A stretch of 64,000 nucleotides of DNA from Gloeomargarita sp. SRBZ-1_bins_9 (GTDB lineage Bacteria > Cyanobacteriota > Cyanobacteriia > Gloeomargaritales > Gloeomargaritaceae): NCBI GenBank assembly GCA_039794565.1, contig JAUQVX010000002.1, positions 192,126-256,125 on the forward strand, given 5' to 3'. Below the pieces are notes generated by a model. The model saw only the letters and a list, made by a program, of their open reading frames with translations, searched no databases and was not told the origin of the DNA. Below are positions 1-64,000 of this stretch, in pieces; positions within the stretch are counted from its first letter, which is position 1, and the number at the start of each line of letters is the position of its first letter. Both the position numbers and the translations under genes were made by a program.

Positions 1-18
1 AGCTAGGGGGGAAAATCC

Positions 19-567
19 ATGAAATTGCCCTATTGGCGCTTGCTATTGCCCTTACTGGTTCAAGTGGCTATCCCTTTGTCTTTGGTCGCTCCCTACTACG
101 CGGTTATCACCAGTGGTCGGACGGTTTATTTGCGGGCTATACCTGTTGATCCCTACGACCCGTTGCGGGGTTATTCCCAGATTCTGGGCTATGAATTTGG
201 GCAACGCCGTTACCTGGAATCTCTCCCTGGCGGAAAGAATCTTACAGCCGGTGAAACAGTTTACGTTGTTTTTAGCGCTCCTGTACAGCAAGAACGATCC
301 TTGCCCTGGCAACCGGTACGGGTAAGTGCCACTTTGCCCCAGGATTTAGCTCCCCAGGAAGTTGTACTCAAGGGCCGTCTCAAAAACGGCAGGATTGACT
401 ATGGAATTGAGGAAATATACATCCCCGAAAACCAAAGGGACCGCATGAATGCCCAGATTGCTGAGGCCAGCCAAAGAGAGCAACTGCTGGTGGAGGTCAA
501 GGTGGATGCAGGCGGTCGTGCTCTGGTGCGCGCGATCTGGCTCCAGGGTCAAAGGTATCAATTTTAG
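19..567 (+). CDS. GDYXXLXY-domain protein
   Basis: A 182-residue protein with one N-terminal membrane segment (about residues 7-30) and an extracytoplasmic domain. The stretch DPYDPLRGYSQILGYEF (about 44-60) is a slightly degenerate form of the signature that names the GDYXXLXY family. The function of the family is unknown; its genes commonly sit beside DUF2157/DUF4401 membrane proteins, and a very large DUF2157-like protein lies at 2.8-6.9 kb here, on the other strand. An AGGGGGG ribosome binding site precedes the ATG. Family call is firm, role is not known. Confidence 0.8.
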   Translation: MKLPYWRLLLPLLVQVAIPLSLVAPYYAVITSGRTVYLRAIPVDPYDPLRGYSQILGYEFGQRRYLESLPGGKNLTAGETVYVVFSAPVQQERSLPWQPVRVSATLPQDLAPQEVVLKGRLKNGRIDYGIEEIYIPENQRDRMNAQIAEASQREQLLVEVKVDAGGRALVRAIWLQGQRYQF

Positions 568-574
568 AGGGATT

Positions 575-900
575 AGCAGTAGGGCTTCCCGGTGGCGCAG
601 GGTGTTCATGGCCATTGCCCAGGTAAACACAAAAAGTTGATGGACACGGGGAAAGACGGTCTTGGTCGAGGTCCTCAATGACCCGGCGAAAGATGGTGAG
701 CGACCAGGGGCAGGCGCCCTCCAATTTCTAAGGAGCGCACCCCGACGGTGGGTAAATCCTGGGGTGGCACCGGCGGACTGGCCTTGTACGTGCCCCTGGG
801 GATCACGTTGGGTTCGGTTGCCGGATGGAAGATTCGAATGGCAGCGGCCTGGTCAATGGGCACAAGTCTGCCTTGGCTTTGGACGGCTATCCGCCCTGTC
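575..900 (-). pseudogene. Remnant of a TAXI-type solute-binding protein
   Basis: Read on the minus strand, codons near 870-690 encode LVPIDQAAAIRIF, then NVIPRGTY and LPTVGVRSL, which resemble the late core of TAXI-family TRAP solute-binding proteins (IPAGTY and a PTVGV-like block). The reading then breaks: fragments continue in other frames (RVIEDLDQ near 675, then FPRVHQLF and LRHREALLL down to about 575). No start codon or N-terminal half is present. It looks like the decayed 3' part of a gene between two intact plus-strand genes. An alternative is coincidental coding resemblance; confidence is moderate. Confidence 0.45.
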
Positions 901-954
901 CCGACCGTTCCCCTGACCTACCATAGAAATAGGGCAGTACAGGGCAAAAAGCAT

Positions 955-1644
955 ATGTTCTACTGGGACCCGTTGTATTTTCTCTTGGCGTTGCCAGCGC
1001 TGGTACTGGGATTGTGGGCGCAAATGCGGGTGCAGTCGGCCTTTCAACGCTACTCCCAGGTGGCCACTCGCTTGACCGGTGCCCAGGCGGCGCGTTTGTT
1101 GCTGGACCGCTACGGACTGAAAGAGGTGCGGGTGGAACGGGCGCAAGGGTTTCTCACGGACCACTACAATCCCCTGACCCGGGAGTTGTGCCTGAGTCCG
1201 GCGGTGTATGACGCGCCCACGGTGGCAGCGGTTGGGGTGGCGGCCCACGAAGCGGGTCATGCCTTGCAACACGCCGAGGGCTATGCCCCCTTGCAATTTC
1301 GGTCGGCGATTGTGCCGGTGGTGGCCTTTGGCAGTTGGTTGGGGCCGATTCTGTTTATGGTGGGGTTTTTCTTTAGCGCCCTGCGGATACTGGCCTGGAT
1401 CGGGGTGCTGGTCTTTGCCGCCTCGGCGGTGTTTGCCCTGGTGACCCTGCCGGTGGAGTTTGACGCCAGCCAGCGCGCTAAGAAGTTGTTGGTGGCCGAA
1501 GGGATTTTGGCGCCCCAGGAAATGGTGGGGGTGAATGCTGTTCTGGATGCAGCAGCTTTGACTTACGTGGCGGCGGCGATTCAAGCGATTGCTAACCTGC
1601 TGTACTACGTGCTGTTACTGCTGGGCAGCGACCGGCGACGCTAA
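955..1644 (+). CDS. YugP-like membrane zinc metallopeptidase
   Basis: Protein of 229 residues with an N-terminal membrane helix (about 5-23), the zinc motif HEAGH at residues 98-102, and two or three membrane helices after it (about 115-170 and near the C-terminus). This matches the Zn_peptidase_2/YugP family of integral-membrane metallopeptidases, whose substrates are mostly unknown. The reading frame stays open upstream to 748, but the ATG at 955 is chosen because the family begins with a short FYWDP-like segment followed by the first helix. Its end overlaps the convergent gene at 1615 by 30 bp. Confidence 0.85.
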   Translation: MFYWDPLYFLLALPALVLGLWAQMRVQSAFQRYSQVATRLTGAQAARLLLDRYGLKEVRVERAQGFLTDHYNPLTRELCLSPAVYDAPTVAAVGVAAHEAGHALQHAEGYAPLQFRSAIVPVVAFGSWLGPILFMVGFFFSALRILAWIGVLVFAASAVFALVTLPVEFDASQRAKKLLVAEGILAPQEMVGVNAVLDAAALTYVAAAIQAIANLLYYVLLLLGSDRRR

Positions 1645-2793
1645 AAGCCAGAGCAGCACCTGGGCAATGCCAGCCGCGCCCTCACCCCTGGCCACCCGCT
1701 CACTACCGTTTTCCCGGCAACGCTGGTGATAGGTTTCGTCGTCGAGAATCCGATCCACCCATTGGGCAGCTTGCTGGAGTTCCCGGTTACCCGCCGGCCC
1801 CCGCCCCACCGTCTGCACCGAGCACCCCAGCAGGCGCATTTGGGCTTCGGCAAAGCGATAGGTGAATTGGGGACCGCGCCCCGGAATCTGAATGACAGGT
1901 TTGCCCAGCCCTACAGCCTGCTCAATGGCGGTGCCGGCCATGCCCACAACCACCCGACTGGCGCTGACAATGTCGGCAAACCGCGACTGGCTGTAGTAAA
2001 CCGTGCCCCTATCGCTTCGGAGTTGACCGTCCTGGTGTCCCCAGCCTGCCTGGTGGGCCAGTTCATCAAGGAGTGGCTTTGTGAATCCGGGTACTAGGGC
2101 TGCCCAGATGTGGACCTGGGGGCGCAGAGCAAACAGGCTATAACAAAAGCGCAGGAGCAACCGGAGGTTTTCGGCGGCCTCCGGGAAACGACTCCCCGGT
2201 AGGAGGGCAACGACGGGGTGGGGGTTCAGGGGTTGGCCACTGGGTTCCAGCCCGTCCAGGATGGGATAGCCAGCAAACCGGGCCTTGCTCATACCCCGCT
2301 GCTGGAGATGCTGGGCGGTGAGGGCATCGCGGGTGAACACCTGAAGACACCGGGGCGACTGCAATCCCCACCAGGTCAGGGCCGGGAGCTTCAACACGCC
2401 TTCGTAGTAACTGGAGGTGGAAACGATAAACGCCGCGTAGGGCCGCCCCGATAACCGCGCCAAGGTCAAGGGCACCCCATCTCCCACCGCCATGATGAGA
2501 TCACAACTAGGAGCCACCCGCCGCACCGTTTGCCACTGTTGCCAGGTCAAGTGGGGCAATCCCGCCAGGACATCCCGCACCAGCAGCCAAGGATTCATGT
2601 ACACCATACCCCCCGACGGCAGCGCCCGGGTCGGTCCAATGATGGGAATATCCAGCCGCCGGTAAGCCTGTCCCGTTCCCACCAAGGGCAGTGCCCACAC
2701 CTCCACGCCCCCCAACCGACGACAGGCCGCCGCAATCAAGCTGGCGTTCAGGTCTTCCCCGTGTCCATTGCTGAGAAACAACAACCGCCCCAT
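1615..2793 (-). CDS. Lipid-A-disaccharide-synthase-related protein
   Basis: A 392-residue glycosyltransferase-like protein. It begins LFLSNGHGEDLNAS, the nucleotide-sugar-binding loop region of LpxB-related proteins, and has later blocks MAVGDGVPL, LLPGSR and GMAGTAIEQAVGLGKPV typical of the cyanobacterial TIGR03492-like group. These proteins are distinct from true LpxB and their acceptor is unknown. The ATG follows the stop codon of the large upstream membrane protein with no gap, so translation is probably coupled. Confidence 0.85.
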   Translation of the reverse strand: MGRLLFLSNGHGEDLNASLIAAACRRLGGVEVWALPLVGTGQAYRRLDIPIIGPTRALPSGGMVYMNPWLLVRDVLAGLPHLTWQQWQTVRRVAPSCDLIMAVGDGVPLTLARLSGRPYAAFIVSTSSYYEGVLKLPALTWWGLQSPRCLQVFTRDALTAQHLQQRGMSKARFAGYPILDGLEPSGQPLNPHPVVALLPGSRFPEAAENLRLLLRFCYSLFALRPQVHIWAALVPGFTKPLLDELAHQAGWGHQDGQLRSDRGTVYYSQSRFADIVSASRVVVGMAGTAIEQAVGLGKPVIQIPGRGPQFTYRFAEAQMRLLGCSVQTVGRGPAGNRELQQAAQWVDRILDDETYHQRCRENGSERVARGEGAAGIAQVLLWLLASPVAAQQ

Positions 2794-5181
2794 TTACTCC
2801 CAACCCGCCCAATCCGTCTGCATCCAGGTTTGCAGAATTTGCCACCAGGTCAGCACCTGCACCCGCCGGGTCTCAAAGGTGGCTGCAATCCACAGAAACA
2901 GGACTCCTGTTGCCAGCCCCAGCGCCCAGAGAAAAAAGCTGTAGGTCGTCACCAGAACCACCACCTGCACCAGCATTTGCCCCAGAAAAATCAACGTTCC
3001 CACCCACCAGTAGGCCCGCACCCGCCGCCCCAGCCCCCATCCCACCAGCCCTAACCCCAGGGCCATCACCAACAAGCCCGGCCCCCAGGCCCCCTGAGTT
3101 TCCCAAATGGCCGTTGCCCCTACTAATCCCGTCGCCCAACAGCGCAACCAATGCCGTTGCTGGCGGGTGTGGGTTTGCTGCCAGTAGTGGTCCACCTGCG
3201 CTATATACAGCAGCGACAGCCCCCCGATCAACCCATAGGCCAGAAACGACGACCAATTTTGCTCCCGCAGAAATTTCCACAGCCCCCAGTCCAGCAGTAA
3301 TAAACTGACATAGCTCCAGCGCAGGTTATCCCGGGCTGCCCAGGCGTAAAACGCGGCGGTGACCAAAAGATTGGGCCATGTTACCCAGGCGCCACCCGCC
3401 ACCCCGGCCAGCAGGAGTATCGTTCCCCCCGGCACCGTTAACCCCACCGCTCGCCAGGGGGCGTTTTCCGGCCATCCCCAGCGGTCCCAGGGCGCCCAGA
3501 CCAGAAACCAACCCAGTCCACTGCCGATGACTCCAGCCCAAGCCGCCAACGTCGTCTCCGGCAAGACCACCATGAGCACATCCCCGACCGCCGCCAACCA
3601 GGTCGCCATCCCAGCCCACACCCAAACTCCCTGGCGCCGCCCATACCCCAGGGCGTAGCCGCTGCACAGGAGCAGGACCACCCCATGGCCCAGCACCCCG
3701 TTCCGACTAGTGGCAAAGCCGAAGCGCAGGGTCGCCAGCAACACCGCCAGACCCCAGTGACCATGCCCCAAGCCGCGAGCTACGGGGGAAGGAATGATAT
3801 GCTGCCCCCAGCGCCCTAAACCGACATAAACAAAACTCAACAGCACCGCCAACCCCGCCAGGGTCGTCCAGCCATCCCCCGTCGGCAGCCGTTGTTGTTG
3901 GAGCTGATAGATCAGGAATTGGTACAAGCCCAGGGAAATAGCTCCCCAGCCGCCATAGGCCAACCAGGTTTCTAGGGACCGCCAGCGCTGCACCGTCAAC
4001 ACCACCAGGCCAAAGCCCACCGCCGTCCAGCCCGTCATCTCCATCAGCGGCACCCCCAGCCCGACTATCAGCCCCAGCGTGGCGTAGAACAGGGGAATAG
4101 CCATCACCCAACGCACCTGCAAATACCGCCGGAGCAACGCCAGCGCCCCCAGCCCCAACACCGTATTGCCCAACGCCAATACTAGCCAGCGGTCCTCTCC
4201 CGTCAGGACAGCCCCGGCGCCCAGAGCCACCTCCAGCCCAAAAACCAGTAGCCAACCCAACCAGCCCTGCACCCCTTGCCCCAACCGGTAGACCAGCCCC
4301 AGAAGCACCACCCCCAGGCTTGCCAAGATGTGCTTGACCGTTATTTCTGCCGGCAAAACACTCACTGTATAGGCTGGAGCAACCCGATAGGCCGCCATCA
4401 ACACCAACCCCCCACTGATCCCCACCGCCCAATCATGGGCTATCCAGGCATAGAGGGGGCTGCGCCGGGCCAAGTAGTGGTAAGTCGCCCACACCAGGAG
4501 TAAAAAAGCCGTTTCCAGAACCGTCGTAGTGACACCTAGTCCATCCGGCATGAACCGCAGCCAGAGCCACCCCCCCAGGGACAGGGCCACCCACCCCGTT
4601 AATCCATTGGGCCAGCGCCCCGTGCCTACTGCCCCTACGACCACCGCTCCCCCCAGCGCCAACGTCCGCCAGGCCTCCGGTATCAACAACACCACCAACG
4701 CCGCCTTGACCGTCGCCAGCCCCACCCACCAGCGCGGTAACGGACACAGGGGTTGCCAGGCCAAAAGACTCAACGCCAAGGGGGGCAACAACCCACTCAA
4801 GGACCAGGCATTCTCCCCAGCGACCAGCCACTGCCCATAACCTAAGACGGCCAGCACCAGGCCCACCGGCCAGCCAGTCATCCGCCAGGGATGCGCCGTA
4901 CAGCACCAACACCATTCCCCCGCCGCCGCCGTGAAGAGAAGCAGCGCCCAGATTTCTCTCGGCAGGTCGGGAGCGATGCGGTCAACGGCAAACAGCAGCG
5001 TACTCCAGACCAGCCCTTGCTCTAGGTAAACCCAACCCAGAGATATTCGTGATTGCCCCCGTCCCCACAGCCACCCATACAGCGCGCACCCCCCCCCCCC
5101 CCACCCCCCCCCCCCCCGACCCCCCCGGCCACCCACACAGCAGCCCCGCGCCCAGCCCCGAGAAAACCCACAACCCCCCAT
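2794..5181 (-). CDS. C-terminal part of a split DUF2157-like giant membrane protein
   Basis: About 795 codons, almost entirely hydrophobic, with twenty or more predicted membrane segments. No convincing start or ribosome binding site is present: the first codons are glycine-rich and lie in the poly-C/G tract, whereas family-like sequence begins at GGCALYGWLWGRG. The 644-residue upstream frame ends in the same region, and the frames differ by one nucleotide. Deleting the 103-bp duplication (or one base of the tract) restores one protein of about 1,339 residues. This is therefore the 3' half of one gene. Transport or envelope roles have been guessed for DUF2157, but none is established. Confidence 0.6.
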   Translation of the reverse strand: MGGCGFSRGWARGCCVGGRGGRGGGGWGGGGCALYGWLWGRGQSRISLGWVYLEQGLVWSTLLFAVDRIAPDLPREIWALLLFTAAAGEWCWCCTAHPWRMTGWPVGLVLAVLGYGQWLVAGENAWSLSGLLPPLALSLLAWQPLCPLPRWWVGLATVKAALVVLLIPEAWRTLALGGAVVVGAVGTGRWPNGLTGWVALSLGGWLWLRFMPDGLGVTTTVLETAFLLLVWATYHYLARRSPLYAWIAHDWAVGISGGLVLMAAYRVAPAYTVSVLPAEITVKHILASLGVVLLGLVYRLGQGVQGWLGWLLVFGLEVALGAGAVLTGEDRWLVLALGNTVLGLGALALLRRYLQVRWVMAIPLFYATLGLIVGLGVPLMEMTGWTAVGFGLVVLTVQRWRSLETWLAYGGWGAISLGLYQFLIYQLQQQRLPTGDGWTTLAGLAVLLSFVYVGLGRWGQHIIPSPVARGLGHGHWGLAVLLATLRFGFATSRNGVLGHGVVLLLCSGYALGYGRRQGVWVWAGMATWLAAVGDVLMVVLPETTLAAWAGVIGSGLGWFLVWAPWDRWGWPENAPWRAVGLTVPGGTILLLAGVAGGAWVTWPNLLVTAAFYAWAARDNLRWSYVSLLLLDWGLWKFLREQNWSSFLAYGLIGGLSLLYIAQVDHYWQQTHTRQQRHWLRCWATGLVGATAIWETQGAWGPGLLVMALGLGLVGWGLGRRVRAYWWVGTLIFLGQMLVQVVVLVTTYSFFLWALGLATGVLFLWIAATFETRRVQVLTWWQILQTWMQTDWAGWE

Positions 5182-6916
5182 ACAGCGCGCACCCCCCCCA
5201 GACCAACCCCCACCAGGTGGGATTGGCCAGGCTACCTAGGCATAAGCCCGTCCCCAGCGCCAGAGCAAACCAGCGACCATCCCGGGCTAAATCCCCATCC
5301 CCCCGGCGCTCCCACCAGCGGCTCACGGCTAAGGTCACCCCCACCGCCGGCAACCACAGCACATTCAGCAACACCGTCGGCATCCCCAGGGACCCCCCCA
5401 CCCGTTGGGCCAGAGTCAGCAGGGCCTCACGCCCGGTTGCCGGTATCCCCGTCCACAGCAGCCACCAGGCTTGCAGTTGCAACAATCCCAATCCCCAAAC
5501 CCCCAGCCGTTTCCGGGTTTGTCGTACCCAGCGATAGACTAATCCCCCCAGCACCAGCACCATACCGGCTGCCGACCAGGCCCAGGTCCAGCCCGCACTC
5601 GCCCATAGCCAACCAGCCACCACCAACGGCCATCCCACCCAAGCCGGCCCCAGCAGCACCAGCAACCCGCCACTTACCCCCACCGCCAGGGCCAACTCCC
5701 GGGCCGACCAGCCCAGCGTCCAGACCGCCCGCACCAGCAGGAAGCCCACCCCCCCCGCCACCGCCAGTTGGGGCCATTGCCAACGCCGTTGCCCCAGGAG
5801 CACCCCCGTCGCCAAGGCCCCACCCAAATACACCGCCCCGTAAATCAGCACCGGTTGTTGCCAGCCCAGGTGCAGCCAGGCCAAGGCCACCCCCGCCAGT
5901 CCATCACGCCCCAGGAGCCACAGCCCCACCCCACTCAACGTCACCCCGGCGCCGCTGACCAGCAACCAGGATTCCTGCTCCACCCCTAGCGCCGCCATCG
6001 CCCAGAAATTCAGGGGAATCAGCAGCACCGTCAATCCTTGGAGTAATCCCGCCGTCAGGGGCACCCGCTGGCTTTGCCGCAACCAACCCGCCAGCCCACC
6101 AAACGCCAGGGTATAGAGCCACAACAGTCCGTATTGCCCAACCCGACCCAGGGCATCCCAGGCGCTAAGGGCCAGTACCGCTGACGACACCACCACCAAA
6201 AACACCCCAACCAACCCCAGCCAGAGAATGCTCAACTCCGCCTGCAAGGATTGCACCAACACAGGTGGTTGGGTTGTCCCTGTTTCCGGTTCAGCCGGTA
6301 TAGGCACCACACCCCGCTGCTGATTGGCTCTTGTTGTCAAGTAGGGAATCAGCAACCCATCCACCAACTGCCCAACGCCACACAAACCAAACGTGAACAA
6401 CCACAGCCATCCCCAGACCCCTTGGCCCAGATACAGCCGGTGCAGGCCACATAAACCCACCCAACCCAGCGTCCACCACAGATAGGCCGTCCCTACCGAC
6501 AGCGGTCGAGCACCCAGCGGGGATAGCACCGGCGCCGTTTTTTTGAGGGGTTGGCTGAGATACTCCTGGCAAAACAGGGCGACTGGTTGAGGGGACAACA
6601 ACCCCAGTTCCACCCACCGGTCCAAGCCCGCCAGCAACGGTTCCGTTAGCCGGGAAAGCACCACCTTACCTTGAATGGGTGCAATGATTAAACCTAACTG
6701 TGCCCAGGTCTGTATCCCTTGGATCAACTGGGGAATCTGAGCGGCAGTGGTGATATTCAGCGTGAAATCCGTCGTTCCCGTTTTTTGTTGAGTAATCGTC
6801 AGGGTCAAGGTCGCCCCATCCCACAGTCCCCGCGCCTGCCAGTCCTGCAATCCCGCCACCAGAGCTGTTGCCGATGGACTAGAAAAACGCAACACATACC
6901 CTCGGGCTGAGGCCAT
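4982..6916 (-). CDS. N-terminal part of a split TM2/DUF2157-like giant membrane protein
   Basis: The frame encodes 644 residues. Residues 1-130 form a soluble domain, followed near residues 145-195 by a TM2-like pair of helices (GLHRLYLGQGVWGW, then LVDGLLIP) and then about ten DUF2157-like membrane segments. The homologous sequence stops around codon 580 (WWGLVWGGCALYG); the remaining codons run through a glycine-rich tract and read out of frame to a stop at 4982. The true continuation is in the frame ending at 2794. The gene could be a recent pseudogene, a phase-variable gene, or an assembly error at the homopolymers. Confidence 0.6.
   Translation of the reverse strand: MASARGYVLRFSSPSATALVAGLQDWQARGLWDGATLTLTITQQKTGTTDFTLNITTAAQIPQLIQGIQTWAQLGLIIAPIQGKVVLSRLTEPLLAGLDRWVELGLLSPQPVALFCQEYLSQPLKKTAPVLSPLGARPLSVGTAYLWWTLGWVGLCGLHRLYLGQGVWGWLWLFTFGLCGVGQLVDGLLIPYLTTRANQQRGVVPIPAEPETGTTQPPVLVQSLQAELSILWLGLVGVFLVVVSSAVLALSAWDALGRVGQYGLLWLYTLAFGGLAGWLRQSQRVPLTAGLLQGLTVLLIPLNFWAMAALGVEQESWLLVSGAGVTLSGVGLWLLGRDGLAGVALAWLHLGWQQPVLIYGAVYLGGALATGVLLGQRRWQWPQLAVAGGVGFLLVRAVWTLGWSARELALAVGVSGGLLVLLGPAWVGWPLVVAGWLWASAGWTWAWSAAGMVLVLGGLVYRWVRQTRKRLGVWGLGLLQLQAWWLLWTGIPATGREALLTLAQRVGGSLGMPTVLLNVLWLPAVGVTLAVSRWWERRGDGDLARDGRWFALALGTGLCLGSLANPTWWGLVWGGCALYGGLWVFSGLGAGLLCGWPGGSGGGGVGGGGVRAVWVAVGTGAITNISGLGLPRARAGLEYAAVCR
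5074..5199. repeat. 103-bp offset direct repeat with two 14-nt poly-C runs
   Basis: The string CCCATACAGCGCGCACCCCC, extending to eight Cs, occurs at 5074-5096 and again at 5177-5199, an offset of 103 bp. Between the copies are C runs at 5089-5102 (14 nt), 5104-5117 (14 nt) and 5120-5126 (7 nt), separated by single A or GA interruptions. The offset is not a multiple of three, so the duplication shifts the reading frame of the large membrane-protein gene on the minus strand. Confidence 0.85.
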
Positions 6917-7063
6917 GTCGCAGGGGGGAAACTGTTCTTACATATACCACATCGCTTCAGGTGAGGGGTTGATGCCGCTTCCAGGTCAATGGCTACCAAT
7001 GTGGACCAGGTTCCTGTCCAGGTTAAGATGGATAGCCAGATGGCGTAAGGAATCTTTAGGCTT

Positions 7064-7225
7064 ATGGAGTGGTTTAACCGCTGGGTAATGCCCCTGTTGC
7101 TGATTCTGGCCTTTGGCATGGCCCTGGTAGCCGTAACCGCCCGGTCATTTTTGCCGGGAGATATGGCTGCGCCAGCGCCCACAGGTACCATGCCTTTCTA
7201 TGTTCAGCCTAGATTGACCACTTAA
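7064..7225 (+). CDS. Small single-span membrane protein
   Basis: A 53-residue ORF starting MEWFNRWVMPLLLILAF. One hydrophobic helix (about residues 8-27) is followed by a short proline- and alanine-rich tail. A TAAGGA-like sequence lies upstream of the ATG. It is divergent from the large membrane protein (start at 6916) and ends just before the convergent gene at 7228. I do not recognise a named family; size and layout resemble the many short thylakoid or plasma membrane proteins of cyanobacteria. Confidence 0.55.
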   Translation: MEWFNRWVMPLLLILAFGMALVAVTARSFLPGDMAAPAPTGTMPFYVQPRLTT

Positions 7226-7227
7226 GC

Positions 7228-7746
7228 CTATCCAGCCGGCCGAATGACCTCAAATCTGACCCGCCCCTGCTGTACTGCTTGAGCAATTTTCTGCTGATGT
7301 TCTGAGAGGTCAGCACGACCGGTTTTAATGTCAACGAAAATGATTTCTAAATTTGCCCCATCATCCTGTCCATCCTTGACTGCTGTGTAGCCGTTGAACA
7401 CAATATAGTCCACCGGGTTACCCAGGAAACGAGCATCGGATGGCAGGTAGGGAAAACCGGGCAGAAACGGGGCAAATTGTTCGGCAAGATGGCCCTTAAT
7501 TACGGAACGGCTAGTGGCTAGGCTTTTAGTTTTTGCCTGCTTTATTTTTTCTTGATACTCCCGTTGCATGGAACGAATTTGGTCTTCATAACTTTTGATG
7601 TCGTTTTTATGCTGCTGTTCCAGAGACTGAATTCTCCGCTCATAACTGTTAATAATGTTTTGTATCTCCTTCTTTCGCAATAGCAGATAGGTTGTCCCTG
7701 CACCAACAATAATCCCCGCTAGGAAGCCCAAGAAGAATGATATCAT
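7228..7746 (-). CDS. Membrane-anchored Holliday-junction-resolvase-like nuclease
   Basis: The 172-residue product has an N-terminal membrane helix (about 3-23), a coiled coil (about 27-75) and a C-terminal domain with GHLAEQFAPFLPGFPY, FLGNPVDYIVF and IIFVDIKTG. Those blocks match the Endonuc_Holl family (PF10107), a PD-(D/E)XK-type fold related to archaeal Hjr; Asp in NPVDY and the D-x-K of FVDIKTG would be the metal ligands. Actual nuclease activity and substrate are not established. Base composition is more AT-rich than the neighbours and an IS1 remnant lies upstream, so acquisition by transfer is possible. Confidence 0.75.
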   Translation of the reverse strand: MISFFLGFLAGIIVGAGTTYLLLRKKEIQNIINSYERRIQSLEQQHKNDIKSYEDQIRSMQREYQEKIKQAKTKSLATSRSVIKGHLAEQFAPFLPGFPYLPSDARFLGNPVDYIVFNGYTAVKDGQDDGANLEIIFVDIKTGRADLSEHQQKIAQAVQQGRVRFEVIRPAG

Positions 7747-7825
7747 GGCCTACCCCTTCACCACCTTAACTTGCCCACGGTCCTAGCCCGAACCTAGCAG
7801 ATCAACATAAACCGCTCCCCCAGAT

Positions 7826-7990
7826 GATGATTATGGTAGGGTGAAGGGAGTCTTCCAGTCAAGAAAAAGGCAGTGCCATGCAAGCAATGATTCATAAGTA
7901 CTGATAGATTTCTCCTCACCAAGCGACCAATTTATTTAAGCGTATTATGGAATCGCTCAATCTAGCCCTCGTTTCGTTCCCCTGCCCAGG
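7826..7990 (-). mobile_element. Degraded IS1-family transposase fragment
   Basis: The minus strand reads CPWAGERNEG, stop, IERFHNTLK, stop, IGRLVRRNLS, then MNHCLHGTAFFL and PYHNHH. This matches the C-terminal part of IS1-family transposases (IERFNNTLRQR-IGRLVRKTLSFS and a terminal YFIHHYN-like tail). Two in-frame stops, loss of the N-terminal part and no visible terminal inverted repeats make it a dead remnant. It fills most of the 336-bp stretch 7747-8082, where I see no other gene. Confidence 0.6.
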
Positions 7991-8082
7991 GACAATCTGG
8001 GTGCACAACTATGCTGTCTTCGGGAAAAACAAAATAGGGGCAGCTCAACTGACTACCCCCTCTGGCTAAACCGATACTTAAC

Positions 8083-8280
8083 CTAGCTCAGCGCACTCGG
8101 ACCATGGTCGTAATCAATCCGAAACGTGGGCTGTACCTTCCCTTGAATGTGGCCGAAGTAACCAGGCAGTTGATGTACCCCGGCTTCCGCCGCCGTCCGA
8201 CCCAGCAGGCTTTGTTGCCGATTGCGAATCTGGGCCGTGCGCTGCACCATCAGTAACCGTGCCCGTTGTTGCGTATCCAT
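8083..8280 (-). CDS. Small conserved hypothetical protein
   Basis: A 65-residue soluble protein with a basic, glutamine-rich N-terminal half (RARLLMVQRTAQIRNRQQSL) and a C-terminal segment LPGYFGHIQGKVQPTFRIDYDHG. A strong AGGAGGGAC ribosome binding site sits 7-8 nt before the ATG. No functional family is recognised and there are no membrane segments. It is divergent from the DUF1825 gene, with a palindromic NtcA-type site in the shared upstream region. Confidence 0.65.
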   Translation of the reverse strand: MDTQQRARLLMVQRTAQIRNRQQSLLGRTAAEAGVHQLPGYFGHIQGKVQPTFRIDYDHGPSALS

Positions 8281-8353
8281 GGTTCCTGTCCCTCCTTCTG
8301 ACGTCGTCGGTGTGGTCGCCGCTCACCCAGACCCTCTGGGTAAACTCCTTGGC

Positions 8354-8377
8354 TTTCTGTATCTAATGATACAGAAA
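8354..8377. promoter_or_regulatory. Palindromic NtcA-type box (GTA-N8-TAC)
   Basis: A 10-bp perfect inverted repeat (TTTCTGTATC, loop TAAT, GATACAGAAA) contains GTATCTAATGATAC at 8359-8372, an exact match to the NtcA consensus GTA-N8-TAC. It lies in the 228-bp region between two divergent genes (starts 8280 and 8509). I do not see a clear TAN3T -10 at the usual 20-24 nt on either side, so activation is uncertain; repression or another regulator is possible. Confidence 0.5.
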
Positions 8378-8508
8378 TTTTCGGGGATTTGTCCATGAGT
8401 CTGGTCAAAAAACGTTACAAAGGGTGAGGGGGCCGGATTTCCCCACTCCAGGTGGCTACTGGCAGGGGTTAAGGTGAAAGAAGAGGGTGTTGACAAGGGT
8501 TCTAGGGT

Positions 8509-8826
8509 ATGAGCTTTTTTGATTCGGAGATTGTGCAAGCGGAAGCCCGGCAAATTTTCCAGGACTATCAGAACCTCTTGCAACTGGGCAGTAACTACGG
8601 CAAGTTCGACCGGGAAGGGAAACGTTTGTATATCGAGCAGATGGAGGGGCTGCTGGAGCGCTACCGCATTTTTATGAAGCGGGTGGAGTTGTCGGACGAC
8701 TTTATGGCCAAGCTAACCTACAAGCAGTTAGAGACGTTTTTGGAACGCTTTGGCCTGACCCCCCAGCAGATGTTTGACCAGATGGAACAGGCCCTGGAGC
8801 GGATGAAGCGGGAAATTGAGCCGTAG
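8509..8826 (+). CDS. DUF1825 family protein
   Basis: The 105-residue acidic helical protein starts MSFFDSEIVQAEARQIFQDY and has the block LERYRIFMKRVELSDDF. This is DUF1825, a short soluble family found throughout cyanobacteria and without known function. It has no membrane segment and no signal peptide. The next gene starts 11 bp inside its 3' end, which suggests a two-gene unit. Confidence 0.85.
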   Translation: MSFFDSEIVQAEARQIFQDYQNLLQLGSNYGKFDREGKRLYIEQMEGLLERYRIFMKRVELSDDFMAKLTYKQLETFLERFGLTPQQMFDQMEQALERMKREIEP

Positions 8827-9322
8827 GGTGGTCATTGGTGTCATGGGGCCCGGGGAAGCAGCCAGTCCCGAGGTGTGTGTGGTGGCTATGGCCCTGGGGG
8901 AAAAAATCGCCCGAGCCGGTTGGGTGTTGCTCACCGGTGGTCGGAATGTGGGGGTCATGCGGGCGGCTACCTTAGGGGCGCGGCAGGCTGGAGGACTCAC
9001 CATTGGTATCCTGCCGGAGGCAACCGACACCGCTGCCATCCCTGAACTGGACCTTGTGATTCCCACTGGTCTGGGGCAGGCCCGCAATGTGGTCAATGTG
9101 TTAGCCAGTCATGTGGTGGTGGGCTGCGGCTGGGGGGCTGGTACTACATCCGAAATTGCCCTGGCCATCAAATACGGTAAACCTGTGGTCCTGCTAGAGA
9201 TGCCCCTGGTGGCTCAAACCTTTTTCCAACACCTGTCGCCGGCGGTACGCATCGCCCAAACGCCTGATGAAGCGATTAGCCTTGTGGGTCAGCTTCTCAC
9301 TATGGGCCACCAAGCAACCTAA
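8816..9322 (+). CDS. TIGR00725/LOG-like Rossmann-fold protein
   Basis: A 168-residue protein with GVMGPGEAA near the N-terminus, LTGGRNVGVMRAA, and GCGWGAGTTSEIALAIKYGKPVVLL. These are the nucleotide-binding loops of the TIGR00725 branch of the SMF/DprA/LOG superfamily. The lysine-decarboxylase-like PGGxGTxxE motif of cytokinin-forming LOG proteins appears here as GAGTTSE. Ligand and reaction are unknown. The first possible codon is TTG at 8816, overlapping DUF1825; GTG at 8828 is an alternative. Confidence 0.75.
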   Translation: MSRRVVIGVMGPGEAASPEVCVVAMALGEKIARAGWVLLTGGRNVGVMRAATLGARQAGGLTIGILPEATDTAAIPELDLVIPTGLGQARNVVNVLASHVVVGCGWGAGTTSEIALAIKYGKPVVLLEMPLVAQTFFQHLSPAVRIAQTPDEAISLVGQLLTMGHQAT

Positions 9323-9426
9323 GCTAGTACCCCTCGCTGCCGGCATGGTATCGCTACAGACGGCAAAGAATGACTTAGGCGCATACCCAAGGTATGGCTT
9401 CGCTCCTACTTTACCCAGCGGGTCTG

Positions 9427-10281
9427 CTATTGGTCGTGAAAGCCAAAGAAAATTTCCCGGCGCCGGGGGTATTGGTTGAGGTAGCGGCGGAACTTTTGCC
9501 AATCGAAACTGCGGGGGTCTATGCGCGTGCCGGAGGTGTCCACCGCTTTATGGGTGGTGATGCGTTCCCAGGGCACACAGGTTTTGGCAATGAGCCAGGC
9601 CAGCGACCGATACTGAGCGTCGGTGTAACCGCTGTGAACCGTGGGATTGGCTGGAGGTGGGGGTGTAGGCACAGGTTTGGATACCGGCGTTGCGGTTGTC
9701 TCCCCGGCGGGTTGCGGCGGGCGATAGTAACCATCCACCGGCGATTCCAGGGAAATGTGATAGGCAAAGTTGTTGACGGAAAACACGCCTTTGGGGTTGG
9801 TTTTGACCGCTTCCCCCCGAAAGGACGAAGGTGCCGCGCCAAATGCCCGCAGATGGGGAGGGACCAGATACACCACCGTTCCGTCGCGCCGGATGATTAC
9901 GTGGTAGCTGACTTGCAGCTCATCCCGACCTGTATGGTCTTTTTGAAACAAACTAATTGCGGCATCGGCAGGGCCGGCAGTTTCATGCAGGACAATCAGC
10001 GGCGCATAGTCAATCGGTTGCCCCCACACATCCACCTGGTGCCGTAAGCCGTAGTTGCTGGGGTGGACAAAGACTGTTTCTTCCCGGGGTTGATACTTAG
10101 GCCAGGATTGGGCTGCGGATAAACCCTCGGGACACAAGCCAGGCCCTGCCGGTAAGGGAGACAACTGGCTAATCACAATTGTTTCCGCCGGTCGTCGCCA
10201 CCATCCCCAGGCTTGCGTCGTGGCCAAGCAGACCATAACCAGAATTGCCCATAGCAGCCAACGCCACCACCGCCGCATCAC
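9427..10281 (-). CDS. N-acetylmuramoyl-L-alanine amidase (Amidase_2 family)
   Basis: Secreted or membrane-anchored 284-residue protein with an N-terminal hydrophobic segment (about 7-25). The catalytic domain shows LIVLHETAG (zinc His about 97), VSYHVIIRRDGTVV and later ITTHKAVD, the zinc-ligand histidines of the Amidase_2/PGRP fold. It would cleave the MurNAc-L-Ala bond of peptidoglycan. A proline/threonine-rich insertion (about 190-215) splits the domain. The gene stands alone between a convergent gene and psb30. Confidence 0.88.
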   Translation of the reverse strand: MMRRWWRWLLWAILVMVCLATTQAWGWWRRPAETIVISQLSPLPAGPGLCPEGLSAAQSWPKYQPREETVFVHPSNYGLRHQVDVWGQPIDYAPLIVLHETAGPADAAISLFQKDHTGRDELQVSYHVIIRRDGTVVYLVPPHLRAFGAAPSSFRGEAVKTNPKGVFSVNNFAYHISLESPVDGYYRPPQPAGETTATPVSKPVPTPPPPANPTVHSGYTDAQYRSLAWLIAKTCVPWERITTHKAVDTSGTRIDPRSFDWQKFRRYLNQYPRRREIFFGFHDQ

Positions 10282-10381
10282 GGTGCCACCTCACACGCCG
10301 TTTTATAACATTTTGTAGCGATTGAACTGGCTGTAACCCACTTCTCCTAAAATGACTGGGTGTTTGTCTGGGAGGGAGCTT

Positions 10382-10498
10382 ATGTCTGCGCTGCTGGAGA
10401 ACTGGGAAACCTTGGTACAGCTACTGGTCGTGGCGCTGGTAATTCTGGCCGGGCCGGCGGTGATTTTCCTACTGGTGGCGCGCAACGGCAACCTGTGA
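10382..10498 (+). CDS. psb30: Photosystem II protein Psb30 (Ycf12)
   Basis: A 38-residue single-helix protein. The helix VQLLVVALVILAGPAVIFLL and the end LVARNGNL match Psb30/Ycf12, whose family ends in AGPxVIxLLAxRxGNL. Psb30 is a peripheral low-molecular-mass subunit that binds near cytochrome b559 and stabilises photosystem II. A GGGAGGGA ribosome binding site precedes the ATG. The last 30 bp overlap the 3' end of the convergent dehydrogenase-like gene. Confidence 0.93.
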   Translation: MSALLENWETLVQLLVVALVILAGPAVIFLLVARNGNL

Positions 10499-11143
10499 AA
10501 ACCACATCTCCGGGGGCAATTCCGGCTGATCCGGGCGGGTAATGATTTCAAAAATGCCATTGCGGGCCGCCGGTTGAGACAGGGCCTCGACACAGACCTG
10601 GGCTACCCGTTGTCGGGGAATCCGCCCCTCGAATAACGTATCCGGCCCCTGAATCACCAACCCCCCTGGGACATTCTCATTCAATAATCCCCCCGGTCGC
10701 ACAATCGTATAGGTCAAGCCGCTGTTTTGCAAATACAATTCCGCCTGCTTTTTCCAGTACAAAATAAACCAAAACAGGTTGAGGGGGTGGAAAAGCTGGG
10801 AAACACACAGGGACGACACCAGTACAAAATGCTGTACCCGGTGCAACTTGGCTACATCCACCAGGTTTTGCGTGCCGCAGCAGTCCACCGCCCAGGGTTC
10901 GGTGACCTTCCAGGACGGTCGTGCCCCTGTCGCACATAGCACCACATCACAGTTGGCCACCGCTGCCGGTAAGGTGGCTGGTTCGGTAACATTCAGGGTC
11001 ACCAGTTCAACATCCTGGGGCAGGATTTGCCGCGCCCGCTCCCAATCCCGTACCCCTGCCCGCACGGTAACCCCCCGCCGAATCAGCTCCTGGACAATCC
11101 GCCGACCCGTCTGCCCCGTCGCTCCTGCAACTAAGGCTCGCAT
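10469..11143 (-). CDS. Atypical short-chain dehydrogenase (NAD(P)H-binding, SDR5-like)
   Basis: The 224-residue protein starts with the Rossmann motif VAGATGQTGRRIV (G-x-x-G-x-x-G, residues about 7-13), then CDVVLCATGA and FVLVSSLCVS, and ends with the NmrA/Tic62-like region YTIVRPGGL. It lacks a classical YxxxK catalytic pair in the usual place (YWKK near 125-130 may substitute). Members act as NAD(P)H-binding or assembly factors in cyanobacteria; the substrate here is unknown. It is not Ycf39, which has a longer C-terminal domain. Confidence 0.8.
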   Translation of the reverse strand: MRALVAGATGQTGRRIVQELIRRGVTVRAGVRDWERARQILPQDVELVTLNVTEPATLPAAVANCDVVLCATGARPSWKVTEPWAVDCCGTQNLVDVAKLHRVQHFVLVSSLCVSQLFHPLNLFWFILYWKKQAELYLQNSGLTYTIVRPGGLLNENVPGGLVIQGPDTLFEGRIPRQRVAQVCVEALSQPAARNGIFEIITRPDQPELPPEMWFSQVAVARHQ

Positions 11144-11285
11144 GGGAACCCCGCTCGGTACTTTCTCCAGTTTACAGCTCAGCCGCAGGGGGTGACTGGT
11201 CTCCCTACTCCGAAGGACCCACCGGCAGATATCCGCTGACTAGAGCAAGGATGCAATGCCTTTGCCAGCTCCGTTCAACTCAGGG

Positions 11286-12470
11286 TCAACGGTAACGAAT
11301 ACCCGCCTGCCGCATCCGTTCGATGGCCAATTGCATCCGTTGTTCCGGCACCGTGAGGGCAATGCGGAAAAAGCCTTCGCCGGCAGCGCCATAGCCATTC
11401 CCCGGCGGCACAATGATCCCGCACTTTTCCAACAACAAAGTGGCGAATTCGGTGGAGGTATAGCCCGCCGGCACCGGTGCCCACACATACAAGGTGGCTT
11501 TCGGGGCAGTAATGGGCCAGCCCAGGGACTGCAACCCCGCCACAATTAAATCCCGTCGCCGCTGGTAGACCTGCATCAGGGCCTGTAACTGCGCTTCCGT
11601 AGTCTGGAAAGCGGCCATAGCGGCCCGTTGGATGGCCTTGAACACCCCCGAATCCACATTGGTCTTCACCTGCCCCAGGGCCTTTACCCCCTCCGCCGCG
11701 CCGCAGACAAAGCCCACCCGCCAGCCGGTCATGTTGTAGGACTTGGAAAGGCTGTGAAACTCAATGGTGATTTCCTTCGCGCCCGGTACCTGCAGCGCGC
11801 TGGGGGGCTTGTAGCCATCGTAGGCCATTTCCGAATAGGCGTGGTCATGGCACAGCAGAATATCAAACTCCCGGCAGAAGGCCACCGCCTCCGCAAAAAA
11901 GTCCAGGTCGGCAATCGCCCCCGTAGGATTGTTGGGGTAATTCAGCCAGAGCAACTTGGCCCGCCGCGCCACCTCCGTGGGAATCGCCGTAAAATCCGGC
12001 AAAAACCCCCGTTCGGGCTTAAGAGGCATGGTGTAGGGTTCCCCACCGGCAAACAGCGTCGAGGTGCGATAGACCGGATAGGCCGGATCCGGAATTAACG
12101 CCACATCGCCAGGGTCCACAAAAGCCAAAAACGTGTTGTGGATCGCTTCTTTTGAGCCAATAGATGACACCACCTCCCGGTCCGGGTCCAGAGTTACCCC
12201 AAACCGCCGTTGCATCCAAGCCGCCGCCGCTTGCCGGTATTCCTTTGTGCCCTGGTAGGGGGGGTAATTGTGGGTGCTGGGGTCATCAATCGCCCGGTGC
12301 ATCGCCTGGACCACATGGTCCGGGGTGGGCTGGTCCGGGTCCCCAATGCCCATATTGATCACATCCACCCCCTGGGCCACCAGAGCGTCCCGCTTGCGGT
12401 CAATTTCGGCAAACAAATAAGGGGGAATCTGCTGCAAACGACGGGCCGGTCGCATCACTGCCTCACGCAA
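11286..12470 (-). CDS. dapL: LL-diaminopimelate aminotransferase
   Basis: A 394-residue fold-type I aminotransferase. It shows MGIGDPDQPTP near the N-terminus, the NYPNNPTGA substrate/PLP loop, and SLSKSYNMTGWRVGF with the PLP lysine at about residue 243. DapL converts tetrahydrodipicolinate directly to LL-diaminopimelate with glutamate, the lysine and peptidoglycan branch used by cyanobacteria, plants and chlamydiae. Other class I aminotransferases look similar, but the GIGDPDxPTP start and overall length favour DapL. Translation may start at M1 or M6. Confidence 0.88.
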   Translation of the reverse strand: MREAVMRPARRLQQIPPYLFAEIDRKRDALVAQGVDVINMGIGDPDQPTPDHVVQAMHRAIDDPSTHNYPPYQGTKEYRQAAAAWMQRRFGVTLDPDREVVSSIGSKEAIHNTFLAFVDPGDVALIPDPAYPVYRTSTLFAGGEPYTMPLKPERGFLPDFTAIPTEVARRAKLLWLNYPNNPTGAIADLDFFAEAVAFCREFDILLCHDHAYSEMAYDGYKPPSALQVPGAKEITIEFHSLSKSYNMTGWRVGFVCGAAEGVKALGQVKTNVDSGVFKAIQRAAMAAFQTTEAQLQALMQVYQRRRDLIVAGLQSLGWPITAPKATLYVWAPVPAGYTSTEFATLLLEKCGIIVPPGNGYGAAGEGFFRIALTVPEQRMQLAIERMRQAGIRYR

Positions 12471-12495
12471 ACGTATGTTGTTCCATCATAAGGCA

Positions 12496-13263
12496 TCAGC
12501 GCTTAGGCAAAAACCACACCGCCAGTCCAATCCCCCCCAGATACAAACCCGCCATGGCACCCGCCAGTAGGATTTGGGTCAGGGGGTCAGTTGAGGGCGT
12601 CAAAATGGCCGCCACCACCACTGCAATCAGCACCACATAGCGCCAGCCTGAGAGCATCTGCCGGGGGGACACCAGTCCTAGGGCGCTCAGGACAAACTGC
12701 ACCACCGGAATTTGAAACGCCAGCCCCGTGCCCAACAGCAGGAGCAACACGAACTCGAAATAGCGCTCGATGGACCACAGGGGTTCAACGACCTCCGCCC
12801 CGTAGTTTAGGAAAAACCGCAGGGCCGCCGGAATCAACACCCCATAGGCAAAGGCCATCCCGGCCACAAACAGCACACTCGACCCCAGCACCACCGGCCC
12901 CAGCAACCGCCGCTCCCGCCGCGTCAACCCCGGCAGTACAAAGGCAATGATCTGGTACAGAATCAGGGGGCTACTGAGGATCAAGCCGCTGTAGGCCGCC
13001 ACCTTCAGGGAAACGAAAAAAAACTCTCCCGGCGCCATCTGCAAGAATTTCACTTCCCCCGCCGGTGCCTCTAAAAACTGTACGATGGGTTTGACGCCGA
13101 TAAAACACAGTACCGTGGCCACGGCAAAGGAACCAATGGCCCACCATAGCCGCTGTCGCAACTCCTCCAAGTGGTCAAACAGCGACATTTCCACATCATC
13201 AGGCGTTTCATCCAGAGGGTCGCGCTCCGGCGTCAAAACAGGGGTGGGTGGCTCCGCCGTCAT
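12496..13263 (-). CDS. tatC: Twin-arginine translocase subunit TatC
   Basis: 255 residues with six membrane segments. The N-terminal cytoplasmic part contains [13 protein letters not shown], the conserved signal-peptide-binding site of TatC, and the family block [12 protein letters not shown] follows the third helix. TatC with TatA/TatB-type proteins exports folded proteins across thylakoid and plasma membranes. No tatA is seen nearby. ndk starts 20 bp further on the same strand and both may share a transcript. Confidence 0.95.
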
Positions 13264-13283
13264 AGCAACCGCAAATCAGGTTT

Positions 13284-13736
13284 TTACGATTCTACCAACC
13301 AGGGTCGGGTCGCCGGTTGCCAGGAAACCAGTTCATCCGGGGCAAACCACAGGGCAATTTCCCGTTGGGCCGTTTCAATGGCGTCTGAGCCGTGGATGAG
13401 GTTCCGCCCGATACTGATGCCAAAATCGCCGCGAATCGTTCCCGGTTCGGCATTCAGGGGGTTCGTCGCTCCAATAATTTTACGGGCAGCGGCCACCACC
13501 CCCTCCCCTTCCCAGACCATGGCCACCACCGGCCCGGAGGTAATGAATTCCACCAGGGACGGAAAAAAAGGGCGCTCCCGGTGCACGTCGTAATGTTTTT
13601 CCGCCAGCTCCCGGGAAACCCACAGCATTTTCAACCCCACCAGCGTAAAGCCTTTGGCCTCAAAGCGGCGGATGATTTCCCCCACCAGGCCCCGCTGCAC
13701 CCCGTCCGGTTTAATAGCAATAAACGTCCGTTCCAT
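13284..13736 (-). CDS. ndk: Nucleoside diphosphate kinase
   Basis: The 150-residue enzyme transfers the terminal phosphate of ATP to nucleoside diphosphates through a phosphohistidine. It starts [19 protein letters not shown], carries the [14 protein letters not shown] nucleotide-binding segment and the active-site block [12 protein letters not shown] with the catalytic histidine. The frame is open much further upstream, to 14078, but only from the ATG at 13736 does it match the family length of about 150 residues; the rest is antisense to tldD. Confidence 0.97.
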
Positions 13737-13808
13737 CGGTTCCCTACCCAAACTCCTACTGAATTGTAGCCAAGCCTGCGCTAGATTAAGACAGATGAGG
13801 TCAAGGCC

Positions 13809-15233
13809 ATGAACCCGAAAACCCTCCTGCAAGCAATCGACGTGCCAGCGGACTGGGTTGGGCTGCGGCTGGTGCGGGAAAAAGCCACCCACTACCACTA
13901 CCGTGATGGTCACCCGGAACACCAGGGGCGCACGGACACCTGGGGCGCAATGGTGGAGGTGAGTGTCCAGGGTCGGCACTACTACAGCGCTACGAATGAT
14001 ATCACTCCCAGTGGCCTGCAACGGGCTGCCCAATGCGCCTATGCCTACGCCGCCAACCCACAGCTCCCCCGCACCCATGCCTTCCCCACACCGCCAGCGG
14101 TGACGGGTCGTTACAGTAGCCCGCTACGCCAGCCCTGGTGGGAACTCCAGCCCAGTGACCTAGCAGAACTTCTGGTTAAGGTGTGTCACACGCTCAAAGT
14201 CAGCGAGGCCATTATCTGTAGCCGGGCGGCCCTCTCCCTGACGGAAACGGAAACCTGGTGGGTAACCAGCAACGGGGCGGAAGTGTATCAGCACTTCTAC
14301 TACACGGCCAATCATTTTGCGGCGACGGCCCAGCGGGGCACGGAAACCCAAACCCGCACGGACCACGGCACCCTGGCGCGGTGTTACCAAGGGGGGCTGG
14401 AATGGCTACTCACTGATGACCTGTGGGCGCGGGTAGAGCGCATCGGCCGGCAGGCGGTAGAACTGGTGGAGGCCGAAAACTGTCCCACCCTGCGCACCCA
14501 CCTGGTGTTGGCCCCCGACCAGATGCTGTTGCAAATCCACGAGAGCGTGGGCCATCCCTTGGAGCTGGACCGGATTTTGGGGGACGAGCGCAACTATGCC
14601 GGCTGGAGCTTTGTGCGGTTGGCGGACTTTGGCCAGTTGCAGTACGGGTCGCCTTTGATGAACATCACTTTTGACCCCACCGTGCCGGGGGAATTTGCCA
14701 CCTATGCCTATGACGACACCGGGGAACCGGCCCAGCGGGAGTATCTGATTAAAGAAGGCAAACTCCTGCGGGGGTTAGGCAGTCGCGAAAGCCAAGGGCG
14801 TTCAGGGGTTTCCGGTGTGGCCTGTGGACGCGCTTGTTCCTGGAACCGTCCCCCCATTGACCGCATGGCCAATCTCAACCTAGAACCCGGCAGCGGCGAC
14901 CTGCAAGCCGTCATCAGTGACATCGAGCAGGGGATTTATATGGAATCCAACCGTTCCTGGTCCATTGACGACTACCGGCGCAAGTTTCAGTTTGGGTGCG
15001 AATACGCCCGGCTGATCGAAAACGGTCAGTTCACCAAAACCCTGAAAAACCCCAACTACCGCGGTGTAACGTTGGATTTCTGGCGGAATTTGGTGCGAGT
15101 AGGCGGCCCAGAGACCTGGGAAATGTACGGCTCGCCCTACTGCGGCAAAGGGGAACCCAACCAGGCAATTCGGGTAGGGCATGGGTCGCCGGTAGCCGTG
15201 TTTGCCGATGTGGAGGTTTTTGGGGGCGGCTGA
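13809..15233 (+). CDS. tldD: TldD/PmbA-family metalloprotease, TldD-type
   Basis: The 474-residue protein has the TldD zinc motif [10 protein letters not shown] (HExxxH, near residue 244), then [12 protein letters not shown] and a C-terminal domain with [17 protein letters not shown] and a GSP-rich end. TldD acts with PmbA (TldE) to process small modified peptides in other bacteria. The partner gene is not in the window. threonine synthase follows after 3 bp, so the two are likely co-transcribed, although no functional link is known. Confidence 0.88.
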
Positions 15234-15236
15234 CCC

Positions 15237-16286
15237 ATGTGGCAAGGGGTAATTCACCATTTTGGGGAATACTTACCCGTCAGTGACCGGACGCCCGTGG
15301 TCACCTTGTATGAGGGCAACACCCCCTTGATTCCCGTCCCCCGCATCAGCAGTTACCTGGGCAAAAAAAACGTGCAGGTCTGGGTGAAATTTGACGGTCT
15401 CAATCCCACCGGCAGTTTTAAAGACCGGGGCATGACGGTAGCCATTAGCAAGGCCAAGGAGCAGGGGGCGGAAGCGGTGATCTGCGCCAGTACGGGAAAT
15501 ACCTCCGCCTCTGCCGCTGCCTATGCCCGCCGGGCCGGCATGAAAGCCTTTGTCCTCATTCCCGATGGCTATGTGGCCCTGGGGAAATTGGCCCAAGCGT
15601 TGATGTACGGGGCGCAGGTGTTGGCGATTCAGGGCAACTTTGACCAGGCCTTAGCCCTGGTGCGGGAGCTGGCGGAGCACTACCCTATTACCCTGGTGAA
15701 TTCCCTCAACCCCTATCGCCTGGAGGGGCAGAAAACAGCGGCCTTTGAGGTGGTGGACCAACTAGGACGGGCACCGGACTGGCTGTGTATTCCAGTGGGC
15801 AACGCCGGCAACATCACCGCCTACTGGATGGGCTTTTGCCAATACCTGCAACGGGGCAAGTGTCATCATTTACCCCGGATGTTGGGGTTTCAGGCCGCTG
15901 GGTCAGCGCCCCTGGTGCAAGGAGCGCCAGTGGACCATCCCGAAACCATTGCCACTGCCATTCGCATCGGCAACCCCGTCAACTGGCAGAGTGCCTTAGC
16001 CGTACGGGACGCCAGCCAAGGAGGGTTTTACGCCGTTAGCGACCAAGAAATTTTGCAAGCTTACCACCTGTTAGCCCGGGAGGAGGGCATCTTTTGTGAA
16101 CCGGCCAGCGCCGCCGCCGTCGCCGGTTTATTTCATCTACAGGACCAAATTCCCGAGGACGCTACCATTGTCTGTGTATTAACGGGCAACGGCCTCAAGG
16201 ACCCGGACAACGCCCTGCAGGGTCACCCGTTCACCCAGGGGATTCCCCCACAGCGGGAGGCGCTGGCGCGGGCGATGGGATTTTAG
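15237..16286 (+). CDS. thrC: Threonine synthase
   Basis: A PLP enzyme of 349 residues converting O-phosphohomoserine to threonine. GLNPTGSFKDRGMTVA carries the PLP lysine, ASTGNTSASAAAYA binds the phosphate, and VGNAGNITAYW and VLTGNGLKDP complete the family pattern. It begins DRTPVVTLYEGNTPLIPV after a short segment, as short-type (cyanobacterial and Gram-positive) ThrC proteins do. It is 3 bp downstream of tldD and its stop overlaps the convergent TIGR02652 gene by 4 bp. Confidence 0.95.
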   Translation: MWQGVIHHFGEYLPVSDRTPVVTLYEGNTPLIPVPRISSYLGKKNVQVWVKFDGLNPTGSFKDRGMTVAISKAKEQGAEAVICASTGNTSASAAAYARRAGMKAFVLIPDGYVALGKLAQALMYGAQVLAIQGNFDQALALVRELAEHYPITLVNSLNPYRLEGQKTAAFEVVDQLGRAPDWLCIPVGNAGNITAYWMGFCQYLQRGKCHHLPRMLGFQAAGSAPLVQGAPVDHPETIATAIRIGNPVNWQSALAVRDASQGGFYAVSDQEILQAYHLLAREEGIFCEPASAAAVAGLFHLQDQIPEDATIVCVLTGNGLKDPDNALQGHPFTQGIPPQREALARAMGF

Positions 16287-16801
16287 TCAAACAACCGCAG
16301 ATAGGGATAGCGCACCGGCGTCCCCGGCTCCTTATCCAGGACAAAATTAATCACTTCCCAACAGGGGTCTTCGCTGGGGTGGGGGCTAAAGGCCACCGGC
16401 AACCCGTACAGGCGATAGCGGCAGCCATCTTCACCGGGGCGGCTGGTTTTTTCCAGATAGCCCGTCATCAAGTCCTGATAGCGCTGGGCAATCGTGACCT
16501 TGGTTGCTCGGTAACCCTGGCTGTAGAGCTGGTCCAGAGCCTCGTGAATCTCAAAGCGAATCCCATCCGGGTGCGTGTGTTGGCGGTACCACTGTTGTTG
16601 CCAACGGCGCCAGCGGCGTCCCGACTGCAAATGCACCAACTCCCCCGTCTCCGGGTTGGCTTCAAAGGCCCCGTGGCGGGGACACAGATAGGTATCCGTC
16701 AATGTCAAGGCCGGAATCATCTGCCGGCAATGGGGACAGGGAATCTCCGGGCCGAAGATCGGATACTGCCAGCTCGGTGACACCAAGGGAAGCACTCCCA
16801 C
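16283..16801 (-). CDS. TIGR02652 family cyanobacterial protein
   Basis: The 172-residue protein has IPCPHCRQMIP and a later CPRHGAFEANPETGEL, a likely treble-clef-like zinc site, followed by a WRRWQQQWYRQHTHPDGIRF block. The pattern fits TIGR02652, an uncharacterised family limited to cyanobacteria. No membrane segment or signal peptide is visible. The ends of this gene and thrC overlap by 4 bp on opposite strands. Confidence 0.85.
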   Translation of the reverse strand: MGVLPLVSPSWQYPIFGPEIPCPHCRQMIPALTLTDTYLCPRHGAFEANPETGELVHLQSGRRWRRWQQQWYRQHTHPDGIRFEIHEALDQLYSQGYRATKVTIAQRYQDLMTGYLEKTSRPGEDGCRYRLYGLPVAFSPHPSEDPCWEVINFVLDKEPGTPVRYPYLRLFD

Positions 16802-16824
16802 GCATCTACTGCCATTGTAACGGC

Positions 16825-17196
16825 CTATGGGGGTGGGATGGTGATCAACTGGCGGGCAATCCCCAGGGTGCGATAGCGGTTACCAAACAAATCCGTCGTG
16901 TAAATGCTGAACACCAGGTAATTCTGTACCTTGGTGTTGCGCCGGAGAAATTCCTTGGTGGGTTCCTTCAGCGCCAGCAGCAGTTCACTACAGGATTGTT
17001 GGAGATAGGGCGCCAGCATCCTCAAAAAATCGTCCGTCTGCTGGGTTTCCCTGAGCAACTCCGGCAGGCGCGGGCAAAGTTCCTGGCGCAGGGTGCTGTA
17101 GGCATACTCCAGATACTGCCGCTCAGGGGGATTCGTAACCGTCAACCCCACCACCGCCACACCCACCACCGCTGCTAGACCCCAACCCAGCTTCAT
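16825..17196 (-). CDS. DUF4359-like membrane-anchored protein
   Basis: A 123-residue protein starting [20 protein letters not shown], a signal anchor, followed by a short domain with [20 protein letters not shown], and [21 protein letters not shown]. This arrangement matches DUF4359, a family of unknown function found in cyanobacteria. The frame runs upstream to 17250, but the ATG at 17196 places the hydrophobic segment at the N-terminus. Its start is 56 bp from the divergent purE start. Confidence 0.75.
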
Positions 17197-17252
17197 GTCC
17201 CTTGCCTGACCCCATCCTCCAGTATGATAGAGACGCCGCGTGGAGGTCACAA

Positions 17253-17747
17253 GTGCCTTTAGTTGGGATCATCATGGGCAGTGATTCGGATTTGCCGGTG
17301 ATGCAGCAGGCGGCCCAGGTGTGCGCCGAATTCGCTGTGCCCTACGAACTGGCCATTGTCTCGGCCCATCGCACCCCCCATCGCATGGTCAGCTACGCCG
17401 AATCGGCCCACCAACGGGGACTGCGGGTGATCATTGCGGGCGCCGGTGGGGCAGCTCATTTGCCTGGCATGGTGGCCTCCCTGACCCCTTTACCGGTCAT
17501 TGGCGTGCCCATTCCCACCGCTCATCTCCAGGGGTTGGACTCCCTCTACTCTATCGTGCAAATGCCCAAAGGGATTCCCGTTGCCACCGTCGCCATCGGC
17601 AATGCCACCAATGCCGGTTTACTCGCCGTACAGATCCTGGCCAGCCACGACCCCGAACTCCTACAGCGGGTGCAGGCCTATCGGCAAAACCTGAGTCAAC
17701 AGGTACTGGCTAAACAGGCGCAACTGGAGCAACAGGGCTGGCCGTAA
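17253..17747 (+). CDS. purE: N5-carboxyaminoimidazole ribonucleotide mutase
   Basis: Class I PurE, 164 residues from the GTG start, moving the carboxylate of N5-CAIR to C4 in purine synthesis. Family motifs are [13 protein letters not shown] at the N-terminus, SAHRTPHRM, and [13 protein letters not shown]. The GTG at 17253 follows GGAGG at the right spacing; a longer TTG start at 17202 adds non-homologous residues. The partner purK is at 35.8-37.0 kb. The last 38 bp overlap the convergent ispH. Confidence 0.95.
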
Positions 17748-18951
17748 CCCCCTTGATGGCCAAGATTTTCTCGATCACATCCGCCACCACCTTATCCGGC
17801 GTTGACGCCCCTGACGTGACCCCTACCGTGATCGGCCCCTCCGGCAGCCAGGGTTCGGCGATGGCCAGGTGGTGCAAATCAGGGCTTAGGGGTTTGTGCT
17901 GCACCCGGTTGCCCGGCCCGATCCGGTCAGCGCTGTCAATGTGGTAGGAGGGAATCCCATGTTCGACGGCAATCTCCTGTAGGTGGGTGGTGTTGGAGGA
18001 GTTAAACCCACCGATGACCACCATTAAATCCAGGGGGTGTTTCACCAGTTCAAACATGGCGTCTTGCCGTTCCTGGGTGGCATCGCAAATGGTGTTAAAA
18101 CTCAGAAAATGCTCGTGCAATTTGACCGGCCCGTATTTCTGTAACATGGTGTGTTCAAAGAGCTTGCCGATGGCTTCCGTTTCCCCCTTGAGCATGGTGG
18201 TCTGGTTGGCAATGCCGATCCGCTCCAGGTGCCGATCGGGGTCAAAGCCCGGCGAACAGGCGCTGCGGAATTTGGCTAAAAATTCCTCCTTGTCTCCCCC
18301 ATGCAGAATGTAGTTGGCCACATAGCGAGCCTCCTCCAGGTTCAACACCACCAGGTAACGTTCGGCGTGAGAGCTGGTAGCGATGGTTTCTTCATGTTTA
18401 TATTTGCCGTGAATGATAGAAGTATAGCCGCCTTTGCGGTGCTTGCCCACCCGGTTCCAAACCTTGGAGACCCAGGGACAGGTGGTATCCACAATGATGC
18501 ACTCCCGCGCATACAACAGTTCCATTTCCTGGACGCTAGCCCCAAAGGCCGGCAGGATGACCACCGCCCCCCGTTCGATAACGCTGAAGTCCTTTTTGCC
18601 GTCAGGCCCCACCGGCACGAATTCGATCTGCATCTGGCGCAGGTTTTCGTTCACCGAGGGGTTGTGGATGATTTCGTTGGTAATCCAGATGTGGGCGTCG
18701 GGAAACTGGCGGCGGGTTTCGTAGGCCATGGCAATCGCCCGTTCCACCCCCCAGCAAAATCCAAAGGCCTCCGCCAGGCGAATGGTCACGTTCCCCAGGG
18801 TCAAGACGTTGTTATGGCTGCGGATGCGCTGGATCAGGGTACTCTGGTATTCCTTCTGGAGGACGGGTTCCACTTCCGCTTCCCGCCCAAAGCCCATGCG
18901 ATAGTAGCGGTCGGAGTTGCGCAACGTCTGCCGGAGGGTGCGGGGGTCCAT
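17710..18951 (-). CDS. ispH: 4-hydroxy-3-methylbut-2-enyl diphosphate reductase
   Basis: A 413-residue iron-sulfur enzyme of the last MEP-pathway step, forming IPP and DMAPP. The three cluster cysteines are in [23 protein letters not shown] and [12 protein letters not shown]. It has the N-terminal extension and inserted loops characteristic of cyanobacterial and plant IspH. The frame is open across the tRNA gene to 19125; the ATG at 18951 fits the family start. The first MEP enzyme, dxs, is at the right edge of the window. Confidence 0.96.
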
Positions 18952-19028
18952 GGATCCAGGCCAACAACTACACTCTGCATGATAATGGAGTTCTTCTGCT
19001 TTGGGTAGGCTATAATGATTTATTGCCT

Positions 19029-19101
19029 GCCGGGATAGCTCAGTCGGTAGAGCAGGGGACTGAAAATCCCCGTGTCGCCAGTTCAAGTCTGGCTCCTGGC
19101 A
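19029..19101 (+). tRNA. tRNA-Phe (GAA)
   Basis: A 73-nt cloverleaf: acceptor GCCGGGA pairs with TCCTGGC (one G-T pair), D arm GCTC...GAGC, anticodon stem GGGGA/TCCCC with loop CTGAAAA and anticodon GAA at 19062-19064, T arm GCCAG TTCAAGT CTGGC, discriminator A at 19101. The CCA end is not encoded. Confidence 0.97.
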
Positions 19102-19311
19102 CTTCAGCGCGTCTGCCGTCTCCAAAAGTTCAGCGTCTCACCAGGGCTGGACCGCTGTTCTTCGGCCTCCTGCTCCCGACGCCAGGCGTTGCGTGGTGCG
19201 GCGCTGAATTTGACAAGTACCGGCTGCTGGCGAATAGCAAACCAGTTGGGGGTCTAGGCCGACCAAGGTTAACCGGTTAAGGGGTCCCCGAGCGCAGCCC
19301 CGCTGTGATAA

Positions 19312-19539
19312 TCAGCTCGTTTCCCCCCGCAACAACTGACCCGGCACAAAGAACTCACAGGGGAGCAACACCGGTTTGCGGGAGAAGATCAAGGTGGTGT
19401 GGTAGGTGTCGCAGTTAACCGCTACGCCCACCAGGGGCCTGTGCCGATAGCGGGCCTGGTAGTCCCGATAGACGCTGCGGGCAGCTTTGAGGGCCTCTGG
19501 TTCCAGTAAAACCGGCGGTTCCGTGGTGTCTGGAGACAT
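19312..19539 (-). CDS. Small hypothetical protein
   Basis: The 75-residue protein starts MSPDTTEPPVLLEPEALKAAR and contains YRDYQARYRHRPLVGVAVNCDTY split by no obvious motif. A clean AGGAGG precedes the ATG at 19539, which decides this start over an upstream ATG at 19587. It has no membrane segment or recognised domain. The 210 bp between it and tRNA-Phe hold no gene I can support. Confidence 0.6.
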   Translation of the reverse strand: MSPDTTEPPVLLEPEALKAARSVYRDYQARYRHRPLVGVAVNCDTYHTTLIFSRKPVLLPCEFFVPGQLLRGETS

Positions 19540-19631
19540 GGGCCAACCTCCTGCAGCGCGTACCTCCAGTTTAGCCATCCGTATCAATTCCAGGCTAAGC
19601 CGGGGTTAAATTTTTGTAAAAGTCTGGTCCA

Positions 19632-20717
19632 TCAGGCCAAGGCCGCGGCTACTTGCGCCCCCATTTCCCGGCAGCCTACCCGCTTTGTCCCCTCGGTGTA
19701 AATATCGCCGGTGCGGTACCCCTGTTGCAACACCTGGGACACCGCAGCCTCCAGGGCATCGGCCGCCTCCAGCTCGTTGAGTCCGTAGCGCAACAGCATG
19801 GCCGCACTCAGGATTTGCGCCAGGGGATTGGCCACATCTTTGCCGGCAATATCCGGGGCGCTGCCATGCACCGGCTCAAACACCCCTGGCCCCCCCTCCC
19901 CCAAACTGGCCGACGGCAACATGCCAATACTGCCGGTCAACATGGCCGCCTCGTCCGACAGAATATCGCCAAACAAGTTGCTGGTGACGATCACATCAAA
20001 TTGTTTGGGCCAGCGAATCAGTTGCATGGCGGCGTTGTCCACATACAAGTGGGTTAAGGTCACGTCGGGGTAATCCTGGGCTAGGGCATTCATGCGCTGG
20101 CGCCAAAGTTGGGAGACCTCCAGGACGTTGGCTTTGTCCACCGAGCAGAGCTGTTGGCGGCGCTTTTGGGCAGCCTGAAACGCCACCCGTCCGATGCGGT
20201 CAATTTCACTGGCCCGATAGGTCATGGTGTTGACCGCCCGTTGCTCCCCGGTTTCGGTGGTGAAAATGCCCTTGGGTTGGCCAAAATAAATCCCGCCGGT
20301 GAGTTCCCGCACCACCAGAATATCTACACCGCTGACGATGTCGGGTTTCAGGGGCGAGGCCGCCACCAGTTCGGGAAACACCTTGGCCGGACGTAGGTTG
20401 GCAAAAAGACCCAATCCCGCGCGCAACCCCAACAGAGCCTGTTCCGGGCGCAGATGGCTGGGCAACTCATCCCACTGGGGTCCCCCCACCGCCCCCAATA
20501 GCACCCCATCGCTGGTGCGGCACAACTCTAGGGTCTCCGGCGGCAAAGGTTGGCCCGTTTGGTCAAGGGCAGCACCCCCGATCAGCGCCTCCTGGAACAC
20601 AAAATCCAAGCCAAACTTTTGCCCCACCTTTTCCAGCACCGTCAAAGTCACGGCCATGATTTCCGGCCCGATGCCATCCCCCGGCAGTACAGCAATCCTA
20701 TAGCAACGACGGGTCAT
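19632..20717 (-). CDS. leuB: 3-isopropylmalate dehydrogenase
   Basis: A 361-residue NAD-dependent oxidative decarboxylase of leucine synthesis. Motifs include [14 protein letters not shown], the substrate arginine region [26 protein letters not shown], and [19 protein letters not shown]. It is the usual bacterial length. The gene is monocistronic between the small hypothetical gene and sdhA; other leucine genes are not in the window. Confidence 0.96.
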
Positions 20718-20758
20718 GCCCCCTCCGGCAATACCAGCACAGGGATTGTATCAGAAAA

Positions 20759-22660
20759 CTAGCGATAGTCCCGCACGGTGGGTTGGACCGCCGTAAACGT
20801 TAGGGGTTCGGTATGGCGCACCGGTGGACCATCTGGTCGCCATTCCCACAACGCCACATGGCTAAAGCGCTCATCATCCCGCAGCGGTTCCCCTGCCGGT
20901 GTCTGGTACTCCTCCCGGAAATGGGCGCCGCAGGATTCCTCCCGCGTCAGGGCATCCCACACCATCACTTCCGCCAACTCCAGGTAATCTGCCACCCGTC
21001 CGGCGTACTCCAGCGCCTGGTTCCAGCCCTCTAGGGTCCCCGGCACCCGCACCTCCTGCCAAAACCGTTGACGCAAATCCCGGATTTGTGCCAAGGCCGT
21101 TTTCAACCCCTGGGCCGAGCGGCTCATGCCCACCTGGTCCCACAACAGTAGCCCCAACTCCCGGTGAAACGTGCGGGCCGACGTGGGTCCTTGGATGGCC
21201 AGCAAGGTGGTCAGCTGCTCCCGCACCTGCTGTTCCGCCTGGACAAACTCGGGGGTGTCGGTGCGCAACGGTTCCGGTGGCCTCCCCGCCAAAAAATGCC
21301 CCAGGGTATAAGGCAGGATGAAATAGCCGTCCGCCAAGCCCTGCAGCAAAGCGCTGGCCCCCAACCGATTGGCCCCGTGATCGGCAAAATTGGCCTCCCC
21401 CAGGACAAACAGCCCCGGTAGGTTGCTCATCAGGCCGTAGTCCACCCACAGCCCCCCCATGACGTAATGCACCGCCGGGTAGATGCGCATGGGGGTCCGG
21501 TAGGGGTCTTCCCCCGTAATCCGCTGGTACATGGCAAAGATATTGCCGTACTTGCGCTCGATGTCTGCCCGGTCCTGGGCTACTTTGTCCTGGAAATCCA
21601 AATACACCGCCTGCCCCACCCCATAGCCGGCATCGCACAGGCGTTTAATCGCCCGCGCCCCAATGTCCCGAGGGACCAAATTCCCGTAGCGGGGATACAG
21701 CCGCTCCAAAAAGTAGTCCCGTTCCTCCGGGGGAATCAGGTGCGGCGGACGGGGATCACCGGGCATTTTCGGCACCCACACCCGCCCGTCGTTGCGCAAG
21801 CTCTCGCTCATTAGCGTCAGCTTGGATTGCCCCTCCCCAGCAGCGGGAATGCAGGTTGGGTGAATTTGTACAAAGCTGGGATTGGCCAAGAAAGCCCCCC
21901 GTTTGTGGCAGCGCCAGAGGGCGGACGCATTGGCACTTTTGGCATTGGTGGACAGGTAATAAATGTTGCCATAGCCCCCCGTGGCCAGAACCACCGCATG
22001 CCCGGCGTAGCGCTCCAAATCACCCGTCAGCAAATTGCGCACCAAAATACCCCGCGCCTGGCCCCCTATCACCACCAAATCCAGCATTTCCCGGCGCGGC
22101 AACAGGGTCACCGTTCCCCGCTGCACCTGGCGCAACAAGGCCCCGTAGGCCGCCAGCAACAACTGCTGCCCCGTTTGTCCCCGGGCGTAAAAGGTGCGGG
22201 ACACCTGGGTACCCCCAAAGGAACGATTGGCCAGCAATCCCCCATACTCCCGGGCAAATGGCACCCCCTGGGCCACACAGTGGTCAATGATCTGGGTGCT
22301 GACTTGGGCCAGGCGATAGACATTGGCCTCCCGCGCCCGAAAATCTCCCCCCTTGAGCGTCTCGTAAAACAAACGCCAGACGCTGTCCCCGTCGTTTTGG
22401 TAGTTTTTGGCGGCGTTAATTCCCCCCTGGGCAGCAATGCTATGGGCGCGGCGGGGACTATCCTGCAAGCAAAACACCAGCACCCGATAGCCCAGTTCCC
22501 CTAGGGTTGCTGCCGCCGAAGCCCCCGCCAGTCCCGTCCCCACCACCAAAACCGTGTACTGGCCCCGGTTGGCTGGACTTACCAGGCGACAGTAGCTTTT
22601 GAAGGTCTCCCACTTTTGGGGCAATGGGTCGCTGGGGATAGGAATGCTCTGGGGAAACAT
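20759..22660 (-). CDS. sdhA: Succinate dehydrogenase/fumarate reductase flavoprotein subunit
   Basis: A 633-residue flavoprotein. [17 protein letters not shown] binds [17 protein letters not shown] contains the segment of covalent FAD attachment, and [10 protein letters not shown] and [15 protein letters not shown] are active-site and FAD blocks. It is the long type found with a single cytochrome b558 subunit (Bacteroides/Bacillus-like), consistent with the gene directly upstream. The start ATG shares one base with the stop of that gene (TGATG). The iron-sulfur subunit SdhB is not here, as is common in cyanobacteria where the genes are scattered. Confidence 0.93.
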
Positions 22661-23283
22661 CAGCGGGATTGCAAATAGAGCGCCAAGGGAATCAGGGCAT
22701 AACCGGCCATCAGCAATAGGCTCAAGGCGGCGCTCCAGGTCGGCAGATGGGGCGTCCACCGAGGATGACCCACCCCCAGCGATTGCAAACTGCTGCCGAT
22801 GCCGTGGGCCAAATGCAACCCCAACGGAATGAGCGCCAGCTCATAAAACCCTAGCCAGACCGGCGATTGAAACTGGTGTTTCACCAAAAACTCCAAATCC
22901 CGGTTAGGCTGCAGGCGAAAATTTTGCAGATGCACCGCCAAAAACACCAGCACCAGAGGACCCGTCACCACCATCCAACGGGATGTCCAGGAGACCAACC
23001 AGCGGCGGTGGTGAGGACGGTGAAAACGCCGTTGCGACCGAGCAATCGCCATTGCCAAAGCCCCATGCACCACCAGCGCCGCCAATAACAGGATTTCGAC
23101 GGCATGGAACAGCCAGCCCCAGCCCGTCAGGGTCGCCGCCAAACGGTTATATTTCCCCGGCGTATCCAACAGCAGCCAGTTCCCCGCCAAATGAAACAGC
23201 AAAAACCCCACCCACAGCAGCCCCGCCAGGGCGATTACCCCCTTTTGTACCAGCGTGTTGAAGGGGAGCTTCAGCGTGACCAT
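22660..23283 (-). CDS. sdhC: Succinate dehydrogenase cytochrome b558 subunit
   Basis: A 207-residue membrane protein with five helices and haem-ligand histidines in [31 protein letters not shown] and [12 protein letters not shown]. This matches the single-polypeptide cytochrome b558 of type B succinate:quinone oxidoreductases. The frame is open to 23412, but the ATG at 23283 removes a glycine-rich extension that is the shadow of an overlapping small ORF. It is translationally coupled to sdhA. Confidence 0.88.
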
Positions 23284-23435
23284 GCCCTCATTCCGGCGCG
23301 TACCCACCAGCCGACAGCCACCACCGCCAGAGCAAACGCCCATCCCACCACCGCCAACCATCGCCGGTAAGGAAAGCCGGACGGTCGCTGCGGTTTGGGG
23401 CGCATGGGCCAAGCGGCTAGGGTTTCCAAGAGCAT
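23271..23435 (-). CDS. Possible small membrane protein ahead of sdhC
   Basis: A 54-residue ORF beginning MLLETLAAWPMRPKPQR with one strong helix (RWLAVVGWAFALAVVAVGWW). It overlaps the start of sdhC by 13 bp in another frame, which would suit a translationally coupled leader or accessory subunit. I see no named family and the ribosome binding site is weak, so it may be chance coding. Confidence 0.35.
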   Translation of the reverse strand: MLLETLAAWPMRPKPQRPSGFPYRRWLAVVGWAFALAVVAVGWWVRAGMRAWSR

Positions 23436-23509
23436 TTTAGCCCGATCGGCTTGCTCCTGGTGGTGTCGCTAGGGCACAATAACTTGCCGAGTCGGATGGG
23501 TAAAGTTCT

Positions 23510-23671
23510 ATGCAGGATCACCGGACAGGAATTGTCACGGAGCTGGTCAAGGCTTGGCGATGGGTGGTATTCATGGTGCAATTGCTGGGGCAGATGGGGG
23601 GGCCTGGCGGTATCCTCCGTGCCCTCGCTCGGACCATCACCATCCTACTGGAGCGGGCGCTGCGGGGATAG
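23510..23671 (+). CDS. Small hypothetical protein
   Basis: A 53-residue ORF starting MQDHRTGIVTELVKAWRW with a hydrophobic or amphipathic middle (VVFMVQLLGQMGG) and a basic end LLERALRG. It lies 6 bp upstream of the AspH-like gene on the same strand, so it could be the first gene of that unit. The family is not recognised and a weak GATGGG precedes the start. Confidence 0.4.
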   Translation: MQDHRTGIVTELVKAWRWVVFMVQLLGQMGGPGGILRALARTITILLERALRG

Positions 23672-23677
23672 GGGGTC

Positions 23678-24205
23678 ATGTTCAAGAACAAGGAAGATTT
23701 TCCCTTTACGGCTGTGTTGGAAACCCACTGGCAGGTGATTCGTGATGAAGCCCTGGCGGTGGAGCAAAAACGCTTCTTGGCCTGGCCGGAAAAGCATCTC
23801 TACGACCAAGGGTGGGAGGTGTTTGGCCTGTTTGCTTTTGGGGTGGAAATTGCCGGCAATACGCGCCTGTGTCCCCAGACCACCCGCCTGGTGCGGGACA
23901 TCCCCGGTTTAGTGACTGCGGGTTTTTCGGCCCTGCAACCCGGCACCCATATTGCTCCCCACCGGGGTCATGAGGATGGCGTTTTGCGATGTCACCTGGC
24001 TTTGGCCGGTTGTGCCGGTTGCACGATTCGGGTGGGGGACCAGGTGCGCGCCTGGCAGGAGGGGCAGTGTCTGGTCTTTGACGATACAACCGAGCATGAG
24101 GTCTGGCACCGGGGGAGCGAACGGCGTCTGGTGCTGTTGTTGGATTTTTATCCCCAACCCCGGCCACCCCAGCGGCTAAGCTGGTGGAAATGGTGGCAAC
24201 GGTGA
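23678..24205 (+). CDS. Aspartyl/asparaginyl beta-hydroxylase-type dioxygenase
   Basis: A 175-residue enzyme of the AspH family (PF05118), Fe(II)- and 2-oxoglutarate-dependent. [21 protein letters not shown] supplies the first iron histidine and the 2-oxoglutarate-binding region; [19 protein letters not shown] supplies the second histidine and the arginine. Bacterial members hydroxylate peptides or act on lipids, and the substrate cannot be read from sequence. lpdA follows after 13 bp. Confidence 0.85.
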
Positions 24206-24218
24206 GAAAATAAAGCCT

Positions 24219-25646
24219 ATGGACTTTGATTTGGTGATTATTGGCGCCGGTGTGGGTGGACATGGGGCGGCCCTGCGGGCGGTGGAATTGGGCCTGAGGA
24301 CGGCCGTTGTGGAAGCAGCGGACATGGGGGGCACCTGCGTCAACCGGGGTTGCATCCCTTCTAAGGCGTTGCTGGCGGCAGCGGGCCGTCTCCGGCAGTT
24401 GCAGGATACCCAAACGCTCCAGGCCTTGGGGATTTCCGTACCCCCAGCGCAGGCCGACCGAGCTGCTATGGCCCAACACGCCCAGACCATCGTGACCAAA
24501 ATTCGCGGGGATTTGACCCGGTCCCTGGAGCGACTGGGGGTGACCATCCTGCAGGGGTGGGGGAAAGTTTTAGAGCCGCAAAAAGTGAGCATTACCCGGG
24601 ACGGTCAAGAGACGGTGGTGATGGCTCGCCATATCCTGCTGGCCACGGGTTCCTACCCTTGGGTGCCCCCCGGCATTGAGATTGACCACGAAACGGTTTT
24701 CACCAGCGATGATGCCCTGAAGCTGCAGTGGTTGCCCCCCTGGGTGGCCATCATCGGCAGTGGTTACATTGGCTTGGAATTCAGCGACATCTACACGGCC
24801 CTGGGGTGCGAAGTGACCATGATTGAGGCCCTGGATCGGTTGATGCCCACCTTTGACCCGGACATTGCCCGACTGGCGCAACGGGTGCTACTGGAGGCGC
24901 GGGATGTGGAAACCAAGGTGGGGCTGATTGCCCAAAAAATCACGCCCGGCCGTCCGGTGGTGGTGGAACTGGCCGACGCCCAGACCAAGGAACTGAAGGA
25001 GGTGCTGGAGGTGGATGCGGCCTTGGTGGCGACGGGACGTTTGCCGGCAACGGATAACCTGGGGCTGGAAAACCTGGGGGTGGAGCGGCACCGGCGGGGC
25101 TTTATTCCGGTGGATGACTACTTCCGTGTGCTGAAAAATGGGGAGCCGATTCCCACCCTGTGGGCCATTGGGGATGCCATTGGCACGATGATGCTGGCCC
25201 ATGCGGCGGCGGCCCAAGGACGGGTGGCGGTGGAGAATATGCTGGGGGCCAACAAAACCGTGAACTATCGGGCGATTCCGGCGGCGGCCTTTACCCATCC
25301 GGAAATCAGTTTTGTGGGTTTGACGGAACCCCAGGCCCAAGAGCTCGGGCAACGGGAGCAGTTTCCGGTGGCAGCGGTGCGCAGCTATTTCAAGGCCAAT
25401 TCCAAGGCCATTGCCGAGGGGGAAGCGGAGGGCTTGGCGAAGGTGATTTACCGGCCGGATACGGGGGAGCTGTTGGGTGTGCACATCATCGGCCCCCACG
25501 CGGCGGATTTGATCCAGGAGGCGGCAGCGGCTATCGCCACCCATACGCCGGTGCAGCAATTGGCCGAGGTGGTCCACACCCATCCCACCCTGACGGAGGT
25601 ATTAGACGAGGCGTTCAAGCGTGCCCGTTTACAGGTACAGTTATGA
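24219..25646 (+). CDS. lpdA: Dihydrolipoyl dehydrogenase
   Basis: A 475-residue FAD/NAD disulfide reductase (E3). The redox-active pair is in [13 protein letters not shown] (Cys40 and Cys45), preceded by the FAD-binding [13 protein letters not shown], with NAD-binding [11 protein letters not shown] and the C-terminal [13 protein letters not shown] holding the catalytic histidine. It serves 2-oxoacid dehydrogenase and glycine cleavage complexes. Its stop codon overlaps the trpC start as ATGA. Confidence 0.95.
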
Positions 25647-26545
25647 CTCAGGTTCGTCGGAATGCCCCCTTTTCCCAACAATTGGCTCGCCTGGGGTATC
25701 AGTTGAACGATCCAACGGCCCGCGCCCAAAACCTTCTCGAGAGCATTCTCTGGGCCAAGGAGGCCGAGGTTGATAAGCTGCGGGAGCAAATGCCCCTGCC
25801 GGAGTTGCAAAAGCAGGTGCTGACGGCGCCTCCACCTCGGGATTTTCTGGCTGCCCTGAAAGCCCCTCCCCATCCGGCCCTGATTGCGGAGGTGAAAAAG
25901 GCGTCCCCCAGCAAAGGGGTGATCCGCCCGGATTTTGACCCGGTGGCCATTGCCCAGGCCTATGCCCGCGCCGGTGCCCGTTGCCTGTCGGTGCTGACGG
26001 ACCAGGAGTTTTTCCAGGGCAGTTGGGAGTATTTGCGCCAAATTCGCCAGGCGGTGTCGTTGCCCCTGTTGTGCAAGGAGTTCATTCTTTACCCCTATCA
26101 GATCTATTTGGCTCGCTGGTACGGGGCGGATGCGGTGCTGTTGATTGCTGCTATCCTGTCCCACCAGGATTTGCCGTATTTCCTGCGGATTGTGCAGGGT
26201 TTGGGGATGACGGCGCTGGTGGAGGTGCATACCTTGGGGGAACTGGAGCGGGTGTTGCAAATCCCTAATGTGCGCCTGGTGGGGATCAACAACCGCAACC
26301 TGCAGGATTTCCACACGGATGTGCAGGTAACAGAAAGGCTGCTGGCCCAGAAGTTGCCGGAGCTACAGCAGCGGGAAATTGTCATTGTCAGTGAGTCGGG
26401 GATTGCCACGCCGGCGGATGTGCAGCGGGTCCGACAAGCGGGTGCCCACGCCATCTTGGTGGGGGAGTCGTTGATGCGCCAACCGGATGTGGAACAGGGG
26501 GTGTGGGATTTATTAGCGGGTGTCTATCCGGCGGAGGCATCTTGA
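25643..26545 (+). CDS. trpC: Indole-3-glycerol phosphate synthase
   Basis: A 300-residue TIM-barrel enzyme of tryptophan synthesis that closes the indole ring of CdRP. Catalytic blocks are [13 protein letters not shown] (Lys and the phosphate-side Ser), [38 protein letters not shown] and [12 protein letters not shown]. The frame extends upstream inside lpdA, but the ATG at 25643 overlaps the lpdA stop by 4 bp and fits the cyanobacterial N-terminus. Confidence 0.96.
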
Positions 26546-26556
26546 GGGGGAGACCC

Positions 26557-28134
26557 ATGCCATCGGTGGAAACCCGGCTGCGGCAGGTTTCGGAGGCGGT
26601 TTGGCGGCAGTTACAGCGGGCGGAACGGGCCTGGGGGGCCTTGCGCCAAGGACAGGGGTTACCGGTCACGCCGGTTGGGGGAGCGGGCCGGGGCATTTGG
26701 CAGGAAGGGGGGACGGGGATGCAGGTCACCCGGACGACTCAGGCCCTGGGGCCGGTGGATTGGGATGTGGTAGTCGCCGGGGGGACGCTGGGGCTGCTGT
26801 TGGCCTGGGGATTGCGGCGGCGGGGCTATCGGGTGCTGGTGCTGGAGCGGGGACCCGTGCAGGGCCGACGGCAGGAATGGAATACGTCCCGGGCGGAGTT
26901 GCAGGTGCTGCTGGAGGAGGAGTTGCTCACACCGGCGGAATTGGCCCAGGTGGTGGTGACGGAATACAACCCGGTACGGATCGCCCTGCACCAAGTGGGG
27001 GAGTGGTGGACGCGGGATGTGCTCAATGTGGGGGTGCGACCGGATGTGCTGCTGGCGCTTTGTAAGCAGAAGTTTTTAGAAAGTGGGGGGGTTATCGGCG
27101 AGCAGCAGGCGATGCAGGGGATAGTCATTGGCCCTGATGGGCTGCAAATCCGCACCACCCAAGCCCACTACACCAGCCGGCTGTTGCTGGACGCTATGGG
27201 TCACTTTTCGCCCCTGACTCAACTGGCACGCCAGGGGGAAAAACCGGAGGGCGTTTGTCTGGTGGTGGGCGGCTGTGCCCAGGGATTTCCCCCCAGCGAA
27301 CACGGAGATTTGCTCGCCACCACCCTGCCCATCCGGGACCATTGCCAGTATTTTTGGGAGGCGTTTCCGGCCCAGGACGGTCGCACCACCTATTTGTTTA
27401 CCTATGTGGATACCCATCCCCGGCGCCCGACTCTGACGGATTTGTTTGCCACTTACTTTGCCGAGCTGCCGGCCTATCAGGGGGTGGCTGTCGAACAACT
27501 GACCTGGCAGCGGTTCGTCTTCGGGTTTTTCCCCAGTTACCGCCGCAGTCCCTTGGGGAGCCATTGGCCGCGCCTGTTACCGGTGGGGGATAGCAGTGGC
27601 CTGCAGTCGCCCTTGAGCTTTGGGGGATTTGGCACCTTTTTGCGCCATTTGCCCCGGTTGCTGACCGGCATCAGCGAGGCCCTGGCCTGGGACGCCCTCG
27701 ACCGCCAGAGTTTGTCCCTGCTCCAGCCCTATCAACCCAACCTGTCGGTGACGTGGCTGTTTCAGCAGGTAATGCGGGTGCCAGTGGATAGGGATATTCC
27801 CCCTAACGAAGTCAATGAAATCTTGGGGGCGGCGTTGGCGGCGATGGCTGCTGCTGGCGATGGGGTCATGCAACCTTTTTTGCAGGATGTGGTGCAGTGG
27901 GAGGGGTTGAACCAGATGCTCTGGGGGATGGTGCGGCAAAATCCCGGTCTTGTCCTCCGGGTGATGGGTCGGTTGGGGTTGGATTCCCTGCTAGCCTGGG
28001 CCGGACACTACGGGATGCTGGCGCTGTATACCTTCCTGGCGCAACGGTCACTCCCGAATAAACCCAGCAACTACTGGCAGGCGCGACGACAGGAGCAATA
28101 TCGCTACGGCAGTGGGTTGGATAGGCGGCCTTAG
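26557..28134 (+). CDS. cruP: CruP-type FAD-dependent carotenoid enzyme
   Basis: A 525-residue flavoprotein. After about 60 residues comes VVVAGGTLGLLLAWGLRRRG with LVLERG (FAD-binding Rossmann fold), then EWNTSRAELQVLL, EYNPVRI, DVLNVGV and LPVGDSSGLQSPLSFGGFG. These match CruP, a paralogue of lycopene cyclase CruA in cyanobacteria and plastids; plant CruP was reported to limit beta-carotene epoxide rather than cyclise lycopene. The start at 26557 follows GGGGGAGA; the gene is 11 bp after trpC and 2 bp before holA. Confidence 0.85.
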   Translation: MPSVETRLRQVSEAVWRQLQRAERAWGALRQGQGLPVTPVGGAGRGIWQEGGTGMQVTRTTQALGPVDWDVVVAGGTLGLLLAWGLRRRGYRVLVLERGPVQGRRQEWNTSRAELQVLLEEELLTPAELAQVVVTEYNPVRIALHQVGEWWTRDVLNVGVRPDVLLALCKQKFLESGGVIGEQQAMQGIVIGPDGLQIRTTQAHYTSRLLLDAMGHFSPLTQLARQGEKPEGVCLVVGGCAQGFPPSEHGDLLATTLPIRDHCQYFWEAFPAQDGRTTYLFTYVDTHPRRPTLTDLFATYFAELPAYQGVAVEQLTWQRFVFGFFPSYRRSPLGSHWPRLLPVGDSSGLQSPLSFGGFGTFLRHLPRLLTGISEALAWDALDRQSLSLLQPYQPNLSVTWLFQQVMRVPVDRDIPPNEVNEILGAALAAMAAAGDGVMQPFLQDVVQWEGLNQMLWGMVRQNPGLVLRVMGRLGLDSLLAWAGHYGMLALYTFLAQRSLPNKPSNYWQARRQEQYRYGSGLDRRP

Positions 28135-28136
28135 CC

Positions 28137-29138
28137 ATGCCCGTGTATTACTACTGGGGGGAGGACGAGTACCAGCTCAAGCGGGCCGTCGAGCGCCTTC
28201 GACAAACCGTAGTGGACCCGGCTTGGGCAAGTTTCAATTACCAAAAGCTGGCGGGGGATGCCCTCGAGGCGGTGGAAAATGCCTTGGCGGAAAGTCGTAC
28301 TTTGCCCTTTGGCAGTGGGGGTCGGCTCACCTGGATTACCGACGCGCCCATCGGCAAGCAATGCCCAGAAGAGTGGATGGAACTACTGTTGGCGACGATT
28401 CCCCAGTTGCCGGAAAGCTCCCATGTGCTGTTTACTGGGACGGAGCGGCTTGCGGCTTCATCGCCCCTGGGTCAGTTGTTCCAAAAGTACGGTGTGATTA
28501 GGGAGTTCAACCCAATTCCCCCTTGGCGGACGGAGGAACTGGCAGCGCTGGTGCGGGAGATGGCCCAAGAGATTCCGGTGGCCTTGAGCCAGGAGGCGGT
28601 GGCGTATCTGGTGGCGGCCATCGGCAACGACCGCTATCGCCTAGAGCAGGAGTTGCACAAAATCGCCCTGTTGCGCCCCGAGGACCCCCGTCCTTTGCAA
28701 GTGGCGGAAATTCAACCCCTGGTGCCCCCTACTACCCAAACCAGCCTGGCGCTGGCCCAAGCCATTCGGCAAGGTCAGGTGGACCAGGCGTTGCACCTAT
28801 GGCAGGACTTACTGGGGATGGGCGAACCGCCATTGCGCATCACGGCGACGTTGGTGAGCCAATTTCGCCTGTGGTTGTGGGTAAAACTGGCGCAAATGGA
28901 CCGCCAGGTGACACCGGAAAAGGTGGTGGCCATGACGAACCTGGGCAACCCTAAACGGCTGTATTTTTTGAGCAAGGAGGTGCAAGGCATTCCCCTGGCG
29001 GCTCTGGCTGAGACTCTAGAGCGGCTTTTGGCGCTGGAATGGGGTCTCAAGCAGGGGGCGCCGGCGACGGTGATTGGGCCGAGCACACTCATTTCCCTGA
29101 GTCGGCTGTACAGTCGGGGGCGTTTCCCGGCACAATAG
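28137..29138 (+). CDS. holA: DNA polymerase III subunit delta
   Basis: The 333-residue clamp-loader subunit starts MPVYYYWGEDEYQLKRAV, the family beginning (YxxxGxDxYL), and keeps the AAA+-like fold without a P-loop. Later blocks are AYLVAAIGNDRYRLEQEL and the C-terminal collar region with FRLWLWVKLAQM. It loads the sliding clamp together with the other gamma-complex subunits, none of which is in the window. psbE starts 39 bp downstream. Confidence 0.9.
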   Translation: MPVYYYWGEDEYQLKRAVERLRQTVVDPAWASFNYQKLAGDALEAVENALAESRTLPFGSGGRLTWITDAPIGKQCPEEWMELLLATIPQLPESSHVLFTGTERLAASSPLGQLFQKYGVIREFNPIPPWRTEELAALVREMAQEIPVALSQEAVAYLVAAIGNDRYRLEQELHKIALLRPEDPRPLQVAEIQPLVPPTTQTSLALAQAIRQGQVDQALHLWQDLLGMGEPPLRITATLVSQFRLWLWVKLAQMDRQVTPEKVVAMTNLGNPKRLYFLSKEVQGIPLAALAETLERLLALEWGLKQGAPATVIGPSTLISLSRLYSRGRFPAQ

Positions 29139-29177
29139 AAGCAGTGGCATCGTATGCAAATACAGGAGGTTGGTGCG

Positions 29178-29438
29178 ATGGCTGGTAGCACGGGAGAGCG
29201 TCCCTTTGCGGACATTCTCACCAGCGTCCGTTATTGGGTGATCCACAGCATTACAATTCCGGCGCTGTTTATTGCTGGCTGGTTGTTTGTGAGTACGGGG
29301 TTGGCCTATGACGTGTTTGGGACGCCGCGCCCGAACAGTTACTTTGCCCCCGACCAGGACAAACCGCCGGTGATCACCCAACGGTACGAAGCGCGGCAGC
29401 AGATCGAAGCCTTTGAGCAGAAAGTAGGAGTGCAGTGA
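29178..29438 (+). CDS. psbE: Cytochrome b559 alpha subunit
   Basis: 86 residues. The haem-ligand histidine is in [16 protein letters not shown] and the single helix is followed by the lumenal tail [16 protein letters not shown]. PsbE and PsbF together bind the b559 haem and are needed for photosystem II assembly. An AGGAGG lies 8 nt before the ATG. It leads the conserved psbE-psbF-psbL-psbJ operon and its stop overlaps psbF (TGATG). Confidence 0.98.
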
Positions 29439-29572
29439 TGACGACCAATCGCCAAAACGAGCCGGTCACCTACCCTGTGTTTACGGTGCGGTGGTTAGCT
29501 GTGCATACCCTAGCTATCCCCACGGTGTTTTTCCTGGGGGCCATCGCTGCCATGCAATTTATCCGCCGCTAG
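29438..29572 (+). CDS. psbF: Cytochrome b559 beta subunit
   Basis: 44 residues with one helix and the haem histidine in [19 protein letters not shown], ending AMQFIRR as in other PsbF proteins. It pairs with PsbE to hold the haem of cytochrome b559. The start shares one base with the psbE stop, giving coupled translation of a one-to-one complex. Confidence 0.98.
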
Positions 29573-29584
29573 CGAGGTGACACC

Positions 29585-29701
29585 ATGACCGGCAAAAATC
29601 CCAATACCCAACCGGTAGAACTGAACCGCACGTCCCTGTTTTTAGGACTGCTGCTGATTTTTGTGCTGGCGATTCTGTTCTCGAGTTACTTCTTCAATTA
29701 A
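29585..29701 (+). CDS. psbL: Photosystem II protein PsbL
   Basis: A 38-residue single-helix subunit, with [18 protein letters not shown] and the invariant end SSYFFN. PsbL lies at the photosystem II dimer interface and supports electron flow at the acceptor side. It is 12 bp after psbF, with GAGGTG as ribosome binding site. Confidence 0.98.
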
Positions 29702-29735
29702 GCCGTTGACGCTGTTGTTGGGAGGTGAAGATAGG

Positions 29736-29858
29736 ATGAACATGTCGTCGGGCCGCATTCCCCTGTGGCTGGTAGGAACGGTCGTCGGTATCGCAGTGAT
29801 TGCCCTGGTGGGCCTATTCTTCTGGGGGTCCTACGTGGGGGTGGGTTCATCCCTGTAG
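29736..29858 (+). CDS. psbJ: Photosystem II protein PsbJ
   Basis: A 40-residue single-helix subunit: [19 protein letters not shown], then [13 protein letters not shown], the standard PsbJ end. It lies near the plastoquinone exchange channel of photosystem II. GGGAGGTG precedes the ATG. The last 12 bp overlap the convergent cysteine-lyase-like gene, so no terminator separates the two transcripts. Confidence 0.98.
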
Positions 29859-30995
29859 CTCCCCTAAAACTTGCACCAGGCGGGTGAGTTCCTCCTGGCT
29901 GGTCAAATAGTGGATGGAGGCCCGCACACAATGACCTGCGGCTACCGAACGCACCAAAATGTTGTGGTGCTCCAGTTCCTGGGCCAGGGTCTCCGGCGCT
30001 AGGGTGGTATGACGAAAACTCACCAGACCGCATTGGGGCGGTTCGGGGAGGAGACGGGTGATTTGGGGAAATTGGCCCAATTGCCGCCAGAGTTCTTGGG
30101 CTAAGTGTACGAGGCGGGTGTAACGCTGTTGGGTTGTTCCCCAGGCGTCGTGAAGCGCCAGGCTGGCCCGTAATCCGGCACCCAATTCCCAGGCGGTGGT
30201 GGCGATTTCATGGCGTTGACCATCGGAGGACCAGCGGGGATGTTGATCGTGGAACCCCTGTAAACCTCGCCAGCCGCAGTGGGTGGGTTGAACCACATCG
30301 CGGTACTGGGGGTGGATGTATAGAACACCGAGGCCCGCCGGTCCACACAGCCACTTATGCCCGGTGGCGGCATAGAAATCAACCCCGGTCAAATCCAAGG
30401 GCAACACCCCCAGGGATTGGGCGCCGTCCACTAGCAGGCGCAGGTTGTGTTCTTGGCAAAAACGGGCAATTGCCGGCAAGGGCAACACCTGTCCTGTATG
30501 CCAGAGGACATGACTGAGTACCAGCATCTGCGTCTGGGGTTGCAGGTGGCGTTCGAGTATCTCTAGGGGGTCGGCGGTGGGGTTGCTCAGGGGACAGGTG
30601 CTCCAGGTGAGGCCAAAGCGGCGGGCCAGTTGGGCAACCGTGGCCACTACTCCTGGGTGCTCCCCATCGCTGAGCAATAGGTGTTCGCCCCCGCGCCAGG
30701 GCCATCCCCACAGGACAATGGCACAGCCTTGGGTAGTGGAACTGGTCAGGGTAATGTCAGCGACAGAAACTCCTAGCCAACGGGCAAAGGCTTGGCGCGT
30801 CAGATGTTCCTGTTCTTCTACCCAGACCAAGGCTTGTCGGCTGAAAGGTCCCTTGCGCTGCTCCTGTTCGTACACCTCCCACATAGCCCTCAAGGCGGGG
30901 GTGGGCAAGGGTCCCTGTCCCCCGTAGTTGAGATAGGTTTTGTGGGCCAGAGCTGGAAAATGTTGCCGTTGCTCCTGAATGTCCATGCACCCCAT
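29847..30995 (-). CDS. Class V aminotransferase, cysteine/cystine lyase-like
   Basis: A 382-residue PLP enzyme with the lysine in [18 protein letters not shown], the Asp in [15 protein letters not shown] and an [13 protein letters not shown] phosphate loop. The overall pattern fits the L-cysteine/cystine C-S-lyase of Synechocystis and related IscS-like proteins that lack the mobile cysteine loop of true desulfurases. Sulfur mobilisation for Fe-S assembly has been proposed for this group. Isopenicillin N epimerase annotation is a common but unlikely alternative. Confidence 0.8.
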
Positions 30996-30999
30996 TGGT

Positions 31000-32487
31000 T
31001 TAACCCTTTCTATCCTGCGGCAAACGAAGACGGCTTAACCACCAACCACCACCGATGCCCAGCAGTACCGGTGTTAACCAATCCCCGTAGCGCCCGTAGA
31101 GGGTTTGGGAACGGCGACGGTAGAGCCGCACAAGCTGGATATGGTCTTGCTGGGGCGGTGCCTGCCAAAGGATGCGACCCCGGGGACTGATCAGGCCCGA
31201 AATGCCCGTGTTGGTAGCCCGTACCAGCCAGCGGTCGGTTTCGATTGCCCGCAATACATCCTGGGCCTGGTGTTGGCGCATCATGCGGGGAGGGTAGGGG
31301 TCGTTGTTGGCCGCCGTGATAATCCATTCCCCCCCTCGGCGCGCTTGCTCCCGAAACACCGCCGCAAACGCCGAGTCATAACAAATGCCTGCGATCACTG
31401 GCCCCCAAGGCGTTTGCACGGATTGGGTGAGGGAACCCGGCGTTTGGGACTCGGGTAGGGCAGAAATCCGCCGTACCCATGGCCCCAGCCAGCGCTCCAG
31501 CGGGATAAACTCCCCCAAGGGCACCAAGCTCACCTTGTCGTAGCGGCTGACCACCTGCCCCTGCCCGTCTAGGACAAACAAGCTGTTGGTCAAACGGCCT
31601 GTCCGTCGCCCGTAGGCCCCTAAAACCACCGGTGTGCGCCAGCGTTGGATGAACGTGGCCAGGGGATGGTCAGGCGTCCATTCTTGTCCCAACGCCCCCT
31701 CCGGTGTGATCACGATATCGGCTCCCTGTTGGACCAAGGCGATGTAACCAGCCTGTAAGCGAGCGCTCATCTGTGCCCGCCCCTGGGGGGTAAACCGGAC
31801 AGGGTTGGGGACATTCGGTTGGATCACCCCCACCGATAACGACGCCAAAATGGATTCCCCAGGTGCTGTGATCTGCAAAAACCATCCCAGACTTTGCCCC
31901 AGCACCCACAACCCCAGCGCCAACGGCAGGACAAGGCGCCCCGGATAAGACCTAGCCAAAGCCAGCACGCCATTGACAAGCAACAGCCAGGCCACCGGCG
32001 TCACCGGCCCAGCCAGTTGCCCCAGGTGTAACAAAGTCGGGTTACCGGGACTTTGGGTCAACGCCAGGGTGCTCCACCACAGGGACGTGTGATGGGCAAG
32101 GGTTTCGCCGGCGCACCACAGAGCAATCCCCACCGGCAGCCGTCGCCACGCTGGTTTGACTTGACTGGTCAGGGCTGCCCATATCCCCACCCCTAATGCG
32201 CCCCACAGGGTAACAAACAACCAAATGGCCAAAGCCACGGCCAGGCTGAGGCCCCAAGGAATACCCAGCCAGGTCAAAGGATGCAGATGGAGCAGCCAGG
32301 ACAGGGCGGCGCCGTGATAGCAGGCCCCCCAGAGAGCACCTCCCCACCCGGCCTGGCGTTGTTCTGTGACCCACCACAGAGGGACCAAGGCCACCCACGC
32401 CAGGGGCCATGCCCAACTTTCCCCCAGGCTGCCCCCCAGTACTAGACCCGACAGTACCACCAGCAGCCATAGTCCTAGCCGACCCAT
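31000..32487 (-). CDS. lnt: Apolipoprotein N-acyltransferase
   Basis: The 495-residue enzyme has about six N-terminal membrane helices and a periplasmic nitrilase-type domain. The Glu-Lys-Cys triad is visible as VITPEGALG, YDKVSLVPLGEF and GICYDSAF. It acylates the N-terminal cysteine of lipoproteins; candidates in this window are the sugar dehydrogenase at 39.8 kb and the lipoprotein at 45 kb. It ends 5 bp downstream of the start of the aminotransferase gene on the same strand. Confidence 0.92.
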   Translation of the reverse strand: MGRLGLWLLVVLSGLVLGGSLGESWAWPLAWVALVPLWWVTEQRQAGWGGALWGACYHGAALSWLLHLHPLTWLGIPWGLSLAVALAIWLFVTLWGALGVGIWAALTSQVKPAWRRLPVGIALWCAGETLAHHTSLWWSTLALTQSPGNPTLLHLGQLAGPVTPVAWLLLVNGVLALARSYPGRLVLPLALGLWVLGQSLGWFLQITAPGESILASLSVGVIQPNVPNPVRFTPQGRAQMSARLQAGYIALVQQGADIVITPEGALGQEWTPDHPLATFIQRWRTPVVLGAYGRRTGRLTNSLFVLDGQGQVVSRYDKVSLVPLGEFIPLERWLGPWVRRISALPESQTPGSLTQSVQTPWGPVIAGICYDSAFAAVFREQARRGGEWIITAANNDPYPPRMMRQHQAQDVLRAIETDRWLVRATNTGISGLISPRGRILWQAPPQQDHIQLVRLYRRRSQTLYGRYGDWLTPVLLGIGGGWWLSRLRLPQDRKG

Positions 32488-32664
32488 CCCTGGTTGACAT
32501 CCTCACCGAACCTGTCTATTGTAAAGGTGTCGGACTGGCGGGATTCTTCGCTCCTTGTAGGTAAAACTAGTTTGCGGTGCAACAGTTGCCGGTCTTCTTA
32601 ACCAGCTATTACGGCAAGACACGCTCAGACCTTTTTCCCCATAGCGCGCTGAGGAGTTAGGTTT

Positions 32665-33402
32665 ATGCGGCACACACTAAGCAGTTTGGGTTTGCTGGTG
32701 ACCCTGTGGAGCACACCGGCTTTGGCCCAGTTGGGTACCCAACTCCCGCCCCCTGCTGATTGGCAGCAACGCCGACAACAGCGCGCGATTCCTGCCCCCC
32801 AGCGCCTGCCCGTGCCTGGTCCTGCCCCCATCGGCCAAGGGAGTCCCTTACCTCCCGCCCCCGGCCCCCTGGTTAACCCTGAACAGTCCTATCAGGTTCT
32901 GGTAGTTGGCCTGCACCCGGTGCGGTTGCCGGTGTTGCGGCAGTTAGTACCCCAGGCGTTTCCGGTACAGCACCAGGGACAAATTGCCATGCAAACCGGG
33001 GTATTTTCTTCCCTGGCGGAAGCAGAAAAGTTTGCTTTACAACTGCGGCAGCAGGGGTTGCCGGCGCAGGTCGTCGGACCCGTGAACCCCCAGCGGGAGG
33101 CGCGCGCCGAAATTGTGTTGAGTCCCCCAAGCCAGGGCAGTGATTTAGAACGCTTGGCCACCTGGCAACAACTGCGTCCAAGCCCCTTGCCCAGCCAGCG
33201 GCCTACGGTGCGGGTTTTGGTGCGACCGGCAACCCCCACCCAGCTTGAGGAGGTGTTGAAACTGATTCCCGAGGCCTTTCGTGCCAATTATCGGGGGCAA
33301 ATCCTGTGGCAGGTGGGGCGTTTTCAGGACCAGAGCCGCGCTGAACAACTGGTCCAATACCTGCGTTCCCGGGGTTTCCAGGTGGTAGTGGAGTCCCAGT
33401 GA
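32665..33402 (+). CDS. Secreted SPOR-like double-repeat protein
   Basis: A 245-residue protein with a signal peptide (LLVTLWSTPALAQ), a proline-rich linker (about 28-75) and two related repeats: FPVQHQGQIAMQTGVFSSLAEAE and FRANYRGQILWQVGRFQDQSRAE share the pattern GQI-x4-G-x-F/F-x2-x-x-AE-QL-x2-R. This resembles SPOR domains, which bind denuded peptidoglycan. The two copies probably form a tandem SPOR-like unit in the periplasm. Its stop codon overlaps the hfq start. Confidence 0.65.
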   Translation: MRHTLSSLGLLVTLWSTPALAQLGTQLPPPADWQQRRQQRAIPAPQRLPVPGPAPIGQGSPLPPAPGPLVNPEQSYQVLVVGLHPVRLPVLRQLVPQAFPVQHQGQIAMQTGVFSSLAEAEKFALQLRQQGLPAQVVGPVNPQREARAEIVLSPPSQGSDLERLATWQQLRPSPLPSQRPTVRVLVRPATPTQLEEVLKLIPEAFRANYRGQILWQVGRFQDQSRAEQLVQYLRSRGFQVVVESQ

Positions 33403-33608
33403 TGCACGAATTGGATACGGGCTTGCCTAGTGTACGGCAGGTACAGATGTTTATCAAAGACAAGACCGGGGTGGAGGTGAAATTGACCACCGGAGACCTC
33501 CTACACGGTCAGATTGTTTGGCAAGACCCCTACTACTTCCGTCTGGTCACGGGTCAGCAGGAGGGCTTTTTACTGCACCGCTCCCACGTGGTCTATATCA
33601 AGGGCTAA
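33402..33608 (+). CDS. hfq: Cyanobacterial-type Hfq
   Basis: A 68-residue Sm-fold protein: GLPSVRQVQMFIKDKTGVEVKL, interrupted here only by count, then LTTGDLLHGQIVWQDPYYF and HRSHVVYIKG. Cyanobacterial Hfq is short and lacks the proximal RNA-binding residues of enterobacterial Hfq; in Synechocystis it is needed for motility and binds the type IV pilus ATPase PilB1. The ATG overlaps the stop of the SPOR-like gene (TGATG), so the pair is translationally coupled. Confidence 0.85.
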   Translation: MHELDTGLPSVRQVQMFIKDKTGVEVKLTTGDLLHGQIVWQDPYYFRLVTGQQEGFLLHRSHVVYIKG

Positions 33609-33675
33609 ACCTTTTCCTGGCGCCGGGGGGCTGATCACGGTACAACGGAAAGGGAAACCCCGTTAGGACAGCGGC

Positions 33676-35022
33676 ATGACGTCCCCCGGTTTTGACCACC
33701 ACCATCCCCCGTCCCAAGCCATCATTGACACCTGTGTTCACTGCGGGTTTTGTTTGACTACCTGCCCCAGTTACCGGGTGCTGGGGACGGAGATGGATTC
33801 CCCGCGGGGGCGCATTTACCAGATGAACGCCATCCTTCAGGGGGACATCGGTTTGGCAGCCACGACGGTCCGTCATTTCGACAGTTGTCTGGGGTGTTTA
33901 GCCTGTGTAACGGCCTGTCCCTCGGGAGTGCGCTACGACCAATTAATTGCGGCCACCCGCGCCCAAATCCAGCGGCAGTACCGGCGGCCCTGGGCGGAAC
34001 AACTGGTGCGCACTGTGCTCTTTCAACTGCTGCCTTATCCGGAACGGCTACGGTTGGTGGCCCCGGTCCTGTGGTTGTACCAACGCGCGGGACTCAACCG
34101 TTGGCTGCTGCCGATGTTGCGGCGGTTTTTCCCTTCCCTGGCGGCGATGGCCGAACTTCTGCCCCCCCTAACGCTCCAGCAACTGTTGCCTCGCCCCTGG
34201 CCCACCGTATTACCGGCGCAGGGGGAACGGCGTTACCGGGTGGGGGTGATCCTGGGGTGCGTCCAGCGCCTGTTCAACCCCGATGTGAATGCCGCGACGG
34301 TGCGGGTGCTGCGGGCGGTGGGGTGTGAGGTGGTGATTCCGCCCCAACAGGGGTGTTGTGGGGCCTTGCCCTGTCACCAGGGGGAAACCCACCAAGCCCA
34401 GGCCCTAGCCCGCTGGATGATTGACTGCTTCCGGTTTACTGAACTGGACGCCATTGTCATCAACGCCTCCGGGTGCGGCCATACCCTCAAGGAGTACGGG
34501 CACCTGCTGGCCGAGGACGCAGAATATCGGGACCTGGCCGTTGCTTTCAGTCAGCGGGTCCGAGATGTCCAAGAATTTCTAGCGGCTATCGAATTTCCGG
34601 TACCCCTGCACCCCCTGCGGGACCGGCCCCTTACCCTGGTCTATCAGGACGCCTGTCACCTACTCCATGGTCAAAACATCAGTTGGCAGCCCCGGCAATT
34701 GCTGCGCCGGATTCCGGGGGTGGAACTGCGCGACCCGATCGATGCCGCCCTGTGTTGTGGCAGCGCCGGCGTGTACAACTTCTTGCAACCGGAAACGGCG
34801 GCGGAACTGGGCCGGCAGAAAGTGACCCATTTACTCAATACCGGTGCCCAGGTGATTGCCTCCGCCAACATCGGCTGTACGGTACAAATCCAGCACTACC
34901 TGCGGGAGCGGGGGACCGCCGTCCCTGTCTATCATCCGGTACAGTTGCTGGACCGTTCCCTGCGCCACCTACCGCTGGAGGATGTCCCGGGGCCGTGCCA
35001 GGGTGATCTGGTTCGACGGTAG
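33676..35022 (+). CDS. glcF: Glycolate oxidase iron-sulfur subunit
   Basis: 448 residues. Two 4Fe-4S motifs lie near the N-terminus (CVHCGFCLTTCP and CLGCLACVTACP), followed by two CCG-domain motifs (QQGCCGALPCH and ALCCGSAGVYNF). This is the GlcF/LutA/HdrB layout, acting with FAD subunits GlcD/GlcE in photorespiratory glycolate oxidation. The flavin subunits are not adjacent. Its 3' end overlaps the convergent gene by 54 bp. Confidence 0.88.
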   Translation: MTSPGFDHHHPPSQAIIDTCVHCGFCLTTCPSYRVLGTEMDSPRGRIYQMNAILQGDIGLAATTVRHFDSCLGCLACVTACPSGVRYDQLIAATRAQIQRQYRRPWAEQLVRTVLFQLLPYPERLRLVAPVLWLYQRAGLNRWLLPMLRRFFPSLAAMAELLPPLTLQQLLPRPWPTVLPAQGERRYRVGVILGCVQRLFNPDVNAATVRVLRAVGCEVVIPPQQGCCGALPCHQGETHQAQALARWMIDCFRFTELDAIVINASGCGHTLKEYGHLLAEDAEYRDLAVAFSQRVRDVQEFLAAIEFPVPLHPLRDRPLTLVYQDACHLLHGQNISWQPRQLLRRIPGVELRDPIDAALCCGSAGVYNFLQPETAAELGRQKVTHLLNTGAQVIASANIGCTVQIQHYLRERGTAVPVYHPVQLLDRSLRHLPLEDVPGPCQGDLVRR

Positions 35023-35472
35023 TTGGAGGGAATAACCCAGTTGTCTGGCTTTGCGGGCCAAATCCGGTTCCCGCTGGGGGTTCACCCCATGGCAGACCTG
35101 CCAGTACAGGTTATGGGAAGCCTGGTTGTAGCCAAAGGTGGCACCGCCAGGGTTCAGCAGATGGGCAATGTAACCCTTACCGCCAGGGTCGGCAAAGATA
35201 TAGGCTGGGCGCGTGCGCGAGCAATAGACATAGTCTTGGGTGCGTTCCGAAAAACCGGCGGGGGGTTGGCTACCCTCCATCCAGGACCGCCGGCCCATCG
35301 TGAGCCGATAGAGCTGTCCCTGGCGAGTTTGTTGCTCCAAACGTTTGGCCAGCACCCGCGCTTCCCAGCATTCCCCCTGGCGACACCCGGAGATGATAAT
35401 GGGCTGGCCACCACCCCCCTGGACTTGCGCAAGGACAGGTGCAACATAACCCAACACACCAGCTATTACCAT
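34969..35472 (-). CDS. Hypothetical exported protein
   Basis: A 167-residue protein with a short signal peptide (MVIAGVLGYVAPVLAQ). The mature part has GCRQGECWEARVLAKRL, DYVYCSRTRPAYIFAD, and HNLYWQVCHGVNP, with four cysteines that could form two disulfides. The pattern recurs in cyanobacterial proteins of unknown function as far as I can judge. GGAATAGGGA lies upstream of the ATG. No membrane helix besides the signal. Confidence 0.65.
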   Translation of the reverse strand: MVIAGVLGYVAPVLAQVQGGGGQPIIISGCRQGECWEARVLAKRLEQQTRQGQLYRLTMGRRSWMEGSQPPAGFSERTQDYVYCSRTRPAYIFADPGGKGYIAHLLNPGGATFGYNQASHNLYWQVCHGVNPQREPDLARKARQLGYSLQLPSNQITLARPRDILQR

Positions 35473-35556
35473 TGCTGTACTCCCTATTCCTTCCGGTTTG
35501 ATTATCGCCGATTTGGACCAGGGTAGATGCTAGGGCCGGTAGGTCCTGACCGAAAA

Positions 35557-35860
35557 ATGACGAAATTAAAGCAATTAAAAACCCTCTGCCCGCACGTGAC
35601 CAGCCGAGAAGTTCCCCAAGTAATTTTGAGAGTACCAATCCTGCTGGGTGAGGACTCCGCGGTGCCGTTTTACCTCAGTTTTGGACCGCAACAACAATAG
35701 GTGGGTACCTCTAGCCTCTGACTTAAAGTTTCTGGGTACAACGCCCAGTCTACTGCCGCCAGAGTTTCGGTTCCCTCATGCGTTGGGTGTAGATCGCAAA
35801 ACATTATTGGCAGTCACCAACACCGCAGAAGAACCTCTGGATTTACTGTACCAAATTTAG
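35557..35860 (+). pseudogene. Small frameshifted hypothetical gene
   Basis: An ATG at 35557 opens MTKLKQLKTLCPHVTS and continues EVPQVILRVPILLG, SAVPFYLSFGPQQQ to a TAG at 35700. The next frame, open from 35648, carries protein-like sequence RWVPLASDLKFLG and FRFPHALGVDRKTLLAV to a TAG at 35860. A slip at CAACAACAA (35689-35697) would join them into about 100 residues. The region is less GC-rich than its surroundings. No family is recognised. It is the only gene-like content between 35473 and 35842. Confidence 0.35.
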
Positions 35861-36976
35861 GGCAGGCCGACCACCGGACCACACCTCCTCCACCCGTTCC
35901 ACCCACTGGGCAATGGCCGTTGGCGCCACATCTAACAGGGTTATATGCCCCAATTTCCGCCCCGGTCGCGCCTGGCTTTTCCCGTACCAATAAACCCGAC
36001 CCCATTGGGCCAGTTGTTCCCGTTGCTGCCGATAATCACAGGTGGCCGTTTCATAGCCCAGCAGGTTGACCATCAACGCCCCAGCTGTCTGCATTGCCGT
36101 ACTGCCCAGGGGTTGTCCGGTAATCGCCCGCAGGTGTTGGTGGAATTGGGACGTCACACAGGCCTCCAGCGTATAATGCCCTGAGTTGTGGGTGCGGGGA
36201 GCAATTTCATTAAGCAGCACACGCCCATCCGCCAGATAAAACCACTCCGTCGCCAACACCCCCTGATAGTCCAAGGCCGTAAGCAGGGTTTGGGTGTAGT
36301 GGGCAATGGCCGTGGTCACCGCAGCGGGCACCGGCGCCGGCGCATAGACCCAGCGACACACCTGGTTGACCTGCTGTGTCCAAGCCAGGGGATAAAAGGC
36401 CACCTCCCCCTGCCGATTGCGGGCCGCCACCATCGCCAACTCCTGGACAAAAGGCACGTAAGCTTCCGCCAACACATCCGTTACCGGCCACGCCCGCCAG
36501 AGTGGTTCCAGTTCCGCCGCCGTATGAACCATGCGGGTACCCAAACCGTCGTAGCCATAGCGGCGCGCCTTGACCACCAGGGGCAATACAGGCGGAGGTT
36601 CTCCCGGCCTCAAACACCAAAAATCCGGCATGGGAATCCCTAACTCCTGGGCGTAGCAACGCTGGCGGTATTTGTCCAACAGGGGCGCCAAACTGTCTAA
36701 ACGGGGGCAAAAACGGGTCGTGGGCAGAGCCACCTCCGCCAGCACTTCCAGGTTGATGAATTCATTTTCAAACGTAATGACATTACACTGCTGAAAGAGC
36801 CGGGTTAGACCACTGCGGTCCTCCAGGGGGGCAATGATGGCCCCAGCCGCCAAAGGAATCGCCGGCGCTTGCGGGTCCGGGGTTTGCACCCACAGAGGTA
36901 GATGTAAATCCCGCGCTGCCTGGGCCAGCATCCACGCCAGTTGGCCTCCGCCTAAGACCCCAACCGTTGTTGCCAT
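35843..36976 (-). CDS. purK: 5-(carboxyamino)imidazole ribonucleotide synthase
   Basis: A 377-residue ATP-grasp enzyme that carboxylates AIR to N5-CAIR, the substrate of PurE at 17.3 kb. It starts VGVLGGGQLAWMLAQAARDL, has FENEFINLEVL, VVKARRYGYDGLGTR and LLNEIAPRTHNSGHYTLEA. In many cyanobacteria the 6S RNA gene lies next to purK; here the RNase H gene ends 3 bp upstream and I do not see a 6S-like element. The 3' end overlaps the pseudogene by 18 bp. Confidence 0.95.
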   Translation of the reverse strand: MATTVGVLGGGQLAWMLAQAARDLHLPLWVQTPDPQAPAIPLAAGAIIAPLEDRSGLTRLFQQCNVITFENEFINLEVLAEVALPTTRFCPRLDSLAPLLDKYRQRCYAQELGIPMPDFWCLRPGEPPPVLPLVVKARRYGYDGLGTRMVHTAAELEPLWRAWPVTDVLAEAYVPFVQELAMVAARNRQGEVAFYPLAWTQQVNQVCRWVYAPAPVPAAVTTAIAHYTQTLLTALDYQGVLATEWFYLADGRVLLNEIAPRTHNSGHYTLEACVTSQFHQHLRAITGQPLGSTAMQTAGALMVNLLGYETATCDYRQQREQLAQWGRVYWYGKSQARPGRKLGHITLLDVAPTAIAQWVERVEEVWSGGRPALNLVQ

Positions 36977-36979
36977 CGG

Positions 36980-37561
36980 TTATTTCCGACCAAAGTCCGC
37001 AGGTATTTGCCCCCAGCGCTCCGTATCCCATTTATACAGGGGGTTGGGATAGGTATGGGTTTGTAGCCACTGTTCCGCCGCCTGGATCTCCTGGCGCAGG
37101 GGATGGTCTCCCGGCAGGGGCAACTGACTCCCACAGCGTTTGCGCCGCACCCAGTTCAGGGCAATTTGCGAGTCGGAATAAATCGGCCAGTCACACCCCT
37201 GTTTGGCACACCACTGCAGGGCCGTGACCAAGGCCAAAAATTCGGCAATGTTGTTGGTCCCCCAGGGGTATGGCCCACGCCGGAAAATTTCTTCCCCCGT
37301 GACCGTATTGATCCCCCGGTACTCCATCACCCCCGGATTGCCGGAACAGGCCCCGTCCACCGCGTAACTGGGTTGGATGTACGTAGCCGCTGGTTGCGCC
37401 TCCGGTCCCTGCTGAAACGCCTGCAGCGCCCTTTCCCAATCGGGATAACTCTTGTACTGGGCACCGCTATAGCCCGCCACCTGCGCCCAACACTCATCCC
37501 AGCACCGGTAGATTCCCGGTTGTCGCCCCTGCCACACCACGTACACCTTATGGCGCGTCAT
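36980..37561 (-). CDS. rnhA: Ribonuclease H with N-terminal viroplasmin-like domain
   Basis: A 193-residue protein. Residues 1-50 form the viroplasmin (hybrid-binding) domain with KVYVVWQGRQPGIYRCWDEC and FxQGPEA-like linker. The RNase H fold follows, with catalytic Asp in AVDGACSGNPG, Glu in NNIAEFLALVTAL, Asp in YSDSQIAL and a final Asp in ADFGRK. It degrades RNA in RNA-DNA hybrids. ATG overlaps the stop of the upstream membrane protein by 4 bp and purK follows after 3 bp, so the three form one unit. Confidence 0.9.
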   Translation of the reverse strand: MTRHKVYVVWQGRQPGIYRCWDECWAQVAGYSGAQYKSYPDWERALQAFQQGPEAQPAATYIQPSYAVDGACSGNPGVMEYRGINTVTGEEIFRRGPYPWGTNNIAEFLALVTALQWCAKQGCDWPIYSDSQIALNWVRRKRCGSQLPLPGDHPLRQEIQAAEQWLQTHTYPNPLYKWDTERWGQIPADFGRK

Positions 37562-37998
37562 GGCTGCTCCACAAAGGGGGCCAACGTTGCCCGCAGTTCC
37601 GGGTGTTGCTCGTAGAGATAACGCAGAGTCGCCTGCAAACGGGGCCGTTCCTCCGGCGGCGCCAAGCGGGACAACCGCTCGACCGTGGGACCATCCCACA
37701 CCTGCTGACCCGTGAGCAATTGCGTCAGGGTTTGGTCAAAGAGCACCCGCTGCCGTTCGGGACGGGCCAACCCCTGCCATGCCACCAGCCCCCCCAAAGC
37801 AAAAGCTCCGGCACCCGCAATAGCCCCCGGCGCACTCAGCCCCGTTTCCCACCAGAGACCCACCGCGGTCAAGGACGCCAATCCCACCGTGACCGTCCAC
37901 ACCCGGTAGTGGGACGCCCGTTGCCATTCCTGTAACCAGGGCAGGACGAATCCCATCGCCACCATCAGCCCCGCCAAGGTTATCAACGCGTTGACCAT
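37558..37998 (-). CDS. Hypothetical membrane protein
   Basis: A 146-residue protein with helices at about 3-22, 33-50 and 57-75, followed by a soluble helical tail (RVLFDQTLTQLL, PPEERPRLQATLRYLYEQHPE). No family is recognised. It is the first gene of the unit with RNase H and purK (ATGA overlap at 37558-37561). Its divergent or upstream neighbour lysC ends elsewhere, 11 bp before its start on the same strand. Confidence 0.65.
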   Translation of the reverse strand: MVNALITLAGLMVAMGFVLPWLQEWQRASHYRVWTVTVGLASLTAVGLWWETGLSAPGAIAGAGAFALGGLVAWQGLARPERQRVLFDQTLTQLLTGQQVWDGPTVERLSRLAPPEERPRLQATLRYLYEQHPELRATLAPFVEQP

Positions 37999-38008
37999 TG
38001 CTGCTCCA

Positions 38009-39796
38009 TCACCCCCCCCTACCGTATTCTATCGAACTTGGGGTCCGATCCAGGGCAAAGCCCCGGTGCACCAATTGCAGCGCCTGTTTCCCCTGGGAGC
38101 GGCTCACCAGGCAGCTAATTTTAATCTCCGACGTGGCGATCATCTGGATATTGATCCCCGCCTGGCCCAGGCTGGCAAACATTCGTGCCGCCACCCCCGG
38201 TTGCCGCACCATGCCGCTGCCCACGACGCTGACTTTGGCAATGTTTTCATCCACCAGGAGTTCCGTGCAATTGAGCTTAGCTAAAGCCGGTGCCAGGGCC
38301 GCCTTTGCCCGCTCCACCTCCTCCTGGTGAATGGTGAAGGCGATGTCTTTTGTGGGCTGGCCATCAATCCAGGTCACCCGCTCCGACTGGATGATCATAT
38401 CCACACTCACCCGCGCCTGGGCCAAGGCCAAAAAAATACACGCCGCCGAGCCGGGCCGATCCGGCACCCGACGAATGCCTAACCGCGCCTGCTGGTCATC
38501 CAGGGCAGCCCCCCGCACCGGCGTTGGGTCCTTGGTTTCCTGGGGCGGCGGCAGGACCGGCACCTTGAAACTGCTGCTGAGCACTCGTACTGCCTGGGTC
38601 GCGTTGGCCAACTCCACCAGACAACTCACCTTGATTTCGGATGTGGAGATCAAATCAATGTTGATGCCGGCTTCCCCCAGGGCACTGAACATGGCTGCCG
38701 CCACCCCCGGTCGGCCCACCATCCCCGCCCCCACAATACTCACCTTGGCCATGGCCGCCGCGATATGACAGGTCACCGGGTCCCCCCAAGCCTGGATCAA
38801 CCGGCGCACTACCCGTTCGGCCTGGTCAATATCCGCCCGCTGCACCGTAAAGGCAATATCATTAGTCTCCCCCGCCTGGATGGACTGGATGATCAAATCC
38901 ACGTTAATCTCCGCCTCCGCCAGCGCCCCAAACAACTGGGCGGCAATTCCCGGTCGGTCCGGCACATTGCACAGGGCCACTTTAGCCTGCTGGTCATCCA
39001 GTTCGACCCCATCCACCAGACGGGCCACCTCCAAATCCCGGTGGGGAATGGTGCGGCGTTCCGGCGTGAGCAGGCGGGTTCCCGGTTCCTCCGTCCAACT
39101 GGAGCGCACCACCACTGGCACCCCAAAATTGCGGGCAATTTCCACCGCGCGCGGGTGCAACACCTTGGCCCCCAGACTGGCCAACTCCAACATCTCTTCA
39201 CAGGTCACCTGGGGCAGCACCTGGGCCTCCGGGACAATGCGCGGGTCGGTGGTCAAAATCCCCGGCACATCCGTGTAAATCTCGCACACATCCGCCCCCA
39301 TGGCCGCCGCGATGGCCACCGCTGACGTATCCGACCCCCCCCGCCCCAGCGTCGTGATTTCCAAAGTGCGGCTGCTGCTGATGCCCTGGAACCCGGCCAC
39401 CACCACCACCTTGCCCTGGTCCAATTCCTGGCGAATTCGGTCGGTGGGGATGTGCAAGATGCGGGCGCGGCCATGGTCAGCTTCGGTGATGATACCCACC
39501 TGGGTTCCTGTCAAGGAAATCGCCGGTTGCCCCAACGCCTCCAACGCCATCGCCACCAGAGCAATACTGACCTGCTCCCCGGTCGAGAGCAACATGTCCA
39601 TCTCCCGGGGGGACGGCTGGGGATTCACCGCCTTGGCCAGGGCGATCAATTCATCCGTGGTGTGGCCCATGGCCGAGACCACCACCACCACCTGGTGCCC
39701 CCCTTCCACCGTCTGGAGAATCCGCCGGGCCACCGCCTGGATACGCTCAATGTTCGCAACGGACGTGCCGCCGTACTTTTGCACGATCAATCCCAT
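38009..39796 (-). CDS. lysC: Aspartate kinase with four ACT domains
   Basis: The 595-residue enzyme starts MGLIVQKYGGTSVAN, the aspartokinase catalytic start, with TTLGRGGSDTSAVA and the catalytic domain up to about 250. Two tandem ACT pairs follow (NVPDRPGIAAQLFGALAEA, VGAGMVGRPGVAAAMFSAL, then VPDRPGSAACIFLAL and VGSGMVRQPGVAARMFASL). The four-ACT arrangement is typical of cyanobacteria and mediates feedback by lysine and threonine. It supplies both thrC and dapL pathways seen in this window. Confidence 0.95.
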   Translation of the reverse strand: MGLIVQKYGGTSVANIERIQAVARRILQTVEGGHQVVVVVSAMGHTTDELIALAKAVNPQPSPREMDMLLSTGEQVSIALVAMALEALGQPAISLTGTQVGIITEADHGRARILHIPTDRIRQELDQGKVVVVAGFQGISSSRTLEITTLGRGGSDTSAVAIAAAMGADVCEIYTDVPGILTTDPRIVPEAQVLPQVTCEEMLELASLGAKVLHPRAVEIARNFGVPVVVRSSWTEEPGTRLLTPERRTIPHRDLEVARLVDGVELDDQQAKVALCNVPDRPGIAAQLFGALAEAEINVDLIIQSIQAGETNDIAFTVQRADIDQAERVVRRLIQAWGDPVTCHIAAAMAKVSIVGAGMVGRPGVAAAMFSALGEAGINIDLISTSEIKVSCLVELANATQAVRVLSSSFKVPVLPPPQETKDPTPVRGAALDDQQARLGIRRVPDRPGSAACIFLALAQARVSVDMIIQSERVTWIDGQPTKDIAFTIHQEEVERAKAALAPALAKLNCTELLVDENIAKVSVVGSGMVRQPGVAARMFASLGQAGINIQMIATSEIKISCLVSRSQGKQALQLVHRGFALDRTPSSIEYGRGG

Positions 39797-39815
39797 AGAT
39801 TTCTAGGGTAGGGCA

Positions 39816-40961
39816 TCAGGGGACGGGTTCAATGCGTAACAGTTGACCGTTCTCCTCATCGGTGAGCACATAAACCAGGCCGTCTGGTCCTACCCGCACA
39901 TCCCGCACCCGCCGACCGATGGCAATTCGTTCTCGCTCCTGCACCCTACCGTCTGCCTGCACTTCCAAGCGATGCACCGCCCGGGACTGCAAGCCCCCCG
40001 CCAGCAACTGCCCCTGCCACTGGGGAAACTGTTCACCCCGGTAAATGGCCAACCCGGACGGGGCCACCGTTCCCGGCCAGACCCAGGCGGGGTCCACCAT
40101 CCCCGGCAGCGACCGGTGGGGGGTAATTTCCTCCCCGCTGTACTCGCGGCTGTGGGTCACCAGGGGCCAGCCATAGTTTTTCCCCGCCTCCAGGCGATTG
40201 ACCTCATCCCCCCCTTTGGCCCCATGTTCTGTAGCCCACACCTGCCCCGTTACGATATCCACCGCCAACCCCTGGATATTCCGGTTACCCAGGGTCCAGA
40301 CCTCCGGCGCCGCTTTGGCTCCCAAGGGATTATCCGTCGGTGCTGTGCCATCGGGCCGCAGACGTAAAACCTTGCCCAGGTGACTGCGAGGGTTTTGGGC
40401 CTGCTGGCGGATCAACTGCCCCCTGTAACTGATGGGTGGGTTGCCCCCGTCCCCAATACTCACCAGCAGCGTCAAATCCGGCAGCCAGGCCAGACGGGAA
40501 CCGAAATGTTGGGTGCGTTCCTTGGTCTGGGCCACCCGAAAAATCTCCCGCACCTGGGTCAAACGCCCATTTTGCCAGGTCCCCCGCCCCACGACCGTGC
40601 GATTGGCCTGGGGGGTGCCTTGGGCATAGGTGAAATACACCCAGGCGGGATTGGGGAAACAAGGGTGCAAAGCGATGTCCAGCAATCCCCCCTGACCCAG
40701 GTTCAACACCGGCGGTATCCCCGGCACCGGTTCCGGTCGCAAAACCCCCCCTTGCACCCAGCGCAAACGCCCTGGTCGCTCCGTAATCAACATATCCCCA
40801 TTGGGCAACCAGACCATCCCCCAGGGACGCTCTAGCCCCCCAAGCAGGGGAACCACCCGGTAACGAGGCGGCACCGGCGATGGCGAAGGTTCCGGTTGGG
40901 AATGCACCTGACACCCCAGCAAACCGGCTGCCAGCAACCCCGCCACCCAGCGATACCGCAT
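39816..40961 (-). CDS. PQQ-dependent sugar dehydrogenase-like lipoprotein
   Basis: A 381-residue secreted lipoprotein: the lipobox is in LLAAGLLGCQ (Cys about 17). The six-bladed propeller of the GSDH family is shown by ERPWGMVWLPNGDMLITERPG, near-universal HFGSRLAWLPD and TEHGAKGGDEVNRLEAGKNYGWP. It would oxidise soluble aldose sugars in the periplasm if PQQ is available; many cyanobacteria do not make PQQ, so the cofactor is uncertain. Its ATG follows the ctaB stop directly. Confidence 0.88.
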   Translation of the reverse strand: MRYRWVAGLLAAGLLGCQVHSQPEPSPSPVPPRYRVVPLLGGLERPWGMVWLPNGDMLITERPGRLRWVQGGVLRPEPVPGIPPVLNLGQGGLLDIALHPCFPNPAWVYFTYAQGTPQANRTVVGRGTWQNGRLTQVREIFRVAQTKERTQHFGSRLAWLPDLTLLVSIGDGGNPPISYRGQLIRQQAQNPRSHLGKVLRLRPDGTAPTDNPLGAKAAPEVWTLGNRNIQGLAVDIVTGQVWATEHGAKGGDEVNRLEAGKNYGWPLVTHSREYSGEEITPHRSLPGMVDPAWVWPGTVAPSGLAIYRGEQFPQWQGQLLAGGLQSRAVHRLEVQADGRVQERERIAIGRRVRDVRVGPDGLVYVLTDEENGQLLRIEPVP

Positions 40962-41912
40962 CTATCCCCAAAACGTCAGCGCCTTTTGCACCAGCCACTG
41001 CTGCCAGCTTTGTACCGGCGACCAGCGGTCTAGCCCCATCCCCAGCGACAGCAGCAGCAAGTACAAGATAGAGTACTTGAATACACCTCGCGCCCGTTGG
41101 ACATCCTGGGGCTGGTCAAACAATTGCAGAACTCGGTACAGAAAAATACCCCCCAGCAACAGGGCCACCAGGGCATACAGCCCCCCCACCGCCCCGCAGG
41201 GATACACCAGCAGCAGACTGGTGGGCACCAGCAGCAGCGTGTAAAGCAGAATCTGTTGGGCTGTGGATTCAGCACCCGCCACTACCGGCAACATGGGCAC
41301 CCCCACCTGAGCGTAATCCTTCTGGAGCATCAGCGCCAAGGCCCAGAAATGGGGCGGCGTCCAAATAAACACGATGGCAAACAAAATCCAGGCACAGGGG
41401 GCTAAGGTACCCGTGACCGCCGCCCAGCCCACCAGGGGGGGAATCGCCCCTGCCGCCCCGCCAATGACGATGTTTTGGGGACTGGAGCGCTTCAACCAGT
41501 GGGTGTAGACCAGCACATACACCCCGATGCCGGCCCATTCCAGAAGCGCACTGACCCAGTTAACCCGCCAGCCCTGCATCAGGAGCGCCCCCACCGCCAG
41601 CACCACGGCAAAGACCAACGCCTGGGTAGGGGTAATCCGCCCAGCCGGCAGGGGACGGTTTTGCGTGCGGGTCATCACTTGGTCAATGTCCCGGTCGTAT
41701 AGGCAATTGATAGTATTCGCTGCCCCCGCCGCCATCGCTCCCGTAACCAAGGTGGTTAGCAGGATGTTCGGGTCCGGGTGCCCTTGGGATGCCAGCCAGA
41801 TGGCCCCGGCGGTCGTGACCAATAGCAGCAGAATAATCCGGGGTTTGGTCAGTTGCAGATAATCCCGCACACGCCCCCAGCCCTTTGTATCTCCGGCTAT
41901 TTGCATCGCCAC
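40962..41912 (-). CDS. ctaB: Heme o synthase (protoheme farnesyltransferase)
   Basis: A 316-residue UbiA-type prenyltransferase with about nine membrane helices. The prenyl-diphosphate-binding motif is [20 protein letters not shown], and the second loop holds [17 protein letters not shown]. It adds a farnesyl group to haem b, making haem o for cytochrome oxidase. It starts 3 bp after ctaA and is followed with no gap by the sugar dehydrogenase gene. Confidence 0.94.
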
Positions 41913-41915
41913 TCC

Positions 41916-42824
41916 CTAACGCAGTTTCAGGGTGACCGCCAGGCGTTGGGTCCAGACCGTCAAAACCACCAACGTTCCCAACAGCAAGGCCCCCACCGCC
42001 TGGTGCGTGACCGTCAACGGTTCCATTTGCAACCGCAACCGGTACGTTCCCCAACCCACCAGGATTTGCAACACCAGCAGCGCCAGCACCCCTTGCCCCA
42101 GCCGTCGCACCGACGCCAAAGACTGTCGCCCAGCCAAGATGCCCACCGCCACCGTCAAACCCATAGCCGGCAGCAGTCCCAGCAAATGGGCATAGAACAC
42201 CTGGCACAATTCTTGACCGGCCAGACATTGGTGGGCCGCCCAGCGGGAAGCCACCAAACCCCCCAGCAGGCTTTGGCCATAGACCGCCAGCGCCGCCGCC
42301 AGGGACAACCCAGGTAAGTAGGCCGGCAAAGGTGGCGACCCTGCAGACGCCTCCAGCAACGCCACCCCCAAACTCAGCAACAGACTAAAAAAAACCAACC
42401 CCGTCCCCAGGTGCGCTGTGACGATGTCAAAGCGGAGCAGTTCCGTCACCGTCAGGCCGCCGAGTACCCCTTGCCAGACCACCAACCCCAAGGCCGCCGT
42501 CATCCCCCAGGGCAACCAACGGGGCAATTGGTCGCGCCATCGCCAGGTCAAGACCGTTAACCCCAGCGTCCCCAAGCCCACTATAGCCGCCACCAGCCGG
42601 TGAAACCACTCCAAAAACACCTGCAGGTCCATCTGTTGCGCCGGCACCACCTGCCCAAAACACAGGGGCCAATCGGGACAGGCCAAACCCGCTTCCATCA
42701 CCCGCGTCGCACTTCCCAAGGCCATCAACCCCCACGTCGCCAGCGCCAAACCCCAGAGTGCTCGCCGCACCCACACCCGGGGATGGACGCTTCTGACCTG
42801 CACCGGCGCACCTGTGGTCGTCAT
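41916..42824 (-). CDS. ctaA: Heme A synthase (COX15/CtaA)
   Basis: 302 residues and eight helices. Haem-binding histidines lie in FLEWFHRLVAAIVG, DIVTAHLGTGLVFF, FYAHLLGLLPAMG and VTHQAVGALLLG, as in CtaA. It hydroxylates haem o to haem a. The ATG at 42824 follows GGGGGA and is preferred to an in-frame TTG at 42836. The oxidase subunit genes ctaCDE, often adjacent in cyanobacteria, are not in the window. Confidence 0.93.
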   Translation of the reverse strand: MTTTGAPVQVRSVHPRVWVRRALWGLALATWGLMALGSATRVMEAGLACPDWPLCFGQVVPAQQMDLQVFLEWFHRLVAAIVGLGTLGLTVLTWRWRDQLPRWLPWGMTAALGLVVWQGVLGGLTVTELLRFDIVTAHLGTGLVFFSLLLSLGVALLEASAGSPPLPAYLPGLSLAAALAVYGQSLLGGLVASRWAAHQCLAGQELCQVFYAHLLGLLPAMGLTVAVGILAGRQSLASVRRLGQGVLALLVLQILVGWGTYRLRLQMEPLTVTHQAVGALLLGTLVVLTVWTQRLAVTLKLR

Positions 42825-42982
42825 GGATTCCCCCAACCTGACATTCCTGTTCCGTTGTAGATAATGCCGAGCGGGTCATGGCCCAGGTTTAAGGATTTTT
42901 TCGGGAGTTGCCCAGCTTCGGCTTGGGGAAGTGCGCGGGGCGCTACACTGCTATATTGAGCGTTCTAGACAACGACTGGGCC

Positions 42983-43741
42983 ATGGCCGGGCACAGCAAG
43001 TGGGCCAACATCAAGCGGCAAAAGGCGCGGGTGGATGCCCTCAAAGGCCAAACCTTTGCTAAGCTTTCCCGGGAGATCATCGTGGCAGCGCGCCTGGGAC
43101 TCCCGGACCCTGCGGGCAATTTTCGGTTGCGCACGGCGATTGCTAAAGCCAAAGCCGCCGGCATGTCCCAGGAAAACATTGAGCGGGCCATTGCTAAGGG
43201 TGCCGGTCGCCTGGGTCCCGATACGGAAAACCTGGAATCCGTGCGCTACGAAGGCTATGCCCCCGGTGGTGTGGCCGTTTTGATTGAAGCCCTGACCGAC
43301 AACCGCAACCGGACAGCCGGCGAAATCCGGGCGGCCTTTAACAAGCACGGCGGCAATTTGGGGGAAACTGGCTGCGTCGGCTGGATGTTTACCCAGGTGG
43401 GCTGGATTCCCGTGACCGGCATCACCACAGAAGAAGACCTGCTGGCTGTAGCGTTAGAGGTAGGGGCTACCAGCTACGAGTGGGACGCTCAGACCCCAGC
43501 CCTGGTGACGGCGCCTGAGGACCTGGACCGGGTCGCAGCAGCAGTCCAAGCCAAGGGTTATGGCGTTGAGGGGGCGACGACCCGCTGGCAGCCCACCACG
43601 ACGGTGACCATCACCGACCCAGACCAAGCCCGCAAAGTTCTGCGCCTGCTCGATGTACTGGAGGATTTGGACGATGTACAGAGTGTGACGGCCAATTTTG
43701 AAATGGACGACGCCCTACTGGGGGCCACGATGGGACTTTGA
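42983..43741 (+). CDS. YebC/PmpR family regulatory protein
   Basis: A 252-residue protein starting MAGHSKWANIKRQKARVDA, the invariant YebC beginning, with AIAKAKAAGMSQENIERAI and YEGYAPGGVAVLIEALTDNRNRT. Members were described as transcriptional regulators, and recent work links several to relief of ribosome stalling at proline runs. Position 42983 is chosen because the frame upstream lacks homology. The pentapeptide gene starts 7 bp downstream. Confidence 0.93.
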   Translation: MAGHSKWANIKRQKARVDALKGQTFAKLSREIIVAARLGLPDPAGNFRLRTAIAKAKAAGMSQENIERAIAKGAGRLGPDTENLESVRYEGYAPGGVAVLIEALTDNRNRTAGEIRAAFNKHGGNLGETGCVGWMFTQVGWIPVTGITTEEDLLAVALEVGATSYEWDAQTPALVTAPEDLDRVAAAVQAKGYGVEGATTRWQPTTTVTITDPDQARKVLRLLDVLEDLDDVQSVTANFEMDDALLGATMGL

Positions 43742-43748
43742 ACCGGCC

Positions 43749-44963
43749 ATGGATGCCAACGCCTTACTTGCTCGCTATGCCGATGGGGAACGGGATTTCC
43801 GCCAGGTCAATCTGAGCGGCGCCGATTTATCGCTGGCCATCCTGCGAGACATCAACTTAAGTTGCGCCAAGTTAGCCGGCACTAGCCTCAATCAGGCCAA
43901 TTTAACCCGCGCCGATATGAGCCGGGCCATTCTCCGGGAAGCGGATTTGAGCCGAACGATTCTCCGGGAAGCCAACTTGATGTCGGCCAAGCTGGTGGGG
44001 GCCTATTTACACCAGGTGGACCTGCAGGAGGCCAATTTGAGCAAGGCCAAGCTCACGGAAGCGGATTTGGTGGGGGCCAATTTGCGGGGGGCCAAGCTGG
44101 TGGGGGCCAATCTCAGTCGGGCAGTGCTTATCGAAGCGGACCTGAGCGGTGCCGATTTGAGTGGAGCAGATTTAACCGGCGCTAATTTAAACGATGCCCG
44201 GTTGGTGGGGACGAATCTGGCGCGGGCGGATTTGACCCGGGCGGCCTTGCGCAACAGTGACCTGAGCCAGGCCAATTTTTTTGAAGCGGATTTAAGCCGG
44301 GCCGTTTTGACCGGTGCCAAGTTGGTGCGGGCGGGATTGAGTGACGCCATCTTGAGCGAAGCCAACCTAGGCAACGCTGACCTGACCGAAGCCCAGTGTA
44401 TCAATGCTGACTTAGGCCGGACCAATTTGCGGGGGGCCAACCTAACCGGTGCCAACTTAGGCGGAGCCATCCTGGAGCGGGTGGATTTGGGCCATGCCGA
44501 TTTGACGAGGGCGGATTTGACCGGGGCGGACTTGAGCGGAGTAGATTTACGTCGCACCAATCTCACGGGTGCCCAACTGCGGGGGGCCAGGCTTTGCCGG
44601 AGCAATTTAGAGCAGGCCACGCTTCAGGATGCCGACCTCACCGCCGCCGATTTAACCGATGCGCGCCTGATACGGGCAGGGATGCAGAGAGTGCAGCTGG
44701 CCCAGAGCAATCTAACGGGGGTAGATTTAACCGGCGCGATTTTGACCGAGGCTGACCTAAGGGGGGCTGTTTTGGTAGGGGCGATTCTCAATCAGGCGGA
44801 TTTGACCAACGCCAAGTTAGTAGCGGCCGACTTGACGGGGGCGTCTTTGTATGAGGTGCTGGTGCAGGGCGCCGATTTGACCCAGGCTTGTCTGGCCGAT
44901 GCCTATCTGGAGGCTACTAACCTGGCGGGGGCTTTGTTGACGGAAACAGTGCTACCGGGTTAA
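43749..44963 (+). CDS. Pentapeptide-repeat protein
   Basis: A 404-residue protein that is almost wholly A(D/N)LxX repeats, roughly 70 pentapeptides, from about residue 20 to the end; it starts MDANALLARYADGERDFRQV. The sequence predicts one long right-handed quadrilateral beta-helix. No signal peptide or membrane segment is present, so it is likely cytoplasmic. Such proteins are abundant in cyanobacteria and most have no known role. The repeated DNA (GCCGATTTGA-like units) is the reason for long shadow frames on the opposite strand. Confidence 0.9.
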   Translation: MDANALLARYADGERDFRQVNLSGADLSLAILRDINLSCAKLAGTSLNQANLTRADMSRAILREADLSRTILREANLMSAKLVGAYLHQVDLQEANLSKAKLTEADLVGANLRGAKLVGANLSRAVLIEADLSGADLSGADLTGANLNDARLVGTNLARADLTRAALRNSDLSQANFFEADLSRAVLTGAKLVRAGLSDAILSEANLGNADLTEAQCINADLGRTNLRGANLTGANLGGAILERVDLGHADLTRADLTGADLSGVDLRRTNLTGAQLRGARLCRSNLEQATLQDADLTAADLTDARLIRAGMQRVQLAQSNLTGVDLTGAILTEADLRGAVLVGAILNQADLTNAKLVAADLTGASLYEVLVQGADLTQACLADAYLEATNLAGALLTETVLPG

Positions 44964-45367
44964 GGGGATGGCCCCTGAATAACCAACTCGTAGGGGGGAG
45001 ATGACTCGTGAGTTGGTGTTCCCACAAACACCCGGTACATGCCTGCGGGCCAATAGCCGGAAATTTGGGGGGGACGGTCCCCAATGGGCGTGGCGCAAAA
45101 AGCACCGTCGGGGCCTTGGACGAACACGGTAACGGGAGAGGGACTGTTGACCTGAATCTTGAGATAATCCATCGCTTGGGGTAGGTGCAATTGATGGTGA
45201 GGATGCCGGGCAAGGTAACCGCACACGCCACTTTCTACCGGTCCACCCGCTCGCCCCCGCAGCGTTAGCCGCTGGACGGACTGGCTGATTTCTACTGGCC
45301 GGGACTGACAGCTACCCAAAATAACCGCGCCGCCCAGTATTCCCAGTAGCCCCCCTTGTCTACCCAT
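44960..45367 (-). CDS. Hypothetical lipoprotein
   Basis: 135 residues with a signal peptide and lipobox (GGAVILGSCQ, Cys about 19). The mature domain has GVCGYLARHPHHQLHLPQAM, VNSPSPVTVFVQGPDGAFC and MYRVFVGTP, a small beta-rich fold resembling pre-peptidase C-terminal-like domains. I do not assign a family firmly. The start overlaps the stop of the upstream CPBP protease gene by 8 bp; the end overlaps the convergent pentapeptide gene by 4 bp. Confidence 0.65.
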   Translation of the reverse strand: MGRQGGLLGILGGAVILGSCQSRPVEISQSVQRLTLRGRAGGPVESGVCGYLARHPHHQLHLPQAMDYLKIQVNSPSPVTVFVQGPDGAFCATPIGDRPPQISGYWPAGMYRVFVGTPTHESSPPYELVIQGPSP

Positions 45368-46178
45368 GGATGCGACGGTCAGCCCACCGACGAGTGCCCC
45401 AGGCGACGGTTGCCATGGCGACAAATCCCAAGGGACTGGCCAGGGGATTGGTCTCCACAGCCGTGAGCCACGGGGGTAGCTCGGGATTGACCCCTAACCA
45501 ATGCCCCACCCGCACCCAGTAGTAGGCGGTCACTAAACCGGCATGGAAGCCTATGGGCCAGCCCAAGCGCCCCCCACAGGCCAGCCGTCCCCAGGCCAGC
45601 GCCAGCCCCAGCACCCATAACCCGGGAAATTGGGGCCAGATGCGTACCAGCACCTCCGGCGGATGAAAAAAATGGGCCAAGGCAAATATCCCGCTACTGC
45701 CCCACACCGCACCGCTGACGCCGTAGTCCTGGTATAGCTCCTGCCACAGCCACCCGCGAAAGAGCAGTTCCTCCGCCAGGGCCACCCCCACCCCCAGCGC
45801 CAGCCCCTCGCCAACCACGCGCCATGACGGTGGACTCTGCCAGTACAACCACCCCCAACTCGCCTGCAATGTCAGCAACCCGAACAGTGCCCCCACCCCA
45901 AGACTCCAGCCCAGCAGCACCTCCTGCCCCCAACGCCGGTTGCATTGCAAACCGTAGAGGCGCCAGGGATCCGGTTCTCCCCGTACAGCCCGACCCCAGA
46001 AGTATAAAACACCGACAAATTGCAGATAGAGAATGCCCGTCGCCAGGGAGCGGATAGACCCATCACCGTCCAAAAATGGCCGAAGGAAAGCCACGACGGG
46101 CAACCAGACCAGGAGCACCAACCCGACAAAGGCCAACAATCGCCCCGGCAAGGGCCACCGGGTCAGCCGCTTCAGCAT
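45360..46178 (-). CDS. CPBP-family intramembrane glutamic endopeptidase
   Basis: A 272-residue membrane protein with about seven helices. The ABI/CPBP motifs are ALAEELLFRGWLWQEL (catalytic EExxxR) and SGIFALAHFFHPPE (motif 2 histidine), with a third block in the WPIGFHAGLVTAYY region. The family includes Rce1-type CAAX proteases and bacteriocin-maturation enzymes; the substrate here is unknown. It starts 7 bp inside the clpS 3' end and overlaps the lipoprotein gene. Confidence 0.87.
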   Translation of the reverse strand: MLKRLTRWPLPGRLLAFVGLVLLVWLPVVAFLRPFLDGDGSIRSLATGILYLQFVGVLYFWGRAVRGEPDPWRLYGLQCNRRWGQEVLLGWSLGVGALFGLLTLQASWGWLYWQSPPSWRVVGEGLALGVGVALAEELLFRGWLWQELYQDYGVSGAVWGSSGIFALAHFFHPPEVLVRIWPQFPGLWVLGLALAWGRLACGGRLGWPIGFHAGLVTAYYWVRVGHWLGVNPELPPWLTAVETNPLASPLGFVAMATVAWGTRRWADRRIHG

Positions 46179-46459
46179 TCCGGCTCGATGGTGCTGGTTA
46201 AACCCTTACGGCGCAACCCTTCACAGTAAAATTCCGCCGGCTCCAAAGGGCAGATAATGACCAGGGCAACACCGGTGTTGTGGGCCTCCAGCATGATGTT
46301 GACCGCTTCTGTCCAGGAAAGACTCGGCACCACCTTCATCAAACACTCCACCACATACTCCATCGTGTTGTGGTCATCGTTGTGGAGCAGCACCTTGTAC
46401 TGGGGTGCGTGCTGGCGCTGTTGACCGGTTTTCGGTTTTTCCAGGACTTCAGTCGCCAT
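46172..46459 (-). CDS. clpS: ClpS adaptor
   Basis: A 95-residue adaptor that hands N-degron substrates to ClpC/ClpA. It has the flexible N-terminus and the core YKVLLHNDDHNTMEYVVECL with the conserved Asn-Asp pair that holds the substrate amino group, then EAHNTGVALVIICPLEPAEFY. Cyanobacteria usually have two ClpS proteins; this one carries the canonical NDD, so it is more like ClpS1 (inference). The CPBP gene overlaps its end by 7 bp. Confidence 0.93.
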   Translation of the reverse strand: MATEVLEKPKTGQQRQHAPQYKVLLHNDDHNTMEYVVECLMKVVPSLSWTEAVNIMLEAHNTGVALVIICPLEPAEFYCEGLRRKGLTSTIEPEC

Positions 46460-46507
46460 GGCAATCTCCCTCCCTCTTCCCTGTATTTTAACCGGGTGGC
46501 CTGCTGA

Positions 46508-46792
46508 CTACCGTTTTACCTGTACGCCCCGCCAAAACGCCACATAGCCCTTGATATTTTGCGCTGCCGGTTTGGGGTCGGGGTAGTACCAAGCCGCGTC
46601 GGGGTTCTCTTTGCCGTTGACAACAAGGGTGTAGTAGTGGGCGACGCCCTTCCAACCACAAGTGGTTTGGGTGGTACTGGGGCGGAAATACTCCATCTTG
46701 AGGGTCTCCGGTGGGAAATACACATTGCCCTCGACCACCTCGTACCGGTCACTCTCGGCCAAAACTACCCCTTCCCAAATTGCTTGCGCCAT
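46508..46792 (-). CDS. DUF427 domain protein
   Basis: A 94-residue protein with the full DUF427 pattern: VLAESDRYEVVEGNVYFPPE, then CGWKGVAHYYTL and AAWYYPDPKPAAQNIKGYVAFW. The fold is a small beta barrel of unknown function, widespread in bacteria and cyanobacteria. The ATG at 46792 gives the usual family length; the frame is open further upstream without homology. Two 8-bp direct repeats lie about 35 bp upstream. Confidence 0.88.
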   Translation of the reverse strand: MAQAIWEGVVLAESDRYEVVEGNVYFPPETLKMEYFRPSTTQTTCGWKGVAHYYTLVVNGKENPDAAWYYPDPKPAAQNIKGYVAFWRGVQVKR

Positions 46793-46827
46793 CCCTGTCC
46801 CGCTGAGTCCACAGTCATTTACATATC

Positions 46828-46843
46828 TTAACAGTTTAACAGT
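46828..46843 (-). promoter_or_regulatory. Tandem 8-bp repeats, Pho-box-like
   Basis: TTAACAGT occurs twice without a gap (46828-46835 and 46836-46843), about 35 bp upstream of the DUF427 start. Contiguous 8-bp PyTTAAPy-type repeats are the form of the cyanobacterial SphR/PhoB box, but the last positions of each unit do not match that consensus well. Confidence 0.25.
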
Positions 46844-46930
46844 TAGGATGGTCCCGGGGAAAGTCTGAGTCCGTCTTAGCGGATAGGCAGGGACCTGTCC
46901 CCCAAGATCCCCAACCAAGAAGGATGGGAA

Positions 46931-47569
46931 TTATCCCCGCCGCTGGAGATGCTGTTCAATGACTGTAATACAATCGGCTACCGATTTCCCCTGACCCATG
47001 GCCGCCACCAACGCCCAATAGGCAGCAGCATGGGTTTGCAACAGTTGTTGCGCTTCCCGTTGGGCCAGTCGGAGTCGCCAGGGCCGTTCCGCCGCCGGAA
47101 AGGACTCTAAATGCTGCAGTGCCTGTTGTACATCCATGGCTCCCCCCCGGGCGTCCCCGTAAATCCATTCCTCCGCCGCCACTCCGGCCATCCACATCAC
47201 CGGGCAGCGGGGCCACAGGGACAAGGGCACCGCCCCCAAACGCACCCCTGCTTCCGTAGGGGGATAACCGCGCTGCCAACTGCTCCAGGGGTCTAGGGTG
47301 TAGTCTTCGATGGGAATTCCCAGCAAGTAGGCGACGAGGAAATGCCCCGCTTCGTGATGTAGCACCCGTTCCGACCGCCACAGGCCCAATAGCAGGGTCA
47401 ACCCCTGGGAGCGCCACAGCCAAGCGTCCGCCGTGGCCAGGCCCAGCAGCACCACCGTTGTCCCGGCAATCCAACTGGGGGAAAAGGGCAGCCATGGACT
47501 CAGCAGAGTTGCCAAGCTTAACCCAAACACGACCACCGCTACCCCGTTGACCCAGCGTTCTTCAATCAT
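46931..47569 (-). CDS. M41-like membrane zinc protease without AAA domain
   Basis: A 212-residue protein with two N-terminal helices (about 7-22 and 33-50) and the zinc motif HEAGH at residues 72-76, in the context RVLHHEAGHFLVAYLLG. The family AAEEWIYGDARGGAMDVQQA block, which in FtsH carries the third zinc ligand, is present. It resembles the protease domain of FtsH without an ATPase; such proteins occur in cyanobacteria and chloroplasts and their activity is unknown. ATG overlaps the DUF1232-like gene by 8 bp. Confidence 0.8.
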   Translation of the reverse strand: MIEERWVNGVAVVVFGLSLATLLSPWLPFSPSWIAGTTVVLLGLATADAWLWRSQGLTLLLGLWRSERVLHHEAGHFLVAYLLGIPIEDYTLDPWSSWQRGYPPTEAGVRLGAVPLSLWPRCPVMWMAGVAAEEWIYGDARGGAMDVQQALQHLESFPAAERPWRLRLAQREAQQLLQTHAAAYWALVAAMGQGKSVADCITVIEQHLQRRG

Positions 47570-47774
47570 CGTCCAGCATCGCCTTACCGAACACCGGGGT
47601 CATCAGTTCCCCTACCAGCACCGCTGCCAACCACCCATCATCCAGCCAACCCAGTAGGGGGAATACAGCGGGCGAGAGATCCACCGAGCTAGGTAGATAC
47701 AGCAGCGACCTCGGCACCAGCCACCAGCGATAGGGGGTGCAGGGTATCTCGATACCGGCGTGCGTGAGATGCAT
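47562..47774 (-). CDS. DUF1232/YkvA-like small membrane protein
   Basis: The 70-residue protein has one conserved segment, LLYLPSSVDLSPAVFPLLGW followed by LDDGWLAAVLVGEL, matching the YLxxPxDLxPDxxPxxGxxDD core of DUF1232. That core forms a short membrane-associated helical pair. The function is unknown. The gene opens a two-gene unit with the M41-like protease (8-bp overlap), suggesting they act together; birA is divergent, 50 bp away. Confidence 0.7.
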   Translation of the reverse strand: MHLTHAGIEIPCTPYRWWLVPRSLLYLPSSVDLSPAVFPLLGWLDDGWLAAVLVGELMTPVFGKAMLDDD

Positions 47775-47824
47775 ATATAAAAAGGAATGGCAGACTCTTC
47801 TAGTCTAGTCCGCTGAACTCGGCG

Positions 47825-48592
47825 ATGGCCTATCCCCCCTGGCTACACTGGTTAGCCACCTGCCCCAGCACCAACACCTGGGCGCGGCAATCCCTGGCCC
47901 ACTTGGCCCATGGGGACGTAGTGTGCACGCCACGACAAACCGCCGGACGGGGACGGGATGGCCGTCGCTGGTATGCCCCACCGGGGGTGCTGACCGCTTC
48001 TTTTGTCCTGCAACCGGTGACTGCCTCCCAAATCCCCTGGTTGAGCCTAGCAGCGGGTTTGGCGGTTATTTATGCGGTGGAGGATACGGTTTCCCTGGCA
48101 CCAGGTACTTTAGGGCTTAAGTGGCCGAACGATGTGGTGCTCCAGGGCCGGAAGTTAGCCGGGGTGCTCTGCGAAGCGTCCCTACCCTGGGCGGTGGTGG
48201 GTATTGGTCTCAACCGGGCGGTGGATTGGGCTAAGGTTTTGACGGACCCAACCAGTGGTCTGTCCCCCTCTCAGGTGGCGAGTCTGCTGGAAGTGACGCC
48301 CCACCCACCGGACGTGATCACCCTGCTGACCCGGTTACGGCGCTATCTCCTGGAAGCCCACAGTCTCATCCAGCAGGGCAAAGAAGGAAATTTATTGCCC
48401 CCATTGCGCCAGCGGGATGTGCTCGATGGCTGTCCCCTCACCATCCGTAGCGGGGAGACCACCATCAGCGGCATTGGATTAGGGCTAGATGACCAGGGGC
48501 GGTTACGGGTCCAAGGAGCCGACGGAACGTTGCATGCTTTCACCGCCGGCCATGTAGTGTGCTGGGAACCGTCACGTTTCGTCGGGAATTAA
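47825..48592 (+). CDS. birA: Biotin--[carboxylase] ligase
   Basis: A 255-residue single-domain ligase without a DNA-binding N-terminus. The substrate-binding loop is GRGRDGRRWYAPPGVLTASF, followed by LKWPNDVVLQGRKLAGVLCE with the catalytic lysine, and VVGIGLNRAV. It biotinylates carboxyl-carrier domains. It is convergent with the guanidine/urea carboxylase gene and overlaps its end by 21 bp; that carboxylase has its own biotinyl domain, a likely target besides acetyl-CoA carboxylase. Confidence 0.93.
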   Translation: MAYPPWLHWLATCPSTNTWARQSLAHLAHGDVVCTPRQTAGRGRDGRRWYAPPGVLTASFVLQPVTASQIPWLSLAAGLAVIYAVEDTVSLAPGTLGLKWPNDVVLQGRKLAGVLCEASLPWAVVGIGLNRAVDWAKVLTDPTSGLSPSQVASLLEVTPHPPDVITLLTRLRRYLLEAHSLIQQGKEGNLLPPLRQRDVLDGCPLTIRSGETTISGIGLGLDDQGRLRVQGADGTLHAFTAGHVVCWEPSRFVGN

Positions 48593-51500
48593 CGTCAACA
48601 CCGCCTGTCCTGCCGTCACCGGTTGCCCCGGTTGGCGCAGGATTTGGGCGACGGTTCCCCCACAGGGCGCTAAAACCTCAATTTCCGTTTTCATGGCTTC
48701 AATCACCGCCACCCTATCGCCCTGGTTGACCCGCGCTTGGGGTTGGACATGCACCCGCCAGACCATGCCGCTCACTTCTGTACACACGGCCACCCGTCCT
48801 GCGGGAATGTCGGTTTCCGCCGCCGCGTCCTCCACTAGGTCTACCGTCTCGTTGGTGCGGTCAAATTCCCCTGCTGCCACCCAGCGCTCCCGTTCAGCTT
48901 GAAAGGCCTGCTGCTGCCGGGTTTTGAAAGCCTGAATCTCGGCGGCATGCTGCTGCAAGAAGGCCAGGTAGTCCCGCAGACGAAACGTTTGTTCGTGGAT
49001 GTCCAGCTTAACCCGCCCGTAAATGACGTCCTCCCGATAGCGCAGCAACTCGTCGGCGGTGACCGGGAAAAAGCGAATCTGGTCGAAAAACCTTAGCAGC
49101 CAGGGGCGAGAAAAGTTGCTGTTGCGCCGGTAGCGGTTCCATACGGGTACGGTGCGGCCCACCAACTGATAGCCCCCCGGCCCCTCCATGCCGTAGATAC
49201 AGAGATAGGCCCCGCCAATCCCCACCGCATTCTCCGGCGTCCAGGTGCGGGCCGGGTTGTACTTGGTGGTCACCAGGCGATGGCGCGGGTCTAATGGCGT
49301 CGCCACCGGTGCCCCCAAATACACATCCCCCAACCCCAGCACCAAATAACTCGCCGCAAAGACGATGTCATAGACCTGCTGGAGGTCCGCCAGGCCGTTG
49401 ATGCGCCGGATGAACTCCAAATTGCTGGGGCACCAGGGGGCGTCGGCCCGCACCGATTGCCCGTATTTCTCAATGGCCAACTGAATCGCCGGGTCGTTCC
49501 AGGACAGGGGCAAATACACGATGCGCGTCGGCACCTCCAGGTCCTGCACGTTGGGTAACTCCCGCTCCGCCTGGGCCAGCAGGGACAACAGTTCCGTCCG
49601 GGGCAACTGCCGGTTGTCGTAATGCACTTGCAGTGAACGAATCCCCGGCGTCAGGTCAAGAATTCCCGGTATCCGTTGCGCTTGCAGCCAGGTCATCAGG
49701 GCCTGGACCCGAAACCGTAGGGTCAAATCCAGGGTCAAGGGGCCGTATTCAATCAGCAAGTACTTGTCCCCCGCCTGGCGGTAGGTGACTCCCACCGGAT
49801 GGGTCTCTGGGGTCTCCTGGCGCAGGATTGGGTCGCCCCCGACCGTCAGCGGTTGGGACCGGGGCCGGGGCTGCAACGTGGCCAGTTCCTCCTCCTGCTG
49901 CTGTTCCCAGGCCCGGGCTGTGGCCTCGTCAATAGGGACAAACCGCACTGTATCACCTGGTTTGAGTTGCCCGATTTTCCACAACTCCGCCTGCACGATG
50001 GTGGCCGGGCAAACAAATCCCCCCAGGCTCGGGCCGTCGCACCCCAGGATGATGGGCATATCGCCGGTAAAATCAATCGTGCCGATGGCGTAGGCGTTGT
50101 CGTGGATATTAGACGGGTGCAGTCCCGCTTCCCCCCCATCCGGTCTGGCCCAGGTGGGCTTGGGGCCGATCAGGCGAATCCCCGTGCGGTTGGAATTGTG
50201 ATGCACCACCCAGGCGTGGCTGAACAACAGGGCCATGTCGTCCGGGGTGAAAAAGTCGGGAGCGGCGTGGGGACCGACCATCACAGCAATCTCCCAGGTG
50301 TGGGTGTAGGTGGGGATAAGCGCTGGGGGTAACGCCTGGGGCACATCTTCCCCGAACCAGGGGGTCAAAGGCAGGACATCGCCCGTGCGCAAGGCCCGTC
50401 CCCCGTGCCCGCCCAATTGCCCCAGGGTAAAGGTGGATCGGCTCCCCAGGTACATCGGCACCGGCAATCCCCCCTGAATGGCGATATAGGTGCGGCAACC
50501 GGGGCCTTGGACGGCCTGAAGTTCCAGCACGCTCCCTGCCGGCACCACCACCGTCTGCCAATAGGGAACCTCCTGACCGTTTAACCGGGCGGGCATGTAG
50601 GCCCCCGTCAGACAAATCCGCGTGGGTGCGTTAAACCGCAGGGTCGGCCCCACCAGAGTGCACTCCAGCCCCGCCGCCTCCGGGGGATTCCCCAACAAAC
50701 GGTTACCCCAGCGAAAAGCCAGGTGGTCCATTGGTCCCGACGGCGGCACCCCCACGTCCCAATAGCCCAACCGTCCTGGGTAATCCTGCACGGTGGTCAG
50801 GGTCCCCGGCGTCAGGACGTCTATGGTTTGGGGGCGATAGACCACCTCCGCCAGCCAGCGGGTGTGCACCTCCCCCTGTTGCATCGCCGGTGTCCCCAGC
50901 ACCTGTTGCAGGTACTCGCAATTGGTGACGATGCCGGCTAAAGTGGTTTGCGCCAAAGCTGCCTGTAACCTGTGCAGGGCCTCGGTTCGGTTGGCTCCGT
51001 AGGCAATGGCTTTGGCCAGTAGGGGGTCATAGAAGGGCGTCACCTCCGTCCCCGTTTCCAGCCAATGGTCCCAACGAATCCCTAGCCCCAGGGTCACTTC
51101 CGTCAACACCCCCGCGCTGGGCTGGAAATTTTTGTGGGGGTCTTCGGCGTAGATACGAGCTTGGATGGCATGTCCCCGGGGGTTGGGGGTCCAGGTGTCG
51201 AAAAAACTCCGGTCCCCGGCCGCCAGACGCACCATCCACTCCACCAAATCCACCCCCCAGACCAGCTCCGTGACCCCGTGCTCCACCTGCAGGCGCGTGT
51301 TCACCTCCAGGAAATAGAACTGCGCCGTCTGCACGTCATAGATAAATTCCACCGTGCCTGCGGACTGGTACTGCACCGCTTCCCCCAACCGTTGGGCCGC
51401 CTGGGCCAAGGCTTGACGAACCGCCTCAGGTAATCCCGGCGCTGGGGTTTCTTCGATCACCTTCTGGTGGCGGCGTTGGGTGGAGCAGTCCCGTTCCCCC

Positions 51501-52168
51501 AGCGTCAGGACACGCCCCTGGCCATCCCCAAAAATCTGCACCTCCAGATGGCGCGCCCGGGGAATGTACTTTTCCAAAAACACCCCAGCGTCCCGGAAAT
51601 GGGCCTGGCTGAGCCGTTGCACCTGGTCGTAGGCCGCCGCCAGTTCCTCCGGGTTGTGGCAACAGCGCATCCCAATGCCCCCGCCGCCGGCGGTACTTTT
51701 AAGCATCACCGGGTAGCCGATGGCCGCCGCCGCCTCTTGCGCCTCCTGTAGATCCTTTAATAAAGACGTGCCAGGTACCAGGGGGATACCGCAGGCTTGG
51801 GCTAGGGAGCGGGCCACGTGCTTAAGACCGAATTGGTGCACCTGCTCGGGTTTGGGGCCGATGAAAACGATCCCCTGTCGGGTGCAGGCTTCGGCAAAAT
51901 CCGCATTTTCACTGAGGAACCCATACCCCGGGTGAATCCCCTGGGCGCCGCTGGCCTGGGCGATGGCCAAAATCCGCTCCCCCTGCAGATAGCTCTCACT
52001 GGCCAGGGTGCCCCCTAGGGGATAGGCTTCGGTGGCCATTTGCACTGGGAGACTATGGCGGTCCGGCTCAGAATAAACGGCAACGCTGGCTATCCCCAAC
52101 CGGTTGAGCGTACGGATGAGGCGACAGGCGATCTCCCCCCGGTTAGCCACCAAAACCTTGCGCAACAC
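48572..52168 (-). CDS. Biotin-dependent guanidine (urea-type) carboxylase
   Basis: A 1,198-residue multidomain enzyme. Residues 1-450 are biotin carboxylase (VLVANRGEIACRLIRTL, the ATP-grasp loop STAGGGGIGMR). About 450-790 is the KipA/AHS2 carboxyltransferase half (VLTPGTLTTVQDYPGRLG, GPMDHLAFRWGN), about 830-1080 the KipI/AHS1 half, and the C-terminus a biotinyl domain with VIEAMKTEI (biotinyl Lys about 1160). Proteins of this architecture are called urea carboxylase, but those behind a guanidine-I riboswitch and DUF1989 genes carboxylate guanidine (Schneider et al. and Sinn et al. showed this group prefers guanidine). The GTG start overlaps the upstream stop (TAGTG). Confidence 0.9.
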   Translation of the reverse strand: MLRKVLVANRGEIACRLIRTLNRLGIASVAVYSEPDRHSLPVQMATEAYPLGGTLASESYLQGERILAIAQASGAQGIHPGYGFLSENADFAEACTRQGIVFIGPKPEQVHQFGLKHVARSLAQACGIPLVPGTSLLKDLQEAQEAAAAIGYPVMLKSTAGGGGIGMRCCHNPEELAAAYDQVQRLSQAHFRDAGVFLEKYIPRARHLEVQIFGDGQGRVLTLGERDCSTQRRHQKVIEETPAPGLPEAVRQALAQAAQRLGEAVQYQSAGTVEFIYDVQTAQFYFLEVNTRLQVEHGVTELVWGVDLVEWMVRLAAGDRSFFDTWTPNPRGHAIQARIYAEDPHKNFQPSAGVLTEVTLGLGIRWDHWLETGTEVTPFYDPLLAKAIAYGANRTEALHRLQAALAQTTLAGIVTNCEYLQQVLGTPAMQQGEVHTRWLAEVVYRPQTIDVLTPGTLTTVQDYPGRLGYWDVGVPPSGPMDHLAFRWGNRLLGNPPEAAGLECTLVGPTLRFNAPTRICLTGAYMPARLNGQEVPYWQTVVVPAGSVLELQAVQGPGCRTYIAIQGGLPVPMYLGSRSTFTLGQLGGHGGRALRTGDVLPLTPWFGEDVPQALPPALIPTYTHTWEIAVMVGPHAAPDFFTPDDMALLFSHAWVVHHNSNRTGIRLIGPKPTWARPDGGEAGLHPSNIHDNAYAIGTIDFTGDMPIILGCDGPSLGGFVCPATIVQAELWKIGQLKPGDTVRFVPIDEATARAWEQQQEEELATLQPRPRSQPLTVGGDPILRQETPETHPVGVTYRQAGDKYLLIEYGPLTLDLTLRFRVQALMTWLQAQRIPGILDLTPGIRSLQVHYDNRQLPRTELLSLLAQAERELPNVQDLEVPTRIVYLPLSWNDPAIQLAIEKYGQSVRADAPWCPSNLEFIRRINGLADLQQVYDIVFAASYLVLGLGDVYLGAPVATPLDPRHRLVTTKYNPARTWTPENAVGIGGAYLCIYGMEGPGGYQLVGRTVPVWNRYRRNSNFSRPWLLRFFDQIRFFPVTADELLRYREDVIYGRVKLDIHEQTFRLRDYLAFLQQHAAEIQAFKTRQQQAFQAERERWVAAGEFDRTNETVDLVEDAAAETDIPAGRVAVCTEVSGMVWRVHVQPQARVNQGDRVAVIEAMKTEIEVLAPCGGTVAQILRQPGQPVTAGQAVLTLIPDET

Positions 52169-52809
52169 TAGGCCGCGTCCCAAATCAACAGCCGAATAGG
52201 GGTGGGGTTATAGGCGTTACAGGGGTTGTTGATCTGGGGGCAGTTGGAAATCAGCACCAACACGTCCATCTCCGCCCGCAGGTCCACATATTTCCCCGGC
52301 GCCGAAATCCCATCTACGATTTCCAGACGCCCGTCCGCCGCCACCGGCACATTCATAAAGAAATTGATATTGCTCACCAGGTCCCGCTTGTGCAGGCCGT
52401 ACTTGCTTAGCTCCAGCAGGTAGTTCTCCACGCAGGCGTGCAGGTGCTTTTTGTGCAGGCCATAGCGCACCGAATTGCTCTCCATGCTGCAGGCCCCCCC
52501 CAGGGTGTCGTGACGACCGCAGGTATCGGCCACCACCGTCATCAATACATTCCCCAGGTTAGAAAGCAGTTGTGTACCGGCAGTGATAAAGATATTCCCC
52601 TGGCGCACAATGGTATCAGGGGCACTGTAGCGCTCCGAGGGGTCGTGGGCGTTGTAGATCAACGTATCCACCGCCTGGTTCCCCTCCAGGTCCACGATGC
52701 GCAGGATTTGCCCCTTGGTCACCACCTTGGACCAGGGTTGTCGGGCCGGCAATTGGTAGTCGTAAACCGCTTGGGCCGGGTCTAACACACGCTCCGTTGT
52801 CGCCACCAT
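52168..52809 (-). CDS. DUF1989 protein, carboxyguanidine deiminase subunit (UAAP2-type)
   Basis: A 213-residue protein with TKGQILRIVDLEGNQAVDTLIYNA, the cysteine-containing ADTCGRHDTLGGACS, NFFMNVPV and YVDLRAEMDVLVLISNCPQINNPCN. These are the DUF1989 (urea-amidolyase-associated protein 2) features. In characterised systems two DUF1989 paralogues form the heteromeric carboxyguanidine deiminase that releases ammonia and yields allophanate. It starts after AAGGAGG and sits between its partner and the carboxylase, whose start overlaps its stop. Confidence 0.88.
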   Translation of the reverse strand: MVATTERVLDPAQAVYDYQLPARQPWSKVVTKGQILRIVDLEGNQAVDTLIYNAHDPSERYSAPDTIVRQGNIFITAGTQLLSNLGNVLMTVVADTCGRHDTLGGACSMESNSVRYGLHKKHLHACVENYLLELSKYGLHKRDLVSNINFFMNVPVAADGRLEIVDGISAPGKYVDLRAEMDVLVLISNCPQINNPCNAYNPTPIRLLIWDAA

Positions 52810-52838
52810 CGTTACCAACCTCCTTGAGCAGACCGAGT

Positions 52839-53612
52839 TTACATCCCGTAGGTAGGCATGAGGGGTCGTTGCGCCCACCAGGTGTCCGTATTGATAAACG
52901 CCCGCTTCACCTCCTCATTGGCCGTGCGGCACAGGTCCTCCGGTCCCGGCGCGGGGGAACGCCACACCGTCAACTGCACCGGCGGCGGGTTGTAGGTGGT
53001 TTCCGGGTGCAGTACATGGGGGCAATTGGCCACTACTACTAACACATTCATTTCCGCCCGCAGGTCCACGTAACTCCCCGGTTTAGCCGCCGTCCCATCG
53101 TAGTGCAGCTCACCGTTGGGGCCTACCGTCACCCGGCTAAACAAATTCACACAGGGCATCAAATCCCGACGGGTCATCCCCCACTTGCCCAGCGCCCGCA
53201 AAAACTGGTCCCGGGCGTTATGGAAATCCCGCCGACCCCATTTGTCATCGCCGCCTTCGCCGTACTTGGCGCGGTTACTCTCCGGCGTACTCCAGCCGCA
53301 AATCAGGTCATGGCCATTGGACGTATCCTCCGTGAGGGAAAACAACACCCGGCCCATATCCGAATACAGCACCATGCCCTTGCGCAAAAAGGCATTGAAC
53401 TGAATCTTGGCCGTATCCGCCACATTCAAGCGCTCCATGGTCCGGTCTGCGTTGTAGGCAATCAGGGAAACCCCATGGGACCCACCCAAATCCGTGATGC
53501 GCAGCGTTTGCCAACGGGGGATAATGCCATGCCAGTAGGCGCCGCCAGGCAGCTTTTCCGACCAGACCACCAACTCCGGCGCCAGCGGGGGTGTTTCGAC
53601 CGTTGCCACCAT
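52839..53612 (-). CDS. DUF1989 protein, carboxyguanidine deiminase subunit (UAAP1-type)
   Basis: A 257-residue paralogue of the next gene. It has GAYWHGIIPRWQTLRITDLGG, STPESNRAKYGEGGDDKWGR, CVNLFSRVTV and YVDLRAEMNVLVVVANCPHVL, the UAAP1 signature. It would pair with the UAAP2-type protein as carboxyguanidine deiminase. AGGAGG followed by the ATG at 53612 is better spaced than the in-frame GTG at 53621. It is the first gene behind the guanidine-I riboswitch. Confidence 0.88.
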   Translation of the reverse strand: MVATVETPPLAPELVVWSEKLPGGAYWHGIIPRWQTLRITDLGGSHGVSLIAYNADRTMERLNVADTAKIQFNAFLRKGMVLYSDMGRVLFSLTEDTSNGHDLICGWSTPESNRAKYGEGGDDKWGRRDFHNARDQFLRALGKWGMTRRDLMPCVNLFSRVTVGPNGELHYDGTAAKPGSYVDLRAEMNVLVVVANCPHVLHPETTYNPPPVQLTVWRSPAPGPEDLCRTANEEVKRAFINTDTWWAQRPLMPTYGM

Positions 53613-53640
53613 ACCTGTCACCTCCTAAACCAAACAACGA

Positions 53641-53800
53641 AGCCCAGGAGTTCCGCCATCCAGCCTGTATCCAGACCTTCAGCACGTCCTCCCGGGCTTT
53701 TATCCCGCCGTGTGACCGCTACCGATTGCGGTAACGGCTTGCTTCTCTCGGACCAGTCACGGCTCTGGCCGCCGGAACCCTAGAAGCTCTCCTGCCTTAT
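53641..53800 (-). promoter_or_regulatory. Guanidine-I (ykkC) riboswitch
   Basis: The minus strand carries the conserved ykkC blocks in order: CTAGGGTTCCGG (about 53784-53773), CTGGTCCGAGAG (about 53756-53745), and ACGGCGGGATAAAAGCCCGG followed by GAGG (about 53710-53688). A second element CTCCTGGGCT (53650-53641) can pair over 10 bp, with one G-U, with AGCCCGGGAG (53698-53689) inside the aptamer, and is followed by TTCGTTGTTT. That suggests a helix competing with the ligand-bound fold, i.e. relief of termination when guanidine binds. It lies directly upstream of the DUF1989 genes and carboxylase. Confidence 0.92.
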
Positions 53801-53806
53801 AGGCCC

Positions 53807-53848
53807 ACCATAGCCCCACTCCCCTAACGAAACCGTCATCTACGCTAC
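53807..53848 (-). promoter_or_regulatory. NtcA-like promoter of the riboswitch operon
   Basis: On the minus strand GTAGCGTAGATGAC (53848-53835) matches GTA-N8-TAC with one mismatch (GAC), and 22 nt further lies TATGGT (53812-53807), fitting the TAN3T -10 form. The implied transcript would start near 53800, exactly where the riboswitch begins. Architecture is the class II NtcA promoter; the assignment is by pattern. Confidence 0.5.
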
Positions 53849-53865
53849 TTTTTACAAAAATTTAC
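53847..53865 (-). repeat. Direct-repeat element GTAAA-N5-GTAAA, copy 1
   Basis: The minus strand reads GTAAATTTTTGTAAAAAGT, directly upstream of the NtcA-like box of the riboswitch operon and overlapping the Rieske stop codon. A near-identical copy is at 55056-55075 in front of the Rieske gene. The 10-bp periodicity of GTAAA would place two half-sites on one helix face. Confidence 0.5.
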
Positions 53866-54944
53866 CCAGCGATCTGGGCTGGGGGATGACCGTGCAGATA
53901 AGCCAGCAGGAGTTTTTGCTGGTGGAGAATGCGAGCCTCCAGGGGGTGGACCGGTCCGGGTTGGTAAGCGCCGCTGGCGTAGCCCCGTTGCACCGATTCG
54001 GCAATCGCCACATCTTCGCCCACAAACGCTGCCAGTTCCGCCAGCACCTCCGCCAGAGGCGCGTCCGGTGATCCGTAGATGTCCGTCACCACTTGACACC
54101 GGTCTACTGCCACCGGGTCAATGCGCAGGGAAATGAACATGCCATCCGGCAGGGCCAGCAGGTGCCAATTGGGAAACACGCCGAAGGTGTAGAAATGGGT
54201 TTGGTTCTCGAGGGGCAAATCGCGACGCACCCGGCGGCGGGCCAACCAGGTCGGGGGCACCGGCGTCACCAGGGCATTGACATAGCTGCCGAAGCAATGC
54301 CGGTAATGGCGCACCGGCCCCTGCAACCGATGCAACGTCCGAGCATGGGCCACCGCCACGTGGTAATCGCAAAGGGTGTTGTCGTGATAAACCTTCCAGT
54401 TGCAGGCTACCGGGCGGGTATGGTGGTGTAACCAGCGCCATTCCCCCTGGGCATAGCCGGCCAAGACCTGGGCCATGGGGGCTAAATACACCGGCAGGGG
54501 GGGCACCTGGGGCTGGAAACTGACAAACAACAACTGCTGCCAGACCGCTACCTGCACCGGTCGCAGGGGGTAGTCTTGGGCGCAAAAATCACTGCCCCAT
54601 CCCTTCTGCTGCGCCGTCGCCCGCAATTGCCCCTGCAGGTCATAGACCCAGGCGTGGTAAGGACACACCAGCCGCTTCCTCGGGAAAACCCCCGGCTCCG
54701 GACATAGTTCCATTCCCCGGTGGGGACACAGGTTGTAAAACCCCCGCAGTTGGCCCCCTTCATCCCGGATGACCAGCAGACTCCGCCCGGCCAAGGAAGT
54801 CGCCCACACCGTCCCTGGTGTTGCCACCCGTTCGGCTGGCCCCAGGTACAACCAGGTCTGATGAAAAATGCGGGCCTGCTCCAGGGGTATCCATACCGGG
54901 TCGGTGTAATGTTCCGCCTGAAGTAAAAAAAACTCTCGCTCCAT
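53862..54944 (-). CDS. Rieske-type non-heme iron oxygenase, substrate unknown
   Basis: A 360-residue oxygenase alpha subunit. The Rieske 2Fe-2S ligands are Cys73 and His75 (NLCPHRGMEL) and Cys94 and His97 (LVCPYHAWVYD). The mononuclear iron site has DYHVAVAH (His195, His200) after NWKVYHDN. It resembles the group acting on small quaternary or N-methylated compounds (choline monooxygenase, betaine and stachydrine demethylases), where N-demethylation is the chemistry. No reductase or ferredoxin gene is adjacent. Location upstream of the riboswitch operon and opposite the importer suggests a guanidino substrate. M1 at 54944 is chosen because the region upstream to 55016 is promoter-like. Confidence 0.85.
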   Translation of the reverse strand: MEREFFLLQAEHYTDPVWIPLEQARIFHQTWLYLGPAERVATPGTVWATSLAGRSLLVIRDEGGQLRGFYNLCPHRGMELCPEPGVFPRKRLVCPYHAWVYDLQGQLRATAQQKGWGSDFCAQDYPLRPVQVAVWQQLLFVSFQPQVPPLPVYLAPMAQVLAGYAQGEWRWLHHHTRPVACNWKVYHDNTLCDYHVAVAHARTLHRLQGPVRHYRHCFGSYVNALVTPVPPTWLARRRVRRDLPLENQTHFYTFGVFPNWHLLALPDGMFISLRIDPVAVDRCQVVTDIYGSPDAPLAEVLAELAAFVGEDVAIAESVQRGYASGAYQPGPVHPLEARILHQQKLLLAYLHGHPPAQIAG

Positions 54945-55014
54945 ACTGCTTTTGTCAAAACAACCCAACGATTTAGACTGGACCGGCGCTTCCCCGCCTG
55001 CCCACCGTCGCCCC

Positions 55015-55057
55015 ATCCTGTCGGCTCATCTCCCCGGAAAATGGTATTCCCAATAAC
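55015..55057 (-). promoter_or_regulatory. NtcA-like promoter of the Rieske gene
   Basis: On the minus strand GTTATTGGGAATAC (55057-55044) is GTA-N8-TAC with one mismatch, followed after 23 nt by CAGGAT (55020-55015), one base from TAN3T. It is preceded by copy 2 of the GTAAA direct-repeat element, the same order as at the riboswitch operon. Together with the rest of the region 54945-55243, which holds no gene, this forms the divergent control region. Confidence 0.35.
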
Positions 55058-55075
55058 TTTTTTACAAAAATTTAC
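55056..55075 (-). repeat. Direct-repeat element GTAAA-N5-GTAAA, copy 2
   Basis: The minus strand reads GTAAATTTTTGTAAAAAAGT, identical to copy 1 except for one extra A. It adjoins the NtcA-like box of the Rieske gene. Sharing of such an AT-rich 19-nt element between two promoters 1.2 kb apart suggests a common regulator. Confidence 0.5.
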
Positions 55076-55132
55076 AATTAAAAAAATTGGGGGCCTATAT
55101 TAGGTATGGGGCGATGGCGACCCGGAAAAAAT

Positions 55133-55176
55133 GTATTTTTAGATACTGTTTTTGGCGAAATGAAATTCGCTATGGT
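55133..55176 (+). promoter_or_regulatory. NtcA-activated-type promoter of the importer operon
   Basis: GTATTTTTAGATAC (55133-55146) is an exact GTA-N8-TAC. After 24 nt comes TATGGT (55171-55176), a TAN3T -10 box, giving the standard class II NtcA layout. The transcript would begin near 55183, about 60 nt before the ATG of the binding-protein gene. Confidence 0.65.
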
Positions 55177-55183
55177 GGGAATG

Positions 55184-55218
55184 AGCCTGTGGCTGGGGCT
55201 GCCAGATGGACACAGGCT
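55184..55218 (+). promoter_or_regulatory. Hairpin at the 5' end of the importer mRNA
   Basis: AGCCTGTG (55184-55191) and CACAGGCT (55211-55218) are perfectly complementary and enclose a second short stem CTGG/CCAG. The structure would lie at the very start of the predicted transcript. It has neither the ACGR loops of guanidine-II nor a run of U, so it is neither that riboswitch nor a plain terminator. Confidence 0.4.
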
Positions 55219-55243
55219 TTAGGACGTGCAGGTTTGTATCGCC

Positions 55244-56257
55244 ATGGGACGAAAGTCATCTCAGCTTGCTGGGATTTTGTTTGCCTTGACCTTGGTTTTA
55301 GCGGTTAGTTGTGGCCTTGGCAATAGGCCCTCTGATGCGGTGGTGGTGCGGCTGGGATTTAGCGCCTGGCCCGGTTGGTTTCCCTGGCAGGTGGCCCAGG
55401 AAAAAGGGATTTTTCAACAGCATGATGTGCAGGTGGAGTTGCAGTGGTTTGACAGCTACACGGATTCGCTAAACGCGCTGAAAGCTGAACAGTTGGATGC
55501 CAATTCCCAAACCTTGAATGACACCATTAGTGCCGTAGCTGGTGGTGCGGATCAGGTGGTGGTGTTGGTGAACGACAATTCCACTGGCAATGACCAGATC
55601 ATTGTGCGGCAAGGGATCGATACCCTGGCGGATTTAAAGGGTAAACGCTTGGCGGCGGAAGAGGGAACCGTGAGTCACTTTTTCCTATACCTGGCCCTTG
55701 AGCGAGCGGGGTTGACGCCAGCAGATATTACGTTTGTACCCCTGGAAACCGGAAAAGCGGCGGCGGCCTTTGCGGCGGGTCAAGTGGACGGAGTGGCGGT
55801 TTTTGCCCCCTTTACCACCCAAGCCCTCAAGCGACCGGGAAGTAAAGTGCTCACCAGTTCAAAGGATTTTCCGGGGGCGATTTCAGACCATTTGGTGTTC
55901 ACCCGCCGCTTTGTGGAGCAACATCCTGACCAGGTGCAGAAGGTGGTGGATGCCTGGTTTGACACGATCCGCTACATCCAGGACCACCCCGACGAGGCAT
56001 TGACCATCATGGCCCAACGGGCGGGGGTTTCGGTGGCGGAGTACCAACAATATGCAGCGGGGACCCGCATTTTTACGGCCCAGGAAAACGTGGCGGCGTT
56101 TCAACCAGGCCAAGATCTAACCTCCCTGCCGTTTGCCACCCAGAAAGTCAGTGCTTTTTTGGTGCAAATGGGCTTTGTGCAAACGCAACCGGATGGGAGC
56201 CGGTTATTGGACGGGCGGTTTGTACAGGCGCATGTCGCTAGGGCACAGGGGCTATGA
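55244..56257 (+). CDS. ABC importer substrate-binding lipoprotein (urea-carboxylase-associated)
   Basis: A 337-residue protein with a signal peptide and lipobox-like LVLAVSCG. The fold is NMT1/TauA type: VRLGFSAWPGWFPWQVAQEKG, QLDANSQTLNDTISAVAGG, LKGKRLAAEEGTVSHFFL. It fits the TIGR03427-like periplasmic protein found near urea/guanidine carboxylase genes. Probable ligand is guanidine or a related guanidino compound, by context. A GTG at 55226 is an alternative start. The stop overlaps the permease ATG (ATGA). Confidence 0.87.
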   Translation: MGRKSSQLAGILFALTLVLAVSCGLGNRPSDAVVVRLGFSAWPGWFPWQVAQEKGIFQQHDVQVELQWFDSYTDSLNALKAEQLDANSQTLNDTISAVAGGADQVVVLVNDNSTGNDQIIVRQGIDTLADLKGKRLAAEEGTVSHFFLYLALERAGLTPADITFVPLETGKAAAAFAAGQVDGVAVFAPFTTQALKRPGSKVLTSSKDFPGAISDHLVFTRRFVEQHPDQVQKVVDAWFDTIRYIQDHPDEALTIMAQRAGVSVAEYQQYAAGTRIFTAQENVAAFQPGQDLTSLPFATQKVSAFLVQMGFVQTQPDGSRLLDGRFVQAHVARAQGL

Positions 56258-57093
56258 CGACTGACCCGACTCCCCCTAAGCAAACGCCGGCCTCTTCCCT
56301 GCGGCCATCGGTGTTCTGGCGTTTGGCAGAGGACATTCCCGCACCCCTGTACCGGCGGTTGATGCTGGTGTCGGTGGTGACCCCCCTGGTGCTGTGGTGG
56401 TTGTTGACGACCTTTGGGCAAGTCGACCCCAAGTTTTTGCCGGCGCCGGGGCAGGTAGTTACCGCGGCCGGGCGGCTGGGGGCATCAGGGGAGTTGTGGC
56501 AGGACACCTGGGCCAGTTTACAACGGGTGGGGATGGGGTTTGGCTTGTCGGTGCTGGTGGCGGTGCCCCTGGGGGTATTGATGGGGTGTTTCCAGAGTCT
56601 GCGGGCGCTGGGGGAACCTCTGTTTGGCTTAATGCGTTACATGCCGGCGCCGGCGTTTATTCCCCTGTTAATTCTCTACCTAGGCATTGACGAAGCACCC
56701 AAAATTGCCCTGATTTTTATCGGCACCTTTTTCTACAACGCTTTGATGGTAATGGACACGGTGAAATTTGTCCCCAAGGAACTGATTGAGGCGACCTATA
56801 TGTTGGGGGGCAATCGCTTCAATACGGTGGTGCGAGTGATTTTTCCCCATGTGTTGCCGGGGATTTTGGATGCCTGTCGGATCAATTTTGCGTCGGCCTG
56901 GCAGTTGGTGATCGTGGCGGAACTGGTGGCGGCAACCGAAGGCTTGGGACGGCGGATTAGTTTGGCGGGCAGGTTTCTGCGGACGGATGAAATTTTTGTG
57001 GGCTTGATAGTGATTGGTTTGATTGGGTTGGGGTTGGATTTATTGTTTCAGTATTTGGTGCGGGTGACCTGTCGGTGGGCCCATCCCGAATGA
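56254..57093 (+). CDS. ABC importer permease (urea-carboxylase-associated)
   Basis: A 279-residue permease with six membrane helices. The cytoplasmic coupling loop EATYMLGGNRFNTVVRVIFP HVLPG is split here for length; its EAA-x3-G-like pattern is that of the TauC/SsuC/NrtB group. N-terminal residues 1-40 are cytoplasmic and proline-rich. It is coupled to the binding protein by a 4-bp overlap and precedes the ATPase by 32 bp. Substrate inferred from operon context only. Confidence 0.88.
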   Translation: MTTDPTPPKQTPASSLRPSVFWRLAEDIPAPLYRRLMLVSVVTPLVLWWLLTTFGQVDPKFLPAPGQVVTAAGRLGASGELWQDTWASLQRVGMGFGLSVLVAVPLGVLMGCFQSLRALGEPLFGLMRYMPAPAFIPLLILYLGIDEAPKIALIFIGTFFYNALMVMDTVKFVPKELIEATYMLGGNRFNTVVRVIFPHVLPGILDACRINFASAWQLVIVAELVAATEGLGRRISLAGRFLRTDEIFVGLIVIGLIGLGLDLLFQYLVRVTCRWAHPE

Positions 57094-57125
57094 AGGTTTT
57101 TTGTTGTTTTTGCGGAGGTCGCGGT

Positions 57126-57923
57126 ATGTTTCTGCAGGTGCGTCAGTTGACCAAAGTGTTCTCTACTCGGCAAGGGCCGTTGTTGGTGCTGGAGGATATT
57201 AATTTTTCCGTAGCCCAGGGGGAATTTGTTTGTGCGGTGGGGGCGTCCGGTTCGGGAAAGTCCACGCTGCTGCGGCAAATTGCCGGGTTGGACCAGCCGA
57301 CGCGGGGCGGGGTGTGGATTGACGGCCAGCGGGTGACGGGTCCGGGAGCCGACCGGGGGATGGTGTTTCAGCATTACACGCTCTACCCTTGGATGACGGT
57401 GCAACAAAACGTGGAGTTCGGCCTGAAGTTACAGGGGGTGCCCCAGCGGGAACGGCGGGAACGGGCGCGCTATTACCTGCAAGTGGTGGGATTGAGCGCC
57501 TTTGCCCAGGCCCTCCCCCGGCAGTTGTCCGGTGGCATGAAACAGCGGGTGGCCATTGCCCGGGCACTGGCGGCGGAACCCCGGTTGCTCCTGTTGGATG
57601 AACCGTTCGGGGCGCTGGATTTGCACACCCGGGAGATGATGCACGAGTTCCTGATGGACCTGTGGCAGCGCACGGGCTTGACGGTGTTCATGATCACCCA
57701 CGATGTGGAGGAGGCGGTGTTTTTGGCGACGCGAATTTTGGCCCTGAGTGCGCGTCCTGGTCGCATCGTGCGGGAGATGACGGTGGAGTTGCCGGACCGT
57801 CGCCAGGGGGTGATGGCCATCAAACGGCATCCCCACTTCCATGACTACCGGGACGAACTAGTGATGCTCCTGCGGCAGACGGGTCAGGCGGCCCACCAGC
57901 GGTCCATGGCCCTGGCGGCCTGA
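57126..57923 (+). CDS. ABC importer ATPase (urea-carboxylase-associated)
   Basis: A 265-residue ATPase with Walker A GASGSGKST, Q-loop GMVFQHYTLYPWMTV, signature LSGGMKQR, Walker B LLLLDEPFGALD and switch ITHDVEEAV. It belongs to the TauB/SsuB/NrtD group. A GGAGG precedes the ATG at 57126; an upstream open stretch to 57075 only overlaps the permease. The allophanate hydrolase gene begins 1 bp after its stop, joining import to catabolism in one operon. Confidence 0.92.
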   Translation: MFLQVRQLTKVFSTRQGPLLVLEDINFSVAQGEFVCAVGASGSGKSTLLRQIAGLDQPTRGGVWIDGQRVTGPGADRGMVFQHYTLYPWMTVQQNVEFGLKLQGVPQRERRERARYYLQVVGLSAFAQALPRQLSGGMKQRVAIARALAAEPRLLLLDEPFGALDLHTREMMHEFLMDLWQRTGLTVFMITHDVEEAVFLATRILALSARPGRIVREMTVELPDRRQGVMAIKRHPHFHDYRDELVMLLRQTGQAAHQRSMALAA

Positions 57924-57924
57924 C

Positions 57925-59298
57925 ATGGGGGTCCGGTTTGACCTGGGTTCCCTGCGCCGGGCCTATCTAACGGGTGAACTCACGCCGACCCAGGTGGTGG
58001 AGGAGGTATACGCCCGCATTGCCTATTACAGCGACCCGGCGGTGTGGATTTACCTGGCCCCCCAACCGGAAACCTTGGCGCGGGCGGCCCACCTAGAAAC
58101 GCAAAACCCGGCGGATTTTCCCCTGTACGGGATTCCCTTTGCCATCAAGGACAACATTGATTGGGCAGGTGTACCCACAACGGCCGGTTGTCCGGGTTTT
58201 GCCTATACCCCATCCGTATCTGCTCCGGTGGTGGCCAGTTTGCTGGCAGCCGGCGCCATCCCTATAGGCAAAACTAACCTGGACCAGTTCGCTACGGGGT
58301 TGGTGGGGACCCGGTCGCCCTACGGAATTTGCCGCAATCCCTGGCATCCCGACTACATTCCCGGTGGGTCGAGTGCGGGGTCGGCGGTGGCGGTGGCGGC
58401 GGGGCTGGTGAGCTTTAGTTTGGGGACGGATACGGCAGGTTCGGGGCGGGTGCCGGCGGCGTTGAACGGGATTGTCGGTCTCAAGCCTACGCGGGGTTAT
58501 GTCAGTACGCGGGGTGTGGTGCCGGCGGTGCGCAGTTTGGATTGTGTGTCCATCTTTGCCCAGAGGGTGACAGACGCCCAGCAAGTGTTGCAGGTGATAG
58601 CCGGGTTTGACCCAGCAGACCCTTTCTCCCGGCAACCATCGCCCCCACCGGCCTTGGCCACAACAACCCTGCGTCTGGGGGTTCCCCCGCCGGATCAACT
58701 GGACTTTGGGGGGGACCCAGCGGCAGCCCAAAATTACCAGGCGGCCATCCAGCGGTTTGTGACTCTTGGCGCTCAGGCGGTGACCGTAGATATTCAGCCG
58801 TTTCTCGCAGCCGGGGAATTGCTCTACGAGGGGGCCTGGTTGGCCGAACGCACGGCAGCCGTCGGCGAGTTTCTCAAACAGGACCAAGCGGGGATCGACC
58901 CCACCGTGCGCCAGATCATCCTGGCAGGGCAGGGCATCAGCGGGATGCAGGTGTTCCGGGATACATACCGTTTGCAGGCCCTGCGGCGGGAAACAGAAAC
59001 CCTGTGGCGGGAGATGGATATGTTGGTGTTGCCGACCATCGGCACAGCCTATCGGGTGCAGGAGGTGCTGGCCCAGCCCGTGGAACTGAACCGTCGTCTG
59101 GGGCGCTACACCAACTTTGTGAATTTGCTGGATCTGTGCGCATTGGCCTTGCCCAGTGGTTTTCAGACCGATGGGTTGCCTACCGGCATTACGGTGATGG
59201 CCCCGGCCTGGCGGGATGAATGGTTATGTCAGTGGGGGGCCCGTTATCAGGCGTTAGGGGAGGAGACAGACCGATGGACGATGCCTGGGTGCGGCTAG
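57925..59298 (+). CDS. atzF: Allophanate hydrolase, amidase domain
   Basis: A 457-residue amidase-signature enzyme. The catalytic Ser-Ser-Lys set is Lys75 (FAIKDNIDW), Ser149 or Ser150 (PGGSSAGSAVAVAAG) and nucleophile Ser173 (DTAGSGRVPAAL). DGLPTGITVMAPAW near the end is typical of AtzF/DUR1 proteins. It releases ammonia from allophanate. Full AtzF has about 600 residues with a C-terminal decarboxylase domain; here the frame stops just after the amidase domain and the rest is a decayed remnant (59299-59688). Whether the shortened enzyme works in cells is unknown. Confidence 0.9.
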   Translation: MGVRFDLGSLRRAYLTGELTPTQVVEEVYARIAYYSDPAVWIYLAPQPETLARAAHLETQNPADFPLYGIPFAIKDNIDWAGVPTTAGCPGFAYTPSVSAPVVASLLAAGAIPIGKTNLDQFATGLVGTRSPYGICRNPWHPDYIPGGSSAGSAVAVAAGLVSFSLGTDTAGSGRVPAALNGIVGLKPTRGYVSTRGVVPAVRSLDCVSIFAQRVTDAQQVLQVIAGFDPADPFSRQPSPPPALATTTLRLGVPPPDQLDFGGDPAAAQNYQAAIQRFVTLGAQAVTVDIQPFLAAGELLYEGAWLAERTAAVGEFLKQDQAGIDPTVRQIILAGQGISGMQVFRDTYRLQALRRETETLWREMDMLVLPTIGTAYRVQEVLAQPVELNRRLGRYTNFVNLLDLCALALPSGFQTDGLPTGITVMAPAWRDEWLCQWGARYQALGEETDRWTMPGCG

Positions 59299-59688
59299 CG
59301 TGGTGGTCGCCCATTTGAGGGGACAACCCTTGAATGGGGAATTACGGGCGTGGCAGACTCGGTATGGGCGCACCTGTACCACGGCTCCCCTCTACCGGCT
59401 CTATGCCCTGCTGGGGGGGGAAACCTAGCGAAACCGGGTCTCCTGCGCCAACCCCCCGGACAACCGGGCTAGGCCATTGAAGTCGAGGTGTGGGAACTGC
59501 CGGTTGCAGGTTTTAGTCGGCTGGTGGTCGGGATCCTTGAACCTCTGGGCATGGGGACGGTGGTGCTGGCGGATGGGGGACGGGTCAAGGAATTTTTGTG
59601 CGAGTCCTTTGCGGTCGTCAATGCTCCAGATATTTCTCATTGCGGGGGTTGGCGGGCTTATTTACACGCCCACTATACTGGGTCGTAG
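59299..59688 (+). pseudogene. Decayed C-terminal domain of allophanate hydrolase
   Basis: From 59300 a frame one base off encodes VVVAHLRGQPLNGELRAW and TAPLYRLYALLGG to a TAG at 59426, then a slip in the G8 run (59413-59420) leads to KPGLLRQPPGQPG, a TAG at 59470-59472, and [33 protein letters not shown] and GGWRAYL ending at 59686-59688. In order these match the AtzF C-terminal domain (VGAHLSGxPLN, YRLYAL, VEVWELP, GWRAYL). So one frameshift near 59270-59296, one in the G run and one nonsense codon separate it from the amidase domain. Confidence 0.88.
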
Positions 59689-59727
59689 CCGTCAGGAATT
59701 GATGGCGATGGTTTTTGGGCAGCGGTT

Positions 59728-60231
59728 ATGGGCAAGCGCTATGAGATTGTTGATGGGGAATTGTATGTGACGCGGGCGCCCCACAGCCAGCATCAAAAAA
59801 TTGATGGTCGGCTTTTTGCTGCCTTGGAGCCGTGGTCTTGTCAAACCACCCTGGGTGAGGCGGAACTAGGGGCAGGGTTGATTCTGGGTGACCAGAATGA
59901 TGTGATTCTTAATGTGATGTGGATGACGAAAGCTCGACACCAGACCCTGATGGATGAAGTGGGGCATTTTCGCCGAGCACCAGAGCTGGTAGTTGACGTG
60001 TTATCTCCTGGTGCGGAAAACGAAAAACGAGACCGGCAACTCAAGCGAAAACTCTACTCAACCCATGGTGTTTGGGAGTGCTGGATTGTCGAAGGGGTGA
60101 ACCGGCAAGTAGAGGTGTATCAGCAGGTCGAGGGCCAACTAAAACATGGAGCAATGCTCGATCAGGATGACCTGTTAACCTCACCGTTGTTACCCGGTTT
60201 CGCCTGTCCATCAAAGGAGATTTTGGGCTAA
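59728..60231 (+). CDS. Uma2-family nuclease-like protein, truncated
   Basis: 167 residues starting MGKRYEIVDGELYVTRAPHS, which corresponds to about residue 15-25 of ordinary Uma2 proteins, so the N-terminal helix is missing. The PD-(D/E)XK region is altered: the usual viPDvvW reads VILNVMWM, and PELVVEVLSP reads PELVVDVLSPGAENEKRD. The catalytic Asp is therefore Asn and the Glu is Asp. Uma2 genes are numerous and short-lived in cyanobacteria. It is probably inactive as a nuclease. It lies directly after the atzF remnant. Confidence 0.75.
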   Translation: MGKRYEIVDGELYVTRAPHSQHQKIDGRLFAALEPWSCQTTLGEAELGAGLILGDQNDVILNVMWMTKARHQTLMDEVGHFRRAPELVVDVLSPGAENEKRDRQLKRKLYSTHGVWECWIVEGVNRQVEVYQQVEGQLKHGAMLDQDDLLTSPLLPGFACPSKEILG

Positions 60232-60240
60232 GGATGGGAC

Positions 60241-60732
60241 ATGGCCAGTGGCCGCACCCATGATCGTCTGATTCTCTGGACGGCACCGCTAGTGGGTTTG
60301 ACAACGGGGTATGTCACTGGTGGTGGCCATTGGCCTTGGCTGGTCATGGGGAGCTATGTGTTTAGTGGGTTGATGTTCAGTGGGGATTTGGATATTCCCT
60401 CGCGGCAGTGGCGGCGCTGGGGCTGGCTGCGTTTTCTATGGATTCCCTACCAAAAAATCTGCAAACATCGCTCGTTTTGGTCCCATGGATTGCTGGTAGG
60501 AACACTCGGGCGTTTGCTGTATGTGAGTGTGATTTTGGGCATTCCTCTGATCTGCGGGTGGGCTTGGCAGGGCTGGCAGGGAAAACCTTGGCCCTGGTGG
60601 CAATGGTTGTGGGATTATGGGGGGCGATATAGGGGGGAGTTGCTGGCTATTGGGGTGGGATTGGAACTGGGGGCTTGGAATCATTCCCTGGCGGATTGGA
60701 TCAGTTCTCGTTGGAAAAAATGGCGCTCCTAA
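60241..60732 (+). CDS. DUF2227 metal-binding membrane protein
   Basis: The 163-residue protein starts MASGRTHDRLILWTAPLVG, has FSGLMFSGDLDIPSRQWRRW, WLRFLWIPYQKICKHRSFW SHG split for length, and LGAWNHSLADWISSRWK. The conserved His/Asp residues (THD, DLD, HRS, SHG) form the putative metal site that names the family, otherwise uncharacterised. Three or four membrane helices are likely. It starts 9 bp after the Uma2-like gene. Confidence 0.85.
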   Translation: MASGRTHDRLILWTAPLVGLTTGYVTGGGHWPWLVMGSYVFSGLMFSGDLDIPSRQWRRWGWLRFLWIPYQKICKHRSFWSHGLLVGTLGRLLYVSVILGIPLICGWAWQGWQGKPWPWWQWLWDYGGRYRGELLAIGVGLELGAWNHSLADWISSRWKKWRS

Positions 60733-60812
60733 TGCCGGGAACCTGGGACGCCTAAATCCCATCTACAATGACAGATAGAACACTGGTTGGCTCGCAGCAG
60801 GGGGGATGCGTC

Positions 60813-61184
60813 ATGAAGCAGAAATGGTGGCTTGGGGCCATGGCGCTGGGGGCAATGGCGATGGGCGCTCCGGCGATGGCCAATCCCGGTTATAGCTCCT
60901 ACTGGTACCACCAACCCGTGGTGTTTCCCTATCGGCAGGTGACGCCTTTTGCTCCTTCCCCGGTCCTGCCGCGCGGTGGGGTGGTGTATGTGGCTCCCCT
61001 GCACAGCCCGGTGGTTCTGCCGTCGGCGGTTACGGTTTATCCCTACGTGAACTACAACTCCCGCACGGGGTTTTCCTATGGGTTTACGGCGCTGCCGGCG
61101 GTGAACTATCCGGTGGTGGGGGGATACGCCACGCCTCTGTACGGCCCTGGTTTTGTCGTTTACCCCAACGTTCCCCGTTACTAG
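60813..61184 (+). CDS. Hypothetical secreted Tyr/Pro-rich protein
   Basis: A 123-residue protein with a signal peptide (LGAMALGAMAMGAPAMA) and a mature part rich in Tyr, Pro and Val (SYWYHQPVVFPY, GGVVYVAPLHSPVVLP, NYPVVGGYATPLYGPG). The composition suggests an unstructured or beta-type exported protein. No domain is recognised. The start at 60813 follows GGGGGAT. No neighbour suggests a role. Confidence 0.6.
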   Translation: MKQKWWLGAMALGAMAMGAPAMANPGYSSYWYHQPVVFPYRQVTPFAPSPVLPRGGVVYVAPLHSPVVLPSAVTVYPYVNYNSRTGFSYGFTALPAVNYPVVGGYATPLYGPGFVVYPNVPRY

Positions 61185-61237
61185 CGGTCCCTTTTTGCGC
61201 TAGGATGCCTGGCGGGAGCGGCTGGTGATGGGAAACG

Positions 61238-62350
61238 ATGCGCATTGCCCTGTTTACGGAAACTTTCCTGCCTAAGATTGATGGGATTGTGACCCGCTTG
61301 CGCCATACGATTCGCTGGTTGGGGCGTATGGGGGATGAGGTGTTGGTGTTTGCCCCGGCGGGAGCACCCCGGGAGTACTGCGGTGCCGAGGTGGTGGGGG
61401 TAGCGGGCACGCCCTTGCCCCTGTACCCGGAACTGAAGCTGGCATGGCCCCACTGGGGAATTGGCCAGAAGCTCAAGGCGTTTCGCCCGGATGTGGTGCA
61501 TGTGGTAAACCCGGCGGTGCTGGGGGTGGGGGGACTGGTGTTTAGCAAGTGGTACCGGTTGCCCCTGGTGGCGTCCTACCATACCCATTTGCCGCGCTAT
61601 TTGCCGCACTACGGGCTGGGGGCGCTGGAGGGGCTGCTGTGGACGTTGCTGCGGATGGGACACAACCAGGCGCGGCTGAATTTGTGTACGTCCACGGCCA
61701 TGCTGGAGGAGTTGCGGCGCAACGGCATTGAACGGCTGGCGCTGTGGCAGCGGGGGGTGGATACGGAGTTGTTTCACCCGGGGCGCTACTGTCCCCAGAT
61801 GCGGGCGCGGCTGACGGGGGGACACCCGGAGGCTCCCCTGCTGCTGTATGTGGGGCGGCTGTCGGCGGAAAAGGAAATCGAACGGTTGCGGCCTTTGTTG
61901 ACGGCGCTGCCTGAGGCCCATCTGGCACTGGTGGGGGATGGTCCGCACCGGGAGGCGCTGGCGCAGTATTTCGCGGGTACCAACACCCACTTCATCGGTT
62001 ACCTGGAGGGGGAAGCCCTGGCCCAGGCCTTCGCCAGCGCGGATGTGTTTGTGTTTCCGTCTTGCACCGAGACTCTGGGGCTGGTGTTACTGGAGGCGAT
62101 GGCAGCGGGGTGTCCGGTGGTGGCGGCCCGACGGGGAGGGATCACAGACATCGTGCAGGATGGGGTCAACGGTTATTTGTTTGAGCCGGAGGAGGAAATG
62201 GGGCTGATTGGGGCGGTCCGGCGGGTGTTGGCTGCCCCGGAACAACGGCAGCGGTTGCAGCAAGCGGCGCGTCAGGAGGCCCAACGGTGGGGCTGGGACC
62301 AGGCCACGGCCCAGTTGCGCCGGTACTACCAACAGGTGGTCCAGTGTTGA
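61238..62350 (+). CDS. sqdX: Sulfoquinovosyltransferase (sulfolipid synthase)
   Basis: A 370-residue GT4 glycosyltransferase. It begins MRIALFTETFLPKIDGIVTR and has TPLPLYPELKLAWP, VVHVVNPAVLGVGG, ASYHTHLPRYLPHYGLG and LCTSTAMLEEL, the pattern of SqdX/SQD2. It transfers sulfoquinovose from UDP-sulfoquinovose to diacylglycerol in thylakoid lipid synthesis. The C-terminal nucleotide site is PSCTETLGLVLLEAMAAG. The next gene starts inside its stop region. sqdB is not in the window. Confidence 0.92.
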   Translation: MRIALFTETFLPKIDGIVTRLRHTIRWLGRMGDEVLVFAPAGAPREYCGAEVVGVAGTPLPLYPELKLAWPHWGIGQKLKAFRPDVVHVVNPAVLGVGGLVFSKWYRLPLVASYHTHLPRYLPHYGLGALEGLLWTLLRMGHNQARLNLCTSTAMLEELRRNGIERLALWQRGVDTELFHPGRYCPQMRARLTGGHPEAPLLLYVGRLSAEKEIERLRPLLTALPEAHLALVGDGPHREALAQYFAGTNTHFIGYLEGEALAQAFASADVFVFPSCTETLGLVLLEAMAAGCPVVAARRGGITDIVQDGVNGYLFEPEEEMGLIGAVRRVLAAPEQRQRLQQAARQEAQRWGWDQATAQLRRYYQQVVQC

Positions 62351-62943
62351 CCCTGGAGAGCCGGTTTCAGGGGTGTCTTTTGGGGGCATGGCTGGCCTGG
62401 CAACGGGTGGGGGATACCACCTGGGGCGTTTGGCTAGAGCAGGGATGTCGCTACTGGACGGGACAAAGCGCCCAAGCACCGGTGGCGACGATGGCGGGGG
62501 AGGCGTTGCTGTTGCTGTTGCCGGGGTTGTTGCTAGGCTACCCGGAACCGGCCAAAGTTGCAGAAATGGTGCTGACGGCGGGGTTGCCGGAGGTGGTGAG
62601 TGCCTGGGCGCAGGTGTTGCATGGAGCGTTGCAGGGACAACGGGGCGACCCCCTGGCCGATACGCAAACCTGGCCGGAGCTGGCCCAATCGGTGGCGGAT
62701 TTCCAGAGCGACCCCGATGACCCGGTAACGACTTTGACGTTGGCTCACCGGCAGGGACGTTCTGCTTTGGCGCTGGGGCTGACGGGCTGGTTGTTGGGGG
62801 CCTATGGCGGGGCAACGGTTTTTCCGGCCCACTGGGTGGTGCGGCTGCCGGATACCCAATGGCGGGAGATGGGCACGGCCCTGTTGGCGCGGTGGGCGGG
62901 GGTGCGCTTCGGCCGAGGACCTTGGGCGGTTGGTGCGCTGTGA
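62344..62943 (+). CDS. Divergent ADP-ribosylglycohydrolase-like protein
   Basis: A 199-residue protein whose start LESRFQGCLLGAWLAWQ resembles the N-terminus of ADP-ribosylglycohydrolases (GCLLGxAxGDALG), but the metal-binding aspartates that should follow are absent. Later helices (GLTGWLLGAYGGATVFPAHW) fit the GxxxGAxxG core of that fold. It is probably an inactive or repurposed member. GTG at 62344 or TTG at 62347 starts it, overlapping the sqdX stop. Confidence 0.55.
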   Translation: MLTLESRFQGCLLGAWLAWQRVGDTTWGVWLEQGCRYWTGQSAQAPVATMAGEALLLLLPGLLLGYPEPAKVAEMVLTAGLPEVVSAWAQVLHGALQGQRGDPLADTQTWPELAQSVADFQSDPDDPVTTLTLAHRQGRSALALGLTGWLLGAYGGATVFPAHWVVRLPDTQWREMGTALLARWAGVRFGRGPWAVGAL

Positions 62944-63043
62944 ACCTTTTTGACAGGTGGGTGGGTTTATCCTGGAGCGCAGCTTGGCCCTGAGCTACCA
63001 TAGGGGAGTGGGTTGAGGCTGTCTTCGCCAAAGGAGTCCGCGC

Positions 63044-64000
63044 GTGCATCTTAGCGAAATTACCCATCCGAATCAGTTGCATGGTCTGTCTATCCCCCAA
63101 CTGGAGGCCATCGCCCGGCAGATTCGGGAAAAGCATCTCCAGACAGTGGCCGTTAACGGGGGACACCTGGGGCCGGGGTTGGGGGTAGTGGAACTGACCC
63201 TGGCGCTGTACCAGACGCTGGACTTGGACCGGGATAAGGTGATTTGGGATGTGGGGCACCAGGCCTATCCCCACAAGTTGATTACTGGGCGCTACCACCA
63301 GTTCCATACCCTGCGGCAAAAGGGAGGGATCGCCGGATACCTGAAGCGCTCGGAAAGCCGCTTTGACCATTTTGGGGCGGGGCATGCTTCCACGAGTATT
63401 TCGGCAGCGCTGGGGATGGCCATTGCCCGGGACCTGAAGGGGGAAGATTTCAAGGTGGTGGCGATTATTGGCGATGGGGCCTTGACGGGGGGGATGGCCC
63501 TGGAGGCGATTAACCACGCGGGCCATTTGCCCAAGACCCGGCTGCTGGTGGTGCTCAACGACAACGAGATGTCCATTTCTCCCAATGTGGGGGCGATTCC
63601 CCGTTATTTGAACAAGCTGCGCCACAGTCCGCCGGTGCAGTTTTTAACCGAGAACCTGGAGCAGCAGTTCAAGCACCTGCCCTTTGTGGACGAGGCCCTG
63701 GCCCACAACGTGAAGGAGGGGATGAAACGCCTGATGGTGCCCAAGGTGGGGGCGGTGTTTGAGGAACTGGGCTTTACCTACTTTGGGCCGGTGGATGGGC
63801 ATAACATTGCGGAAATGATCGAAACGTTCAATCGCGCCCACCAAATTTGCGGCCCGGTGCTGGTGCATGTGGTGACGGTCAAGGGCAAGGGCTATGAGGT
63901 GGCGGAGCGGGACCGGGTGGGGTATCATGCCCAAAACCCCTTTGACCTGACCACCGGTAAACCCAAGCCCAGCAGTAAACCCAAACCCCCCAGCTACTCC
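63044..64000 (+). CDS. dxs: 1-deoxy-D-xylulose-5-phosphate synthase, 5' part
   Basis: The first 319 codons of the thiamine-diphosphate enzyme opening the MEP isoprenoid pathway; the gene runs off the window. GTG start with AAGGAG upstream. It begins [20 protein letters not shown], with [32 protein letters not shown], the ThDP motif [19 protein letters not shown] and [15 protein letters not shown]. The usual length is about 630 residues, so about half is missing. ispH of the same pathway is at 17.7 kb. Confidence 0.96.

Follow-up and report, generated by a model that had tools for sequence, protein, structure and literature searches.

Positions 47825-59298 of the window (the whole 64-kb stretch of DNA analysed here) hold an island of divergently oriented genes. 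The minus strand carries a Rieske oxygenase gene, a guanidine-I riboswitch, cgdA, cgdB and a carboxylase gene, in that order, and the plus strand an ABC importer (55226-57923) followed by an allophanate hydrolase gene (57925-59298) and, at the other end of the island, birA, which faces the carboxylase gene. The features are given below; the start coordinates of cgdA, cgdB, the Rieske gene and the binding-protein gene are approximate.

47825-48592, plus strand: birA, biotin-protein ligase (TIGR00121, 117.5 bits, above cut-off)
48572-52183, minus strand: gca, predicted guanidine carboxylase with biotin carboxylase, carboxyltransferase and biotin-carrier domains (TIGR02712; D704, D953)
52168-52878, minus strand: cgdB, predicted carboxyguanidine deiminase subunit, DUF1989 (TIGR03424, PF09347; probable start about 52809)
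52839-53621, minus strand: cgdA, predicted carboxyguanidine deiminase subunit, DUF1989 (TIGR03425; probable ATG at 53612 with AGGAGG immediately 5')
53622-53710, minus strand: expression platform of the riboswitch (RNA fold z -2.86; sister alignment)
53687-53794, minus strand: guanidine-I (ykkC) riboswitch aptamer (RF00442, model positions 1-107, full)
53850-53865, minus strand: 16-nt block GTAAATTTTTGTAAAA, second copy of the HLR1-type element, including the Rieske stop codon
53862-55016, minus strand: Rieske non-haem iron oxygenase gene (PF00355 and PF00848)
55061-55078, plus strand: perfect HLR1 (RpaB-type) box TTTACAAAAATTTACAAT (motif match)
55133-55146, no strand: NtcA box GTATTTTTAGATAC; 24 nt further on, in the direction of the importer, comes a TAN3T -10 box
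55226-56257, plus strand: ABC importer substrate-binding lipoprotein gene (TIGR01728; probable ATG at 55244)
56254-57093, plus strand: ABC importer permease gene (PF00528)
57075-57923, plus strand: ABC importer ATPase gene (PF00005)
57925-59298, plus strand: atzF, allophanate hydrolase, amidase domain alone (TIGR02713, 581.4 bits, above cut-off)

This layout bears out most of the first-pass annotation, which had placed a riboswitch ahead of two DUF1989 genes and a biotin carboxylase (RF00442, TIGR03425, TIGR03424 and TIGR02712 all score above cut-off), an importer and then atzF divergent from them on the plus strand (AtzF above the TIGR02713 cut-off), a Rieske oxygenase in the island (Rieske and Ring_hydroxyl_A domains in 53862-55016, minus strand) and a convergent birA. 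The carboxylase length it gave, 1,198 residues, needs correction, the open reading frame being 1,203 aa. The 3' ends of birA and the carboxylase gene overlap by 21 bp; birA also adjoins the carboxylase gene in two same-genus (sister) genomes, G085 (L082) and G241 (L201), and lies near the island in some further carboxylase-bearing cyanobacteria (L194, L196, L197). Elsewhere in the window, a 6S RNA was recognized at 35650-35834 on the minus strand (72.6 bits).

A predicted carboxylase route for guanidine

In profile searches the carboxylase scores 1843.8 bits (TIGR02712, cut-off 1304), AtzF 581 bits (TIGR02713, cut-off 511), and CgdA and CgdB, a DUF1989 pair belonging to families UAAP1 and UAAP2, 294.8 bits (TIGR03425, cut-off 206) and 354.6 bits (TIGR03424, cut-off 285). 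The carboxylase can be aligned with the Kluyveromyces lactis urea amidolyase along its entire length, its D704 falling at the position of N1330 and its D953 at that of D1584. Guanidine carboxylases are distinguished by Asp at K. lactis positions 1330 and 1584, whereas urea carboxylases have Asn1330 (PMC11410670); equivalents of D704 and D953 occur in all eight other cyanobacterial carboxylases compared, a ninth, in L200, being left out. Together with the riboswitch and both DUF1989 subunits, D704 gives good support to the prediction of a guanidine route via this carboxylase. A urea carboxylase (urea amidolyase) pathway, with urea instead of guanidine as substrate, would agree with the NCBIfam name of the protein, urea carboxylase, with a domain order common to urea carboxylases and with the full-length alignment. 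However, the enzyme has Asp where urea enzymes have Asn, it is accompanied by CgdA/B and a guanidine riboswitch, and the window genome already encodes a urease. We consider urea a highly improbable substrate, and the urea carboxylase identity was rejected on D704 and the genomic context.

The AtzF protein has 457 aa and matches positions 2-412 of the 563-position profile. The reference models have 563/600 positions; the window protein spans just their amidase part and is missing the domain found at the C-terminus of complete AtzF proteins. It is equally short in the sister genomes (459-461 aa).

A survey of 386 genomes of the phylum, which are related to one another, recovered the carboxylase in 10 and the guanidinase GdmH in 57, the two never occurring in the same genome. 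The carboxylase pathway itself is already known; in cyanobacteria it is a minority route, and the first-pass description of it as an alternative arrangement holds. The same divergon is present in G085, and in G241 it is kept with the carboxylase gene unlinked: there the carboxylase gene and birA (L201) lie about 335 kb from cgdAB, the riboswitch and the importer (L083). No guanidinase gene was found in the window genome or in either sister genome. Urease alpha is present in the window genome and absent in both sister genomes, an absence in keeping with a pathway that does not pass through urea. The earlier proposal that the island serves guanidine nitrogen is thus supported by the riboswitch, CgdA/B, D704 and D953, conservation in the two same-genus genomes and the lack of a guanidinase in all three; that annotation assigned no function to the oxygenase.

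The importer was correctly recognized as an ABC importer, but its assignment to the urea-carboxylase-associated type does not strictly hold. The substrate-binding protein scores 243.6 bits with TIGR01728 (SsuA family), above cut-off, and 157 bits with TIGR03427, the urea-carboxylase-associated model, whose cut-off is 334; the TIGR03427 type was dropped on this sub-cut-off score, and the importer is SsuABC/TauABC-like. Its permease clusters together with the permease of guanidinase operons, and its ATPase is 57-70% identical to guanidine-operon ATPases where the window ATPase is the best-matching query.

The riboswitch and the divergent promoter

The riboswitch matches RF00442 at 53794-53687 on the minus strand over its full length (84.3 bits against a cut-off of 63, E 1.4e-13). 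The 3' strand of the aptamer, AAGCCCGGGAG, can pair with CTCCTGGGCTT, next to which comes a T-rich stretch, giving a terminator-like stem that rivals the aptamer stem in RNA folding (z -2.86) and is partly kept in the two same-genus genomes. As the Rieske gene lies upstream of it, the riboswitch does not lead that gene in the window, and the importer and AtzF genes are not downstream of it either.

Guanidine-I riboswitches were found in 121 of the 386 genomes, about half of these in a family of ~2-Mb genomes outside the class (f31). A fuzzy sequence pattern for the riboswitch yields false matches in G+C-rich loci, and key cases were confirmed with Rfam. In one genome outside the class (G043), a guanidine-I riboswitch region adjoins a small multidrug-resistance type exporter gene of the guanidine exporter type (L092 8838-9155, the one f31-type locus examined). 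Glutamine-II riboswitches lie about 4-7 kb from importer/Rieske genes in three picocyanobacterial loci (L065 2764-2826, L120 16229-16291 and L127 16226-16288).

The divergent region contains an NtcA box in all three same-genus genomes (the window, G085 and G241; alignment) and a TTTACA direct repeat in all three; in the window and in G085 (L082) this repeat matches the HLR1 (RpaB) box perfectly. The NtcA and HLR1 motifs are defined in part after PMC6331805. The HLR1 box is the sole match at up to one mismatch in the window, and 20 simulated windows gave none. The loci gathered here contain 47 guanidine-I riboswitches, most of them from the cyanobacterial class. An exact GTAN8TAC lies in the 250 nt upstream of 21 of these (exact boxes in L056, L059, L060, L080-L088, L091, L095, L114, L115, L194, L196, L197 and L202), the background frequency being 2.3% among 250-nt pieces (p 4e-22 in a binomial test, uncorrected for kinship). 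These boxes point to nitrogen scavenging and suggest control by nitrogen starvation as well as by guanidine. The window riboswitch has no NtcA box within 250 nt upstream, because the Rieske gene now separates box and switch. In the window, the Rieske gene is flanked on both sides by a 16-nt block from the HLR1 region; the sister genomes have this block as a single copy, invariant beside the riboswitch. The likeliest history is that the Rieske gene was inserted into an ancestral divergent promoter, duplicating the block.

The Rieske oxygenase and its guanidine-linked relatives

The Rieske protein has the CxH...CxxH cluster and the mononuclear iron ligands (C78, H80, C99, H102, H200, H205, D316), all invariant in the Rieske alignment; D316 is assigned by analogy as the carboxylate ligand of the mononuclear iron. 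The predicted structure has a mean pLDDT of 91.5. The nearest solved folds belong to Rieske enzymes that remove N-methyl groups or cleave C-N bonds, namely CntA and stachydrine demethylase, which are just 20-23% identical in the fold alignments, and aromatic dioxygenases follow close behind with similar TM-scores. The GbcA-type family model NF058607 covers the N-terminal half at 113.6 bits, far below its cut-off of 670. No redox partner genes lie within the island, and a cellular ferredoxin is assumed as the electron donor.

In the tree, guanidine-linked Rieske proteins occupy one side of a single branch (support 100/100), the neighbors of the window protein being those of Tildeniella and Leptolyngbya. 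Orthologues with at least 37% identity occur in 19 of the 386 genomes, and all 19 encode either the guanidinase (18) or, in the window genome, the carboxylase; the hypergeometric probability of this co-occurrence is 3e-16 when genomes are counted and 2e-5 when genera are, both values being made too small by kinship. Fourteen of the 19 are inside a riboswitch-guanidinase operon, which usually starts with the riboswitch, gdmH, hypA and hypB and continues with the importer and, last, the Rieske gene; some operons have a type III glutamine synthetase gene ahead of the importer. This order recurs in named genomes of Synechococcus and Cyanobium, and the same genes are so arranged in Prochlorococcus, where neither of the two loci scanned has a riboswitch scoring above the Rfam cut-off. 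In Tildeniella and Leptolyngbya, an Rfam-confirmed guanidine-I riboswitch leads a synthetase-importer-Rieske operon, with the guanidinase elsewhere. In G062 and G324 the Rieske gene lies beside the importer, apart from the guanidinase, and in G172 it is alone. Non-cyanobacterial matches (27-34% identity) have no adjoining guanidinase operon, carboxylase or CgdAB among the loci listed. The Rieske gene is missing from both G085 and G241, the island being otherwise kept; hence, it is not needed for guanidine use.

Type III glutamine synthetase genes are found within many cyanobacterial guanidine-riboswitch operons (L061 10278-11594, L062, L063, L070 6526-7878, L081, L094, L114 5483-6802 and L115; TIGR03105 above cut-off in the copy tested). 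The synthetase is encoded in 8 of the 19 Rieske genomes against 24 of 386 overall, a difference confounded by kinship. For this reason, and because the copy in the window genome lies away from the island, beside desaturase and hydrolase genes, we set it aside as a regular Rieske partner, keeping the link as a lead. One importer-plus-Rieske operon, in L057, includes an isochorismatase-like hydrolase gene (9282-9875, minus strand; biuret-hydrolase-like, sub-cut-off) and has no riboswitch above the Rfam cut-off.

A proposed pathway and its alternatives

Taken as a whole, these observations are best explained by a nitrogen-scavenging guanidine island with a proposed guanidine-releasing Rieske oxygenase, a reading to which we assign a probability of roughly 0.7. 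It builds on gene identities, signature residues, the riboswitch, promoter motifs, genus-level conservation, the Rieske clade and co-occurrence, which the sequences show; all activities, what the importer carries, what the Rieske enzyme acts on and the sequence in which the genes are expressed are inferred. In this scheme, the ABC importer would take up guanidine or a substituted guanidine, the carboxylase would add CO2 to guanidine at the expense of ATP, CgdA/CgdB would deiminate carboxyguanidine to allophanate, and AtzF would convert the latter to ammonia and CO2. Guanidine would turn on cgdA-cgdB-gca via the riboswitch, while the NtcA box, and probably the RpaB box, would place the divergent promoter under the influence of nitrogen status and light. 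The Rieske protein, a later arrival in the lineage, would most likely hydroxylate an N-alkyl carbon of a substituted guanidine to yield free guanidine, the simplest (smallest) candidate substrate, as a guess, being methylguanidine. Since its gene precedes the riboswitch, the enzyme would be produced ahead of any guanidine build-up, and its product would open the switch. This guanidine-releasing role, drawn from linkage and fold, is put forward tentatively, at somewhat less than even odds.

The Rieske gene might instead be an unrelated passenger, inserted by chance at the divergent promoter of a plain guanidine carboxylase island. Its absence from two same-genus genomes, the duplicated promoter block that makes it look like a late arrival, and a pathway that is complete even without it all agree with this, but a random passenger would not be expected to have orthologues restricted to guanidinase or carboxylase genomes (19 of 19), mostly inside a guanidine operon, and we regard it as distinctly unlikely. 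A co-regulated Rieske enzyme could also act on another substrate of the importer, such as a substituted amine or guanidino acid, with a product other than guanidine, for example an amine that would serve the type III glutamine synthetase encoded in several operons. The importer-plus-Rieske modules without a guanidinase in G062 and G324 lean this way, as do the riboswitch-synthetase-importer-Rieske operons of Tildeniella and Leptolyngbya; yet guanidine breakdown is encoded in every carrier genome checked, a guanidine riboswitch heads most of the operons, and the window island is devoid of a type III synthetase gene, the one copy being elsewhere in the genome. We consider this alternative unlikely.

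Guanidine is toxic to some cyanobacteria (PMC8390497) and the riboswitch senses internal guanidine, such that the island could be held to detoxify internally made guanidine rather than to scavenge it. Against this, a dedicated importer and NtcA boxes speak for uptake under nitrogen need, and no exporter gene lies within the island, making detoxification quite improbable.

Relationship to known guanidine systems

The window island shares its predicted enzyme steps, guanidine-I riboswitch, ABC importer and signature Asp with the proteobacterial Gca/CgdAB/AtzF pathway (Schneider 2020; Sinn 2021; Vreelandella boliviensis, PMC12508155). In contrast to that system, it is cyanobacterial, is organized as two divergent transcripts with NtcA and HLR1 boxes, encodes an AtzF without the C-terminal part, and has a Rieske gene in place of MgdH/MgdL. 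With the Synechocystis Sll1077/GdmH operon (PMC8390497; Funck 2022) it has in common the guanidine-I riboswitch and a homologous ABC importer type, whereas the nickel guanidinase of that operon, which forms urea and is accompanied by HypA/HypB, is found neither in the window genome nor in its two same-genus relatives.

In the Vreelandella carboxylase operon, the 2-oxoglutarate dioxygenase MgdH and the lyase MgdL demethylate methylguanidine (PMC12508155). There, too, an oxygenase has been added to a riboswitch-controlled carboxylase island, and we propose the same type of reaction; however, MgdH belongs to the 2-oxoglutarate/Fe(II) enzymes, which are not related to the Rieske type, and no MgdL-like gene was identified in the window island. 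In our reading, the Rieske protein would be the cyanobacterial counterpart of MgdH, feeding guanidine to whichever breakdown route exists. The closest hits to it by sequence and fold are CntA carnitine monooxygenase, stachydrine demethylase and GbcA glycine betaine monooxygenase, enzymes that attack C-N bonds in cationic, methylated nitrogen compounds.

A Rieske gene (CK_00002251) beside the marine picocyanobacterial guanidinase cluster was previously taken as a hint of iron use, with no catalytic role given (PMC10119275). The linked picocyanobacterial genes found here share clade and importer type with the window; in that marine cluster the gene lies downstream of riboswitch and guanidinase, whereas the window gene lies upstream of the riboswitch, near carboxylase genes. 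In the literature searched we found no description of a Rieske clade coupled to both guanidine routes, of the position upstream of the riboswitch or of the NtcA association.

These results mark the carboxylase route as the less common alternative to the guanidinase among cyanobacteria and connect guanidine riboswitches to NtcA nitrogen control. Among the sampled cyanobacteria, the Rieske gene is tied to guanidine breakdown genes only, across two unrelated routes and distant lineages including marine picocyanobacteria, which makes it a concrete gene to test. The linked proteins may constitute a new oxygenase family, common to both cyanobacterial routes and extending to Prochlorococcus, that releases guanidine from its alkylated or other substituted derivatives, a possibility we rate a little below an even chance. 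The natural origin of guanidine has been called a major gap (PMC12186494); if true, a guanidine-freeing Rieske family would indicate a natural guanidine source.

Follow-up and report, generated by a model that had tools for sequence, protein, structure and literature searches.

A Rieske oxygenase gene recurrent in cyanobacterial guanidine loci may encode a methylguanidine demethylase

Introduction

Why does a gene for a Rieske non-heme-iron oxygenase sit in the middle of a locus for guanidine import and degradation, when congeners keep the same locus without it? We address this question for a 64,000-nt stretch of the genome of Gloeomargarita sp. SRBZ-1_bins_9 (contig JAUQVX010000002.1, positions 192,126 to 256,125 of the forward strand), which we refer to as the window. 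Two published systems frame the problem. In Vreelandella, the 2-oxoglutarate (2-OG) oxygenase MgdH and the hypothetical protein MgdL, both encoded in a guanidine-carboxylase operon, demethylate methylguanidine (Sinn et al., PMC12508155); the lyase MgdL uses D49 and R51, located in a modelled β-barrel, and the Guanidine-I riboswitch of this organism senses guanidine, not methylguanidine (PMC12508155). In most Synechococcus/Cyanobium that carry a guanidinase cluster, a putative Rieske gene, CK_00002251, lies downstream of that cluster (Dore et al. 2023, PMC10119275); the authors suggested the use of Fe and assigned this gene no enzymatic role.

Results

A Rieske gene between two parts of a guanidine locus

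The gene that the original prediction had placed at 53862-54944, without giving its strand, is real and complete: it runs on the minus strand from an ATG at 54944 to 53862, within a maximal open reading frame that begins at 55016, and the plus strand of the same interval holds several stops. Its 360-residue translation confirms the residues claimed for it, that is, the CxH...CxxH motif of the Rieske [2Fe-2S] cluster (C73/H75 and C94/H97) and the iron-site stretch DYHVAVAH (D193-H200). The latter supplies two ligands of a 2-His-1-carboxylate mononuclear iron site (H195, H200, and D311), the third of which, D311, aligns with the ED motif of CntA, and neither set of ligands varies across the 21 orthologues aligned. 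Pfam recognizes a Rieske domain (PF00355, E=1.6e-15) and a Ring_hydroxyl_A domain (PF00848, E=2.9e-21), and the closest named relative, from Gloeomargarita sp. SKYG116, is 76% identical and lies in the same locus.

The neighborhood is as had been claimed, with the gene lying between an importer and a riboswitch operon. Upstream of it, divergently transcribed from the plus strand, are the genes of an ABC importer, encoding a substrate-binding protein of the NitT/TauT type (55226-56257, alternative start 55244; PF13379, TIGR01728), a permease (56254-57093; PF00528), and an ATPase (57075-57923; PF00005), followed by an AtzF-type allophanate hydrolase (57925-59298; TIGR02713, 581.4 bits, cut-off 511.05). 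Downstream, on the same minus strand as the Rieske gene, a Guanidine-I riboswitch aptamer (53687-53794; RF00442, 84.3 bits against a gathering threshold of 63, E=1.4e-13) heads an operon for the two DUF1989 proteins UAAP1 (52839-53621; TIGR03425, 294.8 bits, cut-off 205.95) and UAAP2 (52168-52878; TIGR03424, 354.6 bits, cut-off 284.7), the predicted subunits of a carboxyguanidine deiminase, and for a urea/guanidine carboxylase (48572-52183; TIGR02712, 1843.8 bits, cut-off 1303.85). With carboxylase, UAAP1, UAAP2, and allophanate hydrolase all above their NCBIfam cut-offs, under a guanidine riboswitch, the locus is that of a guanidine carboxylase; we read the carboxylase as acting on guanidine because of the riboswitch and of published work. 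A biotin--protein ligase encoded on the plus strand (birA, 47825-48592; TIGR00121, 117.5 bits, cut-off 83.1) likely biotinylates it. No reductase gene was found in the window's guanidine locus. Elsewhere, the window contains a 6S RNA gene (35650-35834; RF00013, 72.6 bits) and a long pentapeptide-repeat-like open reading frame (43698-44963).

A repeated element flanks the Rieske gene

The gene had also been credited with a promoter-like region of its own, for which we now find support in a 17-nt element, GTAAATTTTTGTAAAAA, that has only two exact copies in the genome of 2.22 Mb, where 0.01 copies would be expected in the window, and that flanks the gene on both sides. Both copies are on the minus strand: one (55059-55075) lies 115 nt 5' of the Rieske start, and the other (53849-53865) overlaps the Rieske stop codon, ~55 nt before the aptamer. 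The element is likewise present twice in congeners that carry the Rieske gene, with one change in the upstream copy, and once in congeners without the gene, in each case about as far ahead of the aptamer. Because the copy near the aptamer persists in the latter, the element probably serves the riboswitch operon as promoter or operator and has been duplicated in front of the Rieske gene, which may have been gained together with a copy of the element or lost by recombination between the two copies. The divergent promoter region further contains an NtcA-type site, GTA-N8-TAC (55133-55146), at the same aligned position in a related locus (L001); as 4.2 such sites are expected by chance per window, this site is no more than suggestive, and only its conservation counts.

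The Rieske gene accompanies both guanidine pathways in cyanobacteria

We surveyed the genomic context of the gene in 319 cyanobacterial genomes, defining its orthologous clade by an identity of 38% or more. Orthologues are present in 37 of these genomes and form one clade with a support of 100/100 that excludes every relative from outside the cyanobacteria as well as the remaining Rieske proteins of cyanobacteria. A guanidine-degrading pathway is encoded in 36 of the 37 genomes with the Rieske gene, compared to 147 of the 282 without it (p=7e-9, uncorrected for kinship). Across all 319 genomes, Ni-guanidinase (131 genomes) and UAAP1, which marks the carboxylase route (53 genomes), exclude each other almost completely, with only one genome having both, and the Rieske gene occurs with either: 30 of its genomes have the guanidinase, 6 have UAAP1, and the remaining one, which is 68% complete, has neither. 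Of the 37 genomes, 32 have a Guanidine-I riboswitch under strict filters. The proposed link to guanidine thus gains strong support at the level of gene order, where 33 of the 37 orthologues lie beside guanidine importer genes; one sits at a contig end, and three (in G103, G144, and G213) are unlinked, with no guanidine gene within reach. Close orthologues in unrelated loci would have refuted the original prediction; with the distribution found here, the survey did not refute it.

Three arrangements recur: (i) the Rieske gene with the carboxylase and UAAP genes, as in the window, L001, L018, and L130; (ii) guanidinase, hypA, hypB, and importer genes together with the Rieske gene, as in Leptothoe, Nodosilinea P-1105, and picocyanobacteria; and (iii) a Nodosilinea type, in which riboswitch, GS-III, importer, and Rieske gene follow each other and the guanidinase operon lies elsewhere with its own riboswitch. 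In arrangements (ii) and (iii), the Rieske gene is codirectional with the ATPase gene that precedes it, the spacing ranging mostly from an overlap of 7 nt to a gap of 27 nt, and the riboswitch leads the operon that contains it. A riboswitch 3' of the Rieske gene, as first described, is thus true of the window, but in most other genomes the riboswitch stands at the head of the Rieske operon. In three congeners (G016, G035, and G049), the order carboxylase-UAAP2-UAAP1-riboswitch-importer-atzF is kept without the Rieske gene, in agreement with the earlier statement that no standard step of guanidine degradation needs this enzyme.

The occurrence of the gene with both alternative pathways suggests a reaction ahead of guanidine, and the otherwise intact locus of the congeners marks this reaction as accessory. 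One could also imagine that the enzyme oxidizes guanidine itself, as detoxification or as a side route, since it is linked to and probably coregulated with guanidine genes and shares its operon with a GS-type ligase in some lineages. We consider this quite improbable: every near-complete genome with the Rieske gene already encodes a full guanidine-degrading pathway, and the congeners manage without the enzyme.

Several other features of these loci deserve mention. In operons of the Nodosilinea type, the Guanidine-I riboswitch is followed first by the gene for the type III glutamine-synthetase-like ligase (TIGR03105, 591 bits; L002, 5444-6805), which is also present in many guanidinase operons. 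The orphan Rieske genes of G103 and G144 each adjoin an N-methyltransferase gene of the NNMT/PNMT/TEMT type (L122, 10879-11649, and L123, 6748-7515). One run of genes in G151 (L131, 8510-13497) combines a UAAP2-like gene (60% identity) with an importer of the amino-acid type and a Rieske gene that does not belong to the clade. Finally, a picocyanobacterial guanidinase locus has a Glutamine-II riboswitch (L119, 2857-2918) ~0.8 kb before its Guanidine-I riboswitch.

An oxygenase fold with an altered bridge

The AlphaFold2 model of the protein (pLDDT 92.3) contains the whole oxygenase fold. Its nearest structural relatives are CntA (Z 37.1, root mean square deviation 2.3 over 330 residues) and stachydrine demethylase (Z 35.8), just ahead of the nearly tied aromatic dioxygenases (Z 34-35), and CntA is also the best sequence match of a profile of the clade (E 7e-47). 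CntA and stachydrine demethylase oxidize small cations, and the enzyme type that had been proposed from relatives demethylating such compounds is therefore supported. A saxitoxin-type identity is ruled out, as the saxitoxin Rieske enzymes score only ~21.5 and match in sequence over the Rieske domain only. So is identity with MgdH, since the protein does not have a 2-OG/Fe(II) dioxygenase fold and could at most work like it; no close MgdH was found in cyanobacteria, where the best match reaches 41% and none is near the guanidine loci examined.

In Rieske oxygenases, the position three residues before the first iron-binding histidine is normally occupied by a bridging Asp or Glu. This residue is Cys192 in the window protein and in the filamentous lineages, and Asp in picocyanobacteria; the adjacent Asp193 is invariant, such that the picocyanobacterial proteins read Asp-Asp, and the outgroup relatives that we inspected retain Glu or Asp. 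Replacement of the corresponding Glu205 of CntA (E205D, E205Q) abolishes its activity (PMC7948474), which implies that electron transfer must run differently in Cys192 members of the clade, where electrons perhaps pass through Asp193. A second departure concerns the residue that characterizes group V (Tyr203 in CntA; aromatic in Va and Asn in Vb), which is Thr190 here and Ser or Gly in two orphan sequences. Judged by its sequence against the criteria of PMC7948474, the protein falls outside regular group V.

These features bear on two further explanations. The unusual cysteine, the lack of a reductase gene in the locus, and the published suggestion, which goes no further, of Fe as a cofactor of the guanidine system (PMC10119275) would fit an iron-sulphur accessory or redox protein rather than an oxygenase, a role hinted at by Dore et al.; with the ligands of both metal centers invariant in the 21 aligned orthologues and the entire oxygenase fold present in the model, we regard this as very improbable. 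The other explanation, a demethylase of betaine, choline, or carnitine that occurs in guanidine loci by chance, draws on the nearest folds, which oxidize quaternary ammonium compounds, and on the best NCBIfam match, glycine betaine monooxygenase GbcA (NF058607). Yet the GbcA score of 112.8 bits is far below the cut-off of 670, which together with the context survey led us to reject a betaine-locus identity, Thr190 replaces the aromatic residue or Asn of group V, and the guanidine linkage recurs across several families and both pathway types, making an activity unrelated to guanidine improbable.

A neighbor related to an mgdH-mgdL-type operon

A gene for an HRI1-family protein (PF16815, match at threshold) with an invariant D-x-R motif lies next to the Rieske gene in three cyanobacterial families: it is present in genomes of the Nodosilinea type, in G149, and at the carboxylase-type loci L018 and L130. 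The G149 copy (L125, around 8038-8214) has an in-frame TGA and may be decaying. Such genes are present in 14 of 36 genomes with the Rieske gene, compared to 4 of 44 without it (p=0.002), and within one genus (g82) they accompany all nine Rieske genes and none of the three genomes that lack one; none was detected in the window's genome or in picocyanobacteria. Among 229 gammaproteobacterial genomes, the HRI1-like profile matches in four. In one of these (L140), the homologue comes immediately after genes for a 2-OG oxygenase and a guanidine carboxylase with UAAPs, which is the published mgdH-mgdL layout, and its product matches the cyanobacterial proteins with E values between 2e-17 and 1e-7 among the better pairs. 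In Zavarzinia (L137), a homologue is located beside substrate-binding proteins and two 2-OG enzymes, the latter being 57-61% identical to the 2-OG oxygenase of L140. Based on operon layout, the D-x-R motif, and homology to the L140 protein rather than on the sequence of MgdL itself, we consider the HRI1-like protein a candidate counterpart of MgdL, and its presence lends indirect but concrete support to the Rieske enzyme being a guanidine-releasing demethylase.

The family is not specific to a methylguanidine task, as lone HRI1-like genes occur beside housekeeping genes in G124, G066, G151, and G272. Our prediction that genomes with an HRI1-like gene and no Rieske gene would have an adjoining MgdH failed, with three such genes beside housekeeping genes and one, in G077, elsewhere. 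The G077 cluster (L163, 2600-16000) contains two other Rieske genes, two creatininase-family-like genes, a GS-III ligase, importer parts, and HRI1-like, biuret-hydrolase, and SDR genes; this gene content gives it the look of a separate pathway, of the guanidino or creatinine type, and a similar gene set is found in a gammaproteobacterium (L139). Searches with the HRI1-like protein gave no match in the plasmid collection and nothing useful in NCBIfam or the PDB, and its AlphaFold model has a mean pLDDT of 58, too low to show a β-barrel.

The identity of this neighbor also matters for the size of the substrate. By hydroxylating the carbon next to a guanidino nitrogen, the Rieske enzyme could free guanidine from a larger compound, such as dimethylguanidine, guanidinoacetate, or creatine- or arginine-derived compounds. 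The genomic context fits this equally well, the L018 genes for a MetX-like hydrolase, an SDR, and a biuret-hydrolase homologue that adjoin the Rieske gene would be superfluous for methylguanidine alone, and plant homoarginine-6-hydroxylases free guanidine from arginine-type compounds (PMC11018352). These extra genes are absent from most loci, though, and an MgdL-type neighbor indicates N-(hydroxymethyl)guanidine, so that we view a larger substrate as a doubtful, second-line possibility.

Discussion

The recurrent placement of the Rieske gene among genes for guanidine import, sensing, and degradation, in otherwise different cyanobacteria, suggests that its product probably converts methylguanidine, or a close relative, to guanidine. 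We put the probability at roughly 0.55 that it is a monooxygenase acting one step upstream of guanidine degradation, with methylguanidine as the predicted substrate and guanidine and formaldehyde as products. That the enzyme is a guanidine-releasing oxygenase of some kind, all predicted substrates taken together, we hold with considerably more confidence. The fuller proposal seems evenly balanced to us, namely, that it is an N-dealkylase of methylguanidine or another N-alkyl guanidine that arose independently of MgdH, with a rewired electron path, and that it is a standard guanidine accessory of cyanobacteria, including the picocyanobacteria of the ocean.

In the methylguanidine model, the ABC importer would take up an N-substituted guanidine, most likely methylguanidine, and the Rieske enzyme would hydroxylate its N-methyl carbon to give N-(hydroxymethyl)guanidine. 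As there is no reductase gene in the locus, a housekeeping ferredoxin may serve as electron donor. The intermediate would fall apart into guanidine and formaldehyde, either spontaneously or, in some lineages, with the help of the adjacent HRI1-family protein as a putative lyase. The guanidine would turn on the Guanidine-I riboswitch—which, if it behaves like that of Vreelandella, would read the Rieske product—and would be consumed by the carboxylase/allophanate route here and by Ni-guanidinase in most other cyanobacteria. The Rieske enzyme would thus take, without being homologous to it, the place that the 2-oxoglutarate methylguanidine hydroxylase MgdH has in Vreelandella. Several observations count against this model: (i) no HRI1-like gene was detected in the window's genome or in picocyanobacteria, and elsewhere such genes also stand alone beside housekeeping genes; (ii) three orthologues are unlinked; (iii) Cys192 takes the place of the bridging carboxylate and Thr190 that of the group V substrate residue; and (iv) the locus has no reductase gene, and the Guanidine-I class of Vreelandella is blind to methylguanidine.

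If the model is correct, many cyanobacteria with guanidine riboswitches would have a natural source of guanidine, methylguanidine demethylation would have a second, unrelated chemistry, and a gene carried by most guanidine-using marine Synechococcus/Cyanobium would have a function. The absent bridging carboxylate also makes the clade a test case for the movement of electrons between subunits of Rieske oxygenases.

Compared to MgdH/MgdL of Vreelandella boliviensis (PMC12508155), the cyanobacterial system likewise places an extra oxygenase in an importer-containing guanidine locus under Guanidine-I control and, in several lineages, next to a D-x-R protein of the HRI1 type homologous to that of L140. 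The differences are that the oxygenase is a Rieske and not a 2-OG/Fe(II) enzyme, that in the window its gene lies upstream of the riboswitch and the genome does not have a lyase homologue, and that demethylation is predicted here from genes. With CntA of group V (PMC7948474), the protein shares a near-full-length fold, the Rieske and mononuclear iron ligands, and a sequence match over the full length, but identity is only ~24%, Glu205 and Tyr203 are replaced by Cys192 and Thr190, and the window has no adjoining gene for a CntB-type reductase. Stachydrine demethylase (Stc2) is similar in fold and in acting on a small cationic N-methyl substrate type, and differs in sequence (24% identity), in gene context, and in the Asn of group Vb, which is Thr in the window protein. 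The saxitoxin-pathway Rieske hydroxylases SxtT and GxtA act on guanidinium compounds and share the Rieske oxygenase fold and a cyanobacterial pathway; their match is much weaker.

The closest precedent in cyanobacteria is CK_00002251, which very probably corresponds to the picocyanobacterial members of the Rieske clade; these show ~37-43% identity and are encoded directly behind the importer in gdmH-hypA-hypB-ABC operons. The work that described it (PMC10119275) includes neither carboxylase-type loci nor a lyase-like neighbor, and we found no functional report in the open-access literature that links a Rieske protein with a guanidine riboswitch or methylguanidine with cyanobacteria. Against this background, four things appear to be new: the linkage across both pathways, the presence and absence of the gene within a genus, the hint of a lyase, and the change at the bridging position.
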